NCBI RefSeq assembly: GCF_000294655.1
Contig: NZ_CAHP01000009.1
Coordinates: forward strand, 27,607 to 91,606
Direction of reading: 5' to 3'
From: Magnetospirillum molischianum DSM 120
Lineage (GTDB): Bacteria; Pseudomonadota; Alphaproteobacteria; Rhodospirillales; Magnetospirillaceae
Length of the DNA stretch: 64,000 nt
The notes below the pieces were generated by a model, which was given only the letters and a program-made list of their open reading frames with translations, had not been told where the DNA came from and made no database searches. Shown here piece by piece: positions 1 to 64,000 of the stretch. The translations under genes and the position numbers were made by a program. The number at the start of each line of letters is the position of its first letter. The stretch's first letter is position 1.

Positions 1-675
1 CTCACTGTCGCGACACTGCGCCCGGCCAATTGTGGCTTCGATCTCGATTGGAGTCCGACCTTCGCCGAACGCTGCGCCGGAACCCGGCTGTCCACGGTTG
101 AACTGAGCTTTGACGGCGTAGTCCGACGCGGCGAGCTGACCCTGACTGCGACCGGGATCGAGGGCGGACTGGTCTACGCTCTTGCCGCGCCGTTGCGCGA
201 TGCGATCGAGCGTGACGGGATCGCCCTTCCGACCCTCGACTTGATGCCGGATTGGAGCCGCGAGCGGATCGAAGCGGCGTTGCGAAGGCCACGCGGATCG
301 CGCTCATTCTCGACTTTTCTGCGCAAAGCCCTTCCGCTTGACGCCAACGCGGTGATGGTGCTGCGCGAAATCCTTCCATCCACCAGCCTCGGCGATCCCG
401 TCGCCCTGGCTGCCGCGATCAAGGGAGGCACCCTGCGGTTATTACGTCCGCGCCCCCTGGCCGAAGCGATCTCGACGGCGGGAGGACTGAGCTTCGACGA
501 GGTGGATGAGCATCTGATGCTGCGCCGCCTGCCTGGACAGTTCGTCGCCGGAGAAATGCTGGATTGGGAAGCGCCGACCGGGGGCTATCTGCTCACCGGC
601 TGTTTCGCCAGCGGCCGCGTCGCTGGATTGGGAGCCGCCGATTGGCTGCATGCCCTAAGAAAAGAAGCGAAATAA
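1..675 (+). CDS. NAD(P)/FAD-dependent flavoprotein, HI0933-like (C-terminal part)
   Basis: The reading frame is open from the first base, so the start lies outside the window; about 224 residues are visible. The C-terminal motif PTGGYLLTGCFASGRVAG, just before the end, matches the FAD-binding tail of HI0933-like/BaiN flavoproteins (the TIGR03862-like branch). The N-terminal Rossmann fold is not in view. The substrate is unknown for this family. It converges on the paaK gene, with a hairpin between them. The family call is from the tail motif and general resemblance. Confidence 0.75.
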   Translation, partial: LTVATLRPANCGFDLDWSPTFAERCAGTRLSTVELSFDGVVRRGELTLTATGIEGGLVYALAAPLRDAIERDGIALPTLDLMPDWSRERIEAALRRPRGSRSFSTFLRKALPLDANAVMVLREILPSTSLGDPVALAAAIKGGTLRLLRPRPLAEAISTAGGLSFDEVDEHLMLRRLPGQFVAGEMLDWEAPTGGYLLTGCFASGRVAGLGAADWLHALRKEAK

Positions 676-694
676 AATGGAGACTAAAAACTGA

Positions 695-730
695 CCCATC
701 CCCGGACGGCAAAAGCCGCCCGGAGATGGG
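695..730 (-). terminator. hairpin between converging genes, probable paaK terminator
   Basis: CCCATC pairs with GATGGG around a GC-rich inner stem (ACGGC, AAAA loop, GCCG). Read on the minus strand the stem is followed by CAGTTTTTAG, so it fits an intrinsic terminator for the minus-strand ligase gene. Confidence 0.5.
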
Positions 731-775
731 GGCCGGGGCGCGTGCACGGCGAGGTCCCCCCGAACCCGCCGAAAG

Positions 776-2095
776 CTACGCCCCTTCCTTGCGCAGATCC
801 CGTACCCGCACCGCCTTGCCTTCCGAGCGGGGCAATTGCCCAGGCAGACGAACCAAAGCCTCACACGACACGCCGATCGTCGATTTGATGTGATGGCGAA
901 CCTGATTAGCGAGACGAGCACGATCCTCTTCGCTTGACGGAGAATCGGTTTCGACCTCGACGGTCAGGTGGTCAAGCCAGCCCTGGCGGGACAGAATCAA
1001 CTGGTAATGTGGCGCAATCCCCGGCAAACCGAGCAAAATCGACTCGATCTGACTAGGGTAGACATTAACACCACGGATAATCAACATGTCGTCATTGCGG
1101 CCGGTGACCCGCAAAATCCGCAAATGAGTACGACCGCAAGAACAGGGTTCCTCGGTAATCATCGAGATGTCGCGGGTGCGGTAGCGCACCATTGGCAACG
1201 CTTGTTTGGTCAGGGTCGTGATAACCAGTTCACCGGGTTGCCCCATCGGCACCGGCTCCAGCGTTTCGGGATTGATCACCTCGAACAGAAAATGATCTTC
1301 CCACCCGTGCATGCCGTTGCGCTGGCTGCACTCCATCGCCACACCCGGCCCCATCACCTCGGACAGGCCATAAGAGTCGATTGAACGAATGCCAAGCCGA
1401 CGGTCAAGCTCGCCTCGCATCGTCTCGGACCACGGTTCGGCACCGAATACGCCAATCCGCAACGAGCCCGACGCCAGATCGACCCCCATCCGTTCGGCGG
1501 TTTCAACCAGATTGAGGGCATAAGACGGAGTTGCGTTCAGGATTGTCGCGCCGAAATCGCAGATCAGCCGGATCTGCTTTTCGGTTTGACCGCCCGACAT
1601 CGGGACAACGGTGCAGCCCAGCCGCTCGGCCCCGTAATGGAAGCCCAAACCGCCGGTGAACAGACCATACCCCAGGGCATTATGCATCACGTCGCCGGGC
1701 CGCCCTCCGGCACAGGCCAGCGAACGAGCAATCAGACCGGCCCAGGTCTCCAGATCATCGGCGGTATAGCCGACAACGGTCGGACGGCCGGTAGTGCCGG
1801 AACTGGCATGCAACCGCACAACCTGCTCGCGCGGGACCGCGAATAGTCCAAAAGGATAATTGTCGCGCAGGTCGGTTTTGACGGTGAACGGAAAGCGGGT
1901 GATGTCCTCCAACGAGGTCAGATCCTCGGGCCGTACTCCGGCACGGTCGAACGCCTGACGATGATGGGGAACGCAGGTATACGCGCGGCCAAGCGTTTCC
2001 TTCAGCCGTTCAAGCTGCAATCGACGCAGGGCCGAGCGGTCAAGACGCTCGATTTCCGGCGCAAAATAGAACGGCGCGGCACCGACTGCCGACAT
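776..2095 (-). CDS. paaK: phenylacetate-CoA ligase
   Basis: This 439-residue protein of the adenylate-forming family would make phenylacetyl-CoA from phenylacetate, ATP and CoA in the cytoplasm. Visible motifs are the P-loop-like HASSGTTGRPTV (about residues 95-106), the SYGLSEVMGPG segment (about 240) and YRTRD (about 305). The C-terminal AMP-binding domain carries GRNDDMLIIRGVNVYP. Length is typical of PaaK. The next gene upstream on the same strand is a PadD-like membrane protein, which points to phenylacetate or phenylalanine catabolism, possibly by the anaerobic phenylglyoxylate route. The enzyme could also act on other arylacetates. Confidence 0.9.
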   Translation of the reverse strand: MSAVGAAPFYFAPEIERLDRSALRRLQLERLKETLGRAYTCVPHHRQAFDRAGVRPEDLTSLEDITRFPFTVKTDLRDNYPFGLFAVPREQVVRLHASSGTTGRPTVVGYTADDLETWAGLIARSLACAGGRPGDVMHNALGYGLFTGGLGFHYGAERLGCTVVPMSGGQTEKQIRLICDFGATILNATPSYALNLVETAERMGVDLASGSLRIGVFGAEPWSETMRGELDRRLGIRSIDSYGLSEVMGPGVAMECSQRNGMHGWEDHFLFEVINPETLEPVPMGQPGELVITTLTKQALPMVRYRTRDISMITEEPCSCGRTHLRILRVTGRNDDMLIIRGVNVYPSQIESILLGLPGIAPHYQLILSRQGWLDHLTVEVETDSPSSEEDRARLANQVRHHIKSTIGVSCEALVRLPGQLPRSEGKAVRVRDLRKEGA

Positions 2096-2271
2096 TCCCG
2101 ACTCTCCCTAGCGACTAATGCCGGAGGCACCTGACGCCACCCGGTCCGAAGGGGAAGACATCCCTCGATTCGGCTGCAAAAACAAGCTCGAATCTTACAC
2201 CACAGTATAATTTCAGTCACCCCTGCTCGCCTCCCCGCCGAAGAGAACCGACGACGGAACCAATGCAGCAT

Positions 2272-3057
2272 CTAATGGGTGTATGTTGCACGCATCAGGA
2301 TAACCAGCCGGAGCGCCCACCCCCCGATCACCACGGCCAAACCAGCCGCCGCCAGCGCCGACGAGGCCAAAGCGGGCACCACACCCGCAACCATCGTCAA
2401 GACCAGAGGAACGACATTGCCGCCCAGGGCGAAGGGAGTCGAAAAAGCCAGCAGCACTGAAGCCGTCGCCACCGGAGCGGACTCTCCAGTCAAACGACGG
2501 CGATAGGCCATCCACACCAGCAACCGCGCCGCCACCAGGGCGATCAACAACCCGGCCGTCCAGTCAGGAGTCGCCTCGGATAGGATCAGCGGCGCCAGAA
2601 GCAGCAACAGGCCACTTCCCTCGGCGAATGCACTGGTCAATAGCAGCGGCAGATGCAACGGCGCGGACCAGGCCGGAACCGCACGAACGGACTCGATTTG
2701 GCGGCCCTGGGCGTAGAGCAGCACCACCGACGGCAGCCACAAAAGGCGAACGAGATCGGGCCAGCCCAGTACGGCACCGCTTAATGGAAACAGCGCGCCC
2801 CCCGCCACGGCGGCGACCCAACGCCACGCCCCGTCAGCGCCGGACAGAGCCGGCCGCAACCACAGTGCCAGCAAGCCGCCCCCGACCAGCATCAGACCGG
2901 GAATCACTCCCCCGGCCCCGACCTCCAGACCAGCGTAGCCGCCCAGCGACAGAACGGTGAGCAACCCGGCTCCCGACCCGGACAGCACCAATCCAGCCGC
3001 CGCGATCGTATCGGTCTGTACCGGACCCGGCATCGTGGCATCCCTCGGCTCAGTCAT
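2272..3057 (-). CDS. NrfD/DmsC-type membrane anchor resembling PadD (phenylacetyl-CoA:acceptor oxidoreductase)
   Basis: This 261-residue protein has about eight hydrophobic helices. The block LYAQGRQIESVRAVPAWSAP followed by SAFAEGSGLLLLL, and the tail GGWALRLVILMRATY, resemble the PadD/DmsC quinol-side anchors of molybdenum oxidoreductases. No catalytic or iron-sulfur subunit lies beside it, so it is an orphan here. I chose the ATG at 3057 because AGGAAAG precedes it and because a longer start at 3108 would run into the prpE terminator. Proximity to paaK suggests a role in phenylacetyl-CoA oxidation; this is inference. Confidence 0.5.
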   Translation of the reverse strand: MTEPRDATMPGPVQTDTIAAAGLVLSGSGAGLLTVLSLGGYAGLEVGAGGVIPGLMLVGGGLLALWLRPALSGADGAWRWVAAVAGGALFPLSGAVLGWPDLVRLLWLPSVVLLYAQGRQIESVRAVPAWSAPLHLPLLLTSAFAEGSGLLLLLAPLILSEATPDWTAGLLIALVAARLLVWMAYRRRLTGESAPVATASVLLAFSTPFALGGNVVPLVLTMVAGVVPALASSALAAAGLAVVIGGWALRLVILMRATYTH

Positions 3058-3088
3058 TTCCGTGTCTTTCCTGTCGTCGTCCCGCCAT

Positions 3089-3120
3089 AAAAAACCGGGG
3101 GCGCGCACGCCCCCGGTTCA
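3089..3120 (-). terminator. intrinsic terminator of prpE
   Basis: Perfect stem AACCGGGGGCG/CGCCCCCGGTT with a short GCA-type loop. On the minus strand it is followed by TTTTTTATGG, directly downstream of the prpE stop codon. Confidence 0.85.
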
Positions 3121-3138
3121 ATGCCAAACACGTCGGAC

Positions 3139-5055
3139 TTACTGGCCCGCTTCTTTGCGCGCCTTGGCATAGCCGACGCTTTCCAGGGATTCTTCGATCT
3201 CGTCAAGGATCGCCGGATCGTCAATCGTCGCCGGCATCTTGAAGTCCTGGTTGTCGGCGATCTTCTGCATCGTTCCACGCAGAATTTTACCCGAGCGGGT
3301 CTTGGGCAGACGGGCAACCACGGTGCAGGTCTTGAAAGCGGCGACCGGCCCGATACGCTCACGCACCAATTGGACGACTTCCTTGATGACCTGCTCGTGG
3401 CTCTTGGAGACACCCGCCTTAAGGCAGACGAACCCAAGCGGCAATTGCCCCTTCAACTGGTCGGCGACACCGATCACGGCGCATTCGGCGACATCTGGAT
3501 GGCTGGCCAGCACCTCTTCCATCGCGCCGGTTGACAGGCGGTGACCGGCGACGTTGATGATGTCGTCAGTGCGGGCCATGACATAGGCATAGCCGTCTTC
3601 GTCGATATAACCGGCGTCGGCGGTCTTATAGTAACCGGGGAATTCGGAGTAATAGCTGTCGTGGCAACGCTGATCGGCGTTCCACAGGGTGACCAGCGCA
3701 CCCGGAGGCAACGGCAACCGCACCACCAACGAACCGACCTTGCCCGGTTCGCACGGCTGGTGGCTCTCGTCCAGCACTTCCAGGCCCCAGCCCGGCACCG
3801 GCTTGGTCGGCGAACCCGGCTTGACCGGGAACTGATGCAGCCCCATGCAATTGGCGGCAATCGCCCAACCTGTTTCGGTCTGCCACCAATGGTCGATCAC
3901 AGGCACCTTCAGATTGGACGAGGCCCAGTTGATCGTATCGGGGTCAGAGCGTTCACCGGCAAGAAACAGAGTACGCAGCGAGGACAGGTCATACTGCTGC
4001 AACAGCTTCGCGTCGGGATCTTCGCGCTTGATGGCGCGGAAAGCCGTTGGTGCGGTAAACAAGGCCGACACCTTGTACTCGGCGATCATCCGCCAGAACG
4101 CACCGGCGTCTGGAGTCCCGACCGGCTTGCCTTCGTACACCACGGTGGTGGCACCGTGCAGCAGCGGAGCATAGCAGATGTAGGAATGGCCGACGACCCA
4201 ACCAACATCCGAGGCGGCCCAGAACACTTCGCCCGGCTTGATGTCGTAGATCGCGCTCATCGTCCATTTCAGCGCCACCATGTGGCCGCCATTGTCGCGG
4301 ACGACGCCCTTGGGCTGACCCGTGGTGCCCGAGGTATAAAGGATATAAAGCGGATCGGTCGCCTTCACCGTCACGCAGGCATGCGGCTCTGACGCGGCGG
4401 TCAGTTCGGTCCAGTCGAGATCGACCCCGGCTTTCATGTCGGCCACAGCCTGCGGGCGCTGATAGATCACGGTATGGCCCGGCTTGTGCGCAGACAGGTC
4501 GATCGCCTGATCCAGCATCGGCTTGTAGGGCAGAACCCGGCTGCCTTCGATCCCGCACGAAGCGGACAGGATGACTTTGGGCGCGGCGTCGTTGATCCGG
4601 GTCGCCAATTCGCTGGGAGCGAACCCACCGAACACCACCGTATGAATCGCGCCCAGACGCGCCGCCGCCAGCATGCCGATCACCGCCTCGGGGATCATCG
4701 GCATATAGAGCAGTACCCGGTCGCCCTTGGTCACGCCCAGCCCGGCTAGGCCGCCCGCCAGTCGCGACACCTGATCCTGCAATTCCGTATAGGTGATGAT
4801 GCGCTTGGTCCCGCTGACCGGGCTGTCATAGATGATCGCCGCCTGGTCCCCGCGTCCGTCGGCGACATGGCGATCAACGGCATTGTAACAGGTGTTGGTC
4901 TCCGCTCCGACGAACCAGCGATAGAACGGCGCATGGGTGTCGTCGAGAACCTTGTCCCAGGGCTTGTCCCAGTGAATGCCCTGCGCCGCCTCACCCCAAA
5001 AAGCCACGGGATCCTTCAGCGACGTTTCAAAGGCCTGTTGATACGGATTAGTCAT
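3139..5055 (-). CDS. prpE: propionyl-CoA synthetase
   Basis: This 638-residue acyl-CoA synthetase activates propionate to propionyl-CoA with ATP. Motifs include YTSGTTGQPKGVV (adenylate P-loop), HWWQTETGW and the C-terminal [11 protein letters not shown] containing the catalytic, acetylation-prone lysine. The TETGW form (TETGG in the acetate enzyme at 19778) and the MTNPYQQ start fit PrpE rather than Acs. The start at 5055 is chosen because family similarity begins there and AGAGAGGAACA precedes it; the frame is open further upstream. It is monocistronic, with its own terminator. Confidence 0.92.
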   Translation of the reverse strand: MTNPYQQAFETSLKDPVAFWGEAAQGIHWDKPWDKVLDDTHAPFYRWFVGAETNTCYNAVDRHVADGRGDQAAIIYDSPVSGTKRIITYTELQDQVSRLAGGLAGLGVTKGDRVLLYMPMIPEAVIGMLAAARLGAIHTVVFGGFAPSELATRINDAAPKVILSASCGIEGSRVLPYKPMLDQAIDLSAHKPGHTVIYQRPQAVADMKAGVDLDWTELTAASEPHACVTVKATDPLYILYTSGTTGQPKGVVRDNGGHMVALKWTMSAIYDIKPGEVFWAASDVGWVVGHSYICYAPLLHGATTVVYEGKPVGTPDAGAFWRMIAEYKVSALFTAPTAFRAIKREDPDAKLLQQYDLSSLRTLFLAGERSDPDTINWASSNLKVPVIDHWWQTETGWAIAANCMGLHQFPVKPGSPTKPVPGWGLEVLDESHQPCEPGKVGSLVVRLPLPPGALVTLWNADQRCHDSYYSEFPGYYKTADAGYIDEDGYAYVMARTDDIINVAGHRLSTGAMEEVLASHPDVAECAVIGVADQLKGQLPLGFVCLKAGVSKSHEQVIKEVVQLVRERIGPVAAFKTCTVVARLPKTRSGKILRGTMQKIADNQDFKMPATIDDPAILDEIEESLESVGYAKARKEAGQ

Positions 5056-5280
5056 AATCGGACGTGTTCCTCTCTGTTTTCTACCAGTCGGCGTCTTTTT
5101 TCCTCGGTCATGGAGACGCCTTCCCCCTCTGGGCGAGTGGGTAAGATGCCGCAAACCGGGCGGTTTTGCAAAAGTCGGGTTTGGAGGGCAAAAATCCGCG
5201 AAGATACGCCGCTCCGACCTCAATAGCCGAGAGACAAGCCCATCGGCCAACCCAACCCCTTAGGGTGGGCATGGAAAAGC

Positions 5281-5325
5281 GGACCGCCTGCCCGATCCGG
5301 CCGAGCCGGTTGATGCGGGCGGTCC
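5281..5325 (-). terminator. probable terminator of the DUF465 gene
   Basis: GGACCGCC and GGCGGTCC form an 8-bp stem around a GC-rich inner hairpin. On the minus strand it is followed by GCTTTTCC, right after the stop of the small gene. Confidence 0.55.
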
Positions 5326-5336
5326 AGCCCCTCCGT

Positions 5337-5510
5337 TTAGTGAATCAGGGAGTCGATACGGGTCATCTCATCCTTGATGAGAAGTTTCCTGCGTTTCAGG
5401 TCGTGAAGATGAGCATTGTCGGGAATAGGGCGCCTGACTTCCAACTCGATCGCGGATTCAAGCGCGGCATGCTTAGCCTTCAGGGACTCGATACGGTTTA
5501 GAACGCTCAT
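5337..5510 (-). CDS. DUF465 (YdcH-like) small coiled-coil protein
   Basis: A 57-residue protein beginning MSVLNRIESLKAKHAALE and ending DEMTRIDSLIH. The pattern of LK..H..LE.. followed by DN.HLHDLKRRKLLIKDEM..I is that of the short DUF465/YdcH family common in alphaproteobacteria, whose function is unknown. It should form two amphipathic helices. A strong ribosome site, AAGGGAGGG, sits seven bases before the ATG. It lies alone between prpE (same strand, downstream) and the divergent flavin prenyltransferase gene. Confidence 0.85.
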   Translation of the reverse strand: MSVLNRIESLKAKHAALESAIELEVRRPIPDNAHLHDLKRRKLLIKDEMTRIDSLIH

Positions 5511-5649
5511 CAAAGCCCTCCCTTCACGATGGGTAACCGGGAAAGCTTATGCTCCACGCAAGGCGGTTGTCAGCAGGGAAATTGCCCTAATCGCTCATGC
5601 GGGCTAATCTTATTCACCAAGCCACAGGAAAGACCCCACCCATGCAGGA

Positions 5650-6240
5650 TTGTCAGCCTTGACCCTCCCCCCTCCCCGACTGATCGTGGGATTAAGTGGC
5701 GCGTCCGGCACCATATATGGAATTCGAATCCTCGAAATGCTGCGACGGATAGGAGTAGAATCCCATCTTGTGATGAGCCGCGCCGCAGAGATCACCCTTG
5801 GCTACGAAAGCGAGCTGACGGCCGATCAGGTCCGGGCGTTGGCGACCTATGCCCATCCCGTTGATAACATCGCCGCCCCACCGGCCTCGGGTTCGTTCCG
5901 CACCTTGGGAATGATCGTCGCCCCCTGTTCGATCCGAACGATGAGCGAGATCGCCAGCGGCGTCACCACCTCGCTACTGACGCGCGCCGCCGACGTCACG
6001 TTGAAGGAACGCCGACGTCTGGTCCTGATGGTACGCGAGACACCGCTGCATGCCGGTCATCTGCGAACGATGCTGAACCTGACTGAAATGGGGGCGGTCA
6101 TCGCTCCGCCAGTGCCGGGATTCTACGCCCGACCGCAAAGCCTGGACGATCTGGTCGAACATACCGCCGGACGGGCGCTCGACCTGTTCGGGCTGGATTG
6201 CGGCACACTGCGCCGTTGGGGCGAACCGAACGGAGAGTGA
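5650..6240 (+). CDS. ubiX: UbiX-type flavin prenyltransferase
   Basis: This 196-residue protein would attach dimethylallyl phosphate to FMN, making the prenylated flavin used by UbiD-type decarboxylases. The N-terminal GLSGASGTIYGIRILEML is the FMN-binding signature. PCSIRTMSEIASG, the RETPLHAGHLRTM segment and the GAVIAPPVPGFY stretch are the conserved UbiX blocks. There is no ATG in frame near the start; TTG at 5650 or TTG at 5659 is the likely initiator. No ubiD gene is next to it, so it may serve ubiquinone synthesis or an aromatic-acid decarboxylase elsewhere. Confidence 0.88.
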   Translation: MSALTLPPPRLIVGLSGASGTIYGIRILEMLRRIGVESHLVMSRAAEITLGYESELTADQVRALATYAHPVDNIAAPPASGSFRTLGMIVAPCSIRTMSEIASGVTTSLLTRAADVTLKERRRLVLMVRETPLHAGHLRTMLNLTEMGAVIAPPVPGFYARPQSLDDLVEHTAGRALDLFGLDCGTLRRWGEPNGE

Positions 6241-6287
6241 TGCGCCCGAACCACACACCGTTTACCCAAGTGCCGAGGAGTTTTTTC

Positions 6288-6314
6288 GCTCCGGCGATGA
6301 ATTCTCGCCGGAGC
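6288..6314. repeat. perfect 10-bp inverted repeat
   Basis: GCTCCGGCGA and TCGCCGGAGC are separated by seven bases. Six T residues lie before it on the plus strand and none follow on either strand, so it does not fit a standard intrinsic terminator. It could still end ubiX transcription or be an operator of the next gene. Confidence 0.6.
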
Positions 6315-6384
6315 ACCCCCATATAGAAAAAGGTCGTGCACGCTCAATCGGGAGCGTGCCTGCAATTCGGAGCGAATTGGTTCA

Positions 6385-6759
6385 ATGTTCGAGACAAAAG
6401 AACAATTGGCCCAAGGCGTAGCAAGCATCTTTCGGATTCTCGATCACTGGCGGCTGTCAGAAACCGAACTGCGCGGCATTCTTGGCTATCCCTTCGGCAC
6501 CCAATTAAGCGATTGGCGGGCGGGAGAATTGGGCGGCATCACCTTGGATGTCATCAAGCGCCTGGGCACAATTGCCTCGATTTTCAAGAAATTGCAGAGC
6601 ACCCCCGAGGCAGGCACGACGTGGCTGCACCAGCCCATCCCCCTGTTCGGCAATCGGACGCCGCTGGCACGTATGGCATCGGGCGACCTTGCCGATCTGA
6701 TCGCCGTTGACGATTACCTTAAATTACGGTCGGGCGTGGATACGTCAAATCCGATCTGA
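6385..6759 (+). CDS. Xre/MbcA/ParS-type antitoxin-like protein (DUF2384)
   Basis: This 124-residue protein begins with an Xre-like helical region (MFETKEQLAQGVASIFRILD). It has the DUF2384 core with RLGTIASIFKKL, a WLHQPIPLFGNRTPLARMASGD stretch and a final VDDYLKL. In RES-Xre and related toxin-antitoxin pairs this core belongs to the antitoxin, which binds DNA and neutralises an NAD-degrading toxin. No RES or other toxin gene lies beside it, so it is either a solitary regulator or a remnant. Assignment is from motif pattern. Confidence 0.75.
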   Translation: MFETKEQLAQGVASIFRILDHWRLSETELRGILGYPFGTQLSDWRAGELGGITLDVIKRLGTIASIFKKLQSTPEAGTTWLHQPIPLFGNRTPLARMASGDLADLIAVDDYLKLRSGVDTSNPI

Positions 6760-6804
6760 CATCTGGACTTTTCCTTGAAATCGGTTCTGCGTGGGGGGAA
6801 CGTC

Positions 6805-7017
6805 ATGACCAAAAGCACCCCGTTTCAACTCAGCCGCATCTATGCTAGCGGTTGGCGGGCTGGCGGAAACTGCACCGCCGACGATCCTGGCGAGATCGAA
6901 GTGGCAGGCGAACGGTTGAATCCCCATCTGGCGCAGGACGAAAGAGAGCGCTGGAGTCAGGGCTTCAAGGACGCAGCCCTCAACCATATCGGTCCTTCCG
7001 CCAAAGCCCGTAAATAA
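6805..7017 (+). CDS. Rmf/CrpP-like small protein
   Basis: This 70-residue protein begins MTKSTPFQLSRIYASGWRAG, after GGGGGGAACGTC. The core IYASGWRAGG, then a run ending in RLNPHL, then RERWSQGFKDAA resembles the A.G..A...NP....W..G..DA pattern of ribosome modulation factor and CrpP-like proteins. Rmf drives dimerisation of 70S ribosomes in stationary phase. The resemblance is short and I cannot align it formally. A start at 6775 is possible but is not preceded by a good ribosome site. Confidence 0.5.
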   Translation: MTKSTPFQLSRIYASGWRAGGNCTADDPGEIEVAGERLNPHLAQDERERWSQGFKDAALNHIGPSAKARK

Positions 7018-7075
7018 CCTCTCTTAAATTCGGTGTTGCGCGCTGTAATTCCGACAGCGCGCGCGGGGGAAATCG

Positions 7076-7939
7076 ATGCTGTCTTTGCAGATTCACCACC
7101 GCACCACCTATCGCTACCGCTATCCGGTCGTCCTCGGGCCGCATCGGCTGATGCTCAGGCCGCGAGAAAGCTACGATTTGCGCCTGCTCTCGATCGACCT
7201 GTCCGCCACGCCGGAAGCGTCGATAACGTGGGCCGAGGATGTGTTCGGCAATGCCGTGGCGATGGCAAATTTTCACACCCCCGTCGCCTCTCTGTGCATT
7301 GAATCCCGTCTGAAGATCGAACTACACGCGGTTCCCTTTCCGATCTTCGCCATCGCAGCCCAGGCAATTTCCTATCCCTTTCTCTACACAGACCAGGATT
7401 GGATCGATCTTGGCGCATTGGCGACGATGCAATCCTCCGATCCAAGTGGACGGGTAGCGACCTGGGCGCGGGGATTTATCCACAGCAAACCGACCGATAC
7501 GCTCTCATTGTTAAAGGATCTCTGCTCGGGCGTTTCCGCCTGGGTCACCTATCGCAGCCGCGATGACGAAGGCACGCAAACGCCGGTGCAAACCCTGGAA
7601 CTCGGCAGCGGGGCTTGCCGCGATTTTGCCGTCCTGTTCGTCGAAGCGGCGCGCTGTTTGGGATTCGGGGCGCGAATCGTCTCGGGCTATCTGTTTGACC
7701 CGGATGGCTGCCTGGTCGGATCGTCTGGAACCGGATCGACTCACGCCTGGGCAGAAGTCTATGTCCCCGGCGCGGGCTGGATTACCTTTGACCCAACCAA
7801 TCGCGGCGTCGGCGGGCATAACCTGATCCCGGTCGCGGTGGCGCGTGAAATCTCGCAGGTCGCGCCGGTGGTGGGCAGTTATCAAGGCTCTCCCGACGCC
7901 TTTATCGGGATGAGTGTCGATGTCCGTGTCACCACCTGA
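7076..7939 (+). CDS. transglutaminase-like protein with bacterial transglutaminase N-domain
   Basis: This 287-residue protein has the N-terminal beta domain opening LQIHHRTTYRYRYPVVLGPHRLMLRPR. The papain-like core follows, with the catalytic Cys in GSGACRDFA (about residue 180), His in STHAWAEVY and Asp in FDPTNRG. No signal peptide is visible, so it is probably a cytoplasmic cysteine protease or transglutaminase-fold enzyme of unknown substrate. In many alphaproteobacteria this family sits with an alpha-E protein and a circularly permuted ATP-grasp protein; neither is here. Confidence 0.88.
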   Translation: MLSLQIHHRTTYRYRYPVVLGPHRLMLRPRESYDLRLLSIDLSATPEASITWAEDVFGNAVAMANFHTPVASLCIESRLKIELHAVPFPIFAIAAQAISYPFLYTDQDWIDLGALATMQSSDPSGRVATWARGFIHSKPTDTLSLLKDLCSGVSAWVTYRSRDDEGTQTPVQTLELGSGACRDFAVLFVEAARCLGFGARIVSGYLFDPDGCLVGSSGTGSTHAWAEVYVPGAGWITFDPTNRGVGGHNLIPVAVAREISQVAPVVGSYQGSPDAFIGMSVDVRVTT

Positions 7940-7967
7940 GCGGCAACACGGACATCGCAACGGATGG

Positions 7968-8219
7968 TCAGGACCGGAGCGGGTTCCCATCCCCGGTCCA
8001 TTCATAGACCTCCTGCGGCTTTGAAGCGCAGCAGCACGATGCGCCGGCCTTGGCGCATCCGCCGCTCGGCTCTGTCCGCCGCACCTTTCCCTTGGCCACC
8101 CATTGATCGAGAACCTGCCGGGCCGCTTCGGGTGACGATTCGAAGTGAAGCGCAATATCGCCCAGCGACACCTGCCCGCTCTCGGTCAGGTAGTCGCGCA
8201 CAGACCTCATGGTCAGCAT
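7968..8219 (-). CDS. feoC: FeoC-like [Fe-S] winged-helix regulator
   Basis: This 83-residue protein has a winged-helix N-terminus (MLTMRSVRDYLTESGQVSLGDIA) and a cysteine-rich wing, CAKAGASCCCA (about residues 55-65). FeoC proteins bind the cytoplasmic part of FeoB, and some hold an oxygen-sensitive iron-sulfur cluster. It is last in the order feoA-feoB-feoC, 12 bases after feoB. The run of three adjacent cysteines is unusual compared with the more spaced cysteines of enterobacterial FeoC. Confidence 0.82.
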   Translation of the reverse strand: MLTMRSVRDYLTESGQVSLGDIALHFESSPEAARQVLDQWVAKGKVRRTEPSGGCAKAGASCCCASKPQEVYEWTGDGNPLRS

Positions 8220-8231
8220 GAGACTCTCTCC

Positions 8232-10559
8232 TTATTCGGCCGGAGCCATGGTCAGGCGACGGACGTGCCGCCGTCCGACCAGCCACATCAGGGAGATTCC
8301 GGTTGCGATTATCACCCCGCAGGCGGCCAGCCAGCCGGAGGCGGTAACCGGATCGCGGGAAAAGGTCGCCGCCTGATAGAACGCAACCGCAGAGACATAG
8401 CCCAGCGACGTTGTCCAAACCGCGGCAAAGGCAGTCCAGGCCCCACCGGCTTCGTGACGGATCGCCCCGGCGGCGGCAACGCAGGGAGTATAGAGCAGGA
8501 TCAGCAGCATGTAGGCAAAGGCTCCGGCCACGCCGTCGAAGCGGGAAACCATCGCCCCGAACACGCTGCCCGTCACCTTCAGTTCCGTGGCGGCGGCCTC
8601 GGAATCACCGACATAGGAGATGTTGAGCCCCAGAGGATCAGCCAGGGAATCCGCGATCTTGGCCAGCTTGTGCGGAATGGTCATCACCGCGCCCTCAAGC
8701 TTCTCAGCCAAAGTGGGGGCCGGAGCGGTGGATACGGGAGCCTCTGCCGCACCGTCGATTTGCGAATATAGCGCGTTCAGCGTGCCGACAATCGCCTCCT
8801 TGGCGAAAATACCAGTGAACAGGCCCACCGCAGCCGGCCAATTCTCATCGTTCAGACCAATCGGATGGAAGATCGGGGTAATCACCTGACTGGCCGATGC
8901 CAGAACAGAATCGCGAGTGTTTTCCTTACCGAAGCTGCCGTCGGTTCCCATCGTGTTGAAGAAGCTGAGAATCATCACCATCGGCACGATGATCCGGCCA
9001 GCGCGGAAGATGAATTCGCGCAGGCGCTGCCACGCCTGGGTCACAACCCCGCGCAGGGTGGGCATGTGATAGGGCGGTAGTTCCATTACAAAGCGGGTCG
9101 GCTCACCCGGAAGGAGTGTGGTTTTCAACAGCAGGCCGGTCATCACCGCGAATCCCAGGCCGAGAAGATACAGACCGAACACAACGTTCTGCCCACTCTC
9201 GGGAAAGAACGCTGCGGCGAACAGAGCGAAGACCGGCAAGCGGGCACCGCATGACATGAACGGCGCCATCATGATCGTCAGGATACGGTCGCGCCGACTT
9301 TCCAATGTACGAGTCGCCATGATCGCCGGCACGTTGCAACCGAACCCGACGATCAGCGGCACGAACGACTTCCCAGGCAGACCGATCGAGCGCATCGCCC
9401 GGTCCATGACGAAGGCGGCGCGGGCCATGTAGCCCGAATCTTCCAGGAACGACAGGAACAGGAACAGGCAGGCGATGACCGGAACAAAAGTCGCCACCGT
9501 CTGGATGCCGCTGCCCAGCCCCTTGGCGAGAGCAATCACCAGATCGGGTGTACCAAACGCCGCCAACCCCTCGGACACTTCATCGACCAGGATCGCGCCA
9601 AACGACTGATCGAAGAAATCGATGAAAGCGCCACCGACATTAATGGTGAACAGGAACATCAGATACATTGCGAACAGGAATACCGGAACGCCGAGATAGC
9701 GGTTCAGCACCACCTGATCGATCCGTGCCGACAGAGTCTTCGACATCCGCCGCTTGCGTTTGACCGCCGCCGCCATGACCTCCGCAACGAACGAGAATCG
9801 TCCATCGGCGATGATAATGTCCGCTTCGTCACCGCAAGCGTCCTCAATCGCGGTACGATGGCCGATCACCTCGCCGTCAAACTTGCCCGCCGCCAAGGAT
9901 TCGGCGAAGGCATCGCCTTCGATCAACTTCAGTGCCGCCCAAGAGGGATCGACGTTGCGTGCAGCGGCGGCCTCGGTCAGCGCTTTCGCCAATTCGGCCA
10001 CCGCCTGCGCCACGGCCGCCCCCTGTGTCGGACGGGCATCGGGAATCCGCTTGCGCTCAATCGCCCGTGCAATCGTCCCCTTCAGATCGGCAAGTCCTTT
10101 CTGGCGGCTGGCGATCAGCGGCACCACCGGGCAATCCAGCATACGGGACAGTTCCGCCAGATCGATTGTGATGCCGTAACGCTCGGCGATATCCATCATA
10201 TTGACCGCAACCACGACCGGCACCCGCATCTCCAGCAACTGGGCGGTCAGATAAAGGTTCCGTTCGAGATTGCAGCCATCGACGATATTGACGACCAGTT
10301 CGGGTTCGCCGGAAAGAATGTAATCGCGGGCAACCCGCTCATCCTCTGACCCCTGGGTCACGCCGCCGACCATATAGACACCGGGAAGATCGACCAGCGT
10401 ATAGCTGACACCGTCGAAACGATACGATCCCACCTTTTTCTCAACCGTCACGCCCGGCCAGTTACCGACTTTCTGGGTCGAACCAGTCAGGGCATTGAAC
10501 AAGGTGGTCTTGCCGCAATTGGGATTACCGGCGATGGCGATCATGTGATCCATGCTCAT
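8232..10559 (-). CDS. feoB: ferrous iron transporter B
   Basis: This 775-residue protein imports Fe(II) across the inner membrane. The N-terminal GTPase domain shows GNPNCGKTTLFN (G1, about residues 12-23), DLPGVY (G3) and NMMD (G4). It is followed by the helical GDI-like region and a membrane part with two Gate repeats (PLIVGFGCNVPAIMATR and GIFAKEAIVGTLNALY). Length is normal. Its ATG overlaps the feoA stop codon by four bases, so the two are translationally coupled; feoC follows. Confidence 0.97.
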   Translation of the reverse strand: MSMDHMIAIAGNPNCGKTTLFNALTGSTQKVGNWPGVTVEKKVGSYRFDGVSYTLVDLPGVYMVGGVTQGSEDERVARDYILSGEPELVVNIVDGCNLERNLYLTAQLLEMRVPVVVAVNMMDIAERYGITIDLAELSRMLDCPVVPLIASRQKGLADLKGTIARAIERKRIPDARPTQGAAVAQAVAELAKALTEAAAARNVDPSWAALKLIEGDAFAESLAAGKFDGEVIGHRTAIEDACGDEADIIIADGRFSFVAEVMAAAVKRKRRMSKTLSARIDQVVLNRYLGVPVFLFAMYLMFLFTINVGGAFIDFFDQSFGAILVDEVSEGLAAFGTPDLVIALAKGLGSGIQTVATFVPVIACLFLFLSFLEDSGYMARAAFVMDRAMRSIGLPGKSFVPLIVGFGCNVPAIMATRTLESRRDRILTIMMAPFMSCGARLPVFALFAAAFFPESGQNVVFGLYLLGLGFAVMTGLLLKTTLLPGEPTRFVMELPPYHMPTLRGVVTQAWQRLREFIFRAGRIIVPMVMILSFFNTMGTDGSFGKENTRDSVLASASQVITPIFHPIGLNDENWPAAVGLFTGIFAKEAIVGTLNALYSQIDGAAEAPVSTAPAPTLAEKLEGAVMTIPHKLAKIADSLADPLGLNISYVGDSEAAATELKVTGSVFGAMVSRFDGVAGAFAYMLLILLYTPCVAAAGAIRHEAGGAWTAFAAVWTTSLGYVSAVAFYQAATFSRDPVTASGWLAACGVIIATGISLMWLVGRRHVRRLTMAPAE

Positions 10560-10789
10560 ACCCTCTCGACCTTAAGAATTGCCGCCTCATTTCGACGCAG
10601 GGTCAGGGTGAAGTCCCGCACGGAAATTTCGACAGGATCCCCAAGCGGTGCAACCCGAGTCACCTGAAACGCCACACCAGGGGTCAGCCCCATCGCCAGA
10701 AGACGCTGGCGGTAATCACGATCACCCTTCGCAAAGCCGGTGATCCGAGCGGCATCGCCCGGTTTCAGATCCTGGACGCTGATGTCCAT
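10556..10789 (-). CDS. feoA: ferrous iron transport protein A
   Basis: A 77-residue SH3-like protein (MDISVQDLKPGDAARITGF, then RLLAMGLTPGVAFQVTRVAPLGDPVEI) that assists FeoB. The start at 10789 gives a usual FeoA length; an in-frame ATG five codons upstream (10804) is also possible. It heads feoABC and is divergent from a cytochrome gene, with a candidate Fur-type site just upstream. Confidence 0.93.
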   Translation of the reverse strand: MDISVQDLKPGDAARITGFAKGDRDYRQRLLAMGLTPGVAFQVTRVAPLGDPVEISVRDFTLTLRRNEAAILKVERV

Positions 10790-10825
10790 CTTACGAACTC
10801 CCATGGTCGGCGGCGGGCGCCAAAA

Positions 10826-10841
10826 TGCAAATGATGTTGCA
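10826..10841. promoter_or_regulatory. candidate Fur/Irr-type operator upstream of feoA
   Basis: TGCAAATGATGTTGCA is an inverted repeat (TGCAA....TTGCA) about 37 bases before the feoA ATG. It resembles the TGCAAAT.ATTTGCA-like sites of alphaproteobacterial iron regulators. The call rests on position and similarity by eye. Confidence 0.4.
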
Positions 10842-10992
10842 AGTCACACTCAATATGCCGCGAAGGGTATTCCGCAAATTTGGCAGGGTCAAGCTGGTTG
10901 CGGGTGCGCCGCACTCGCAAATATTTCCCGATATCGACAGTCGATGCCGACCGAGCGATGATGGAGACGAGTCAGAACAGAAGGGGGGATCT

Positions 10993-11433
10993 ATGCGCGC
11001 GAAAGCAATTGGACTTGCCGCCATGGCGCTGACAGCGATGCCGCTCGCGGCGTGGGCCGACGACCCGCGCGAGCTGGTGACGATGCCGCCGGAGATCCGG
11101 GAAAGCATGCTGATGAACATGCAGGATCATCTGGTTGCCCTTGACACGGTGGTATCCCACATCGCGTCCGAGCGGTTCACCGAAGCCGCGCTCATCGCAG
11201 ACCAACGACTGCGGTTTAGCAATATAGAGGGAGAGGAGGCAATCACCGACTGGTTCCCACCAGCGATGATAGAAGCCAAAGATGCCCTGCGTGCCGCAGC
11301 AACTCGCTTTGCGGTCGCGGCAAGAAAAGCCGATCAGACCCGCGACTACGCCAGCATGCGCAACGTCGTCTGGGCGATCAGCGACATCACTGCCGCCTGC
11401 TCCGGCTGTCACGGTCATTACCGGGTAAGATAA
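10993..11433 (+). CDS. periplasmic class II cytochrome c (c'-like)
   Basis: This 146-residue protein has a clear signal peptide (MRAKAIGLAAMALTAMPLAAWA, cleavage after AWA). It is a helical domain ending ACSGCHGHYRVR. A single CxxCH haem site at the extreme C-terminus of a four-helix protein is the layout of cytochrome c'/c-556. Such proteins bind NO or act as electron carriers in the periplasm. It is divergent from feoA. The frame is open upstream, but the signal peptide fixes the start at 10993, after AGGGGGGA. Confidence 0.8.
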   Translation: MRAKAIGLAAMALTAMPLAAWADDPRELVTMPPEIRESMLMNMQDHLVALDTVVSHIASERFTEAALIADQRLRFSNIEGEEAITDWFPPAMIEAKDALRAAATRFAVAARKADQTRDYASMRNVVWAISDITAACSGCHGHYRVR

Positions 11434-11442
11434 ACAGCCCCC

Positions 11443-11480
11443 CTACCCCAGCCAGAAGCCCGTGGCTCCGGCTGGGGTAG
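11443..11480. terminator. hairpin between converging cytochrome and polA genes
   Basis: CTACCCCAGCC and GGCTGGGGTAG form an 11-bp perfect stem with a 16-base loop, placed between two convergent stop codons. Neither side has a long T tract, so its strength is uncertain. Confidence 0.55.
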
Positions 11481-11498
11481 AATATAGAGAGAGGCGCG

Positions 11499-14300
11499 TC
11501 AGTGGGCCTCGTCCCAACTGGCGGCGGCGGCGGCCTCGACCAGCAGCGGCACCGACAGGGTAGCGGCTCCTTCCATCACCCGCCGAACGATGGCGATGGT
11601 AGCCTCGGCCTCGGCTTCGGGCGCTTCGAGAACCAGTTCGTCATGAACCTGGAGCAACAGCTGCGCCGCCAACCCAGCCTCGGCCAGCGCGGCGGGAAGC
11701 CGGATCATCGCCCGTTTGATGATATCGGCGGCTCCCCCCTGAATCGGCCCATTGATTGCGGCACGTTCGGCAAAAGCGCGAACGGCGGCGTTCTTGTCCT
11801 TGATCCCAGGCGTAAAGACCTTGCGGCCGAACGGGGTGCGAACAAAACCAAAGGCACGCGCCTCTTCCTTGGTCTGCTCCATGAAGGCGCGGATTTCAGG
11901 ATAACGGCCGAAATAAGCATCGATATAAGCCTTGGCCTCGCCCTGGGGGATGCTCAATTGCGCCGCCAGACCGAATGGACTGATCCCATAGATGATGCCG
12001 AAATTGATCGCCTTGGCACGGCGACGCAGAGAGGAATCGACCTCCTCCAGCGGCACCCCGAACACCTGCGACGCGGTGATGGCGTGGATATCGCGACCCT
12101 CGGCAAAGGCGGTGCGCAGCCCCTCGATCCCGGCGACATGGGCGACCAGCCGCAGTTCGATCTGGGAATAATCGGCCGAAATCAGGCAAAAGCCCGGCTT
12201 GGCGATAAAGGCGCGGCGGATCTTGCGCCCCTCCTCGGTTCGAATCGGGATGTTCTGGAGGTTAGGATCGGACGAGGACAACCGGCCGGTGGTGGTCGCC
12301 GCCAGGGAGAAGCTGGTATGAACCCGCCCCGTCGCCGGATTGATCTGAGCGACCAGGGCATCTGTATACGTGCTCTTCAACTTGGCAAGCTGACGCCAGT
12401 CGAGCAGGCGCGCCGGAAGCGGATGCAACGGAGCCAAATCTTCCAGAATGTCGGCACCCGTCGCCCATTGGCCGCTCTTGGTCTTCTTGCCACCGGGCAG
12501 ATTCAGGGTCTCAAACAGCACCTTGCCCAATTGCTGGGGCGAGCCAAGATTGAAGGGCTCGCCACCGTTCAGAGCGATCACCTCCGCTTCGAGAGCGGCG
12601 AGACGACGGCCGAAATCTTCTGACAACGATTGCAGGAAAGGACGATCGACCTGGAGGCCAGCCCGCTCCATCGCGACGATCACCGGAACCAGCGGCCGTT
12701 CCAGCGTCTCGTAGACCTCAACCATTTTCTCAGCAAGCAGACGCGGCTTCAGAAACTGGTGGAGGCGTAACGTGACGTCGGCATCCTCGGCGGCATAATC
12801 CCGTGCTTTTTCAAGGGGAACCCGGTCGAAGGTAATCTGAGACCTCCCGGTTCCGCACACTTCGGAGAAGCTGATATTGGTGTGACCGAGATGCAATCGC
12901 GCCAGTTCGTCCAGCCCATGGCCGTGACTGGCCCCGTCCAGGACATAAGACAACAGCATGGTGTCGTCGATCGGAGTGACGGAAACACCAAGACTGGCAA
13001 ACACCTGCATGTCGTATTTGATGTTATGGCCGACCTTGAGAACCGACGGGTCGGACAGCAAGGGGGTCAGCCGCTCCAAAGTCTGCTCGACCGGAATCGG
13101 CTTCGGCCCACTGTTGCCGTTGTCCGCGCTGTCGCCGAAATCGAGGCTGCCCTGCGCTGCGGGAGCCGTGTGGATCACCGGGATATAGCAGGCCCGCCCC
13201 GGCGCAACCGCCAGCGACACGCCAACCAGACGGGCGCGCATCGAATCGAGTGAATCCGTCTCGGTGTCGAAACCGACGATCCCGGCCTCAATCGCCTCGG
13301 CGATCCAGCGGTCAAGGGCGTCCAGGCTAAGGACCAGTTCATAGCCATCGCGACTCAATCCCCCCGCCGGAGCGGCGACCGGCGCTTCCGTCACCGCAGC
13401 CGCAGCCACAGCCGCGCGCGGCGGAGCCTTGAGATTGAGACGGTTGATCAGGGACCGGAACCCCTGCTCGGCCAGGAAGGCGGCAAGACGCTCGGGCACC
13501 AACGGCCGAACCGCCAGCGCCGCCAGCGGCTCGGGCAAATCCATGTCGTCACGCAGCCGCACCAGATCGCGCGACAAGCGCGCCATCGCAGCATTGTCGA
13601 GCAGAGTCTGGCGGCGCTTGGGCTGCTTGATCTCGGCGGCACGAGTCAGCAAGGACTCGAGATCGCCATACTCTTCAATAAGTTGAGCGGCTGTCTTGAC
13701 ACCAATCCCCGGAACGCCGGGCACATTGTCGGCGGCATCGCCGCACAGCGCCTGAACATCGACCACCCGATCCGGCGCGACCCCGAATTTCTCGAAGACT
13801 TCGGCTACGCCGATGGTCCGATTCTTCATCGGATCGAACATCGAAACATGCTCGCCGACAAGCTGCATCAGATCCTTATCAGACGACACGATCGTCACTT
13901 GCGCGCCCTCGGCCGTCGCGGCACAGGCATAAGCGGCGATTAGATCGTCTGCCTCGAATCCTTCCATCTCGATGCAAGCGACATCGAACGCCCGCACCGC
14001 CTCACGCACCAACGGGAATTGCGGCACCAATTCCTCGGGCGGCGGCGGACGCTGCGCTTTGTACCCCGGATAAAGATCAGTGCGGAACGTCTTGCGGGAA
14101 CTATCGAAAATCACCGCGATGTGATCGGCACGGCTATCGTTCAGCAACTTCAACAGCATCGTGGTGAAGCCGTAAACGGCATTGACCGGCGTTCCGTCGC
14201 CGCGCGTCATCGGCGGCAGGCCATGGAAGGCGCGGAAGATGAAGCCGGAGCCGTCGATCAGAACGACATGGCGAAGACTGTCGGCAGAGGGTTCGCTCAC
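11499..14300 (-). CDS. polA: DNA polymerase I
   Basis: About 933 residues with three domains. The 5'-3' exonuclease comes first (VLIDGSGFIFRAFHGLPPM). A 3'-5' exonuclease domain with apparently intact acidic motifs (GFDTETDSLD, HNIKYDMQV) follows. The polymerase domain has SADYSQIELR, RRRAKAINFGIIYG and QVHDELVLE. It fills gaps in repair and removes Okazaki primers. The frame is open to 14360, but that would overlap the upstream zinc-finger gene; GTG at 14300, six bases after that gene's stop, is preferred. Confidence 0.95.
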   Translation of the reverse strand: MSEPSADSLRHVVLIDGSGFIFRAFHGLPPMTRGDGTPVNAVYGFTTMLLKLLNDSRADHIAVIFDSSRKTFRTDLYPGYKAQRPPPPEELVPQFPLVREAVRAFDVACIEMEGFEADDLIAAYACAATAEGAQVTIVSSDKDLMQLVGEHVSMFDPMKNRTIGVAEVFEKFGVAPDRVVDVQALCGDAADNVPGVPGIGVKTAAQLIEEYGDLESLLTRAAEIKQPKRRQTLLDNAAMARLSRDLVRLRDDMDLPEPLAALAVRPLVPERLAAFLAEQGFRSLINRLNLKAPPRAAVAAAAVTEAPVAAPAGGLSRDGYELVLSLDALDRWIAEAIEAGIVGFDTETDSLDSMRARLVGVSLAVAPGRACYIPVIHTAPAAQGSLDFGDSADNGNSGPKPIPVEQTLERLTPLLSDPSVLKVGHNIKYDMQVFASLGVSVTPIDDTMLLSYVLDGASHGHGLDELARLHLGHTNISFSEVCGTGRSQITFDRVPLEKARDYAAEDADVTLRLHQFLKPRLLAEKMVEVYETLERPLVPVIVAMERAGLQVDRPFLQSLSEDFGRRLAALEAEVIALNGGEPFNLGSPQQLGKVLFETLNLPGGKKTKSGQWATGADILEDLAPLHPLPARLLDWRQLAKLKSTYTDALVAQINPATGRVHTSFSLAATTTGRLSSSDPNLQNIPIRTEEGRKIRRAFIAKPGFCLISADYSQIELRLVAHVAGIEGLRTAFAEGRDIHAITASQVFGVPLEEVDSSLRRRAKAINFGIIYGISPFGLAAQLSIPQGEAKAYIDAYFGRYPEIRAFMEQTKEEARAFGFVRTPFGRKVFTPGIKDKNAAVRAFAERAAINGPIQGGAADIIKRAMIRLPAALAEAGLAAQLLLQVHDELVLEAPEAEAEATIAIVRRVMEGAATLSVPLLVEAAAAASWDEAH

Positions 14301-14305
14301 TGTGC

Positions 14306-14506
14306 TCAATGCCCCCGGCCGTGCGAAGCGCCAGCGGCCAGGATGAATTCCCGCGAGCAATAGGGGCAGACCGCGCTGCCGCCTTCGGGAATGTCGAGGA
14401 AGACGCGGGGATGGCCCAGGCCAGAGGAGACATCGCCGTCACAGGCGACAGGAGTGGAGGAAACGGTCACGGCCTCGGTCAACGAGGTGGATTCACGGGC
14501 AAGCAT
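14306..14506 (-). CDS. zinc-finger (zf-CHCC) protein
   Basis: A 66-residue protein with VACDGD, GHPRVFLDI and VCPYCSREFIL, the C..(G)..GHP.V.L.I....C.YC pattern of the CHCC zinc finger also found in the NDUFS6 subunit of complex I. In alphaproteobacteria such proteins are short and encoded beside housekeeping genes. It precedes polA by about six bases and is probably cotranscribed with it. Role unknown. Confidence 0.85.
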   Translation of the reverse strand: MLARESTSLTEAVTVSSTPVACDGDVSSGLGHPRVFLDIPEGGSAVCPYCSREFILAAGASHGRGH

Positions 14507-14570
14507 GGCAGGAGACCCCGATATCGGTCGGTGGACAGGAACCTAGCCCGGATGATACCCATTGACGGCC

Positions 14571-15536
14571 ATGGTTCAAACAAACTCTCACTCTGCCGCA
14601 CCTGCCCCCGCCCTGCCCGACGCTGCTTTGGCCGCCGAGGGGTTGGTCAAGGTCTATCGCGACGGCAAACGGGCTCTAGACAGCATCTCCCTGTCGGTGC
14701 CGCGCGGTTCGTTCTTCGGACTGCTTGGCCCCAACGGCGCGGGCAAGAGCACCTTCATCAACATCCTGGCCGGTCTGGTGCTGAAAAGCGCGGGAACGGT
14801 ACGGGTATGGGATCGCGACATCGACCGCGATCCGCGCGGGGCCAAGGCCGCGATCGGCGTGGTGCCACAGGAACTGAACCTCGACGCCTTCTTCACCCCG
14901 CGTGAATTGCTCGACGTCCAGGCCGGAATGTACGGCGTGCCAAAGTCCGAACGGCGGACGATGGAGATTCTGGATATTGTTGGATTGGCCGACAAGGCGG
15001 ATTCCTATGCCCGCACCTTGTCGGGCGGGATGCGCCGCCGCCTGTTGGTGGCCAAGGCGATGGTCCACAATCCACCGATCCTGGTTCTGGACGAACCCAC
15101 CGCCGGCGTGGATATCGAACTGCGCCAACATCTATGGGAAGCGGTGCGTGGGATGAACGAGCGGGGTACCACGATCCTGCTTACCACTCATTACCTCGAA
15201 GAAGCCGAGCAATTGTGCGACCGCATCGCGATCATCAATCAGGGACGGCTGGCGGCGCTCGACACCACCGCCAACCTGCTGAAACGGATCGACGGCAAGG
15301 CGTTGCTGATCACGCTCGACCGCGACATTGATGCAGTTCCGCCCGAACTGACACCGTTCGCCCCGGAATTGCGCCCCGGACGCAAGATCGTGATTCGCTA
15401 CCGCCCCTCAGCGGTTCCAGTCGGACGCATTCTTGACGCCATCGCCGCCGCCGGATTGAAAATCGCGGACCTGTCAACCGAGGAAACCGACCTCGAAGAT
15501 ATCTTCCTGCAACTGACTTCGTCGAGGCTGACCTGA
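14571..15536 (+). CDS. ABC transporter ATP-binding protein, ABC-2 type
   Basis: This ~321-residue ATPase has Walker A GPNGAGKST, the Q-loop GVVPQELNLD, the signature LSGGMRRRLL, Walker B ILVLDEPT and the H-loop LLTTHYLEEAE. The C-terminal ~80 residues are the regulatory tail seen in drug or polysaccharide ABC-2 exporters. No permease gene is adjacent, since glgA follows after about 100 bases, so the partner must be elsewhere. ATG at 14571 is preferred over TTG at 14562. Confidence 0.85.
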   Translation: MVQTNSHSAAPAPALPDAALAAEGLVKVYRDGKRALDSISLSVPRGSFFGLLGPNGAGKSTFINILAGLVLKSAGTVRVWDRDIDRDPRGAKAAIGVVPQELNLDAFFTPRELLDVQAGMYGVPKSERRTMEILDIVGLADKADSYARTLSGGMRRRLLVAKAMVHNPPILVLDEPTAGVDIELRQHLWEAVRGMNERGTTILLTTHYLEEAEQLCDRIAIINQGRLAALDTTANLLKRIDGKALLITLDRDIDAVPPELTPFAPELRPGRKIVIRYRPSAVPVGRILDAIAAAGLKIADLSTEETDLEDIFLQLTSSRLT

Positions 15537-15641
15537 CGGCGGAAACAGAAAGACTCGGGTAACCACGCACTCGACCCTGTACGCGATCCGGGCTAGGGTG
15601 TGGCCTGGAGGGATCAAACACCCTCCATAAGGGAGGCGGCA

Positions 15642-17117
15642 ATGCGGGTACTGTTCACGTCTTCGGAAGTCTTTCCCCTGGCTAAAACGGGCGGGCTGGC
15701 CGATGTCTCTTCCGCCCTGCCGCTGGCGCTGGCTGAGGCTGGACGCGATGTCCGGGTTCTGATGCCCGGCTATCCGGCGGCAATGGCGGGACTCGTCGAT
15801 CGGCACGAACTGAGCCGGCTTGGCGATCCACTGGGAGTCGGCGGGGAAACCATCCTGATCGAAGGCCGTCTGAACGGCTCGCATCTGAAAGTATGGCTGC
15901 TCGACTGCCCCGTCCTGTACGACCGCGACGGCGGCCCCTATCAGGATTCCCAGGGCCGCGACTGGCCAGACAACGGACTTCGCTTCGGCCTGCTGTCCTG
16001 GGCGGCGGCTCTGCTGTCAACCGATGCCAGCCCGGTCGCCTGGCGGCCTCATATCCTGCATTGCAACGACTGGCAGACCGGATTGGCACCCGCTTGGTTG
16101 GCGGCATGGGGACCGGCTAATCGCGCCGGAACCGTGTTCACCATCCACAACATCGCCTATCAGGGCCGCTTCGCCCCCGATCTGGTCGCCCGCCTGAGCC
16201 TGCCCCCCGAGATGTACGACATCAACGGGTTCGAATATTACGACAATCTGTCGTTCCTGAAGGCCGGGTTGTTCTATAGCGACCGCTTGACCACGGTCAG
16301 CCCACGCTATGCCCGCGAAATTCAAACCCCGGCCTTTGGTTATGGGATGGAAGGATTGCTGGCCTCCCGCGCCGCCGATTTGACCGGCATCCTCAACGGT
16401 GCCGATTATCAGGTCTGGGATACAGGGACCGACCCTCATATCGCCCATCCCTTCCCGCGCGGCGACGCAACGGGCAAAGCCGCCAACAAAGCGGCATTAC
16501 TGGAGGAACTGGGGCTTGCCATCCGCCCCGGCGCGCCCCTGCTGGTGGTAGTTACCCGCCTGACCGAGCAAAAGGGAATGGACCTGCTGCTGGCGGTTCT
16601 GCCCGCGATCCTCGGCCTCGGCGCTCAGGTCGCGGTGCTGGGGACCGGCGACCACGATCTGGAAGAGGCGTTCAAGGCCGCTGCCGCCGCGCATCCCGAT
16701 CAGATGGCGGTGCGAATCGGCTATTCCGAGCAAATGGCGCACCGGCTGATGGCTGGCGGCGACATGCTGCTGATCCCCTCGCGCTTCGAACCGTGCGGAC
16801 TGACCCAGTTCTACGCTTTCCGCTACGGCACCGTTCCAATCGGCCACGTCACCGGCGGACTGGCCGATACCCTGATCGATACCGGCTACGATACCCTGAT
16901 GACCGGAACCGCCAACGCCTTTGTCTTCGAACATTCCAACGCGGGCGCGTTCCAGTGGGCAATCGAACGGGCCGTCGCGCTCTTCGCCGATACCGAGCGC
17001 TGGCAGCGGATCGTCGAAGCCGGTCTGGCTCAGGATTTCAGTTGGGGCCGCTCGGCTGAACGCTATCAGGCTCTCTATACCGAGCTGATCACAGCACGGA
17101 AGGTTAATCCGGCATGA
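15642..17117 (+). CDS. glgA: glycogen synthase (ADP-glucose)
   Basis: This 491-residue GT5 glycosyltransferase elongates alpha-1,4-glucan from ADP-glucose. It shows the N-terminal KTGGLADV motif (about residues 15-22), the VFTIHNIAYQG block and the C-terminal PSRFEPCGLTQFYAFRYGT motif with its catalytic Glu. GGGAGG precedes the ATG at 15642. It overlaps the glucokinase gene by four bases (ATGA), so glycogen storage and glucose phosphorylation are coupled in one operon. Confidence 0.94.
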   Translation: MRVLFTSSEVFPLAKTGGLADVSSALPLALAEAGRDVRVLMPGYPAAMAGLVDRHELSRLGDPLGVGGETILIEGRLNGSHLKVWLLDCPVLYDRDGGPYQDSQGRDWPDNGLRFGLLSWAAALLSTDASPVAWRPHILHCNDWQTGLAPAWLAAWGPANRAGTVFTIHNIAYQGRFAPDLVARLSLPPEMYDINGFEYYDNLSFLKAGLFYSDRLTTVSPRYAREIQTPAFGYGMEGLLASRAADLTGILNGADYQVWDTGTDPHIAHPFPRGDATGKAANKAALLEELGLAIRPGAPLLVVVTRLTEQKGMDLLLAVLPAILGLGAQVAVLGTGDHDLEEAFKAAAAAHPDQMAVRIGYSEQMAHRLMAGGDMLLIPSRFEPCGLTQFYAFRYGTVPIGHVTGGLADTLIDTGYDTLMTGTANAFVFEHSNAGAFQWAIERAVALFADTERWQRIVEAGLAQDFSWGRSAERYQALYTELITARKVNPA

Positions 17118-18076
17118 CGTCCGAGGTCTCTCTGGTTGCCGATATCGGCGGAACCCATGTTCGTTTTGCCCTGGTCAGCGAAGATGGCGTCGTCCGCCCT
17201 GAAACCTATCGCTGCGCCGATTACCCCGGCCCGGCCGAAGCGGCCAAGGCCTATCTGGCCGAACATAGCGGCGGCACGGCCCCCGTCAGGGGTGCTTTTG
17301 CCGTCGCCTCGGTTCTGGGCAACGACCGGGTTGAGCTGACAAACTCGCCCTGGGCCTTTTCGGTTGAAGAGACCAGCCGTGACCTCGGCCTCGCCCGGCT
17401 AGAGATGATCAACGATTTCACCGCAATCGCCCTGGCGGTGCCGCATCTGGAACCAGACCATCTGATGACGATCGGCGGCGGAACCGCGCGCGACCGCCAC
17501 ACCATCGCAGTATTAGGGCCAGGAACCGGGCTGGGCGTGTCGGCGCTAGTGCCCTGCGGGTCGTCGTGGTATCCGCTCGAAGCCGAAGGCGGTCACGTCA
17601 CCATGGCCGCCGCCAACGCCCGCGAGGCCGCAATCTTGGAGTGGCTGCGGCAACGATTCGACCATGTTTCCGCCGAGCGCCTCCTGTCGGGTCAGGGACT
17701 GGTCAACCTCTATCAGGCATTGTCGGCGCTGTCGGGCCATCAGGCGGTGTACAGCACCCCGGATGTCATCACCAGCCACGGCCTCGACGGTTCGTGCCCA
17801 ATTTGCCGTGAAACCGTCGAGACCTTTTTCGCGATGCTGGGAACCGTCGCCGGCAATCTGGCTCTGACTGTTGGTGCTCTGGGCGGAGTCTATCTGGCTG
17901 GGGGCATCCTGCCCCGAATGGCCCAGCAGTTCCGCCGGTCGGGCTTCCGCGCCCGTTTCGAGGCGCATGGCCGTTTCCAGCCCTATCTTGCGGCGGTTCC
18001 GACCAGCCTGATCGTCCACCCATTGCCGGCGTTCGTCGGTCTGGCCGCCCTGGTCCGCTCTGGCGACAAGAGCTGA
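17114..18076 (+). CDS. glk: glucokinase
   Basis: This 320-residue protein phosphorylates glucose to glucose-6-phosphate. It has LVADIGGTHVRFAL at the N-terminus (phosphate-binding loop), NDFTAIALAVPHL, LGPGTGLGVSALVP, the EGGHVTMA block and GGVYLAGGILPR. These are the Glk (bacterial glucokinase) blocks rather than ROK ones, as the ROK zinc-binding cysteine cluster is absent. It is translationally coupled to glgA. Confidence 0.93.
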   Translation: MTSEVSLVADIGGTHVRFALVSEDGVVRPETYRCADYPGPAEAAKAYLAEHSGGTAPVRGAFAVASVLGNDRVELTNSPWAFSVEETSRDLGLARLEMINDFTAIALAVPHLEPDHLMTIGGGTARDRHTIAVLGPGTGLGVSALVPCGSSWYPLEAEGGHVTMAAANAREAAILEWLRQRFDHVSAERLLSGQGLVNLYQALSALSGHQAVYSTPDVITSHGLDGSCPICRETVETFFAMLGTVAGNLALTVGALGGVYLAGGILPRMAQQFRRSGFRARFEAHGRFQPYLAAVPTSLIVHPLPAFVGLAALVRSGDKS

Positions 18077-18097
18077 ACCACAGCGACCGCCGCGACC

Positions 18098-18703
18098 TTA
18101 CAAGTGGATCAAGGTCGGCGCTAACCAGCCCAGCAGCGCAAAGCCCAGGCCGACCGCACCAAGCCCTCCCGCAGCGAACGCCAGGGCAATGGCTCCGGTC
18201 ACCGCCGCCGCCGAGCACAGCACGATCGCAATCTGCAACGCGGCAGCGCCATATTCGTAAAGGTGATAGGACGCCAACGCGGTTCGATGCACTTCTTCCG
18301 CCGCCTTGGCGCGGGCGGCAAGTTCTTTTCGGCCTTCGTTGGTTTCCGGCTCGCTGCGATAGCGCTGTGCCGTCGCCCGCCAATCGGTAACCTTCTTCTC
18401 CAGCGCTTGAACCGCTGGTTCGGGCAGACCCGTAACGGCAACGGCTTCCAACGCGTCGGCGGCCGTTTCCATCGTCGTCATGCGTATGGTCTTGGCCTGG
18501 AAGAAGGCCCACAGGTTCGAGGCTTCGATATTCGCGGAAATAGAATTGTTCTGCGCACTTTTCCCTGCAGCTTCAACAATCGCCAGTAACGCGGCGAGAA
18601 TGCTGATTGCCACAGCGATCTTACGATTGAGCGAGACCTTCTCTGGATCGTGACCGGCGTGAGCGGCTTCGTGTATTGTTTCTTGAGTTTCGTGGACTTC
18701 CAT
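18098..18703 (-). CDS. DUF4337 membrane protein
   Basis: This 201-residue protein has one N-terminal transmembrane helix (KIAVAISILAALLAIVEAAG) and the conserved AQNNSISANIEASNLWAFFQAKTIR segment. A helical soluble middle and two C-terminal hydrophobic helices follow. This matches the DUF4337 family, whose function is unknown. It converges on glk with a gap of about 20 bases. Confidence 0.82.
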   Translation of the reverse strand: MEVHETQETIHEAAHAGHDPEKVSLNRKIAVAISILAALLAIVEAAGKSAQNNSISANIEASNLWAFFQAKTIRMTTMETAADALEAVAVTGLPEPAVQALEKKVTDWRATAQRYRSEPETNEGRKELAARAKAAEEVHRTALASYHLYEYGAAALQIAIVLCSAAAVTGAIALAFAAGGLGAVGLGFALLGWLAPTLIHL

Positions 18704-18819
18704 GGCTGACCTTTTCTTTCAGATCCGCTACCGTAAAATCTCGGCAATCGCAATCGATCGCCGCGCCCCCCCCTGTAAGCGGTAGGCGGGGGTCTTTAGG
18801 AATCCTTGAGCCTAACCCA

Positions 18820-18848
18820 TTCCCGATGCGTTTCCTTCATCGGGAATT
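18820..18848. repeat. inverted repeat upstream of the YciI gene
   Basis: ATTCCCGAT and ATCGGGAAT form a 9-bp stem around an 11-base loop, about 50 bases before the yciI-like start codon. No T tract follows, so it may be a regulatory hairpin in the leader. Confidence 0.45.
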
Positions 18849-18896
18849 AGTATTAAAGTCTCTTAGTTCATTTCCGTTTTCCGGAGAACTCATACT

Positions 18897-19172
18897 ATGT
18901 TCGTCGTTCGCTGTCAGGACAAGCCCGACCATCAACATGTCAGGCTGGACAATCGCTCGGACCACCTCGCCTTTCTCAATGCCCATCTCGAAACGCTGGT
19001 CCTGGCCGGTCCGTTGTTGAGCGACGACCGCCAGACGATGATCGGCAGCCTTCTGGTGTTCAACATCGCCGACCGTGCCGCGCTTGACGCTGTTCTGGCC
19101 GCCGACCCCTATGCCAAGGCCGGTCTATTCGAATCGGTCACCGTCACCCCCTTCAAGAAAGTTCTGCCCTGA
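18897..19172 (+). CDS. YciI family protein
   Basis: This 91-residue ferredoxin-like-fold protein begins MFVVRCQDKPDH and has the conserved R..H..(F)L, GPLLSDD and VFNIADRAALDAVLAADPYAKAGLF blocks. YciI-like proteins have a His-Asp pair and are thought to be small hydrolases or dehydratases; the substrate is unknown. A good ribosome site, GGAGAA, precedes the ATG. The stop codon shares a base with the following EVE-domain start, so they form a two-gene operon. Confidence 0.9.
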   Translation: MFVVRCQDKPDHQHVRLDNRSDHLAFLNAHLETLVLAGPLLSDDRQTMIGSLLVFNIADRAALDAVLAADPYAKAGLFESVTVTPFKKVLP

Positions 19173-19585
19173 TGGCATGGTGGCTGGTCAAGTCCGAGCC
19201 GGAAACGTGGTCTTGGGACGACCATGTTCGTGTCGGAACCCAGGCCTGGGACGGTGTTCGCAACGCCCAGGCCGCCAGCTACTTAAAGTCCATGACTGTT
19301 GGCGACATGGCTTTTTTCTACCATTCGGTCAAAGAGCGGCGAATCGTCGGGCTGGTTAAGGTGACCGCTCCGGCCCACCCGGACCCAACCGATCCGACCG
19401 GGCGCTGGGTTGCCGTCGATTTCACCGCGATCAAAGCGGTGGCGCGGCCGGTCGATCTGGCTACGATCAAGGCCGTCCCGGAATTGGCGCACCTTGCCCT
19501 GGTTCGGCAATCACGCCTGTCTGTCAGCCCGGTTGATGACGAGGCAGCCCGCCTTATTCTCGCCATGGCTGATGAACCTATTTAA
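19172..19585 (+). CDS. EVE domain protein
   Basis: This 137-residue protein starts MAWWLVKSEPETWSWDD and continues VGTQAWDGVRNAQAASYLKSMTVGDMAFFYHS. These are hallmark blocks of the EVE (thymocyte nuclear protein 1) family, a PUA-like fold that reads modified bases. In bacteria EVE proteins are linked to modified nucleic acids, and some to modification-dependent restriction. Here it is paired only with YciI, the usual housekeeping context. Confidence 0.92.
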   Translation: MAWWLVKSEPETWSWDDHVRVGTQAWDGVRNAQAASYLKSMTVGDMAFFYHSVKERRIVGLVKVTAPAHPDPTDPTGRWVAVDFTAIKAVARPVDLATIKAVPELAHLALVRQSRLSVSPVDDEAARLILAMADEPI

Positions 19586-19777
19586 ACTTATCTTTTTTCC
19601 CGCGAAAACAAGGTCGAACCAAGTCAATTGGGCAGGGTGGCAACATACCCCCCAGTCATGCTTGTTTCGCATGGCAGACTCGCACATAATCCAGCCACAT
19701 AAGAGACGAGGAAACGCCCCGCGCCGGCACCCCACCAGGCGCGGGCCACAAACAGAAAAAAGGGAGACTGCCCCGCG

Positions 19778-21712
19778 ATGACCGACGTCTATTCCATTCC
19801 CGCCGAGATCGCAAAGTCCGCCTGGATCGATCAAAAGAAATATACCGAATGGTATGAACGTTCGATCAAAGATCCCGAGGGCTTTTGGGCCGAGCAGGGT
19901 AAGCGCCTTGACTGGATTAAGCCATATACTCAGGTCAAGGACGTCTCTTTTACCGGCGACGTACATATCCGCTGGTTCCAGGACGGCACTTTGAACGTTG
20001 CCGCCAATTGCCTTGATCGCCACCTCGCCACCCGAGGCGACCAGACCGCGATCATCTGGGAAGGCGACGATCCCGCCGAATCCGCTCATATCACCTATCG
20101 CGACCTGCACGAACGGGTCTGCCGCCTCGCCAACGCCATGACCGATCTGGGCGTCAAGAAGGGCGAGCGCGTCACCATCTATCTGCCGATGATTCCCGAA
20201 GCCGCGGTCGCCATGCTGGCTTGCGCCCGTATCGGCGCAATCCATTCAGTGGTGTTCGGCGGATTCTCGCCGGATTCGCTGGCCGGACGCATCCAGGATT
20301 GCGATTCGTCGCTGCTGATCACTGCCGACGAAGGTCTGCGCGGCGGCCGCAAGGTGCCGCTGAAAGCCAATGCCGACAAGGCGTTGGAGAGCTGCGGATC
20401 GGTCAAGAACGTGATCGTGGTCAAGCGCACCGGCGGCACTGTCGCGATGGAAGCGGGACGCGACCATTGGTATCAGGATCTGGTCGAGAAAGCGGCCCCC
20501 ACCCATGTCCCGGCAGAGATCGACGCCGAAGACCCGCTGTTCATCCTCTACACCTCCGGTTCGACCGGCAAGCCGAAGGGCGTCCTGCACACGTCGGGCG
20601 GTTATCTGCTTTATGCCGCGATCACGCACCAATACGTGTTCGACTATCACGACGGCGAGGTCTATTGGTGCACCGCTGACGTCGGTTGGGTCACCGGCCA
20701 TTCCTACATCGTCTACGGTCCGCTGGCCAACGGTGCCACCACCCTGATGTTCGAAGGCGTGCCGAACTACCCGACCGTCTCCCGCTTCTGGGATGTGATC
20801 GACAAGCACAAGGTCAACATCTTCTACACCGCCCCCACCGCGATCCGCGCCCTGATGCGCGAGGGCGAAGCTCCGGTCAAGCGCACCAGCCGCGCCAGCC
20901 TGCGTCTGCTGGGATCGGTCGGCGAACCGATCAACCCCGAAGCCTGGACCTGGTACCACCGTGTCGTTGGCGACGATCGTTGCCCGATTGTCGATACTTG
21001 GTGGCAGACCGAGACCGGCGGCATCCTGATCACCCCACTCCCCGGTGCGACGGCACTGAAGCCGGGCTCGGCCACCCTGCCCTTCTTCGGTGTCAAGCCG
21101 GTGATGGTCGATGCCGAGGGCAAGATCTTGGAAGGCGCGGTCGAAGGCAATCTGTGCATCGCCGAATCCTGGCCGGGCCAGATGCGCACGGTCTATGGCG
21201 ATCACGAGCGCTTCGTCCAGACTTACTTCTCCACCTATAAGGGGATGTACTTCACTGGTGACGGTGCGCGGCGCGACGAGGATGGCTATTACTGGATCAC
21301 CGGCCGGGTCGATGACGTTATCAACGTGTCCGGTCACCGCATGGGCACCGCCGAGGTTGAATCCGCCCTGGTCGCCCATCCAAAGGTCGCCGAGGCCGCC
21401 GTCGTCGGCTATCCCCACGAGATCAAGGGACAGGGCATTTACGCCTATGTCACCCTGGTCGCCGACGAGGAACCGACCGAGGAACTGCGCAAGGAACTGG
21501 TCAATTGGGTCCGCAAGGAAATCGGTCCGATCGCCAGCCCCGACCTGATCCAATGGTCACCGGGCCTGCCCAAGACCCGCTCGGGCAAGATCATGCGCCG
21601 CATTCTGCGTAAGATCGCCGAGAACCAGCATGACACGCTGGGCGATACCTCGACCCTGGCCGACCCCACCGTTGTTGAGGATCTGATCGACAATCGGATG
21701 AATCGCGTCTAA
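19778..21712 (+). CDS. acs: acetyl-CoA synthetase
   Basis: This 644-residue enzyme converts acetate, ATP and CoA to acetyl-CoA. Motifs are [30 protein letters not shown], the hinge region [18 protein letters not shown] and [13 protein letters not shown], whose lysine is the usual acetylation site. Length equals that of well-studied Acs proteins. AGGGAG lies 13 bases before the ATG. The 190-base upstream region holds the promoter, but I see no clear sigma-54 or CRP site. A GC-rich hairpin follows the stop codon. Confidence 0.96.
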
Positions 21713-21738
21713 GTCAGTACCTGAGTAAGGACGGGTAA

Positions 21739-21763
21739 GGCCCGCGAAGCGCTTCGCGGGCCT
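21739..21763 (+). terminator. probable acs terminator
   Basis: GGCCCGCGAAGC and GCTTCGCGGGCC form a perfect 12-bp palindrome 25 bases after the acs stop, followed by TCATCCTT. The T tract is weak. Confidence 0.6.
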
Positions 21764-21780
21764 CATCCTTGGGCAGGGGG

Positions 21781-22596
21781 ATGAGGATGGTAACGGCGTT
21801 GCTGGCGGCTGCGGGGGGCCTGGCCAGCCTGTATCTTCTGATGTTGCTGGCTCTGGGACTGTTCCAGCGAGACATGATCTATCGGCCCGATCCCACCCGC
21901 ACCGATCCCGCCGATATTGGCCTGAGCGAAATGCTGCCGGTGCCAGTTCGCGTCCATGACGGGCGGCTGATCACCTCATGGTATGCTCCACCGCTTCACC
22001 CCCACGCTCCCACCTTGGTCATGTTTCACGGCAATGCCGGAACCAACGCCAAACGCGCCCACAAGGCCCGCTTTCTGCTTGATGCCGGATTCGGCGTATT
22101 CATGGTCGAATATCGCGGCTATGGCGGCAACAGCGGACAGCCCAGCGAAGCAGACCTGACCGCCGATGCCCGCGCCGTGCTGGAGTGGTTGGCCGGTCGC
22201 GGTGTTGGATCGGGACGTCTGGTTCTGTGCGGAGAATCGATTGGATCAGGCGTCGCCATGGCGATGACCCGAGAGATTGAACCACTGGCGGTGATTCTGG
22301 AATGTCCCTTCACCGCCCTGGCCGACCTTGCCCCGCCTTACGTCCCGACCGTGCTGGCCCGATGGCTGATGCGGGATCATTTCGACAATCTGACCAAGAT
22401 CGCCGCGCTGAAGGCACCATTGCTGATTATCCACGGAGAACAGGACGACCTGACCCCGCCCGCGATGGCCCGGACCCTGGTCGCCGCCGCCGGATCGGCC
22501 GACAAGGGGGCGGTGTTCCTCCCCCTCGCCCATCACAACGATTTATGGGAACACGGTGCGGAACGACCGATCCTCGATTTCCTGCGCCGCCTATAG
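21781..22596 (+). CDS. membrane-anchored alpha/beta hydrolase (ABHD13/17-like)
   Basis: This ~271-residue protein has one N-terminal transmembrane helix. It is followed by MFHGNAGTNAKRAHKARFLLDAG (oxyanion region), the nucleophile elbow LCGESIGSG, an acid region HGEQDDLTPP and a late His in LAHHNDLWEHG. This matches the BEM46/ABHD13-like serine hydrolase group; the substrate is unknown. ATG at 21781 or 21787 follows GGGGG. It converges on korB. Confidence 0.87.
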   Translation: MRMVTALLAAAGGLASLYLLMLLALGLFQRDMIYRPDPTRTDPADIGLSEMLPVPVRVHDGRLITSWYAPPLHPHAPTLVMFHGNAGTNAKRAHKARFLLDAGFGVFMVEYRGYGGNSGQPSEADLTADARAVLEWLAGRGVGSGRLVLCGESIGSGVAMAMTREIEPLAVILECPFTALADLAPPYVPTVLARWLMRDHFDNLTKIAALKAPLLIIHGEQDDLTPPAMARTLVAAAGSADKGAVFLPLAHHNDLWEHGAERPILDFLRRL

Positions 22597-22647
22597 CCCA
22601 TCGGGCCGATCGCTCCCCGACACTCCCACCGGGCCGGAAAGACCCCG

Positions 22648-22662
22648 ATGGGAGTGGGTGGA
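22648..22662. terminator. hairpin between alpha/beta hydrolase and korB genes
   Basis: Around this position ACTCCCA and TGGGAGT form a 7-bp stem with a GC-rich loop between two convergent stop codons. The T tract is missing, so termination strength is uncertain. Confidence 0.35.
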
Positions 22663-22676
22663 ACCAACGAGAAACG

Positions 22677-23504
22677 CTATACCGCGAACTCGGCATCAAG
22701 ATCGGCGATAGAGCATTCCGTCGAACGTGGCTTGACGAACGAGTCGCGATTGCCTCGGTACAGCACGCCCATATTGAAGCCATCGTCGGTCATCAGCCGC
22801 CGAGCCGCCTGAGCCGGATCGGACGTGGCGGGGAAGCCGGATTGCCGCACCACGTTTTTCCAGTCGCGCTGTTCTTCGCGGAAGGTAATGCACGGTGACA
22901 TCACGACGACGAAAGAAAAACCAGGATGACGGATCGCTTCGGCGATCAGTGCCGCCGTGCCGTTGGTATCACCGGAAAAAGCCCGCGCGATAAAATTGGC
23001 CCCGGAGGCCAAGGCAATGGCAAGAGGATGGAACGGAGTAACGCCGGTTCCACCGGGCGGAGCCATCGCCGAAGCATCCCAATCGGCCTCGGTCGTGGGT
23101 GAAGGCTGGCCCTTGGTCATGCCATAGACCCGGTTATCCATCACCACATAGGTCATATCGACATTCCGGCGGCAGGCATGGATGAAGTGGTTGCCGCCGA
23201 TCGAAAAACCATCGCCGTCGCCACCCGCGACCAGCACGGTCAGATCGGGCCGGGCCAGCTTCAGCCCCGCCCCCACCGCCAGGGCGCGACCATGGATCGA
23301 GTGGAAACCATAGGTGTTGGTGTAGGCCGGAATGCGTGACGAGCAACCGATCCCCGACACAACCGACGTCTGATGCGGAGCCAGTTCCAGATCGGCAAAA
23401 GCTTTGGCAATCGAGGACAGGACGCCGTAATCGCCGCATCCGGGACACCAGACCGGCTTGACGTCGGACCGGAAATCCTTCGCGCTAAAAGTGGGAGCAT
23501 TCAT
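22677..23504 (-). CDS. korB: 2-oxoacid:ferredoxin oxidoreductase, beta subunit (2-oxoglutarate type)
   Basis: This 275-residue thiamine-diphosphate subunit has VWCPGCGDYGVL near the N-terminus. SGIGCSSRIPAY follows, then the TPP/Mg motif GGDGDGFSIGGNH with a downstream VMDNRVYGMTKGQ. With the fused alpha subunit it would oxidatively decarboxylate a 2-oxoacid, most likely 2-oxoglutarate, to the acyl-CoA while reducing ferredoxin. It starts three bases after the korA stop. Other 2-oxoacids cannot be excluded from sequence alone. Confidence 0.9.
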   Translation of the reverse strand: MNAPTFSAKDFRSDVKPVWCPGCGDYGVLSSIAKAFADLELAPHQTSVVSGIGCSSRIPAYTNTYGFHSIHGRALAVGAGLKLARPDLTVLVAGGDGDGFSIGGNHFIHACRRNVDMTYVVMDNRVYGMTKGQPSPTTEADWDASAMAPPGGTGVTPFHPLAIALASGANFIARAFSGDTNGTAALIAEAIRHPGFSFVVVMSPCITFREEQRDWKNVVRQSGFPATSDPAQAARRLMTDDGFNMGVLYRGNRDSFVKPRSTECSIADLDAEFAV

Positions 23505-23507
23505 GAC

Positions 23508-25241
23508 TTACTTCCCCATCGCAAGAAGGCGGGCATGGATCTCGCCTGGGCGGATCGGCAACGGACCGGGACGGCTCAACAGGTCGGGCCGGGCGGGCAG
23601 ATCGTACTCGCCGCGCAGATAGCGGTTGAACTGGCCGAGATGGCTTTGTTCCACCACCAGAATCCGGCGCACCCCGTCAAGGGCACGAGCCATCTCCTCG
23701 GGCCGGATGGGATAAAGCAGACGCGGCGCGATCAGGCGGGCGTTGACGCCATCGGCACGGGCACGGTGAACGGCCTCACGCGCGGCACCGGTGCACGACC
23801 CCCAGGTGATGACAGCGATCTCACCCTCGCCTTCGATCGTCGCCCAATGCGGCCCGTAATCATGCAAGACCAACTTACGCAGACGCTTGTCAAGCTGACG
23901 GAAGTGGTCGGACGCCTGCGACGACGGCGTACCGGATTCGGCATGTTCGAGTCCGTCGGCGGTATACTGACAGCCAGGAGTACCGGGAACCGGCATTGGC
24001 GACACACCCGTATTGGTAAGGGCGTAGCGCTTGAACGTCTCGCCCTCTTCTGGCGTGCGGGCGATCTCGCGATTGGCGAAAAACGGGCTGGCTGCCGCCG
24101 GATCGATCACGGCGCGGCTTTGCCCCAGAGACTGATCTGACAGCACGATACAGGGGGCCTGCATCGCCTCGGCCAGATGGACCGCCCACTGAGTGGTAAA
24201 CAGACAATCGCCGATCGATTGCGGCGCGACCACCAGATGCGGCGCATCGCCATGCAAGCCGTAAAGGGCGATGTTAAGATCGGATTGCTCGGACTTGGTG
24301 GGGATGCCGGTCGAAGGGCCGCCACGCTGAACGTCAAGCACCACCACGGGGGTCTCGGACGACACAGCCAGCCCCAGCCCTTCGGTCATCAAAGCCAGAC
24401 CTGGACCCGCGGTAGCGGTAATCGAGGCATCGCCGCCGAACGAAGCGCCGATACACATGTTGATCGATGCGAGTTCGTCCTCGGCCTGAACAAAGACACC
24501 GCCAATCTTGGGCAGAGCGGCGCTGAGATACTCCAACGATTCAGTGGCGGGCGTGATCGGATAGGCGGCACAGAAACGGATGCCACCCCGGATCGCGCCC
24601 AACCCGGCGGCATGATTGCCCGAGATGGTCCACCGTCCCCCATGACGGGGCAAGGCGGGATGAAGCTTGCGACAGTTCGCCACCAGGGAATCGCCGGTTT
24701 CGGCACCATGGCGCACCGCCGCCAGCGAGGCTTCGAACGCGTCGGCGTGCTTTTTCTTCAGAGACTTACCCAGCACTTCCGCTACCGGCTCGACACCCAA
24801 CCCGATCAGCGCAGCGACAACGCCAAGTGCAATCATGTTGGGTCGGCCGCCAGGAATCGTTTGGGCCAGATCCTTCATCGGCAGATCGACGATACGGGCA
24901 CCCGAACGCGTGAGAACTTCGGGCACCTCGCCTGCGGCAGGGTCGGCCAGAATGAGGCTTTCGCCATTCAACGGCAGTTCGGCGGCAAAGCGGGCGACAT
25001 TCAACCAGTCAATCGCCAGCAGGATCTGGAACGTGTCGTCTACGGAAGTGATCGGCTCGGCCGACAGGCGCAACAGCGCCGCTGCCTCACCACCGCGAAT
25101 TTGCGGGCCGGAGGAACGGCTGAACAGCGCGTAGTAACCGGCCTGAGCTGCGGCATCCACCAACATGTTGGCAGCTGTCATCACCCCGGCACCACCGCTG
25201 CCGCACAAGGCGATCGAGACTGAACCTGAACTGATCGTCAT
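23508..25241 (-). CDS. korA: 2-oxoacid:ferredoxin oxidoreductase, fused gamma-alpha subunit
   Basis: This 577-residue protein fuses a gamma domain (residues about 1-185: ALCGSGGAGVMTAANMLVDAA and SRSSGPQIRGGEAAALLRL) to an alpha domain (from about 200: NHAAGLGAIRGGIRFCAAYPITPATE). It holds the pyrimidine side of TPP and the CoA-binding region. The fused form with a separate short KorB is typical of KorAB in bacteria with a reductive or anaerobic TCA variant, or with ferredoxin-dependent aromatic metabolism. The divergent ferredoxin gene is a plausible electron acceptor. Confidence 0.9.
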   Translation of the reverse strand: MTISSGSVSIALCGSGGAGVMTAANMLVDAAAQAGYYALFSRSSGPQIRGGEAAALLRLSAEPITSVDDTFQILLAIDWLNVARFAAELPLNGESLILADPAAGEVPEVLTRSGARIVDLPMKDLAQTIPGGRPNMIALGVVAALIGLGVEPVAEVLGKSLKKKHADAFEASLAAVRHGAETGDSLVANCRKLHPALPRHGGRWTISGNHAAGLGAIRGGIRFCAAYPITPATESLEYLSAALPKIGGVFVQAEDELASINMCIGASFGGDASITATAGPGLALMTEGLGLAVSSETPVVVLDVQRGGPSTGIPTKSEQSDLNIALYGLHGDAPHLVVAPQSIGDCLFTTQWAVHLAEAMQAPCIVLSDQSLGQSRAVIDPAAASPFFANREIARTPEEGETFKRYALTNTGVSPMPVPGTPGCQYTADGLEHAESGTPSSQASDHFRQLDKRLRKLVLHDYGPHWATIEGEGEIAVITWGSCTGAAREAVHRARADGVNARLIAPRLLYPIRPEEMARALDGVRRILVVEQSHLGQFNRYLRGEYDLPARPDLLSRPGPLPIRPGEIHARLLAMGK

Positions 25242-25668
25242 ATGGTTACGTCCCCTCGGAATCTTGGCCCCCCGGTTCCGATCACTGTTCCGAAGGTCCT
25301 GGCCACGTCGTTACGTCTGGCATCGCGCCGCGCGGGCAAACCGGCGCGACTCGCCCCGTCTCTGCTCACCAGGACGAATCCGCCCCTCTGCCTCTTCTGA
25401 CCTGGAGGCCATAAGCTCGGCGATAATGTCGCCGGAACAGGTGGGGGGCCGGGCGAAAGCTCGGGGTCGGCTATAATAGCTGGGGTATTCACACTGAGCG
25501 AGCGGGATTTGCGCCAATTACGCAAAGGAAAACCCCAAAGGGAATCCGGTTGCATTGGCCACGTCCAAACCGATATACGCCGAAGGGACCGGCGTCGCTC
25601 TATGGCGCGCGCCATCCGCCCTTCGCACACACAGCGGGAGGGCTTCGACGAGAAGAGAGGAACGCAAG
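25242..25668. promoter_or_regulatory. divergent korA / ferredoxin control region
   Basis: This 427-base gap holds no convincing gene. It contains an inverted repeat TTTGCG-N7-CGCAAA at 25508-25526 and a TATAAT at 25472-25477 without a good -35 partner. The frames open across it look like chance in GC-rich DNA. Confidence 0.45.
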
Positions 25669-25908
25669 ATGTCCCTGAAGATCAATGACGATTGCACCAG
25701 CTGCGATGCCTGCGTCTCGGCCTGTCCTAACGACGCCATTTCCTCCGGCGACGTGATCTACGTCATCGCAGCCGACCGCTGCACCGAATGCGTCGGAGCC
25801 GAAGATAGCCCTCAGTGCCAGTTGGTCTGTCCCGCCGACGCCATCATCGCCGGTGTCGCCGAAAGCAAGGATGCGCTGATGGCCAAGTACCAATCTCTGC
25901 ACGGCTGA
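25669..25908 (+). CDS. 2[4Fe-4S] ferredoxin, YfhL/Alvin type
   Basis: A 79-residue ferredoxin starting MSLKINDDCTSCDACVSACP. The first cluster motif is CxxCxxCxxxCP. The second is CTECVGAEDSPQCQLVCP, with eight residues between the second and third cysteines; that insertion marks the Allochromatium-type ferredoxins, whose clusters have very low potentials. It is divergent from korAB and is the likely electron acceptor. AAGAGAGGAA precedes the ATG, and a strong terminator follows, so the gene is monocistronic. Confidence 0.93.
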   Translation: MSLKINDDCTSCDACVSACPNDAISSGDVIYVIAADRCTECVGAEDSPQCQLVCPADAIIAGVAESKDALMAKYQSLHG

Positions 25909-25924
25909 CCTCCGCCGGTCGAAC

Positions 25925-25957
25925 AACCCCGCCGAAGCGATTCGGCGGGGTTTGTTT
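25925..25957 (+). terminator. intrinsic terminator of the ferredoxin gene
   Basis: AACCCCGCCGAA, GCGA loop, TTCGGCGGGGTT, then TGTTT: a 12-bp perfect stem with a GNRA loop and a U-rich tail. Confidence 0.9.
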
Positions 25958-25979
25958 ATGGGCAGAGGGACAGAATCAT

Positions 25980-26153
25980 CTACTCGGATACGGGAGGCGC
26001 ATTCTTCGTATCGGGTCCGGTGGTCGAGGCGGCTTCGGTCTCGGGAGATTGCGGGGAGGGTTCGGACCGGGCACGGCTTTGCGCCTTGCGCCGGGCTAGA
26101 TTGGCCCGCAACGCCTCAGCCTGACGGGCCTCACGATTGGCCGACGCACTCAT
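25980..26153 (-). CDS. short basic alphaproteobacterial protein
   Basis: A 57-residue protein beginning MSASANREARQAEALRANLARRKAQSR, with a low-complexity acidic and Ser/Pro-rich tail. The REARQAEALRANLARRKAQ core resembles short conserved proteins I recall from Rhodospirillales genomes, without known function. Its ATG overlaps the stop of the hemerythrin-receiver gene (ATGA), so translation is coupled. Confidence 0.6.
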   Translation of the reverse strand: MSASANREARQAEALRANLARRKAQSRARSEPSPQSPETEAASTTGPDTKNAPPVSE

Positions 26154-27019
26154 GACCGTCTCCTGCTCTGCAAGATCAACTGAGCGATACATTCCAGCAG
26201 AGTACCGGCAGCGATCGGCTTGCGCATAAAATCGTCGGCTCCGGCAGCCAAGGCGACGTCACGCCGCTCCGGCCCTTCATAGGCTGACAGCATCAGCACC
26301 GGCAAGGCCGACGACACACCCCCCGAGGTTCGTATCCAGCGCACCAGATCAAGGCCGCTTTCGTCGCCGATATGCCAGTCCGAGATCACCAGCCCGAAAC
26401 CACCCGCGTTCAGCGCTGCCCGCGCCTCGTCAATGCCGGCGACAATCGTCACACCGCCGATTCCGACGGCCCACAGGATGGTCGAGAGAATTTCGCGGAA
26501 GTTCAGATTGTCATCGACCACCAGAACGCGCAACCGCCGCCAATCTACCGAAGAGTCTTCGTCCGACGAAAGACTGTCTCCGCCCAGCGGCCTTACGCCG
26601 CCCGCATCCAGGGCTTCACGGTGCCCGACCAGACTGGTGCGATACCCCATGTCCGAAGTGCAGATATGGTCGATCAGCCAGCGATTGAGAAAGGTCAGGC
26701 AATCGCGGGCGCGAACGCTGGTCTGATCGGCTTCATACCGGCGCTGGAGCCGCTCGACCTGCTCGACAAACCCGACATGGGTCTGCCGATGCTGATCGAG
26801 CAGCGGAAAACGGCACGCCCGCATCATCCGTTCCTCGCGGTCGAAATGACTCGAGGCGTATTCCTCCAGCGCCCGGAGAACACTGCCGACAGCGGCGTAT
26901 TCCTCGGCATCCCCAATCGAGCGTTGAAGATGATTGATGAGGCCGATCAGGATGCGGTGATCCGCATCCAGGATCGGAACCCCGACACTCATCATCTCGC
27001 TCCAGTGGATGCCGCTCAT
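26150..27019 (-). CDS. bacteriohemerythrin fused to a response-regulator receiver domain
   Basis: This 289-residue protein has an N-terminal hemerythrin domain (about 1-130) with all di-iron ligand motifs: DADHRILIGLIN, HFDREERMM, HRQTHVGF and HICTSDMGY. A C-terminal receiver (about 160-285) has VLVVDDNLNFR, phospho-acceptor Asp in VISDWHIGDESG and Lys in MRKPIAAG. It plausibly links O2 or NO sensing to phosphorelay output, but no output domain or kinase gene is next to it. Hemerythrin proteins are abundant in magnetospirilla. It follows ilvD by about 20 bases. Confidence 0.9.
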   Translation of the reverse strand: MSGIHWSEMMSVGVPILDADHRILIGLINHLQRSIGDAEEYAAVGSVLRALEEYASSHFDREERMMRACRFPLLDQHRQTHVGFVEQVERLQRRYEADQTSVRARDCLTFLNRWLIDHICTSDMGYRTSLVGHREALDAGGVRPLGGDSLSSDEDSSVDWRRLRVLVVDDNLNFREILSTILWAVGIGGVTIVAGIDEARAALNAGGFGLVISDWHIGDESGLDLVRWIRTSGGVSSALPVLMLSAYEGPERRDVALAAGADDFMRKPIAAGTLLECIAQLILQSRRRS

Positions 27020-27039
27020 GTGCTAAATATCAACCCACC

Positions 27040-28881
27040 CTAGCGTTCCACCTGAGAAACATCGCGAACCGCGCCGCGTGCCGCGCTGGTGGTCATCGCG
27101 GCATAGGCCCGAAGCGCGGGGGAAACCTGGCGGTCGCGATTGACCGGCTTCCAAGCCCCCTTGCCTTTGCCCGCCCGCCGGGTTTCGAGTTCAGAATCGT
27201 CAACGCGGACAGCAATACAGCGATTGGGAATATCGATATCGATTATATCGCCTGACTGGACCAGTCCGATAGCGCCGCCTTCGGCCGCTTCGGGTGAAAC
27301 GTGCCCGATCGACAGACCCGAGGTGCCGCCAGAGAAGCGGCCATCGGTGATCAAGGCACAGACCTTGCCCAGTCCCATGCTCTTCAGGTAGCTGGTGGGA
27401 TAGAGCATTTCCTGCATGCCGGGGCCGCCCTTCGGACCTTCATAACGAACGATCACGACGTCGCCGGACTTGACCTCGCCGCCGAGAATCTTGGCGACGG
27501 CCTCTTCCTGGCTTTCGCAAATCACCGCCGGGCCGGAGAAGGTCAGGTTCTTTTCGTCAACCCCAGCGGTTTTGACGATGCACCCATCGACCGCGAGGTT
27601 GCCGAACAGCACCGCCAACCCGCCATCTTTCGAGAAAGCGTGCTCGGCCGAACGGATCACGCCTTTGGCGCGGTCGGTATCAAGCGAAGCCCAGCGGCGG
27701 TTCTGTCCGAAAGCCTGAGTGGTGCGGAAGCCTCCGGGCGCGGCGCGATACAGCGTATGAACGGCGCGGTCGTCGCTGCGCAAAATATCCCACTGGTCGA
27801 TCGCCTCGCCCAGAGTGGCCGTGTGAACCGTCGGGCCATCGCGATGGATCAGCCCGGCGCGGTCAAGCTCGCCCAGAATGCCAAAAATGCCGCCAGCGCG
27901 ATGAACATCTTCGATATGAACATCGGGAACGTTGGGGGCGACCTTGCACAGACAGGGTACACGACGACTCAGCCGGTCGATGTCGGCCATACCGAAATCG
28001 ACCTCGGCCTCTTGGGCCGCCGCTAACAAATGAAGAACAGTGTTGGTTGATCCGCCCATCGCGATATCGAGCGTCATCGCGTTCTCGAACGCCGCCTTGG
28101 TGGCAATCGAGCGCGGCAAAACGCTGGCATCGTCCTGTTCGTACCAGCGCTTGCACAGATCGACGATGCGGCGGCCGGATTCGAGGAACAGATCCTTGCG
28201 GTCGGCATGGGTGGCGACAACGGTGCCATTGCCGGGCAGGCCAAGCCCCAGCGCCTCGATCAGACAGTTCATCGAATTGGCGGTGAACATCCCCGAACAG
28301 GAACCGCAGGTCGGGCAGCTTCCACGCTCGTAGGCCAGCGCATCCTCGTCCGAGACCGAACTGTCCGCTCCCTTGATCATCGCGTCGATCAGATCGACGG
28401 CATGGGTCTTGCCGCCCACCGTCACCTTGCCCGCCTCCATCGGCCCTCCCGAGACGAAGATGGTCGGGATGTTGAGGCGCAGACTGGCCATCATCATGCC
28501 GGGAGTAATCTTGTCGCAGTTCGAGATGCAGACCAGCGCATCGGCACAATGTGCATTGGCCATATACTCGACCGAATCGGCGATCAGATCGCGCGACGGC
28601 AGCGAGTACAGCATCCCGGAATGCCCCATCGCGATGCCATCATCAATGGCGATGGTATCGAATTCCTTGGCGACACCACCGGCCTTTTCGATCTCGCGCG
28701 CCACCATCTGTCCCAAATCCTTCAGATGGACGTGACCGGGCACGAACTGGGTGAAGGAATTGACCACGGCGATGATCGGCTTACCGAAATCCTCGTCGGT
28801 CATCCCGGTGGCCCGCCACAGGCCACGGGCACCCGACATATTGCGGCCATGGGTGGAGGTACGGGAACGATAGGGAGGCAT
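27040..28881 (-). CDS. ilvD: dihydroxy-acid dehydratase
   Basis: This 613-residue iron-sulfur enzyme makes 2-oxoisovalerate and 2-oxo-3-methylvalerate in valine and isoleucine synthesis. It begins [26 protein letters not shown]. Cysteine motifs are [15 protein letters not shown] and [19 protein letters not shown], and the C-terminal [20 protein letters not shown] is diagnostic. Length is normal. AAAGGA lies before the ATG. The other branched-chain genes in view (ilvIH) are 25 kb away. Confidence 0.96.
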
Positions 28882-28944
28882 GGCGGTACGATCCTTTCAC
28901 GGAGCCGGACGGCTCGCGTCCGGATTTTTAAGTCTAAATCTGGC

Positions 28945-29292
28945 TCAGGCGCGCAGTTCTTCGGGATTGTCTATACCCAGGCGTCGAGCCTCGGCGTCGA
29001 ACGCCTCTCGGTACAGCGGGAAGGCGCGGGTCTTGGTGATTGCCTCGCCCGTGCGGGCATGCGTAAAGGTCTCGCGCTTCAGCAACGGGTGAGCCGCCGT
29101 GTCGGGGCAAGCATCGCCCTCGGCGATCAGCGCCTTCAATTGCGCGGTCAGACCGGCGACATGACAGGCTTCGAGATCGGCGTCGGCGTGCATCTCCTCA
29201 AGCTCGACACGCAGGGTCTCGACCTCTTGGCGCAGGGCGGCAAGTTCCGCCCGCAGTTCGGCGCGTTCGATGGCGGCTTCCATATCGTCCAT
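28945..29292 (-). CDS. coiled-coil hypothetical protein
   Basis: This 115-residue protein has a long acidic coiled coil (MDDMEAAIERAELRAELAALRQ, then VETLRVELEEMHADAD). Its C-terminal domain includes HPLLKRETFTHARTGEAITKTRAFPLYREAFDAEARRLG. I do not recognise the family. The start at 29292 lies four bases after the dehalogenase stop, so it is in the slt-HAD operon. The frame is open further upstream, but that would overlap the dehalogenase gene. Confidence 0.65.
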   Translation of the reverse strand: MDDMEAAIERAELRAELAALRQEVETLRVELEEMHADADLEACHVAGLTAQLKALIAEGDACPDTAAHPLLKRETFTHARTGEAITKTRAFPLYREAFDAEARRLGIDNPEELRA

Positions 29293-29296
29293 AATC

Positions 29297-29986
29297 TTAA
29301 GCTCCAAGTATGTCGGCAAGGTTATCCAAGGACGCGAGCACAACGTCCGGGCCACAGGGAAGCCGCTCTTGCGGCACCCCTGCCCGGTTGATCCAGACAA
29401 CCTTAAATCCGAATGACGCGGCACCGGCCACATCCCAACCGTTGCCGGAAACGAAACAAATCTCTGCCGGCGTGCAGCCGAACCGTTCGACCGCCAGCGC
29501 ATAAACCGAGGGATGCGGCTTGAAGCGACCAACGGACTCGACCGATAGAACCGCATCCAACCGATCCGTCAAACCGGCTGCGCCAATTCCAGCGGTCAAC
29601 ATCGTAACCGAGCCGTTCGATAAAATCGCGGTCTTCAGCTCGGCGGCGCGCAGCCGGTCCAGCATGGCGGGCACCTCGGGATACGGACAAGGGGCCATCC
29701 ATGCCTGCATCATCCGCGCACGAAGCGCGGGATCGTCCAACCCGAAGCTCGACAGGGCGTAGTCAAGCGCATCACTGGTCACCGTCCAGAAATCGGCGTG
29801 CTGCCCCATCAGGGTCCGCAACCAGCTATACTCAAGCTGCTTGCGTCGCCACAAATCCATCAGCGGCGCAGTCTTATCACCCAGGGCCGCCGCGAATTCC
29901 GTCGAAAGATCGCCCAAATTCATCACGGTGCCGTAAGCGTCGAAAACGCAGGCCCGGACAGAGGCTAAGGACGGATGAGCGGTCAC
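29297..29986 (-). CDS. haloacid dehalogenase, type II
   Basis: This 229-residue HAD-superfamily hydrolase has the nucleophile Asp in VFDAYGTVMNL and motif II Ser in AILSNGSVTML. Motif III Lys is in GRFKPHP, and the acidic end is in CFVSGNGWDVAGAASFG. The order and the FDAYGT start are those of L-2-haloacid dehalogenases, though a phosphatase role cannot be excluded. It overlaps slt by four bases. Confidence 0.88.
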   Translation of the reverse strand: MTAHPSLASVRACVFDAYGTVMNLGDLSTEFAAALGDKTAPLMDLWRRKQLEYSWLRTLMGQHADFWTVTSDALDYALSSFGLDDPALRARMMQAWMAPCPYPEVPAMLDRLRAAELKTAILSNGSVTMLTAGIGAAGLTDRLDAVLSVESVGRFKPHPSVYALAVERFGCTPAEICFVSGNGWDVAGAASFGFKVVWINRAGVPQERLPCGPDVVLASLDNLADILGA

Positions 29987-31959
29987 TGCGATTCCTCCGG
30001 AGACATGCTCCGCGACCAGCGCTTCAGATCGGCTTCGAGGGATGGACCGGCAGGTTTGCCCAGACGACGGCGATAGACGGCGACGCTTTCCATCACGCGC
30101 TGAACGTAATTACGGGTCTCGCCGAACGGGATCATCTCGATCCAGTCGATAACGTCGATGTTCGGATCGCGCGGATCTCCGTTTTCCCGAATCCAACGCC
30201 GCGCCCGTCCCGGCCCGGCATTATAGGACGCCAGCGCCAGCATGTACGATCCATCGAATGAATCGATCAGATTTTCAAGATAGGCCGACCCCAACCGAAT
30301 GTTGATCGAAGGATCGTTCAACAGGTCGGGATGGAACTTGACGTTGTTGGCCCGCGCGACCCGCGCTGCCGTGGTGGGAAGAAGCTGCATCAGCCCACGC
30401 GCCCCAGCCTGAGATACCACTTCAGGCATGAAGCCGCTTTCTTGACGGATCAACGCCAGAACCAGAGCCTTTTCCGGCGTACCGTCCTCGGCGACGAAGC
30501 GCGGCACCGGCCACCCCGCCTCGACCAGGGTAACGCCGTCACGATCGGAACGCCGCGCCACCAGCAGAGCCAGATCGTTGCGGCCCTCGCGGCTGGCCAG
30601 CCGCGCCACCAGAACCCGCTCCCCCGGTGTCTGAACGATGTCGTTGAGGCGGATGAAGACCGAACGCAGCAGGTCGTCCTCGTCCAGATCAAGCAATATC
30701 CGCGCCCCCGCGACGATATCGCGGCTGTTGAAGCGGGCGACGTCTTCGGCGGTCGGCTGAGGATCGTCAGGCAACGGCCAGTGATGCTCGCCCATCCTCG
30801 ACCCCGCCAACTGACCGTAATAAGTGGTGGGATAGCGGGCGGCACGAGTGAACCAGTCCCGCGCGCGGGGATCGCCGACGCTTTCATATCCGCGCCCGGC
30901 CCAATAAGCCGCCCTGGCCCGAGCCATCGGATGGCTGGCCCATTCGTGCAGACGGATGAAGTGATCCAATGCGGTCACGCGGTCGTCGAGGAAGCGCAAA
31001 GCAACCCAACCGGCCAGGAACTCGGCATCGACATAAGCCGAACCGCCTTCCAGCCCATGATCGGCAGCAGCCTGATAGGCCCGCGACACCAGCCCTTTCT
31101 GCAAAGCCCGGCGGGCCAGGATCGCTCGCTCCTGCCACCACAAATCGGGCCGGACCTTGTTCCGCGACGGATGTGTCAGCAGATCAAGGGCGTCTTCATC
31201 CATGTCGTGCTGACGCCGCCAGCGCACTCTTTCGTAGATCAGGCCAGGATCGTCGCGCAACGAGGGCGGCACCGCCGCCAGCAACGGTTCCGGCTCGCCT
31301 TTCCCCGATTGCAGCGCCAGACGGGCATTGGCAACGGCGCGGTGAGCGGGATCGACCTTGGACAACATCCGCTGCACCGATGTGTCCTGCCGGTCCCACA
31401 GCAGGCGGTCGAGACGACGCCAGTGATCCTCGGGTCGCAATTTCTCGCCAAACGCCATCAGGAACTGCCGCTCCTGCTGGGGACCGAAACTTTGCTCGAC
31501 CCAGGTTTGACGGATCACCTTCAGCGCCGTGTCGGCGCGGCCAGCGGCCTGAAGCGCCCGAGCATAGGCCATGCCGCCATCGGCGGTGGTGGGAGGATGG
31601 GAATCGAACCAGCGGATCACCTCGGCTCCGGGCGTGGCGGCGGTGATGGCCGCCTCGGCCCGGCGGGTGATCTGCGACAAGAGCGGCCAGTCGGGATTCG
31701 CGGCCACGAACGTCGATAGGCTGCGGAAATCCGCATCCGTCCCGCCCGAAGCGTAATCGACCCAGGTGACCAGACGAGTCAGCACCGGATCGCGCGCCTG
31801 ACGCGCCAGCCGGAGGGCTTCGTCGAGATGGTCTTTTTTAGCCGCAGCCACCGCCTGACGGGCGACGGCGCGTTCGCTCGGCGAAATTTCGGCCGCCGAG
31901 AGAGGCAGACCGACGGCGAGGCCGACGGAAATCAGCAGGGCGGCAAAAGAGGAGTTCAC
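29983..31959 (-). CDS. slt: soluble lytic murein transglycosylase
   Basis: This 658-residue periplasmic protein has a signal peptide (MNSSFAALLISVGLAVGLPLSAAE) and a long all-helical superhelix (about residues 30-450). The C-terminal SLT domain has the catalytic Glu in ALIRQESGFMPEVVSQAGARG, then LMQLLPTTA, NIRLGSAYL and ALASYNAGPGRA. It cleaves peptidoglycan glycan strands with 1,6-anhydro products. First gene of a coupled operon with the dehalogenase. Confidence 0.94.
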   Translation of the reverse strand: MNSSFAALLISVGLAVGLPLSAAEISPSERAVARQAVAAAKKDHLDEALRLARQARDPVLTRLVTWVDYASGGTDADFRSLSTFVAANPDWPLLSQITRRAEAAITAATPGAEVIRWFDSHPPTTADGGMAYARALQAAGRADTALKVIRQTWVEQSFGPQQERQFLMAFGEKLRPEDHWRRLDRLLWDRQDTSVQRMLSKVDPAHRAVANARLALQSGKGEPEPLLAAVPPSLRDDPGLIYERVRWRRQHDMDEDALDLLTHPSRNKVRPDLWWQERAILARRALQKGLVSRAYQAAADHGLEGGSAYVDAEFLAGWVALRFLDDRVTALDHFIRLHEWASHPMARARAAYWAGRGYESVGDPRARDWFTRAARYPTTYYGQLAGSRMGEHHWPLPDDPQPTAEDVARFNSRDIVAGARILLDLDEDDLLRSVFIRLNDIVQTPGERVLVARLASREGRNDLALLVARRSDRDGVTLVEAGWPVPRFVAEDGTPEKALVLALIRQESGFMPEVVSQAGARGLMQLLPTTAARVARANNVKFHPDLLNDPSINIRLGSAYLENLIDSFDGSYMLALASYNAGPGRARRWIRENGDPRDPNIDVIDWIEMIPFGETRNYVQRVMESVAVYRRRLGKPAGPSLEADLKRWSRSMSPEESQ

Positions 31960-32265
31960 GGCAAACCTTGACCAGACGTTCCGTTAGGGGGCGTATTCTA
32001 AGGGCGCGACGCACAAGGTTTCAAGCCGAAGCACCCACTCTCTCGTCACAGAGAGCGGTGCGTTACGCGGCGATGCCTTTCCGTATGGTTGAGACCCTCC
32101 CTTCCGGCAGGGGGTGCTTCCGCAACATTATTGCGAATTGGATGGGGTTTAGGTAAGGGACTTGCTTTGTTGCAAGCGCGTTGTCTATTCTGCCGACCCT
32201 TGCGTACCTCGCCTACACGATGGCGGTTGCGCGCGGACAGGCAGAGCAAACAAACGGGACAAGAA
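31960..32265. promoter_or_regulatory. slt / nifJ divergent control region with inverted repeats
   Basis: No gene is seen. Two inverted repeats lie upstream of nifJ: CGCAA-N5-TTGCG at 32121-32135 and CTTGC-N6-GCAAG at 32161-32176. They may be operators or leader structures. I do not see a clear sigma-54 or FNR site. Confidence 0.4.
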
Positions 32266-35200
32266 ATGACAGAGAGGGCTTTGATCACGGTCGACGGCAA
32301 CGAGGCTTGCGCGTCGGTAGCTTACCGGGTCAGCGAGGTGGCGGCGATCTATCCGATTACGCCATCCTCGACGATGGGCGAGTTGTCCGACCAATGGGCA
32401 GCGGAGGGCCGAAAAAACATCTGGGGCCAGATCCCGGAAGTGGCCGAGATGGAGCACGAGGGTGGTGCTGCCGGCGCAGTCCACGGCGCGTTGCAGGCGG
32501 GCGCTCTGGCGACCACCTTCACCGCCAGTCAGGGCCTGCTCCTGATGATCCCGAACATGTATAAGATCGCAGGCGAACTGACGAGCTTCTGCATGCACGT
32601 CACTGCCCGTACCCTTGCAACCCACGCCCTGTCGATCTTTGGCGATCATTCCGACGTGATGGCCTGCCGCCAGACCGGGTTTGCGATGCTGGCGTCCGGC
32701 TCGGTGCAGGAAGCTCACGATCTTGCCGCGATCGCCCATGCCTCGACCCTGCTGTCGCGGGTTCCGTTCCTGCATTATTTCGATGGTTTCCGCACCTCGC
32801 ACGAAGTGTCGAAGATCGAGGAACTGACCGACGACGACTTGATGGGCCTGATGGACGCCCAGGCGATCGCCGATTACCGCGCCCACGCCCTGTCGCCCGA
32901 TCATCCGACCATCCGCGGCACGTCGCAGAATCCCGACACCTTCTTCCAGATGCAGGAAGCCCGCAACGGCTGGTACACCGCCTGTCCCGGCATCGTCCAG
33001 GCGCAGATGGACCGCTTTTCCGCCTTGACCGGCCGCTCCTATCACCTGTTCGATTATTTTGGCCATCCCGAGGCCGAGCGGGTGATCGTGCTGATGGGTT
33101 CGGGGGCCGAGACCGCCCATGAAACCGTCACCGCGCTCGCCGCCAAGGGCGAGAAAGTTGGCGTGCTGAAGGTCCGGCTGTTCCGTCCCTTCTCCGTCGA
33201 TTCTTTTGTTTCGGCGCTGCCGCCCTCGACCCGCGCGATCGCCGTGCTCGACCGCACCAAGGAATTGGGCGCGATCGGCGAGCCGCTTTATCTCGACGTC
33301 GTTGCCGCCCTGCACGAAGCGAAAGCCTCGGGCCTGCGCGCCACTGGTGCCGCCGACCCGGTCGTGATCGGCGGCCGCTATGGTCTGGCGTCGAAGGAAT
33401 TCACTCCCGCCATGGTCAAGGCGGTGTTCGACGAACTCGCCAAGGCGACGCCGAAGCCGCACTTTACCGTCGGCATCAACGATGACGTCACCCATCTCTC
33501 GCTGCCGCTCGATCCCGACTTCCGCATCGACCAGCCCCGCGTCAAGCGGGCGGTGTTCTTCGGCCTGGGCGCCGACGGCACGGTCGGGGCGAACAAGAAC
33601 TCGATCAAGATCATTGCCGAGAACGCCGGATTCCAGGGCCAGGGCTATTTCGTCTACGATTCGAAGAAGTCAGGCGCGATCACGATCTCCCACCTGCGCT
33701 TCAGCCCCGACCCGATCCAGTCGGCCTATCTGCTCGACCAGGCCGATTTCGTCGCCTGCCATCACTTCGTCTTCCTCGACAAGTATGACGTGCTGACCTA
33801 TGCCGCGCCGGGCGCGACCTTCCTGCTCAACTCGCCCTATGACAAGGACGAGGTGTGGGACCACCTCCCCCGCGAGGTCCAGGAAGAAATCATCGCCAAG
33901 AAGCTCAAGCTGCATGTGATCGATGCTCGTAAGGTGGCTTTGGCCGCTGGCATGGGCAATCGCATCAACACCATCATGCAGACCTGCTTCTTCGCCCTGT
34001 CGGGTGTTCTGCCGCGCGACGAAGCGATCGCCCACATCAAAGAGGCGATCGAAAAGACCTATGGCCGCAAGTCGGAAAAGCTGGTCGCCAAGAACTTCGC
34101 CGCGGTCGATGGCACCCTGGAAAACCTCCAGACCGTCATCATCCCCGAACACGTCACCGCCAACCGCACCCGTCCGCCGCTGGTACCCAACGATTCGCCT
34201 GATTTCGTCAAGCGCGTCACCGCGATGATGCTGGCGAATCAGGGCGACCTTCTGCCGGTATCGTGCTTCCCGGTCGATGGTGTGTGGCCGACCGGCACCG
34301 CCCGGTTCGAGCGGCGCAACATCGCCGCCGAAATCCCGGTGTGGGACGAAGCCCCCTGCATCCAGTGCAACAAGTGCGCGATGGTCTGCCCCCATGCCGC
34401 GATCCGCGCCAAGGTGGTCGAACCCGAGGCGCTGGCCAACGCTCCGGCCAGCCTGAAGCACGCCGATTATCGCGGCAGCGAGTTCAAGGGGCAGACCTAT
34501 CTGCTTCAGGTCGCTCCCGAGGATTGCACCGGCTGCACCCTCTGTGTCCAGGTCTGCCCCGGCAAGGATAAGAAGGATCCGTCCCGCCGTGCCCTGCGCA
34601 TGGAAGACAAAATTCCGCTGCTTGAAGCCGAAGTGGCGAATTGGGATTACTTCTTGACCCTGCCCGAGGTCGATAAGGCCAAGCTGGGCGCTCCCACCGT
34701 CAAAACCGCCCAGTTGCTTCAGCCGTTGTTCGAATTCTCGGGCGCCTGCCTGGGCTGTGGCGAAACTCCGTATCTGAAGCTGATGTCCCAGTTGTGGGGC
34801 GACCGGCTGATGATCGCCAACGCCACCGGCTGCTCGTCGATCTATGGCGGCAACCTGCCCACCACCCCCTACACTCAGAACGCGGCCGGACGTGGCCCGG
34901 CCTGGGCCAACTCGCTGTTCGAGGACAATGCCGAATTCGGCTTTGGCTTCCGCCTCGCTCTCGACAGCCACAAGGAACATGCCAAGCTGCTGCTCTCCGC
35001 CCTGGCGGCGGAAGGCAAGCTGCCCGAGCGGCTGGTCACCGAGATCGCCCACGCTGTTCAGGACACCGAAGTCGCCGTCGATGCCCAGCGCGCCCGTATC
35101 GAAGATCTGCGCCGCATCCTGGCCGGACTCGACGATTCCAAGGCCCGCCGTCTGGAACAGGTCGCCGATTATCTGGCCGAAAAGGTGGTCTGGATCGTCG

Positions 35201-35856
35201 GTGGCGACGGATGGGCTTATGACATCGGCTATGGCGGCCTTGACCACATCTTCGCCTCGGGTCGCAACATCAACATCCTGGTGATGGATACCGAAGTGTA
35301 TTCCAACACGGGCGGCCAGCAGTCCAAGGCCACCCCGATCGGGGCCTCGGCCAAGTTCGCCACCGCCGGAAAGTCGCTGCCGAAGAAAGATCTCGGGATG
35401 ATGGCGATGGCCTATGGAGACGTTTACGTCGCCAATGTCGCCTTCGGTGCCCGCGATGTGCAGACCGTTCGTGCCTTCCAGGATGCCGTCGCTTACCCCG
35501 GCGTCTCCCTGATTGTCGCCTACTCTCACTGCATCGCCCACGGCTACGACCTGTCGCATGGTCTCGACCAACAGAAGATGGCGGTAGAGACCGGATACTG
35601 GCCGCTGTACCGCTGGGATCCGCGCAAGTTCGGCAGCGACGAAAACCCGCTGACCCTCGACTCGAAGGATCCGTCTTCGAACCTCGCCGACTTCATGAAG
35701 GCCGAGGCCCGGTTCCAGATGGTCGAGCGTGCCGACCCCGAGCGTTACAAGGGGCTGGTCCACAGCGCCGAAGACGCGATCCGGCGTCGCTTCGCCCTGC
35801 TGCGCCGCTTTGCCGGCCTGCCCGAAGTGCCGACCAGTCGCGACGCCGCCGAGTAA
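32266..35856 (+). CDS. nifJ: pyruvate:ferredoxin (flavodoxin) oxidoreductase
   Basis: This 1196-residue single-chain PFOR interconverts pyruvate and acetyl-CoA plus CO2 with reduced ferredoxin or flavodoxin. It begins ALITVDGNEACASVAYRVSEVAAIYPITPSS (TPP and pyruvate domain) and then has the gamma-like domain. Two ferredoxin cluster motifs follow (CIQCNKCAMVCPHAA, CTGCTLCVQVCPGKD), then CLGCGETPYLKL. The TPP-Mg motif is GGDGWAYDIGYGGLDH with NTGGQQSKATP. Length matches NifJ. It may feed electrons to nitrogenase, hydrogenase or biosynthesis; no nif genes are in view. The start follows GGGAC. Confidence 0.96.
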   Translation: MTERALITVDGNEACASVAYRVSEVAAIYPITPSSTMGELSDQWAAEGRKNIWGQIPEVAEMEHEGGAAGAVHGALQAGALATTFTASQGLLLMIPNMYKIAGELTSFCMHVTARTLATHALSIFGDHSDVMACRQTGFAMLASGSVQEAHDLAAIAHASTLLSRVPFLHYFDGFRTSHEVSKIEELTDDDLMGLMDAQAIADYRAHALSPDHPTIRGTSQNPDTFFQMQEARNGWYTACPGIVQAQMDRFSALTGRSYHLFDYFGHPEAERVIVLMGSGAETAHETVTALAAKGEKVGVLKVRLFRPFSVDSFVSALPPSTRAIAVLDRTKELGAIGEPLYLDVVAALHEAKASGLRATGAADPVVIGGRYGLASKEFTPAMVKAVFDELAKATPKPHFTVGINDDVTHLSLPLDPDFRIDQPRVKRAVFFGLGADGTVGANKNSIKIIAENAGFQGQGYFVYDSKKSGAITISHLRFSPDPIQSAYLLDQADFVACHHFVFLDKYDVLTYAAPGATFLLNSPYDKDEVWDHLPREVQEEIIAKKLKLHVIDARKVALAAGMGNRINTIMQTCFFALSGVLPRDEAIAHIKEAIEKTYGRKSEKLVAKNFAAVDGTLENLQTVIIPEHVTANRTRPPLVPNDSPDFVKRVTAMMLANQGDLLPVSCFPVDGVWPTGTARFERRNIAAEIPVWDEAPCIQCNKCAMVCPHAAIRAKVVEPEALANAPASLKHADYRGSEFKGQTYLLQVAPEDCTGCTLCVQVCPGKDKKDPSRRALRMEDKIPLLEAEVANWDYFLTLPEVDKAKLGAPTVKTAQLLQPLFEFSGACLGCGETPYLKLMSQLWGDRLMIANATGCSSIYGGNLPTTPYTQNAAGRGPAWANSLFEDNAEFGFGFRLALDSHKEHAKLLLSALAAEGKLPERLVTEIAHAVQDTEVAVDAQRARIEDLRRILAGLDDSKARRLEQVADYLAEKVVWIVGGDGWAYDIGYGGLDHIFASGRNINILVMDTEVYSNTGGQQSKATPIGASAKFATAGKSLPKKDLGMMAMAYGDVYVANVAFGARDVQTVRAFQDAVAYPGVSLIVAYSHCIAHGYDLSHGLDQQKMAVETGYWPLYRWDPRKFGSDENPLTLDSKDPSSNLADFMKAEARFQMVERADPERYKGLVHSAEDAIRRRFALLRRFAGLPEVPTSRDAAE

Positions 35857-35889
35857 TCGGCTAAGGCATGTGAGCCTTAAATAAACGGA

Positions 35890-35926
35890 AACCCCCTCTT
35901 CCATCGATGGAAGAGGGGGTTTTTGT
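35890..35926. terminator. strong bidirectional terminator after nifJ
   Basis: AACCCCCTCTTCCATC pairs perfectly with GATGGAAGAGGGGGTT (16 bp), followed by TTTGTTT. On the opposite strand TTTCCGTTT follows, so it can serve the convergent EpmC-like gene too. Confidence 0.92.
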
Positions 35927-35953
35927 TTGGCCTAGTCAAAGTCAGAAGGATCT

Positions 35954-36619
35954 TTAGCCCTCGGCATACCAGCGAACGAAGAACGTCTCGTCGCCTTCTT
36001 CACGGACAGCCATCGTCGGACAGCCATCGGTATCGATCAGCCCCATCTCGGATAGCCACCGTACCACCTTGCGGAAATGAGCGACGTTGTGAAGGTTGGC
36101 ACCGCCTTCCATCCAGTTCTGTTCAAGGAAGGCGAGCACGGCGGGATGACCCAGTTCGGCCTCCCAGAGAATGCCGAGCAGCGAACAGAGTCCTTCCTCA
36201 ACATCGCGTTCGGGCAGGAATAGGCTTTGCACCGCGTCCGCCTCGTCCTTACGGCCGGTTTCCGGTCCGGCTCCCAGACCGAAATCGTAGACCTTGCGCC
36301 GGGCAGGAGCGGCAAGCTGATAGTGGCCGATCTCATGCACCAGCACGCTGGGCTCGATCCGAATCGCGACCGAGGTGCCATCCCAAGTGAAGTGATCGGC
36401 TGGCGACATATCAAGAATGCCAAAGCCGAAGCGACGGCACAGATCGACTGCTTGCGACAGTTGATCAGGATCGGTCGAGAGGGTGAGCAGATCGCCCTCG
36501 GGCCGCAGCGCGGTGACGCGGGCGAATACCGAACGGGCAAGCGGGTCGTCCACCAGGGCGCGATCAAAATCGGCGGCGAGGCGGTCGAGGGTGGCGTGGT
36601 CTAGGGGCGTGAGAATCAT
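35954..36619 (-). CDS. EpmC-like (elongation factor P hydroxylase family) protein
   Basis: This 221-residue protein has the segment VLVHEIGHYQLAAPARRKVYDF followed by GLGAG and, later, ERDVEEGLCSLLGILWEAELG. The HEI.H...A..ARR...DFG pattern is shared with EpmC (YfcM), the non-haem iron hydroxylase that finishes lysyl modification of EF-P in enterobacteria. The HExxH would provide metal ligands. It is more divergent outside this block, and no epmA, epmB or efp gene is nearby. It converges on nifJ and is divergent from murA. A zinc-peptidase-like role is the alternative. Confidence 0.6.
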   Translation of the reverse strand: MILTPLDHATLDRLAADFDRALVDDPLARSVFARVTALRPEGDLLTLSTDPDQLSQAVDLCRRFGFGILDMSPADHFTWDGTSVAIRIEPSVLVHEIGHYQLAAPARRKVYDFGLGAGPETGRKDEADAVQSLFLPERDVEEGLCSLLGILWEAELGHPAVLAFLEQNWMEGGANLHNVAHFRKVVRWLSEMGLIDTDGCPTMAVREEGDETFFVRWYAEG

Positions 36620-36772
36620 AGCGGGCTTTTACCCGAAGCTCTTGTCGCGATCCAGCCGTAAGACTGGTGGCAGAATCGACTTTGGAACGTCGCCCCCCTT
36701 GACCGGAGTCGGGGGGGAGGTCTAAACGGGGCGTCTCGCTCACCCCGCTTTCGTCAAGGAACAGATTCGATC

Positions 36773-38071
36773 ATGGACAGGATCCGCATTATCGGCGGCA
36801 CGCCGCTTCGGGGAGCGATCACCATTGGCGGCGCGAAAAACGCCGCGTTGACGCTGATGCCGGCCTGTCTGCTGACCGAAGAGACGTTATCTCTGTCGAA
36901 TCTGCCCCATTTGGTCGATATCACCACGATGGCGAATCTGCTGGCCCAGCATGGGGTCGAGATGCTGCTGAACGGCGCTTCGGCGGATGGCGGCCATACC
37001 GGCCGGGTCCTGGATCTGACCGCAGCGACGATCAGCAACACCACCGCACCCTACGATCTGGTCCGCAAGATGCGGGCAAGCGTGCTCGTTCTCGGGCCTC
37101 TGCTGGCGCGTGTGGGGCAGGCGCGGGTCTCGCTGCCGGGCGGTTGCGCCATCGGCACCCGTCCGGTCGATCTGCACCTGAAAGCGCTGGAGCAGATGGG
37201 GGCCAAGATCGCGCTGGAGGGCGGCTATATCGTCGCCAGCGTGAACGGACGCCTGAAGGGGGCCGACATCGTTTTCCCCCAGGTTACCGTCGGCGGCACC
37301 GAAAACATCATGATGGCCGCGACCCTGGCAGAGGGCGAGACGGTGATCTCGAACGCCGCGCGCGAGCCGGAAGTCGCCGATCTGGCGCATTGCTTGGTGG
37401 CGATGGGGGCGAAGATCGACGGGATCGGCACCAGTATCCTGCGGATACAGGGAGTCGATCGACTGCACGGAGCGAACTACTCGGTGGTGCCTGACCGGAT
37501 CGAGACCGGGTCCTACGCCATCGCCGCCGCGATCACACGAGGCGACATCGAACTGATCGGCGCGCGTCCAGATCTGATGGATGCGGTAACCAAAGTGCTG
37601 ATCGAGGCGGGCGTCCTGGTCGAATTGACCCCGCGCGGGATGAGAATCGCGGCCGAAGGGCGCGAAATTCGTGGCGTCGATATCATGACCGAACCTTATC
37701 CCGGCTTTCCCACCGACATGCAGGCCCAGTTGATGGCGCTGATGGCGACCGCCTCGGGCGCGTCGATGATGACGGAAACGATTTTCGAAAACCGCTTCAT
37801 GCATGTCCCTGAAATGACTCGGATGGGGGCGCGCATCAACGTCCATGGCGCGTCGGCAATCGTGCGAGGCGTGCCCCGCCTGTCGGGAGCCGAGGTGATG
37901 GCGACCGATCTGCGCGCCTCGATCTCGCTGATCCTGGCGGCGTTGGCCGCCGAGGGCGAAACCATCGTCAACCGGGTCTATCACCTTGACCGGGGCTATG
38001 AGCGGGTCGAAGAGAAGCTTGCCGCCTGCGGTGCGCGGATCGAACGGCTGAAAGGGTCCGCCGCCGAATAG
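36773..38071 (+). CDS. murA: UDP-N-acetylglucosamine 1-carboxyvinyltransferase
   Basis: This 432-residue enzyme performs the first committed step of peptidoglycan synthesis, adding enolpyruvate to UDP-GlcNAc. It shows [16 protein letters not shown] at the N-terminus and the PEP-binding cysteine in [16 protein letters not shown] (fosfomycin-sensitive form). [30 protein letters not shown] and [17 protein letters not shown] follow. Length normal; AAGGA precedes the ATG. A strong terminator follows. Confidence 0.96.
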
Positions 38072-38091
38072 GGCAAAAAGGCTTCCTCCAT

Positions 38092-38128
38092 GGACAGGCG
38101 GATGATACTGACCTGTCCCTTTTTTCTT
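38092..38128 (+). terminator. intrinsic terminator of murA
   Basis: GGACAGG and CCTGTCC form a 7-bp stem with a loop of about 13 bases, followed by CTTTTTTCTTAAAA, 20 bases after the murA stop. Confidence 0.85.
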
Positions 38129-38184
38129 AAAATATATCCAAGGAGGGGTTGCGGGAACCAGGATGGCTCGGGCATCGTCCGGGC

Positions 38185-39105
38185 ATGGTCCCCTCCCCTC
38201 CCCCCGCTTCTTCCGCCCGCACCCGCGAAGGCGTCTTTTTCGCTCTGGCCTGCTATGGCTCGTGGGGAATGTTCCCTGCGTTCTGGAAAATGGTGGCAAC
38301 CGTACCACCCGCCGAGGTGCTCGCCCACCGTATCTTGTGGTCGTTGCTGTTCGTCGTCTTCCTGATCTGGCGCGAACGACGCTTCGACGAATTGCGGCTT
38401 CTCGTGAATTCCAAACGCCGCCTTTTGGTGCTGACCGCCTCGACTCTGTGCATCAGCATCAACTGGCTGGTGTTCATTGCAGCGGTGTCCGGCGGCAACG
38501 TGCTGGAAGCCAGCATGGGGTATTTTCTCAACCCCCTGATCAACGTCGCCTTGGGCGTCCTGGTCCTGAAAGAACGACTGCGGCCGCTGCAATGGCTGGC
38601 GGTCGCCCTGGCAGTCGTCGGCGTGGCCGAACCGATGCTGATCGCCGGAGATCAACCGCCCTGGCTGGCAATCCTGCTGGCGGTCTCGTTCGGCATCTAT
38701 GGACTGCTGCGCAAGCAACTCCCCGCAGTGGCACCGCTGACCGGACTGACGATCGAGACCGGGTTGATGGCACCGCTGGCGCTGGCCTACCTGATCTGGC
38801 GGGGAATGTCGGGAGACCCATTGTTCGGCGGTTCGCCCGAATTGGCGGCGGCACTGATCGCGGGCGGTCCCGTCACCGCCCTCCCCCTGCTGTGGTTCGC
38901 CGCCGCCGCGATGCGACTGCGCTATGCCACGCTGGGCTTCTTCCAGTACGTCGCCCCGACCGGCCATTTTCTGCTGGCGGTGTTGGCTTTTGGCGAGGTT
39001 CCCGGACCGCACACAATGGTCACTTTTGCCTGCATCTGGGCCTCGATCGCACTGTATTCACTCGAAAGCTGGCGTCACCACACCCGCAGCGCGACAGAGG
39101 CATGA
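38185..39105 (+). CDS. rarD: RarD-type EamA family transporter
   Basis: This ~306-residue integral membrane protein has about ten hydrophobic helices. Signature stretches are GVFFALACYGSWGMFPAFWK, HRILWSLLFV, SINWLVFIAAVSGGNVLEASMGYFLNPL and FFQYVAPTGHFLLAV, all characteristic of RarD (chloramphenicol-sensitivity-type permease). The substrate is unknown. ATG at 38185 is chosen, as the residues before it are not conserved-looking. Its stop codon lies inside the first NrdR-type box of the next gene. Confidence 0.9.
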   Translation: MVPSPPPASSARTREGVFFALACYGSWGMFPAFWKMVATVPPAEVLAHRILWSLLFVVFLIWRERRFDELRLLVNSKRRLLVLTASTLCISINWLVFIAAVSGGNVLEASMGYFLNPLINVALGVLVLKERLRPLQWLAVALAVVGVAEPMLIAGDQPPWLAILLAVSFGIYGLLRKQLPAVAPLTGLTIETGLMAPLALAYLIWRGMSGDPLFGGSPELAAALIAGGPVTALPLLWFAAAAMRLRYATLGFFQYVAPTGHFLLAVLAFGEVPGPHTMVTFACIWASIALYSLESWRHHTRSATEA

Positions 39106-39120
39106 CCCTATATATTGTGT
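39105..39120 (+). promoter_or_regulatory. NrdR box 1 upstream of nrdJ
   Basis: ACCCTATATATTGTGT closely matches the NrdR operator consensus ACACWATATNTTGTGT. It lies about 120 bases before the nrdJ start and overlaps the rarD stop. Confidence 0.7.
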
Positions 39121-39134
39121 AAAAACCTGTTGAT

Positions 39135-39150
39135 AACCTAGATATTGACC
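39135..39150 (+). promoter_or_regulatory. NrdR box 2 upstream of nrdJ
   Basis: AACCTAGATATTGACC is a weaker match to the same consensus. It starts exactly 30 bases (about three helical turns) after box 1, the usual tandem spacing for NrdR. Confidence 0.6.
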
Positions 39151-39226
39151 GACGCGGCCGATCCGGCATAGGATGGCCTCCGCCGGGGCTTTTCCCCGTC
39201 CCCCCCTACCACACGAAGGAAAAGCC

Positions 39227-42200
39227 ATGCGGGTCCAGCGACACTTCACCCGAGTCGGCCAGTCAGCCTATGCCGGGATCGAGTTCCGCACGGCATCAAG
39301 CGAGATCCGCAATCCCGATGGATCGGTGGTGTTCTCCGCCACCAACATCGAAATTCCCGCTGCGTGGTCGCAAGTGGCAAGCGACGTTCTCGCCCAGAAA
39401 TATTTCCGCAAGGCTGGAGTTCCGGCCGCCACCCGTCCGGTTGTCGAACCGGGGGTGCCGGAATGGCTGTCCCGCTCCGAACCCGATCCCATCGCCCTGG
39501 CGGCGTTGCCCGAAGCCAGCCGCTTCGTTGGCGAATCCTCGGCCCGGCAGGTCTTCGACCGGCTGGCCGGAACCTGGACCTACTGGGGCTGGAAAGGCGG
39601 CTATTTCGATAGCGAGGACGATGCGCTGGCCTTCCGCGACGAACTCGCCCATATGCTGGCCCGACAGATGGCCGCGCCGAACTCACCGCAATGGTTCAAC
39701 ACCGGGTTGCATTGGGCCTATGGCATCGACGGACCCGGCCAGGGTCATTCCTATGTCGATTACCGAACCGGCGAATTGATCAAATCCAACTCGGCCTACG
39801 AACATCCGCAGCCCCACGCCTGTTTCATTCAGTCGATCGAAGACGATCTGGTCAACGACGGCGGGATCATGGATCTGTGGGTGCGCGAGGCCCGGCTGTT
39901 CAAGTACGGTTCCGGCACCGGCACCAACTTCTCGCGTCTGCGTGGCGAGGGCGAAAAGCTGTCGGGCGGTGGGCGCTCGTCGGGACTGATGAGCTTCCTC
40001 AAGATCGGCGACCGCGCCGCCGGGGCAATCAAATCGGGCGGAACCACCCGCCGCGCCGCCAAGATGGTCGTCGTCGATGTCGATCATCCCGACGTCGAAT
40101 CCTTTATCGCCTGGAAAGTGCGTGAAGAGCAGAAGGTGGCGGCGCTAGTCACCGGCTCGCGCCTTGCCGCCCGCCATCTGACCGAAGTGATGGAAGCCTG
40201 CCGCGCCGACGGTGCCGTCAAAGACGACGCCCGCTTCGACCCAAAGCGCAACACCAAGCTGAAGACGGCGATCCTCTCTGCCCGCCGCTCGGAAATCCCC
40301 GAGAATTACATCCAGCGGGTGATCCAGTTCGCCCGTCAGGGCTATTCCAAGATGGATTTCCCGGTGATGGACACCGACTGGGATTCCGAAGCCTATCTGA
40401 CCGTTTCCGGCCAGAATTCGAACAATTCGGTACGGGTCGATAACGCATTCCTGACGGCTGTCACCGAAGACGCCGACTGGGCTTTGACCCACCGCACCAC
40501 CGGCAAGGTGATCCGCTCGCTGAAAGCCCGCGATCTGTGGGAACAGATCGGCGAAGCCGCCTGGGCCTGCGCCGATCCCGGCATCCAGTTCGACACCACC
40601 ATCAACGAGTGGCACACCTGCCCGGAATCGGGGCGGATCAACGCGTCGAATCCGTGTTCGGAATACATGTTCCTCGACGATACCGCCTGCAATCTGGCCT
40701 CGCTCAACCTGTTGTGCTTCCGCGACCCGGACGGCAAGTTCGACATTGAGGGCTTCCGCCACGCGGTGCGACTGTGGACGATGGTGCTGGAAGTTTCGGT
40801 GCTGATGGCTCAGTTCCCCAGCGACCGCATCGCCGAACTATCCTATCGCTTCCGTACCCTGGGCCTTGGCTACGCCAATGTCGGCGGCTTGCTGATGGCC
40901 AACGGTATCCCTTATGACAGCGAGCATGGCCGCGCCCTGATCGCCGCGATCACCGCGCTGATGACTGGCGAATCCTACGCGACATCTGCCGATATGGCCG
41001 AAGCGCTGGGGGCGTTCGCCGACTTCCCGCTCAATCGCGAATCGATGCTGCGGGTGATCCGCAACCATCGCCGGGCCGCCCATGGCCTGGGCAGCGGCTA
41101 TGAAGGGCTGTCGGTGCCGCCGGTACCGCTCGACGCCGCCAATTGCCCCGACGCCACCCTGGTCGCGGCCGCTCGGCGGGCCTGGGATGTCGCCCTCGAC
41201 AAGGGCCAGCGGTTTGGCTTCCGCAACGCTCAGGTCTCGGTGATCGCGCCGACCGGAACGATTGGCCTGGTGATGGATTGCGACACCACCGGCATCGAGC
41301 CCGATTTTGCCCTGGTCAAGTTCAAGAAGCTGGCTGGCGGCGGGTATTTCAAGATCATCAACCGGATGGTGCCCGAGGCTCTGCGCACGCTTGGCTACGG
41401 GGAGAGCGACATTGCGGAGATCGTTCGCCATGCCGTCGGCCACGCGACGCTGAAGAATGCGCCTTTCATCAATCACGAGACCCTGGCCGCCAAGGGCTTC
41501 GATGCCGCGACTCTGGCAACGCTGGAATCCAAGCTTGAATCCGCTTTCGACATCAAATTCGTCTTCAACAAGTTCGGTCTCGGCGAACAATTCTGCATCC
41601 AATCGCTTGGCATTCCCTCAGCAAAGCTGAACGATCCCGGCTTCGACCTGCTGGGCTGGCTGGGGTTCCCGCGCGAGCAGATCGAGGCCGCGAACCTGCA
41701 CGTCACTGGCGCGATGACTCTGGAAGGCGCGCCGTTCCTCACGCCCGAACATCTGGCGGTGTTCGATTGTGCCAGCCCCTGCGGCCGGACCGGCACCCGC
41801 CTGCTGTCGGTCGATGCCCATATCCGAATGATGGCTGCGGCGCAGTCCTTCATTACCGGCGCGATCTCCAAAACGATCAATATGCCCAACTCGGCAACCG
41901 TCGAGGACTGCAAGGAAGCCTATCTGCTGTCGTGGCGGCTGGGGGTCAAGGCCAACGCCCTGTATCGCGACGGCTCGAAACTGAGCCAACCGCTCCAGGC
42001 CGCCCTGCTCGACGATGCTGGAGAACTGGCCGACTCCATCGCCGATGCTCCGGCGGCGACGCGGGCCGGGATCGTTGCCGAAAAGATGGTCGAACGTCTG
42101 GCCAGCCGCCGTTCCAAACTGCCCGACCGTCGCAAGGGCTATACTCAGAAAGCGATCGTTGGCGGTCACAAAGTCTATCTGCGGACCGGCGAGTACGAGG

Positions 42201-42865
42201 ATGGGCGTCTCGGTGAAATCTTCATCGATATGCACAAGGAAGGCGCCGCTTTCCGGGCAATGATGAACAATTTCGCCATTTCGATCTCGGTCGGTCTTCA
42301 GTATGGCGTTCCGCTCGAAGAATTCGTCGAAGCCTTCACCTTCACCCGTTTTGAGCCTTCGGGAATGGTCGAAGGCAACGAGACGATCAAGATGTCGTCG
42401 TCGATCCTCGATTATATCTTCCGCGAACTGGCGATCTCGTACCTGGGCCGTAACGATCTGGCCCATGTCGAACCCGCCGACTTGACCCCCGACACGCTCG
42501 GGCGCGGCGCAGCCGAAGGCCAGCTTGATTCCCGCGCCTCGGCCCGCCAGCTGGAAGTCGTCAAGCGCGTCGCGTCAAAGGGATATGTCCGTTCGATGTT
42601 CCCGAAACGCGCGGTCCAGACGGCGCTGACCGCCGATTCAACCGGAGAAATGCTGTTGGCGGCACCGGCGGCACTCGCCCCCGCCGCCGAGATCGATGCT
42701 GATATGAGGTTGGAGCGTTTGGATGATCGCGCCGAACGGATCCGCACCGCCCGGATGAAGGGCTATGAAGGTGACGCTTGTCCCGAATGCGGCAACTTCA
42801 CCCTGGTCCGCAACGGCACCTGTCTGAAATGCGACACCTGCGGCGGCACGACGGGGTGCAGTTAA
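39227..42865 (+). CDS. nrdJ: class II (adenosylcobalamin-dependent) ribonucleoside-diphosphate reductase
   Basis: This 1212-residue long-form class II reductase makes deoxynucleotides with or without oxygen, using B12 for radical generation. It shows [34 protein letters not shown] (catalytic Cys and Glu of the NPCSE loop) and [21 protein letters not shown]. The C-terminal cysteine cluster is [30 protein letters not shown] precedes the ATG. Tandem NrdR-type boxes indicate repression by NrdR; no cobalamin riboswitch is recognisable in the leader. Confidence 0.95.
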
Positions 42866-42906
42866 TCGGCTTCGCTGAGACGCAAAACAAAGTTTAGCTC
42901 GTCATC

Positions 42907-42935
42907 GCCGGAGGGCGCAGCCCTCCGGCCGTTTG
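42907..42935 (+). terminator. intrinsic terminator of nrdJ
   Basis: GCCGGAGGGC, GCA loop, GCCCTCCGGC, then CGTTTGG: a perfect 10-bp stem about 40 bases after the nrdJ stop. Confidence 0.8.
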
Positions 42936-43064
42936 GCCGTTCGCATAATGCTCGGAAGATTTTTGCTGAGCGGATTCGGACCAGACCACTCTCGATATGT
43001 CCAAAATATGGACCTCAGATAATAACCTGATAAACCGCATTCACCGATGATCTTAGAATTATTA

Positions 43065-43250
43065 TCAGTCGATGCCGTCTCGTATTATTTTATAGCAAAA
43101 ATAAAAGTCTCCAATTACTGCTAGAGAATGAACTAACATCCATATCAGTTCCCCCTCAGCGGCTGACACAACGAGTTCAGCAAAAGCGCCGGGAAGCTGG
43201 GCAAGAAGAACAAAGCAGAGAGAAATTCTTAATATCCAATTTGGATACAT
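43065..43250 (-). CDS. small two-helix membrane protein
   Basis: A 61-residue protein starting MYPNWILRISLCFVLLAQLPG, with two hydrophobic stretches (about residues 7-28 and 34-53) and a charged end, KIIRDGID. The ATG at 43250 has GGAG eight bases upstream; an ATG four codons earlier lacks one. I do not recognise it. It lies in a distinctly AT-richer stretch that begins after nrdJ, which suggests acquired DNA. Confidence 0.45.
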   Translation of the reverse strand: MYPNWILRISLCFVLLAQLPGAFAELVVSAAEGELIWMLVHSLAVIGDFYFCYKIIRDGID

Positions 43251-43448
43251 CGCCGACTCCATTAATTATCAAACGATAATAACCTTCCATATACCGAGAC
43301 CCATTCCCCGTCCAGCTAACAAGGCCGATTTAAGTCATATTTTTTCAGCAAGCCGCCATTCCAGCGCAACCAAGCCGGTATTCTGTCGAACCAGTGGATG
43401 AACTGCACGCCCAATCGTCGCAACGCAGCTACTGCGGTGAACAGAGAA

Positions 43449-43490
43449 AACCTCATCAAGCATGTGAGACCACTCCCATGTGATGAGGTT
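43449..43490. repeat. 42-base near-perfect palindrome
   Basis: AACCTCATCA pairs with TGATGAGGTT, and inside it CATG.GAG pairs with CTC.CATG around ACCA. No T tract follows. It could be an end hairpin of a lost mobile element, a dimeric operator or an RNA hairpin. Confidence 0.6.
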
Positions 43491-43564
43491 CGCATCAACG
43501 ATCACAAATAAGAAAGAATACGGGCGGCCAATAAAGACCGCTCCGTAATCACCTGGAATGAAAA

Positions 43565-43593
43565 ACAGCCATCGTCAGCAGCCATTACGGCTG
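43565..43593 (-). terminator. probable terminator of the 38-residue gene
   Basis: On the minus strand CAGCC...GGCTG is followed by TTTTTC, about ten bases after the stop codon of the small gene. Confidence 0.5.
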
Positions 43594-43599
43594 AAAGAA

Positions 43600-43716
43600 T
43601 CAGGCCAACAGAACCGAAGCAAGAATTAACAAAGAAACCAACATAGTTGCCGCAAGGGCGGTCTGCCTGCCGTTATCCTCGACCGCGACCAGAACCCGGG
43701 TGTTGCGCTGTCTCAT
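43600..43716 (-). CDS. 38-residue single-helix membrane protein
   Basis: The peptide begins MRQRNTRVLVAVEDNGRQT, and the rest (about residues 20-38: alanine, leucine, valine, isoleucine) is a single hydrophobic helix reaching the C-terminus. An AGGAGG ribosome site lies seven bases before the ATG. A TTGACC...TATCAA promoter lies upstream and a terminator-like hairpin downstream, so it looks like a complete one-gene unit. It would be an inner-membrane protein with its N-terminus in the cytoplasm. I know no family for it. Confidence 0.6.
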   Translation of the reverse strand: MRQRNTRVLVAVEDNGRQTALAATMLVSLLILASVLLA

Positions 43717-43747
43717 AAGTCGGCCTCCTGGACGAAACATGTTAAGC

Positions 43748-43777
43748 TTGATATGGGACTGCGCTTTTCCGGGTCAA
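43748..43777 (-). promoter_or_regulatory. sigma-70-type promoter of the 38-residue gene
   Basis: On the minus strand TTGACC (43772-43777) is followed by an 18-base spacer and TATCAA (43748-43753). It sits about 30 bases before the ATG. Confidence 0.5.
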
Positions 43778-43875
43778 GAGCTTGGATCGCTCTTTTCCTG
43801 GCAATCCCGAACGAAAGCAAGCGCGACACTCTTGCATTTTCCCGAAGACACCTGTAACTTCCGCCGACATTCAGT

Positions 43876-43951
43876 GCCGGCGTAGCTCAGTTGGTAGAGC
43901 AGCGCATTCGTAATGCGCGGGCCGAGGGTTCGAATCCTTTCGCCGGCACCA
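43876..43951 (+). tRNA. tRNA-Thr (anticodon CGT)
   Basis: A 76-base cloverleaf. The acceptor stem GCCGGCG pairs with CGCCGGC, the D arm contains AGCTCAGTTGGTAGAGC, and the anticodon arm GCGCATTCGTAATGCGC presents CGT. The T arm has GGTTCGAATCC, and ACCA is encoded at the end. An accessory-looking segment follows it, as is common for tRNA 3' ends used as integration sites. Confidence 0.97.
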
Positions 43952-43959
43952 TTCTTTTC

Positions 43960-43989
43960 AAGGGCTTAACGGGAAACCGTTAAGCCCTT
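43960..43989 (+). terminator. hairpin after tRNA-Thr
   Basis: AAGGGCTTAACGG, GAAA loop, CCGTTAAGCCCTT: 13 perfect base pairs nine bases after the tRNA. No long T tract follows, but the stability and position fit the tRNA transcript end. Confidence 0.7.
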
Positions 43990-44008
43990 GGCCGTTTCCG
44001 GGGCTGTT

Positions 44009-44173
44009 TAGGTAACGAAATAGGTAACATGCGCAGCGGCGCATTACCTAAGCCCCACGGAAAGCGCGGAAAACCGCCAATCCCAACCACACCCCACCGA
44101 ACAACCGAACAGCCTTGGCGGGGCACATACCGTTACCCACGCCCCGTTACCTAAGACGCCAGGATGTTACCTA
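44009..44173. repeat. cluster of TAGGTAAC / GTTACCTA repeats
   Basis: TAGGTAAC occurs at 44009-44016 and 44021-44028. The reverse form (GTTACCTA or a one-base variant) occurs at about 44043-44050, 44132-44139, 44146-44153 and 44166-44173. The first and third lie in a larger inverted repeat, GGGGCT..TTAGGTAA to TTACCTAAGCCCC. Next to a tRNA 3' end these could be arm-type sites of a lost tyrosine integrase. The 381-base gap 43952-44332 holds no gene. Confidence 0.6.
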
Positions 44174-44332
44174 ACGGAGGGCACAAACGCGCGGGCGGAG
44201 GTGCGGCGCAGCCGACCGAAAGGCAACTTTTTTCCGGCACACCACTCCGAATAATTGCCCACCCCTGACGACAGTCGTAAGTTCAAAGGGTCGGCGCCAC
44301 TGCGCCACAGCATTCAGGGAGGCGAAAGACGG

Positions 44333-45218
44333 ATGACTGCCCAGCCCCTAAGCTTCACGCTCTCGTTTGACGGCGGCATCGCAAGGAAAAACGAGATCGA
44401 TTTCTATGATGTTGCTCAGGCACTCGCTGGGTTCCAGCGATCCCTTGCCCCTAACAACGCATCTTGTCCTGAATGGTACAATCATAACAGAAGCCCCCTC
44501 CCTCAAGGGCGCGAAAATCCTGGCACTCCCCGCAGAGCCAGGAAGCTGGAAATTTATCGCGACAGTGGTTGCAGGCATTTATGCCCTCGGACAGACGCCG
44601 CAAAACTCAGTTCTTGGGCATCTCATGACATCCGCATACGACTACGTCGTATCGGAGACCCTGGGGTTCCACGTAGATTTCGCAAAAACTCTCGGACAGC
44701 AGTACGAAGAAGCGAAAAAACTAAATATCGACGTAAAGCCGCAAGATCAAGAGCGATTTGATGCCGTAATTGAAAAATGCGAGCTCTCAATCAAGAAAAT
44801 GCACAGGCCAATTATTATATCGGAATCTGCAAAGACCGCTACGATCACCCCGACCATTTATGGCCGCGCAGCGCCTTTTTCGAGCGCCCTCAATTTTGAA
44901 ACATTTGAATACATAGACATCACAGAACGTAGCTCAAACCCCGTAGATATTTATGGTCGAGTATCCAGCTACAACAGCAATACGTATAAAGGAAGGATAT
45001 TCGTCCCCGACGAAGGACGCCCAATACCGTTTGAACTTGCTGATAGCGCGCGAGACATAAAAAGCGTTGGCCTCATTGCTCAAAGCCTTGTCGCCAATGC
45101 GATTTCACGGGATGGGAGCGGTTTCTTCTTTTGCCGTGGCTTTAGAAATATTAGCAGGTCAGGACGATTGAAGGGCTACCTAATCATCGATGTTCAACTG
45201 GAATCCATATTTCTATAA
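44333..45218 (+). pseudogene. accessory hypothetical protein interrupted by a one-base frameshift
   Basis: The start MTAQPLSFTLSFDGGIARKNEIDF (YDVAQALAGFQRSLA) is in one frame. The continuation LTTHLVLNGTIITEAPSLKGAKILA runs in another frame to 45218. Removing one C from the CCCC run at 44448-44451 joins them into a 294-residue protein without any stop codon. The join is natural, as both sides read as one domain. The protein resembles hypothetical proteins of mobile elements; I cannot name a function. AGGGAGGCGA precedes the ATG at 44333. It may be a real mutation or a sequencing error. Confidence 0.7.
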
Positions 45219-45336
45219 CCCTGCCAGCGCTTGGGATCAGATGGACATCACCGTGTTACCGCGATAGCCTTTTTCCGCCTACCGGTGCGGCTTTTCCACC
45301 GAGGCATCGCGATGCCTCCCGAAAGGGAGATATCCG

Positions 45337-45561
45337 ATGACTCAGTACGACAAGCGGCTCGTGTCGAAAAAGGAGCTGAAAACACTGTGCGGCATCCCGT
45401 ACACACCCCAACACATCGGGCGTCTCGAAGCGGCGGGCAAATTCCCCAAGCGGGTACAGCTCGGGCCGAATCGGGTCGCGTGGCTGTTGTCGGAGGTGGA
45501 TGCGTGGGTGAGTGAGCGTATTGCCGAACGCGATAGACCCTCTCACGAGACTTCCTTTTGA
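45337..45561 (+). CDS. AlpA-like phage/island regulatory protein
   Basis: A 74-residue helix-turn-helix protein: RLVSKKELKTLCGIPYTPQHIGRLEAAGKFPKRVQLGPNRVAWLLSEVDAWV. The pattern of S..E......S..HI.RL...G.FP..V.LG.N.V.W...E...W is that of AlpA/MerR-like excisionase regulators. They activate integrase or excision genes of tRNA-linked islands. GGGAGA lies before the ATG. No integrase is present in the window, so the element looks decayed. Confidence 0.85.
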   Translation: MTQYDKRLVSKKELKTLCGIPYTPQHIGRLEAAGKFPKRVQLGPNRVAWLLSEVDAWVSERIAERDRPSHETSF

Positions 45562-45684
45562 CGGGGCGAGGGGCGGGCGGCGTGCACAGCCGTCCGCCCC
45601 GTTATTTTGCGAGCTCGATAGTTATGGCGAAACGCGTGCTTGCAGCCTTGTGCGGGATTAATATTTTAAATATAAAATCAAAGG

Positions 45685-46086
45685 GTGCTTTTTACCCCTC
45701 TGGGGGATTCCAGCCAAGAGCTTGAATTCGTAGGCGAGCTCTCATTTTCAATGGAGGCAATCGTGTCGCTCAGTAATTTTCAAACATACCTTTATGAAAA
45801 CTTCAAAATTAATCAAAATTGCCCTGTATTTAATTGTAATGTCACATACACCGCTAAAGGTGTGGCGCGTTCCATTAAAACTATTGCGCGCATGTCTGTT
45901 GGGACGATGGAGTTCGGGGAAATTCACCTTACGGAGACAGAATGGCTAACTGGGGGTGCATATCACTGCGATTTCTCCCCTCAGTACCAGAGCTATTTTT
46001 TTGATGTAACGACGTCATCATTGATAATATCCGGGTCTTCTATAAAGATGGATGGGAATTACAAGATTGTAATTACGCCAATTTAA
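45685..46086 (+). CDS. hypothetical protein of the tRNA-Thr segment
   Basis: An open frame of 133 residues (GTG start; an ATG at 45751 is the alternative), AT-rich compared with the chromosome. It includes NFQTYLYENFKINQNCPVFNC and a beta-rich C-terminus ending IKMDGNYKIVITPI. The composition, ending and lack of an overlapping better frame favour a real gene, but the ribosome site is poor. I do not recognise it. Confidence 0.4.
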   Translation: MLFTPLGDSSQELEFVGELSFSMEAIVSLSNFQTYLYENFKINQNCPVFNCNVTYTAKGVARSIKTIARMSVGTMEFGEIHLTETEWLTGGAYHCDFSPQYQSYFFDVTTSSLIISGSSIKMDGNYKIVITPI

Positions 46087-46139
46087 AAAACCATAATGTG
46101 ATTAAGTGGCTATTTGTAACCTATCATTCCCCCAATATA

Positions 46140-46451
46140 TCACAGCGCCTTGCCTTTGATGATCGGATCGGCGCACCACGTCTTCCCCCCCTTGAATCGT
46201 GCGGCAATAATGGCGGGGACAGTTCCGGCGAGGTGATCCCGGAAGCCCTGCTCGAGGGCTTGGCGCTCGTCGTCCGGCAGTCCGTCGATAAATGCCATGA
46301 GGACGGCTTTCTCGCGGGCACCGCCTGCCTTGCGTCTGTTCGCCGTCTTGGCCTCAAGTTCTTCGCGCTCGCGTCGGCGTCCCGCTCGGCTTCGCGGGCG
46401 TTGGCTTATCCTTGAGACGGTGGGGTGAAACGGATCGGAGAATAGCGACAA
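46140..46451 (-). pseudogene. possible remnant of a mobile-element (replication-type) protein
   Basis: Only the last ~75 residues look protein-like: RREREELEAKTANRRKAG, then VLMAFIDGLPDDERQALEQGFRDHLAG and ending KTWCADPIIKGKAL. The N-terminal part looks like chance translation. The helical tail is reminiscent of plasmid replication initiators, but this is weak. The segment lies at the edge of the AT-rich island. Confidence 0.25.
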
Positions 46452-46482
46452 AAAAAGGCCGCGCGGTTACCCGCACGGCCCA
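46449..46482 (-). terminator. intrinsic terminator downstream of cysA
   Basis: On the minus strand GGCCGTGCGG, TAA-type loop, CCGCGCGGCC is followed by TTTTTTT. It lies 126-160 bases after the cysA stop. It may equally belong to a small RNA or gene in the 46483-46607 gap, where I see nothing else. Confidence 0.8.
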
Positions 46483-46607
46483 AGGTCAGGGAGGAAACGT
46501 CCAGGAAAGACAGCTGACGCAGGTTCGCGCCAATGCCTTTGCTGCATTGCAGTATATAGCTACGCCCCTCTCGACCCGCAACTAAAAATACGACGATAGG
46601 TGAAGAA

Positions 46608-47672
46608 TCATCCCGTCTCCCCCTCCCACGGACCGGACGTCCCGACAAAGACCCGGACCCGGCGCAACGTCAGTGAAACCGTCGCACCACGATCGATAAC
46701 CAACTGAGAAAAAGCATCTCGGCTCAGTTCGGTTTCGATTGACGCATCACCGGGCAGATCGAGATCGATCCGCACCACTGGACCCAACACCGAAATCTGG
46801 CGCACCACACCATACGGTTGACCGGGAACCGGAGGGACCAAGACAATATCGTGCGGACGAATGAAAGCGATCGCCGCACCATCCGGTGCGGACACGCCAA
46901 CAGTACGACCGAAAAGGGTCGTGGCTCCGTCCTTGACATAACAAGACAGAGCATTGACATGACCAAGAAAGCTAAAGACAAACGGCGTTGCCGGTGAATC
47001 GTAGATCGCGGCGGGGCTGCCGATCTGTTCGATTCGGCCCTTGTTCATCACCACTACCTCGTCGGCGACCTCCAGAGCCTCTTCCTGATCGTGCGTGACG
47101 AACACCCCGGTCAGCCCCAGTTCGTCGTGGAGACGGCGCAGCCAGCGGCGCAATTCCTTACGCACCTGGGCATCGAGCGCACCGAACGGCTCGTCGAGCA
47201 GCAGCAGACGGGGTTCGACCGCCAGGGCACGAGCCAGGGCGACACGCTGACGCTGCCCGCCTGACAATTGAGTGGGATAGCGCCCGGCCAGACCGCTCAA
47301 CTGGACCAGATCAAGCAGCGCAGCGACCCGGCGGTCGATCTCGGCGCGGGGCGGACGGTCCTTACCTTTCCGCACGGTCAGGCCGAAGGCGATGTTGTCG
47401 GCAACAGTCATGTGGCGAAACAGCGCATAATGCTGAAAGACAAAGCCGATGCCGCGATCCCGCGCTTTCCGCTCGGTCGCCTCGACCCCATCCAGGATAA
47501 CCGTACCGTGATCGGGCGCGTCCAACCCGGCAAGAATACGGAGAAGTGTCGTCTTGCCCGAGCCGGACGGCCCCAGCAGCGCCACCAGCTTTCCCTTCGG
47601 GACCAGCAAAGAGACGTCATCCAGCGCCCGGAAGACACCGAACGTCTTGGTGATATTGCGAACTTCGATCAC
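46608..47672 (-). CDS. cysA: sulfate/thiosulfate ABC transporter ATP-binding protein
   Basis: This 354-residue ATPase has Walker [10 protein letters not shown], signature [15 protein letters not shown], Walker [13 protein letters not shown] and the H-loop [16 protein letters not shown]. The C-terminal TOBE-like domain holds [11 protein letters not shown]. The start [22 protein letters not shown] and length fit CysA. No cysT, cysW or sulfate-binding gene is beside it; upstream lies a divergent hypothetical gene. So it is an orphan, possibly separated from its operon by rearrangement near the island. Confidence 0.85.
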
Positions 47673-47892
47673 CGGACAGCTCCTCGGTTGACCAAAACGC
47701 CAAGCTTCGCCGAGGGTCTGGGCGATCGGACCCGATCCCCCGAGATTTGCGACATATCAGGATGAGCCTGAAACCCAACAATGAAAAGTCATCGTAACAT
47801 GGCGAGGAACTGGCCCTGTTGCGAGCGATGCCGACCCGTCGTAAGCTGGCCCTGCGTCGGAGATGGGCAGCCGCGCCTGGGGATCATTATGC

Positions 47893-48735
47893 ATGCGCAG
47901 CATATGGCCGTTCTTTGGAGGGGCTCTTGTCGCCCTGAAGTTCTTTGCGTTCACCGTACCGATCCTTGCTGTCGTTGCCGTCCTGTTGCCACTGTTCGGC
48001 ACACTTGGCCCTGACGAAGCGGTTCTCGGCGGAGGATCGAACGTCCGCATGCGCGATGAAGGCGGCCGCGTCACCATGCGGATGTCGAACACGACCTATA
48101 CCCAACTGAGCGTTCCAGTCACGGGAGAACCCCGCCCCCGACGATTGCTGTTGCGACAGCAAACCGACGGCGGTACCGATGGCGAAGGACGAATCCGCCT
48201 CGACGCCTGGCCGGTCGGAATGCCAATCGACTTACGCCGCCCCCCTATTTACACCGTCCATGCCCAGGGCAATTCGGCGAACCTGAGTGACGATGGTCTA
48301 TTCTGGACCGTGCGCAACGGACGCCGCAGCGCGTGGTCGCTGGCCGATGGGTCGTGGCTGTTCGACACCGATTTGCCCCTGGCGGCGTTTACCTTCGAAC
48401 CGGACGCCCGCCGCGTCGCGGCGCTGGCCGTCGCCGACGAAGAATTATGGTCGCGCGGCGCGGTGGGAGTGATCACCTATGCCGCACCGGGCCGGGTATT
48501 GCGGCGGGTGCTGCTGGTCTCGGTCAACCCGTTGCGCGGCCAATCCCTCCGCGCCACCCTGACCGCCAGCCGCCTCGTGTCCTATACCGAGGCAGCACCG
48601 GGTGGGCGGGTCATAGAGTTGCCGCTGGCGATGGGACCAGTGCGGATTCCGGTAACTGCCTCCGATCTCGACGTCGCTCACGCCAGCGTTCCGAGCGGAC
48701 TTAAGCTAAGTCTTCTTCATCCGTGGGGGGAGTGA
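47893..48735 (+). CDS. membrane-anchored hypothetical protein
   Basis: This ~280-residue protein has one N-terminal transmembrane helix (FFGGALVALKFFAFTVPILAV) and a large, probably periplasmic beta-rich domain (for example LFWTVRNGRRSAWSLADGSWL and RRVLLVSVNPLRGQSLRATL). I do not recognise the family. Start at 47893 chosen because the helix begins there; the frame is open ten codons upstream. Its end overlaps the convergent hdaA end by 35 bases. Confidence 0.65.
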   Translation: MRSIWPFFGGALVALKFFAFTVPILAVVAVLLPLFGTLGPDEAVLGGGSNVRMRDEGGRVTMRMSNTTYTQLSVPVTGEPRPRRLLLRQQTDGGTDGEGRIRLDAWPVGMPIDLRRPPIYTVHAQGNSANLSDDGLFWTVRNGRRSAWSLADGSWLFDTDLPLAAFTFEPDARRVAALAVADEELWSRGAVGVITYAAPGRVLRRVLLVSVNPLRGQSLRATLTASRLVSYTEAAPGGRVIELPLAMGPVRIPVTASDLDVAHASVPSGLKLSLLHPWGE

Positions 48736-49411
48736 CGCCATCAAGGACGGCGCGGGCCAGCGGCACAGTTACCGCCCGCTGACCGGCCAGCGCGGCGCGG
48801 TCGAGGCTTTCAACCAGGGCGGCGGCGGCGGCAAAGCTGCGCTCCATCCGCCCCAACAGGTAGCTTACCACCTCCTCGCCCACCTTGATCTGGCGGTCGG
48901 CGAAAAGCTTGACCAGTACCGACGCCAACAGCGCGTCGTCGGGACCACCGATCGCCACCGCAGGCATTGCGCGCAGACGCGAAATCAGATCGGCCAGCCG
49001 CAACGGCCAGCGGGCAGCCACTTCTCGCCCCGTCAGCAACAAATGTCCCCGCGTCTCGCGCACCAGATTGATCAGGTGGAACAAGGCGGCTTCGTCCAGT
49101 TGCCCGGCGGCGGCTGCCTGATCGCAATCCTCGACCGCCACCGCCCCGGCTCCGGCCAACAGATGGGGCGGCGCCTCGACGGTCAGATCGGCGGCAGAGA
49201 TGGTGACGGCCCCGCTGGAGGCAGAAAACAGATGGACCAGATGAGTCTTGCCGCTGCCGGGCGGGCCGGTCAGCACCAATGCCGCACCGGGCCATATCGG
49301 CCAGCGCTCCAACCAAGCATGAGCGTCGGCATTGCAGGGAGCGACAAGAAAGTCACCGGCCGAAAGCGCCGGCCGGTGACCGAGATCAAGGGGAAGCTGT
49401 GCCTCGGTCAT
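48701..49411 (-). CDS. hdaA: DnaA-homologue HdaA (regulatory inactivation of DnaA)
   Basis: This 236-residue AAA+ protein has MTEAQLPLDLGHRPALSAGDFLVAPCN (an N-terminal QLPLDL clamp-binding motif), Walker A GPPGSGKTHLVHLF and VAVEDCDQA in the Walker B position. RLRAMPAVAIGGPDDALL (sensor-type) follows. It lacks the DnaA DNA-binding domain. Hda-type proteins bind the sliding clamp and promote ATP hydrolysis by DnaA after initiation. Order perM-hdaA behind DUF2066 is the known alphaproteobacterial arrangement; it overlaps perM by four bases. Confidence 0.9.
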   Translation of the reverse strand: MTEAQLPLDLGHRPALSAGDFLVAPCNADAHAWLERWPIWPGAALVLTGPPGSGKTHLVHLFSASSGAVTISAADLTVEAPPHLLAGAGAVAVEDCDQAAAAGQLDEAALFHLINLVRETRGHLLLTGREVAARWPLRLADLISRLRAMPAVAIGGPDDALLASVLVKLFADRQIKVGEEVVSYLLGRMERSFAAAAALVESLDRAALAGQRAVTVPLARAVLDGVTPPTDEEDLA

Positions 49412-50517
49412 CTGTCCGGCGTCGCCTCGCCGCCGTGATAGAGCGAACTGGAGAGGTAGCGTTGCAGGCTGAACCGGGTCACGACCCCAATCACTGCCGC
49501 GGTAGGCACCGACAGCAAAATACCAACGAATCCGAACAATGCCCCACCGGCTAATAACGAGAAGATAATCCAGACTGGGTGCAGACCGACACGACCGCCA
49601 ACCAATTTAGGCGTCAGAGCGTAGCCTTCAAGCAGATTGCCGATCAAAAAGACGCCGCCGACCCCAACCAGCAAAGTCCAGCCACCCCCTTGCGCCACCG
49701 CCAGAGAGAAGCTGACCACCAGCCCGACCAGCATCCCAACATAGGGAATGAAAGCGCCGATCCCGGTCGCCGCACCGATCAACAGCCCGAGATCGAGCCC
49801 GACGGCGGTCAGCCCCAAACCATAAAACGCGGCCAGGGTTATGCAAACCGTCGCCTGACCGCGCACGAACCCGGCCAGGGTACGGTCGATCTTGCGCATT
49901 TCGGATCGGATCGTCTCAACATGGGGACGTGGCAGCCATCCGTCGATAGTGGCGACGATCTGATCCCAGTCGCGCAGCAGGTAGAACGTCACCACAGGGG
50001 TAATGAACACCAGCGACAGCAAGCTGACCACCGCGATACCGCCCTTCAGCAGATCGCGGACCAGACCGGCCAGCCAGCCGACCACGGTCCCGGCATAAGT
50101 GCCGATTGCCCCTTGAATCTTATCGATCTGATCGACCGATAAACGGTGTCTCAGTTCGTCGAGCAGCGGCCCGGCCCGATCGCCGAGTGCGCGGATATAG
50201 GTCGGCACTCGCTCGATAAAGGTCAGCGATTGCTGTTCGACCACCGGCACCAGCACCATCAGCGCCAGAATGAAGATCGCGAAGAAGGCAAGAGTGATCG
50301 CCGTCGTCGCCAGAGTGCGCGAGAACCCTTTCTCTTCCAATCGGTCGGCGAGAGGATCAAGGAAATATGCCACCGCCATCCCGGCGACAAAAGGCAGCAA
50401 CACCCCCCGTAATAACCACAGCAACAGCACGAAGACGATGGCGCAGGTCAACCAGAAGCGCAGCCGCTGGCCAGGAGTCATCTCGGTCACAGCGATCGTC
50501 GAAACATCGTTTTTCAT
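49408..50517 (-). CDS. perM: AI-2E family transporter (PerM-like)
   Basis: This ~369-residue membrane protein has about eight hydrophobic helices. Conserved parts are LLPFVAGMAVAYFLDPLADRLE near the start, VTFYLLRDWDQI, IDRTLAGFVRGQ and GIGAFIPYVGMLVGLVVSF. Family members export varied small molecules or ions; the substrate here is not known. The start [13 protein letters not shown] overlaps the DUF2066 stop (ATGA); upstream frame extension would lie within that gene. Confidence 0.9.
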   Translation of the reverse strand: MKNDVSTIAVTEMTPGQRLRFWLTCAIVFVLLLWLLRGVLLPFVAGMAVAYFLDPLADRLEEKGFSRTLATTAITLAFFAIFILALMVLVPVVEQQSLTFIERVPTYIRALGDRAGPLLDELRHRLSVDQIDKIQGAIGTYAGTVVGWLAGLVRDLLKGGIAVVSLLSLVFITPVVTFYLLRDWDQIVATIDGWLPRPHVETIRSEMRKIDRTLAGFVRGQATVCITLAAFYGLGLTAVGLDLGLLIGAATGIGAFIPYVGMLVGLVVSFSLAVAQGGGWTLLVGVGGVFLIGNLLEGYALTPKLVGGRVGLHPVWIIFSLLAGGALFGFVGILLSVPTAAVIGVVTRFSLQRYLSSSLYHGGEATPDR

Positions 50518-51593
50518 CGCGCGCCTCCGATCCGCAGGGTCCATACCCCCTCGGCCTGCTCTAGATTCAATCCGGCAGAGGCCAAGGCGGCACGGACCTG
50601 ATCGGTCTCGCCAACAACATGCAGAGACAGGGCGGCCTCGTCGCGCGTCAACGACACGATCTCCCACCGCCGGACATGAGGCACCCGGCCCAGTCGTTCG
50701 CGCAGAACCAGCCAATCGCCCAGCCCTGAAAGAGGCGCGATGGTGGGCAGAGTGGCGGCATGATCGAAGGCCAGCATGTTCTGCTGCTTATATTGGGTCT
50801 CGTACCCCTGGGCGATCTCGGCCACGGCAGTACGCATCGCCGCCTCGGGACCGCCCTCGGCCGTGAAGGTCTTGCTGTCGAACGGCCGGTGCAAAGAGCC
50901 GCCACCGCCAAGCGTTACCTCGACAGCTCCGGCCGCATTCACCGTGGCGACGGCCACCAGCACATCGCCAGTGCGATAACGTGCCCCGATTGCCGCCAGG
51001 ATATCGGGCTGAAGAGCCACGATGCGATCGACAGGAGGGGAAGCCACGGTCGGATCGGCCACGGAGGCGGCAACCGCCAGCGGAACCAAACCGCCGCCGC
51101 CCTGCGCGACCCACGCCGCCCGCCACGGACTAGGCTCGTCCCAAACCGTGGGCAGGGCACCACCAGCCGGGCGCAGCACGGGCACGACCACCAGTGCGCG
51201 TGATCGCGGCTCGGCGAACTTCACGCCAGCCTCGCGCAGCAGCTTTTTTACCGCCGCGGGATTGTAACGCACCGTCATCGTGGCGAGATAACGCACCGCC
51301 GACGACCGTTCCTGTTCGACCGCGACATCGCGCACGTATTGGCGAGCATCGGTTGCAGGCAGCCTTGCGAGATCGGCAGGGGTGGTAAGCCGTTCAAGCA
51401 TGCGGCGAAAGCCGGTTCGCTCGGCTTCGGCCAACGCCTGCTCCTTCGCAGCGGTGACAGTCGCAGCGGTGACGTCTACGTCAAGCCCGCGCACGGTGAA
51501 GGTATCGGCGGCCAGGGCACGCGGCCCGGTCACGACGATGGTGAGAACACATAACAGAATCAATGCGCCGAGTCGGCGCCGGAGAGAAGCCAT
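50514..51593 (-). CDS. DUF2066 protein (exported)
   Basis: This 359-residue protein has a signal peptide ([22 protein letters not shown]) and the DUF2066 core ([40 protein letters not shown], and [12 protein letters not shown] strand). It sits first in the DUF2066-perM-hdaA operon, a conserved alphaproteobacterial cluster opposite purM. The function is unknown. Confidence 0.88.
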
Positions 51594-52750
51594 TGCAAAC
51601 CGTCCGGGATCAAGTATCTTCGGCCAACCCGTTCCGACCCGAACATATCACACCGAATCCCACGAGGAAGCCCATTCCCGCGCATGATGAAAAGCAAGGC
51701 CTGACCTACCGCGATGCCGGCGTCGATATCGATGCTGGCGAGGCTCTGGTCGAGGCCATCAAGCCGCTGGCCCGTTCGACCGCCCGCACCGGCACTGCCG
51801 CCGGCCTGGGTGGCTTCGGGGCGCTGTTCGACCTTCGCGCTGCCGGCTTTGCCGACCCGATCCTGGTCGCCACCACCGACGGCGTCGGCACCAAGCTGAA
51901 AGTCGCCATCGAGGCAGGCCGACACGATACGGTCGGCATCGATCTGGTGGCGATGTGCGTCAACGATCTGGTGGTCCAGGGAGCAGAGCCTCTGCTCTTC
52001 CTCGACTATTTCGCCACCGGAAAGCTTGACGTCGCCGCAGGCAAGGCGATCGTTTCCGGCATCGCCGAAGGCTGCCGCCAAGCTGGCTGCGCCCTGGTCG
52101 GTGGCGAAACAGCCGAAATGCCCGGCATGTATGCCGATGGCGATTACGATCTGGCCGGGTTCGCGGTCGGCGCCGCCGAACGCGGGCATCTGCTGCCCTT
52201 GATCGATGTCGCCCCCGGTGACGTCGTGCTGGGGCTGGCCTCATCCGGCGTCCATTCCAACGGCTTCTCGCTGGTCCGCCGTATCGTCGAGCGTGGCGGG
52301 CTGTCTTATAATGACCCGGCCCCGTTCGCGCCCGCCCGTCCGCTGGGGGAAGCTCTACTGGAGCCGACCCGGATCTATGTCGCGAGCACACTCGCGGCGA
52401 TCCGCGCCGGAACCGTCAAGGCGCTGGCTCACATCACTGGCGGGGGACTGATCGAGAATCTGCCGCGCGTCCTGCCCCAGGGCGTGGTCGCCGAGATCGA
52501 CGGAGCCGCCTGGGCACCGCCGCCAGTGTTCCGCTGGCTGGCATTCGAGGGCAAGGTCGCTGCCACAGAAATGGCCCGCACCTTCAATTGCGGGATCGGC
52601 ATGGCCCTGGTGGTTGCGCCCGATCAAGCCGACGAAGCGGCGCGTCTGCTGACCGAACATGGCGAGACCGTGCTGCGGATCGGCCGCGTTCGCGCCCGCA
52701 ACGGCGACGAACCCCAGTGCCAGGTCCTACACCAGGACGGCTGGATCTGA
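51593..52750 (+). CDS. purM: phosphoribosylformylglycinamidine cyclo-ligase (AIR synthetase)
   Basis: This ATP-dependent enzyme closes the imidazole ring in purine synthesis. Conserved parts are [39 protein letters not shown], the [12 protein letters not shown] block and [17 protein letters not shown]. Start is uncertain. TTG at 51593 has GGAGAG upstream but lies exactly opposite the DUF2066 start. ATG at 51563 is inside that gene, and ATT at 51674 would give a usual length (358) and follows AGGA. purN, the usual partner, is absent; miaA follows after 135 bases. Confidence 0.93.
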
Positions 52751-52885
52751 CGCTTTGGCCGGGCTGTTTCCACGTGTTGGGAACGGCCCGGCCCCCGGTG
52801 CCCCGATCATGCGAACGACGCCCCCCAGCTGCCAGTCCGCTAAGACCCAAGCACCCCACCGCGAACCCGGACCCTGCCCCCGACG

Positions 52886-53827
52886 ATGACTCTTCCTTGT
52901 GCCGTTGTGATCGCTGGCCCCACCGCTTCGGGTAAATCGGGACTGGCGCTCGCGCTTGCGGTCGCTTTCGATGGCGTGGTGATCAACGCCGATTCGATGC
53001 AGGTCTATGACGCACTGCCGATCCTCACCGCCCGTCCGGGACCAGCCCATCTGGCCCGAGCCCCCCATCGCCTATATGGACTGATCGACCCGGCCGAGCC
53101 TTGTTCGGCAGCGCGTTGGCGCGATCTTGCCACTGCGGAAATCAATGCCGCCTGGAATTCGAACCGCCTGCCGGTCGTGGTCGGCGGCACGGGTCTATAC
53201 CTCGAAGCCTTGATGGATGGCCTGTCGCCGATCCCCGAAATCCCCCCCGAAGCCCGTGCCGAGGCCCGCACGCTGTTCGAGACCCTGGGCAATGCCGCCT
53301 TTCACCACCGTTTGGCCGAAATCGATCCGGTGATGGCGGCCCGCCTCCCCCTTGGCGACAGCCAGCGGATGATCCGCGCCTGGGAAGTTTTGTCGGCAAC
53401 CGGCCGCTCGCTGGCGGCGTGGCAGACCGAACCGCGTGAAGGCGCGGTGGCGGCGCGGTGGCTTACCCTGGCGCTCGCCCCGCAGCGCGAACGGCTGCGG
53501 CAAGCATGCGACGGCCGCTTCCTGGCGATGGTCAATGCGGGAGCCGTTGCCGAAGCCCGTGATTTTCTCGCCCGCAATCTCGACCCTGTTTTGCCGATCA
53601 TGAAAGCGCTGGGTCTGCGCGACCTGGGCAGCTATTGCCAGGGCGAACGTCCACTGGACGAAGCCATCGCAGCCGCCCAAAGCGCCACACGGGCCTATGC
53701 CAAGCGCCAAATGACCTGGGTGCGGCATCGACTTAAGCCGGATATAGTCCTAGATGCGCAACTTTCGGAAAGTTTGATGACCACAATCTTTATGAAAGTT
53801 CGCCAGTTCCGCTTGACCCCCGTTTGA
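52886..53827 (+). CDS. miaA: tRNA dimethylallyltransferase
   Basis: This 313-residue enzyme prenylates A37 of UNN-codon tRNAs. It has P-loop AGPTASGKS, NADSMQVY, YGLIDPAEPCSAARWRD and VVGGTGLYLEALMDGL. The C-terminal AIAAAQSATRAYAKRQMTW is the conserved RRYAKRQ.TW-type end. Length is normal. It precedes ilvIH by 78 bases, a gene order common in Rhodospirillales. Confidence 0.95.
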   Translation: MTLPCAVVIAGPTASGKSGLALALAVAFDGVVINADSMQVYDALPILTARPGPAHLARAPHRLYGLIDPAEPCSAARWRDLATAEINAAWNSNRLPVVVGGTGLYLEALMDGLSPIPEIPPEARAEARTLFETLGNAAFHHRLAEIDPVMAARLPLGDSQRMIRAWEVLSATGRSLAAWQTEPREGAVAARWLTLALAPQRERLRQACDGRFLAMVNAGAVAEARDFLARNLDPVLPIMKALGLRDLGSYCQGERPLDEAIAAAQSATRAYAKRQMTWVRHRLKPDIVLDAQLSESLMTTIFMKVRQFRLTPV

Positions 53828-53905
53828 CATGGCGATAGGTTGTGCGCCTTCGCGCCGTTGGACTCCAATGGCGTGGCGGCATTAATTTGAGTTCAAGGGG
53901 CTGAT

Positions 53906-55672
53906 ATGGTGCACCACGATACGATGACCGGAGCGGAAATCCTCCTCAAGGCCCTGGTCGATCAGGGCGTGGACGTGATTTTCGGGTACCCCGGCGGTGC
54001 CGTGCTCCCGATCTATGACGAGCTGGCCAAGCAAAATCGCATTCGTCATATCCTGGTGCGGCACGAACAAGCAGCGGTTCATGCTGCCGAGGGCTATGCC
54101 CGCTCGACCGGCAAGGTCGGCTGCGTACTGGTGACCTCGGGTCCGGGAGCGACCAACGCTGTAACCGGCCTGGCCGACGCGCAGTGCGATTCGGTGCCGC
54201 TGGTCTGCCTGACCGGGCAGGTGCCGACCCATCTGATCGGCAACGACGCCTTTCAGGAAGCCGATATCACCGGCATCACCCGCCCCTGCACCAAACACAA
54301 TTATCTGGTCAAGGACACCAACAACCTGGCGCGCACCGTGCACGAGGCGTTCCACGTCGCCCGCTCGGGACGGCCGGGGCCGGTGCTGATCGATCTACCT
54401 AAGGACGTGGTGCAGAATCGCGGCCTCTATCAGCCGCCATCGAAGACGAAATCGAAGTACAACCCGCAGGTTAAGGGTGACCTCCGCGCCATCGAACAAG
54501 CGGTCGAGATGATCGCCGGGGCCAAGCGTCCGATTTTCTATGTCGGCGGCGGCGTGATCAATTCGGGCGTGGCCGCCTGTCAGCTTCTGACTCAGTTCGT
54601 GCGGATGACCGGCTTCCCCTGCACCCTGACCCTGATGGGCCTGGGCGCATTTCCGGGGTCGGATCCGCTGTTCCTCGGCATGTTGGGGATGCACGGCACC
54701 GTCGAAGCCAACATGGCGATGCACGATTGCGATGTGATGATCAATATCGGCGCCCGGTTCGACGACCGCGTTACCGGACGGCTGAACGCCTTCTCGCCGA
54801 AATCCAAGAAGATCCATATCGATATCGATCCCAGCTCGATCAACAAGAACGTCGCGGTCGATCTGTCGATTGTCGGCGACTGCGCCCATGTCATCGAAGA
54901 CATGATCAAGGTGTGGAAGGCCCGCCAGCCCAAAATCGACGAGCGGGCGCTCCGTGCGTGGTGGAGCAAGATCGAGGAATGGCGTGGTGCCGACAGCCTG
55001 CGCTATCCCGCCTCCGACACGATCATCAAGCCGCAATACGCGATCCAGCGCCTCTATGATCTGACCAAATCCCGCAACCCCTACATCTGCACCGAAGTGG
55101 GGCAGCATCAGATGTGGGCGGCCCAGCATCTTCGGCTGGATTCGCCTCTGCACTGGCTGACCTCGGGCGGGTTGGGCACGATGGGCTATGGCTTGCCGGC
55201 GGCGATGGGGGTCCAGACCGCTCATCCTGACGCGCTTGTGATCGACATCGCGGGCGAGTCCTCGATCCAGATGAACATCCAGGAAATGGCGACCCTGGTT
55301 CAGCACAACCTTCCGGTCAAGATTGTCATCCTCAACAATCAATACATGGGGATGGTGCGGCAGTGGCAGGAATTGATCCACGGCGCCCGCTACTCGGAAA
55401 GCCACATGGATCATCATCCTGATTTCGTCAAGCTGGCCGAGGCGTTCGGTGCCGTCGGACTGCGGGCCGAACGCCCGGATCAGGTGGATGGCGTTATTCA
55501 GGAGATGCTGGCGGTCAACCGTCCGGTCATCGTCGAGATGCGCACCGACGCCAGCGAGAACGTGTTTCCGATGATCATGCCCGGCATGGCCCATAACGAG
55601 ATGGTACTGGGACAGGAAGACCGCTCTCGCGACAATCCGGGGTCCGAACAGGACGGCATGGTTCTGGTCTAA
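53906..55672 (+). CDS. ilvI: acetolactate synthase, large subunit
   Basis: This 588-residue TPP- and FAD-dependent enzyme is the first common enzyme of branched-chain amino acid synthesis. It begins MTGAEILLKALVDQGVDVIFGYPGGAVLPIYDEL with the catalytic Glu in VRHEQAAVHAAEGYAR. The cofactor region reads IDIAGESSIQMN then VILNNQYMGMVRQWQE. The GES in place of the usual GDG is a form I recall from other alphaproteobacterial enzymes. AAGGGG precedes the ATG; the small subunit follows after 13 bases. Confidence 0.95.
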   Translation: MVHHDTMTGAEILLKALVDQGVDVIFGYPGGAVLPIYDELAKQNRIRHILVRHEQAAVHAAEGYARSTGKVGCVLVTSGPGATNAVTGLADAQCDSVPLVCLTGQVPTHLIGNDAFQEADITGITRPCTKHNYLVKDTNNLARTVHEAFHVARSGRPGPVLIDLPKDVVQNRGLYQPPSKTKSKYNPQVKGDLRAIEQAVEMIAGAKRPIFYVGGGVINSGVAACQLLTQFVRMTGFPCTLTLMGLGAFPGSDPLFLGMLGMHGTVEANMAMHDCDVMINIGARFDDRVTGRLNAFSPKSKKIHIDIDPSSINKNVAVDLSIVGDCAHVIEDMIKVWKARQPKIDERALRAWWSKIEEWRGADSLRYPASDTIIKPQYAIQRLYDLTKSRNPYICTEVGQHQMWAAQHLRLDSPLHWLTSGGLGTMGYGLPAAMGVQTAHPDALVIDIAGESSIQMNIQEMATLVQHNLPVKIVILNNQYMGMVRQWQELIHGARYSESHMDHHPDFVKLAEAFGAVGLRAERPDQVDGVIQEMLAVNRPVIVEMRTDASENVFPMIMPGMAHNEMVLGQEDRSRDNPGSEQDGMVLV

Positions 55673-55685
55673 GGGGTATTACGAC

Positions 55686-56201
55686 GTGACCGACGCAGTT
55701 CAAGACAGCAACCGCCACACCATTTCCGTCCTGGTCGATAACGAATCCGGCGTACTTGCACGGGTCATCGGCCTGTTTTCGGGGCGTGGTTATAATATAG
55801 AGAGCCTGACCGTCGCCGAGGTCGATGCACACGAGAATCTCTCGCGCATCACCATCGTCACCTCGGGCACACGGATGATCATCGAGCAGATCAAGAACCA
55901 GCTGCGCCGGCTGGTTCCTGTGCACAAGGTCCATGATCTGACGATCGAAGGCCCCCATGTTTCGCGTGAGTTGGCCTTGATCAAGGTTGCCTCGTCCGGG
56001 GAAAAGCGGGTCGAGGCTTTGCGGATCGCCGATATCTTCCGGGCGCGGGCGATCGATTCGACCAACGAATCCTTCGTGTTCGAGGTAGTCGGCGCAACCG
56101 AAAAGGTTGAAGCGTTCATCACCCTGATGCAGCCGCTGGGGCTGGTTGACGTGTCGCGCACCGGCGTTGTCGCCATCGCACGCGGGCCGAAGGCTCTGTA
56201 G
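55686..56201 (+). CDS. ilvH: acetolactate synthase, small (regulatory) subunit
   Basis: This 171-residue protein has the N-terminal ACT domain HTISVLVDNESGVLARVIGLF (SGRGYNIESLTV) that binds valine for feedback inhibition. The C-terminal domain holds ELALIKVASSGEKRVEAL. It starts with GTG 13 bases after ilvI, so both are in one operon. Length normal. Confidence 0.95.
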   Translation: MTDAVQDSNRHTISVLVDNESGVLARVIGLFSGRGYNIESLTVAEVDAHENLSRITIVTSGTRMIIEQIKNQLRRLVPVHKVHDLTIEGPHVSRELALIKVASSGEKRVEALRIADIFRARAIDSTNESFVFEVVGATEKVEAFITLMQPLGLVDVSRTGVVAIARGPKAL

Positions 56202-56242
56202 TTTCCGTGACGCGAACGGGGGATGGCGCGTGCCGTCTCCCG

Positions 56243-56989
56243 TCAGCGGAAGTCGATATCCTCGTCCCGGATCAGCGCCTCGAATGCCGGACGGGCGAAC
56301 AGGAACCCCTGAACGAAGCGTATCCCGGCCTCTTTCAGCACGGCCAGTTCCTCGGGTCGCTCGACACCTTCCGCCACCACCTTGATCCCGAGATCGCGAC
56401 AAACCGACAGCATCGCCCGAAGGATAATCTGGCGCGTGCGGTCACGGTCGCAATTGCGCACAAGACCGATATCGATTTTGACGATATCGGGATGAATGTT
56501 CGCCAGTAAGTTTAGCCCGCTCGCTCCGGCCCCGAAATCGTCAAGGGCGACCAAGAAGCCCCGGCTGCGATAGTAATCGATGATTCGGGACAGGTGGGCA
56601 TGATCGGAAATGCTCTCGTCCTCGGTAATCTCGAAGGTAATCCGGTCGCAAGGAAAGCCAACCCGTTCGGCGGCGGCCAATGTGGCGCGGATGCAGGCGC
56701 TTGGCTCATAGACCGCATTCGGCATGAAATTGATATTGAGACGACGGTCCAGTTTCAGCCGCCCGGCCAGTTCGATCGCCCGCACCCGGCAAGCCTGATC
56801 GAAGGCATAGCGGGTTTCGGAAGTCACCCGCGACAGGATGCTGGCGGCGGACTGGTTCTCGGGACCGCGCACCAGCGCTTCATAGGCATGGATTCGCCGC
56901 AATTCCAGATCGATCACCGGCTGGAACGCCATGGTAAACGGCACGTCGAACGTAACGCCGTCGTTGCATCGTCCACATTGAGTGAGCAT
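56243..56989 (-). CDS. EAL domain protein, probable cyclic-di-GMP phosphodiesterase
   Basis: This 248-residue single-domain protein has the catalytic set intact: YEALVRG, NINFMPN, FEITEDES, DDFGAGASGL, DIVKIDIGL, EGVERPEE and FVQGFLF. It would hydrolyse c-di-GMP to pGpG. The short N-terminus has CGRCNDG, a possible metal pair. Start at 56989 chosen for GAGAGGAGAATCG before the ATG; the frame is open upstream. No sensor domain is attached. Confidence 0.9.
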   Translation of the reverse strand: MLTQCGRCNDGVTFDVPFTMAFQPVIDLELRRIHAYEALVRGPENQSAASILSRVTSETRYAFDQACRVRAIELAGRLKLDRRLNINFMPNAVYEPSACIRATLAAAERVGFPCDRITFEITEDESISDHAHLSRIIDYYRSRGFLVALDDFGAGASGLNLLANIHPDIVKIDIGLVRNCDRDRTRQIILRAMLSVCRDLGIKVVAEGVERPEELAVLKEAGIRFVQGFLFARPAFEALIRDEDIDFR

Positions 56990-57138
56990 CGATTCTCCTC
57001 TCTCTTTTTTCTCATCATCCTCCGGGGATCGAGGCAAGGTCAACGAACCCATGAAAGCCATTGGCGTTACATTTGAGGCAACCCGCTTTAAAGGATCGCT
57101 GGCGCACGGAGTCCGCATCGCTTACTCTTTTTCACATC

Positions 57139-57927
57139 ATGACGAATTCTCACGCTGATCTTCTTCCCGCCCTGGAGGATCTGGCCCGCCGGGCTGGGGC
57201 CGCCATCATGGACATCTATGCCGAGGATTTCGCGGTTCGGCACAAGGCGGATTCCTCGCCTGTGACTGAAGCCGACCTGCGCGCCGAAGCGATTATTCTG
57301 CCCGGCCTTGCCGCGCTGACCCCCGATTTCGTGATCGTCGCCGAGGAACAGGTGGCGGCAGGACGGGTGCCGGTGCTGAACGATCGCCCGTTCTGGCTGG
57401 TCGATCCACTGGATGGAACGAAGGAATTCGTCCGCCGCAACGGTGAATTCACCGTCAATATCGGCTTGATCGACAACGGGGTTCCGGTCGCGGGCGTCGT
57501 GCTGGCTCCGGCACTGGGAGTGTTGTGGTCGGGTGCGGCGGGACACGCATTCAGAGTTGAGGCCGATGGGCACCGCCATCAGATCGCCTGCCGTCCCCGC
57601 CCGGCCAGGGGGGCCCGAATCGTCACCAGTCGCTCACACAACCAGCCCGAGATGTTGACGCGCTGGATGGCTCCGTTCGAGGATGCGGTCCTCGACTTCG
57701 CCGGATCGTCGCTGAAGTTATGCCGGGTCGCCGAAGGCTCGGCCGACCTTTACCCCCGCTTCGGACCCACCTGCGAATGGGACATCGCCGCTGCTCACGC
57801 CGTACTGCGAGCGGCCGGGGGAGTGATCGAGACCTTCGACGGCGTTCCACTCGCCTATGCCAAGTTAGGATTCCTCAACCCCGATTTCGTCGCCCGTGGG
57901 TCCGAACCTATCCCTCATCGCGTGTAG
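57139..57927 (+). CDS. cysQ: 3'(2'),5'-bisphosphate nucleotidase
   Basis: This 262-residue inositol-monophosphatase-fold enzyme removes phosphate from PAP formed in sulfate assimilation. It shows VAEEQ, FWLVDPLDGTKEFVRRNGEFTVNI (metal-binding DPLDGT) and CEWDIAAAHAVLRAAGG. ATG at 57139 is chosen because family similarity begins there. It is divergent from the EAL gene. Confidence 0.92.
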   Translation: MTNSHADLLPALEDLARRAGAAIMDIYAEDFAVRHKADSSPVTEADLRAEAIILPGLAALTPDFVIVAEEQVAAGRVPVLNDRPFWLVDPLDGTKEFVRRNGEFTVNIGLIDNGVPVAGVVLAPALGVLWSGAAGHAFRVEADGHRHQIACRPRPARGARIVTSRSHNQPEMLTRWMAPFEDAVLDFAGSSLKLCRVAEGSADLYPRFGPTCEWDIAAAHAVLRAAGGVIETFDGVPLAYAKLGFLNPDFVARGSEPIPHRV

Positions 57928-57989
57928 ACTGAACGGGTAGGCACGCACCAAGGCTCCGCTCAAAATTCTTGCATTTATCCCGCAAAAGA

Positions 57990-58172
57990 GCCATTCTTAA
58001 AGGGTGAGCGGCGTAACCGCCCACCCTTTAGCCGCCGTAGTTCACTTACGGTGACTTGGCTAGGACTCGCAACCCAGAGTGGTTGTGGCGTACTCTGGTC
58101 CGCCCATCGGGGATCCTGCCAGCTCTTCACGGAGGAAGACCGTCGGGCACGACCGGCGGTCTTTTCGTTTCC
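57990..58172 (+). ncRNA. candidate structured small RNA ending in a terminator
   Basis: Between cysQ and the GNAT gene there are successive hairpins. AAAGGGTG...CACCCTTT (about 57998-58029) has GCGG/CCGC inside it. Then come CCGTA...TACGG within AGCC...GGCT (about 58031-58062), and CCAGAGT...ACTCTGG (about 58075-58099). Last is AAGACCG...CGGTCTT followed by TTCGTTTCC (about 58136-58172). The last has terminator form, yet no gene ends just upstream. TTGCAT at about 57971 is a possible -35. I cannot match it to a known RNA family. Confidence 0.3.
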
Positions 58173-58223
58173 CCCCTTTCCTTCGCTCTCCCCTGCCCCC
58201 ATCTGTGGTTCAGCCCCTTCACC

Positions 58224-58817
58224 ATGATTGGGACGGCCATGCTGATCCGCCGCCTTCCACCGCACGAACGGTCGTCCTATGCCGACCATCTGAAACGGCT
58301 GTGCTCCGATGACCGCCACCTCCGCTTTGCCCGCGCCGGAGTCAGCGATGAATGGCTGGACTCCTATGTCGCCACCATCCCCGAAGATGGCCTGATCCTT
58401 GTCGGCATGCAGCGTAACCAAGTGATTGCCGCAGCCCATGTTGCCTTTGACAGCGACAACGGCGTTGCCGAAGTCGGCCTCAGCGTCGATGCGGAACATC
58501 GCTCGGGCGGGTTGGGATCTGAATTGCTCAATCAGGCGGTCGTGTTCGCCCGGAACCGTCGCGCCGAACGGCTTTACACCCTGTGCCTGTCCGACAATCG
58601 GTCGATGGTGGCGCTGGCCCGCCGTGCTGGGATGGATATTCAGTTCTCTCAGGGCGAGGCAGAAGCGCATCTGCCGCTGCCGCCGCCTGACCCGCTGACG
58701 GTATCCCAGGAAATGTCGGCGGGTCTGTTCGCGGTATTCCGCGATTGGGCCGAATTGTTCGACCGCTATGGCTCGCTGGCAAGCGAATTGGCATCGGGAG
58801 GACGTGCGAAGAGGTAG
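58224..58817 (+). CDS. GNAT family N-acetyltransferase
   Basis: This 197-residue protein begins MIGTAMLIRRLPPHERSSY. It has a GNAT core with AEVGLSVDAEHRSGGLGSELLNQAV (acetyl-CoA loop in the R..G.G form, here RSGGLG) and RRAERLYTLCLSDNRSMVALARRAGM. The C-terminal ~60 residues are specific. The substrate is unknown. Start chosen by where the fold begins. Confidence 0.85.
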   Translation: MIGTAMLIRRLPPHERSSYADHLKRLCSDDRHLRFARAGVSDEWLDSYVATIPEDGLILVGMQRNQVIAAAHVAFDSDNGVAEVGLSVDAEHRSGGLGSELLNQAVVFARNRRAERLYTLCLSDNRSMVALARRAGMDIQFSQGEAEAHLPLPPPDPLTVSQEMSAGLFAVFRDWAELFDRYGSLASELASGGRAKR

Positions 58818-58853
58818 GATTCTGCGGTCGGTCTGCGCTATACCCAAACGGCC

Positions 58854-59816
58854 ATGTCCGACGCTCTCCCCCCCCTGCCCATCCCGCCCGACCGTCTGGC
58901 CAAAGCCACGCATATACTGGCTGAGAACGGTCTCGTCGCCTTTCCCACCGAAACGGTCTATGGCCTTGGCGGCGACGCCACCAGCGACATTGCCGTCGCC
59001 GCGATCTTCGCCGCCAAGGGCCGCCCCAGCTTCAACCCGCTGATCGCCCATGTCGATTCGGTCGAAGCCGCCACCGCCCTGGTCGAGTTCGGCCCGCTGG
59101 CCCTGGCCCTGGCCGCCCGGTTCTGGCCCGGTCCGCTCACTATGGTGCTGCCTCGACACCCCAATTCGCCGGTCTCTCTGCTCGCCACCGCCGGGTTGGA
59201 CAGTATCGCCGTGCGAATGCCCGACCATCCAATTGCGCTGGCCCTGCTCCAGGCATTCGGCCGTCCATTGGCGGCACCGTCGGCGAACCGCTCTGGTGCG
59301 GTCAGCCCGACCACGGCGGCCCATGTCGCGCAATCGCTGGGAGATCGGGTTGGGATGATCCTGGATGGCGGCCCGTGCCGGGTCGGCGTCGAGTCAACCG
59401 TGCTGGATCTCACCGGCCCTTCGCCCCTGTTGCTGCGTCCGGGCGGCATATCACAAGAGGCTCTGACGGAAATCCTGGGAGTACGGCCCGAACGGCCTCA
59501 TCCTGAAATCGGCGCGGTAACCGCCCCCCGCGCACCGGGCATGTTGTCCAGCCACTATGCCCCATCGCTGCCGGTTCGGCTGGAAGCCGCCGCCGCTGCT
59601 CCAGGCGAAGCGTTGCTAGGCTTTGGCCCCGGCGAGGCGACCCTGAACCTGTCGCCCGGCGGCGATCCGACCGAGGCTGCCGCCAATCTGTTTTCGATGC
59701 TGCGCGCCCTCGACCGCCCCGATTTTTCAGGCATTGCCGTCCGACCGATCCCCGATGCCGGACTAGGCTTGGCGATCAACGACCGTCTGCGCCGGGCGGC
59801 GGCCCCTAGAGGATAA
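58854..59816 (+). CDS. tsaC: L-threonylcarbamoyladenylate synthase (Sua5/TsaC)
   Basis: This 320-residue protein makes the adenylate used for t6A37 of tRNA. It has VAFPTETVYGLGGDA, KGRPSFNPLIAHV, WPGPLTMVLPR and APSANRSG (active-site KR..S.N). A C-terminal Sua5 domain (from about 215) follows, so it is the two-domain Sua5 type. It starts 36 bases after the GNAT gene and five before the dehydrogenase gene. Confidence 0.94.
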   Translation: MSDALPPLPIPPDRLAKATHILAENGLVAFPTETVYGLGGDATSDIAVAAIFAAKGRPSFNPLIAHVDSVEAATALVEFGPLALALAARFWPGPLTMVLPRHPNSPVSLLATAGLDSIAVRMPDHPIALALLQAFGRPLAAPSANRSGAVSPTTAAHVAQSLGDRVGMILDGGPCRVGVESTVLDLTGPSPLLLRPGGISQEALTEILGVRPERPHPEIGAVTAPRAPGMLSSHYAPSLPVRLEAAAAAPGEALLGFGPGEATLNLSPGGDPTEAAANLFSMLRALDRPDFSGIAVRPIPDAGLGLAINDRLRRAAAPRG

Positions 59817-59821
59817 TTGCG

Positions 59822-61231
59822 ATGACGACTCCTCTCGAAGGACTGGCGACGATCGTCGGTCCAGGCAACATGTTGACCGATCCAACCGACATGGCCCCCT
59901 ATCTGATCGAAGAGCGCGGCCTCTACCGCAGTTCGGCCCAGGCGGTGGTGCGTCCCGGCTCGACCGCCGAAGTCGCCGCTGTGGTCCAGATCTGCGCCGA
60001 AGCCAAAATCGCGATGGTCCCCCAGGGAGGCCGCACCGGACTGTGCGGTGGCGCGGTTCCGGCCGGACTCGACCGGGCGATCGTGATCGCGACGGAACGA
60101 ATGGATCGTATCCGGGTTCTCGATCCGGTCGATTTCACCATGACCGTCGAAGCAGGCTGCGTTCTGGCGTCACTCCAGGCAGCAGCGGACGAGGCCGGGT
60201 GCCTGTTTCCGCTGTCGTTGGCGGCCGAAGGATCGTGCCGGATCGGGGGCAACATCGCCACCAATGCGGGCGGCACCAACGTCCTGCGTTATGGCTCGAC
60301 CCGCGATCTGGTGCTGGGACTCGAAATCGTGCTGCCCGACGGACGGGTGTGGAACGGCCTTAAGTCGTTGCGCAAAGACAATACAGGCTATGCACTGAAC
60401 CAATTGTTCATCGGCTCGGAGGGGACACTGGGGATCGTCACCGCCGCCGTCCTGAAGCTGTACCCCCGCCCTACCGAGCGCCAGACCGCGTTGATCGGCC
60501 TCCCCGACTCCCAGGCGGCGCTGACCCTGCTGGGACAAGCGAGACGGGCCAGCGGTGACGCCGTTACCGCCTGCGAACTGATGTCACGGTTAGCCCTCGA
60601 TCTGGCGGTGCGGCATATCCCCGGCTTGCGCGACCCGCTGGGAACGCCGTCGCCGTGGGTGCTGTTGCTGGAATTGTCGTCGTCGCGGCCGGGCGGGCTG
60701 CGCGAAGCGCTGGAATCCGTGCTGTCACAAGCGCTGGAAGACGGAACCGCCCAAGACGCGGTTCTGGCCGAAAGCGGCACGCAGCGTCAGGCCCTGTGGC
60801 GGCTGCGCGAATCAATCCCCGAAGCCCAAAAGCACGAAGGCGGCAGCATCAAACACGACATCTCGGTCTCGACCTCGCGCGTACCCGAACTGATCGAGCG
60901 CGCCAGTGCGGCAGTGGCGGACGCCCTGCCCGGCGCGCGTCCGGTGGCGTTCGGTCATATCGGTGACGGAAACATCCATTTCAACGTGTCCCAGCCGGAA
61001 GGAGCCGACAAGAACGCTTTTCTCGACGAATGGCCCCGTCTCAACCGGGTCGTCCACGATATCGTCATGGGGATGGGCGGTTCGATCTCGGCCGAACACG
61101 GCATCGGCCGACTGAAAGCCGCCGAACTGGCTCGGATCAAGCCAGACTTGGACATCGAGCTGATGCGGAGGATCAAAACAGCGTTCGACCCGGACGGACT
61201 GATGAATCCTGGAGCAGTACTTATCCCCTAA
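59822..61231 (+). CDS. FAD-linked 2-hydroxyacid dehydrogenase (GlcD / D-2-hydroxyglutarate type)
   Basis: This 469-residue protein has an FAD-binding_4 domain (MVPQGGRTGLCGGAVPAG, RIGGNIATNAGGTNVLRYG) and a C-terminal FAD-oxidase domain with AFGHIGDGNIHFNVSQP and SAEHGIGRLKAAEL. These are the blocks of D-lactate, glycolate-subunit or D-2-hydroxyglutarate dehydrogenases. The exact substrate cannot be told here. It is probably cotranscribed with tsaC. Confidence 0.9.
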   Translation: MTTPLEGLATIVGPGNMLTDPTDMAPYLIEERGLYRSSAQAVVRPGSTAEVAAVVQICAEAKIAMVPQGGRTGLCGGAVPAGLDRAIVIATERMDRIRVLDPVDFTMTVEAGCVLASLQAAADEAGCLFPLSLAAEGSCRIGGNIATNAGGTNVLRYGSTRDLVLGLEIVLPDGRVWNGLKSLRKDNTGYALNQLFIGSEGTLGIVTAAVLKLYPRPTERQTALIGLPDSQAALTLLGQARRASGDAVTACELMSRLALDLAVRHIPGLRDPLGTPSPWVLLLELSSSRPGGLREALESVLSQALEDGTAQDAVLAESGTQRQALWRLRESIPEAQKHEGGSIKHDISVSTSRVPELIERASAAVADALPGARPVAFGHIGDGNIHFNVSQPEGADKNAFLDEWPRLNRVVHDIVMGMGGSISAEHGIGRLKAAELARIKPDLDIELMRRIKTAFDPDGLMNPGAVLIP

Positions 61232-61321
61232 CAAAAGGGATAACACACACCCTACGCTATAGAAATTTCAGCAGTTTGCGCTATATCTTTAGTCGAAATC
61301 CTCTCCCAGGGGGTGCCCGAC

Positions 61322-62161
61322 ATGCGCAGACGATCGCTGATGGGATTCATGATGGCGGCAGCGATGGCGGCAACGCTGACACCCGCCACGGTCCGTGCCG
61401 AGGAAACGCTGCGGATCGGCGTGGTTCCCCACACCAGCGCCCGAGTAGTGCTGGAAATGTACCAGCCCCTTCGCGAACAGTTAGAGGCCGAACTGGGCCA
61501 CAAGGTTGAGATTCAGACAGCGCCTGATTTCTCATCCTTCGCCCGACGCGCTCTGGATCGTGAATACGACATCGCAATCACCACCGGCCATCAAGCCCGA
61601 CTGCTTCAGCAGGATGCGGGCTACCTGCCGCTGGTCACCTACGAAGCGGAGTTTCGAGCGGTGATGGTGGTGGCGGAATTGTCTCCGATCAGACGGCCGG
61701 AAAATCTGACCGGCAAGACGATAATCGGGCTGGGTCCGACCTCGTTGGTGACACAATGGGGGCAACACTGGATCGCCGAACACGGCATCGCCGATATCCA
61801 GACCCGCTATGTCAGTGCCGCCGACAGCGTGGCCCAATTGCTGCTGACCGACGAAGCCGCCATCGGGTTGATGTCCAACGCCAATTTCCATCGGCTCGCC
61901 CCGGACGTTCAGGCCCGGCTGCGCCTGTTTGCCCGCTCCGAGCCGATGCTGGGCCGGGTCTACATGCTAAACGGTGCCCTGGCCGATCATCGGGCCAAGA
62001 TCCTGGCCGCGTTGCATGCCTTCGCCGCGTCTCCTGCGGGAAAGAGCTACTTCAACGGCACCAGCCTGATCGGCTACCGCCTCGTCACCCCCCAGGAACT
62101 GGCGGCGATGGACCCCTTCGCCCTCGAAGTCCGCAATATGCTGGCGACGGAGAAACCATGA
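61322..62161 (+). CDS. PhnD-like periplasmic phosphate/phosphonate-type binding protein
   Basis: This ~279-residue protein has a signal peptide (SLMGFMMAAAMAATLTPATVRA, cleaved after VRA). The PhnD-type core has LRIGVVPHTSARVVLEMYQPL, DYDIAITTGHQARLL-like region and GLGPTSLVTQWG. Start at 61322 (ATG after AGGGGG) is preferred over the GTG three codons earlier. Its stop overlaps the next start (ATGA), so it is coupled to a sensor protein rather than to permease genes. It is likely a ligand receptor for signalling, not import. Confidence 0.85.
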   Translation: MRRRSLMGFMMAAAMAATLTPATVRAEETLRIGVVPHTSARVVLEMYQPLREQLEAELGHKVEIQTAPDFSSFARRALDREYDIAITTGHQARLLQQDAGYLPLVTYEAEFRAVMVVAELSPIRRPENLTGKTIIGLGPTSLVTQWGQHWIAEHGIADIQTRYVSAADSVAQLLLTDEAAIGLMSNANFHRLAPDVQARLRLFARSEPMLGRVYMLNGALADHRAKILAALHAFAASPAGKSYFNGTSLIGYRLVTPQELAAMDPFALEVRNMLATEKP

Positions 62162-64000
62162 TCTGGCCATTTCGTATTCGTACCGTCCGCGCCCGCTTGC
62201 TGATTGCCGCCATCCTGGTTGAAACGGTGATGCTGACTCTGATGGTTGGCAACGGATTGCGGGTGCTGTCCTCAAGTCTTGAGACCCAGGCCGAGACCCA
62301 GGCTGAACAATTGGTGCCGGTGCTTCAGGCGGCACTGATCACGCCCCTTGCCCAGCGTGACCATGCCACCGTCCAGGCGATTCTAGACGAAAGCCGGATT
62401 TCGAATGCCCTCGATTATCTTGCGGTCGAAGACGTGCGCGGCCGTGTCATCGCGATCAGCGGATGGGATAAGGCGCGTTCCCTGCCTGCGGTCGATCCAC
62501 AGATTTCCTTTAGCGAGAAAGCGCCGGGGATTCACCGCTTCGACGTTGACGCTCCGATCGGTTTGTTGGGGCAGGATCTGGGCCGACTGCAATTTGGGCT
62601 GAACCTCGACCAGCAGGTCGCGGCTCTGCATACCCAGTTTTCGCAAAGTCTGGCGATTGCCGCCGCCGAGATCGCACTTTCTGCCGCCCTGCTGACCGCG
62701 ATCGGGATCTGGCTGACCCGTCATCTGACCGCTTTCACCCGCATGAGCAAGGCAGTCGGCAAAGGCGATTACACCTCGGTCGAGATGACCGAGGGAGAAG
62801 ACGATATCGGCCAATTAGGCTATGCCTTCAACGCGATGTCGCGCGCCGTGCGCGAGCGTGTCGAAGATCTGACCGTTGCGATCCGTCGCCGCGAGGACGT
62901 CGAAAATGAATTGCGCACCAGCGAAGCTCGTTTCCGTGATCTCGCCGCATCGGCATCGGACTGGTTCTGGGAATCCGACGATCAAGGCCGCCTGACCTAT
63001 GCCTCGGATCTGATCGCGTCGGTACTGGGGGTAACTCCGGCGGCGGTGATCGGCCTCAGTTGGTTCGATCTCGGCCTCAACGACCTGCCCGAACACGCTA
63101 ATCAATATCGTCAAGACCTTGCCGATCATGCCCCTTTCCGCGATCTGACGATCAATATCGGCCCACCGGGCGGAAAAGATTTCCGCACCGTGCGGATCAG
63201 CGGCACCCCGGTATTCGACGCCGATGGCCGCTTCGCTGGCTATCGCGGCGTCGGGGCCGACATCACGCGAGAGGCCCAGGCCGAATTCCGCGCCCAGCGC
63301 GCCCAGCAACAACTTGTCGATGCGCTGGAGAGTCTGGCTGACGCGATCGCGGTCTATGATTCCAACGATCATCTGGTGATTAGCAACGCTGCTTATCGCG
63401 GCTTGTTGAAGATCGACCAGGAAACGGCGGAAGGCGACGTAACCTTCCGCGACGTCATCACTTATGCCTACGATCACCGCTTGTTCAACATCGGCGGGCG
63501 GAGTTTCGATACCTGGATCGACGACCGGGTTCACCGCCACCGCGATGCCAACGGCGAGGCATTTATCATCCAGACCAACGATGGCCGCTGGTTCCAGAGC
63601 CGTGAATTTCCGACACGCGAGGGCGGCGTGGTTTCTGTTCGCACCGATATCACCGAGTTGAAGCGGCGCGAGGAGGCTGGGTGTCGGCGATACCTCTACA
63701 GTTCCTCGGCCTGCGTCTATGCCAGCGAGAAACAGGACGCTCCCGACGTTCCCGCCCTGAAAGAAGCCGACGCCTATCCCGCCATGCCCGAGGATGGTTA
63801 CGGATGGGAAAAGCTGTTCAGCGAACGCATGTGCCGCCATTTCTCGGAAGATTATGGTTTAGATACCCGCATCGTGCGCCTGCATAACGTCTATGGTCCG
63901 CTCGGCACTTATGACGGCGGGCGGGAAAAGGCACCGGCCGCTATTTCCCGCAAAGTGCTTGAGGCAAAGCTGTCCGGTAACCACGCTATCGAGATTTGGG
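62158..64000 (+). CDS. PAS sensor protein, frame continuing into a sugar-nucleotide epimerase tail (chimera; 3' end outside window)
   Basis: The frame is open from the ATG at 62158 to the end of the window (614 codons). Transmembrane helix 1 is at about residues 12-36, then a periplasmic domain, helix 2 at about 164-186, HAMP (about 187-240) and PAS 1 (about 254-370: RFRDLAASASDWFWES). PAS 2 (about 384-505) ends VRTDITELKRREEA. From residue about 507 (63676) the sequence changes to an extended-SDR epimerase: RRYLYSSSACVY, EDGYGWEKLFSERMCRHF and HNVYGPLGTYDGGREKAP. A kinase or cyclase output domain would be expected instead. It is coupled to the PhnD-like gene. Confidence 0.8.
   Translation, partial: MIWPFRIRTVRARLLIAAILVETVMLTLMVGNGLRVLSSSLETQAETQAEQLVPVLQAALITPLAQRDHATVQAILDESRISNALDYLAVEDVRGRVIAISGWDKARSLPAVDPQISFSEKAPGIHRFDVDAPIGLLGQDLGRLQFGLNLDQQVAALHTQFSQSLAIAAAEIALSAALLTAIGIWLTRHLTAFTRMSKAVGKGDYTSVEMTEGEDDIGQLGYAFNAMSRAVRERVEDLTVAIRRREDVENELRTSEARFRDLAASASDWFWESDDQGRLTYASDLIASVLGVTPAAVIGLSWFDLGLNDLPEHANQYRQDLADHAPFRDLTINIGPPGGKDFRTVRISGTPVFDADGRFAGYRGVGADITREAQAEFRAQRAQQQLVDALESLADAIAVYDSNDHLVISNAAYRGLLKIDQETAEGDVTFRDVITYAYDHRLFNIGGRSFDTWIDDRVHRHRDANGEAFIIQTNDGRWFQSREFPTREGGVVSVRTDITELKRREEAGCRRYLYSSSACVYASEKQDAPDVPALKEADAYPAMPEDGYGWEKLFSERMCRHFSEDYGLDTRIVRLHNVYGPLGTYDGGREKAPAAISRKVLEAKLSGNHAIEIW
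63676..64000 (+). other. C-terminal part of an NAD-dependent epimerase (GDP-mannose 3,5-epimerase-like), joined in frame to the sensor
   Basis: About 108 residues: SSSACVY (catalytic Ser region), then AYPAMPEDGYGWEK with the YxxxK catalytic pair. RIVRLHNVYGPLGTYDGGREKAPAA and EIW at the edge follow. This resembles the middle of GDP-mannose 3,5-epimerase and related SDR proteins. The Rossmann N-terminus (GGxGxxG) is missing, because the preceding sequence is the PAS sensor. Confidence 0.8.

Follow-up and report, generated by a model that had tools for sequence, protein, structure and literature searches.

The locus at the end of the contig

The window, by which we mean the whole 64,000-nucleotide stretch analysed here, corresponds to C9:27607-91606 of a draft assembly of 3,805,617 bases in 61 contigs. 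With a length of 91606 bases, C9 ends exactly where the window does. Fourteen matches to the light-harvesting family PF00556 lie above the cut-off in loci L235-L245 (contigs C1, C13, C14 and C47), which indicates, on sequence grounds, that antenna genes of the purple-phototroph type are present in the organism. Among its LH2 alpha chains, the best reaches 91% identity to the closest LH2 chain in the PDB, 7tuw_M, from an entry that we take to derive from P. molischianum. The G+C content of the window is 61.7%, and a value of 61.5% is given for Phaeospirillum molischianum DSM 120 (PMC5571425).

The following features lie at the end of the window.

61313..62161, + strand: PhnD-like periplasmic binding protein gene, 282 aa (Pfam Phosphonate-bd PF12974, 132 bits), inside the stretch 58022-63673 that is collinear with Magnetospirillum fulvum
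62158..63676, + strand: 5' part of the sensor gene, with a membrane segment, a weak HAMP and PAS domains; probably the first 506-507 codons of a 1078-codon histidine kinase
63271..63676, no strand assigned: overlap with the start of contig C10 (bases 1-406), identical bar one N in C10
63674..63676, no strand assigned: switch AGG, common to the sensor gene (C10) and the epimerase gene (C20) in the DNA comparison
63677..64000, + strand: tail, almost certainly chimeric; identical at 324/324 bases to C20:252743-252420, within an intact GDP-mannose-3,5-epimerase-like gene, and running to the end of the contig

The first bases of the sensor gene are also the last of the PhnD-like gene. In the ORF reading of the window, the frame from 62158 is open as far as the window end (614 codons). 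The first-pass annotation had described a sensor frame that passes without a stop into an epimerase, and both the frame and the order of the Pfam domains confirm this; the coordinates given there are correct. HAMP is found at residues 185-232 of the joined frame (22.2 bits, below the Pfam cut-off of 25), PAS_4/PAS_9 at about 267-373, PAS_7 at 390-506 and Epimerase (PF01370) from residue 506. The epimerase profile is entered at position 104 of 240, in agreement with the earlier remark that the epimerase is without its nucleotide-binding N-terminus.

At the DNA level, identity to C10 runs through 63676 and identity to C20 begins at 63674, which places the switch point at 63674-63676 (AGG), with the contig end 324 bases further on. 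Directly before AGG, GCGGCGCG is present in both the sensor and the epimerase genes, one base out of register. We compared these common bases with 20000 random break points between the sensor and epimerase stretches, and with 20000 random 26-base pairs. Three or more common bases occurred at 1181 of the 20000 break points, so that the 3-base overlap is unremarkable by itself and in this respect counts against an assembly artefact; 285 of the 20000 random pairs scored at least as high in local alignment as the real one. The bases in common at the switch thus deviate mildly from chance, in the way expected of a template switch, but do not prove one.

Intact copies of the two genes in the same assembly

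A search of the joined protein against its own genome returned 13 matches, including the window itself. C10:1-408 matches residues 372-507 at 99% and C20:252421-252783 matches residues 494-614 at 91%; the other ten matches are weaker (at most 39% identity) and all concern parts of the sensor side. The DNA comparison showed that C10:1-406 equals window 63271-63676 apart from the single N, and that window 63677-64000 is identical to C20 at every base. Moreover, the DNA of 63577-64000 matches C9, C10 and C20 only, and a break caused by a repeat was rejected because no dispersed repeat is found there.

C10 carries the sensor frame from its first base up to a stop at 2124; these 707 codons encode PAS domains and a HATPase_c domain (PF02518, 83.7 bits, residues 568-675 of 686) at the C-terminal end. 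No Pfam HisKA model is listed at E <= 0.001 for either the C10 part or the M. fulvum protein; NCBIfam histidine-kinase models match the region with scores below their cut-offs. By coordinates, the 371 codons on C9 ahead of the overlap and the 707 codons on C10 add up to 1078 codons. We infer that the true protein is a histidine kinase of 1078 aa, anchored in the membrane, with HAMP and multiple PAS domains.

REC-HDOD and REC-HD regulators lie downstream of the sensor gene on C10. The PhnD-like binding protein, the multi-PAS histidine kinase, the REC-HDOD and the REC-HD genes form a cluster (window 61313-62161 and 62158-63676, then L015:1-4480) that is collinear with M. fulvum. From this gene order, the sensor kinase is predicted to work with the upstream PhnD-like binding protein and the downstream REC-HDOD / REC-HD response regulators. 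The locus has the usual layout of a two-component system linked to a binding protein, with a probable role in signalling.

The epimerase gene on C20 is likewise intact, on the minus strand (L016:12071-13093), and encodes 340 aa. Its product matches GDP-mannose 3,5-epimerase (PDB 2c59, 2c54, 8sg0) with 286 bits over residues 14-329, against 90 bits for the best other enzyme type. It is thus by far closest to GDP-mannose 3,5-epimerase, and the gene is best described as encoding a separate, GDP-mannose-3,5-epimerase-like enzyme with that predicted activity.

The first-pass annotation had proposed an artefact or a deletion. An internal deletion joining the sensor gene to the epimerase gene would explain why half of each gene is missing on C9, but it is contradicted because both genes are intact in the assembly, the 3' part of the sensor on C10 and the whole epimerase on C20, and nothing has been lost. 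We therefore give this reading virtually no weight, and only the artefact part of the proposal stands.

The join in relatives

The first-pass annotation had raised the question whether the two halves are ever adjacent in related genomes; they are not in any of the matches and loci listed. We searched 60 genomes, the assembly itself (G000) included, at E <= 1e-20 with up to 21 candidates scored per genome, and found at least one match in 52 of them. The three best matches in relatives end at residues 506-508 of the joined protein, and, apart from those in G000, none of the matches listed for the 60 genomes spans the two halves.

In both M. fulvum genomes (DSM 13234 and MGU-K5; G005 and G015), the intact sensor is a single 1078-aa gene. 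Window 58022-63673 and C10:1-4479 align with one M. fulvum locus at 81-82% identity, and the two aligned stretches overlap by 403 bases within that locus, as C9 and C10 do. The C20 stretch has no match at the M. fulvum sensor locus. Additionally, with up to 21 candidates scored per genome, no match to the epimerase part is listed for either M. fulvum genome at E <= 1e-20; the absence of the join there therefore informs little on the epimerase side, while the M. fulvum genomes support the true end of the sensor.

In a species-level genome collection, at least 482 stretches encode a relative, and 80 loci were kept. Two of these, both from M. fulvum, match residues 1-505, and the remaining 78 match the epimerase end only. 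The epimerase piece was found in none of the 21 sensor loci (19 distinct places, since the two M. fulvum loci were fetched twice; those from the 60-genome search reach about 1.5 kb beyond the match), and the sensor was found in none of the 78 epimerase loci. In a protein collection, where the 7995 candidates with most words in common were scored in each search, PAS and epimerase domains occurred together only in the window's own protein among the best 120 of 754 and the best 120 of 351 hits. Full-length sensors of 1077-1079 aa with the kinase end come from three other sources (P0002-P0004); in each, a single chain matches the parts encoded on C9 (88-90%) and on C10 (85-86%).

These results bear on a true functional fusion, in which PhnD-linked sensing would control an epimerase domain. 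The single open frame without a stop is what such a protein would show, but its epimerase part would be without the NAD-binding N-terminus, its domain order is absent from the listed homologues, and on C10, as in the two M. fulvum genomes, the same sensor goes on to a kinase end. We consider a functional fusion extremely unlikely; the earlier suggestion that the join, if real, is a new fusion finds no counterpart in any listed relative. The join is of note as a caution only, as the joined frame sits in the protein collection as a 614-aa PAS + epimerase protein (P0001) and could pass for a new domain fusion.

Other contig ends and the origin of the join

We compared 109 end stretches of the 61 contigs, of which 26 are all N and 83 are readable; matches shorter than 40 bases or below 95% identity were dropped, as were self-matches. 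Many other contig ends of the assembly sit in repeats. Nine unmerged end-to-start overlaps of 201-784 bases were found (C8/C9, C9/C10, C10/C11, C22/C24, C24/C26, C31/C32, C35/C36, C46/C47 and C53/C54), a selection that we restricted to contigs with adjacent or next-but-one numbers, leaving out C57/C58 and overlaps in multi-copy repeats. C57 and C58 (L175, L217 / L176, L218) overlap mutually at both ends, by 618 and 490 bases; the pair might form a circle of some 8.1 kb or represent a repeat.

In six of the nine pairs, a tail extends past the overlap by 24-324 bases, and an exact copy elsewhere was found for four of the five tails searched, that of C9 included. The C35 end (L204) is a copy of C14:347843-347907 and the C11 start (L129) a copy of C14:321915-321947, both in the C14 interior, and the C22 end (L194) is a 32-base repeat of C22 itself, 1369 bases upstream. 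In these three cases, an unmerged overlap of 421-467 bases with the neighbour is followed by a switch to DNA from elsewhere. The bases common at the switch number 2 for C11, 3 for C9, 8 for C22 (CGGCGCGG) and 10 for C35 (GGTGGTGGCG).

The fifth tail searched, the last 318 bases of C46 (L212, C46:4419-5918), follows a 527-base overlap of the C46 end with the C47 start. No second copy of it exists in the assembly; the tail departs from the pattern, was rejected as a further example and counts against the artefact. The sixth tail, outside the five searched, is the C9 head, with several Ns just after it. The C21 head was not counted: the first 287 bases occur once in the assembly, and this head otherwise matches two other contig ends.

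Taken together, the sensor-epimerase join is almost certainly a chimeric contig end, that is, an artefact of assembly rather than a new protein. The tail is an exact copy of a segment inside the intact C20 gene and lies at a contig end, which makes an artefact the most likely origin; moreover, the true continuation is found in frame on the overlapping C10. Chimeric contig ends from hybrid reads occur in draft shotgun assemblies. A hybrid read probably switched from the sensor to the epimerase gene at the few shared bases described above (AGG and the short motif just before it), and the assembler would have kept this read as the end of C9 and opened the true continuation as C10. We infer that such a read, retained by the assembler, gave rise to the chimeric end. 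The frame happens to be kept at the switch (a one-in-three chance), so that gene calling yields a single long protein. The first-pass annotation had favoured an artefact over a functional fusion, and this preference is borne out by the C10 and C20 copies, the contig end and the three similar ends.

Alternatively, the join might be a real rearrangement, in which a second copy of the epimerase segment was joined in frame to the sensor by microhomology, either in the strain itself or in a fraction of the culture. The assembly contains the intact genes as well as the join, which is what one would expect of a mixed population or a duplication, and the frame is kept across the join. However, the copy is unchanged over its 324 bases and stops with the contig, and three other contig ends switch in the same way, so that several independent events would be needed, all of them at contig ends. 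Ends that switch to four different places fit hybrid reads, and four real rearrangements at contig ends are far less likely. We therefore regard a real rearrangement as very unlikely; if it were true, there would be cells with a truncated PhnD-linked sensor bearing an epimerase fragment.

On the preferred reading, a chimeric contig end, the PhnD-like gene at 61313..62161 is real and lies outside the artefact. At least four contig ends (C9 end, C35 end, C22 end and C11 start) need trimming before the frames there are interpreted.

Compared with known systems, the window differs from GDP-mannose 3,5-epimerase in that it carries only about codons 117-224 of the C20 gene. The sensor resembles the intact one of M. 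fulvum DSM 13234 and MGU-K5, with 89% identity over residues 1-505, equal length by coordinates and the same flanking order; unlike in M. fulvum, the sensor gene is divided here between two contigs, C9 and C10, the first of which has a chimeric end. In the assembled sequence, we saw no difference between this join and the chimeric ends of draft shotgun assemblies. As in those, the sequence switches close to a contig end where a few bases are shared, both sources are intact elsewhere, the overlap with the true neighbour contig is left unmerged, and several cases are found in one assembly.
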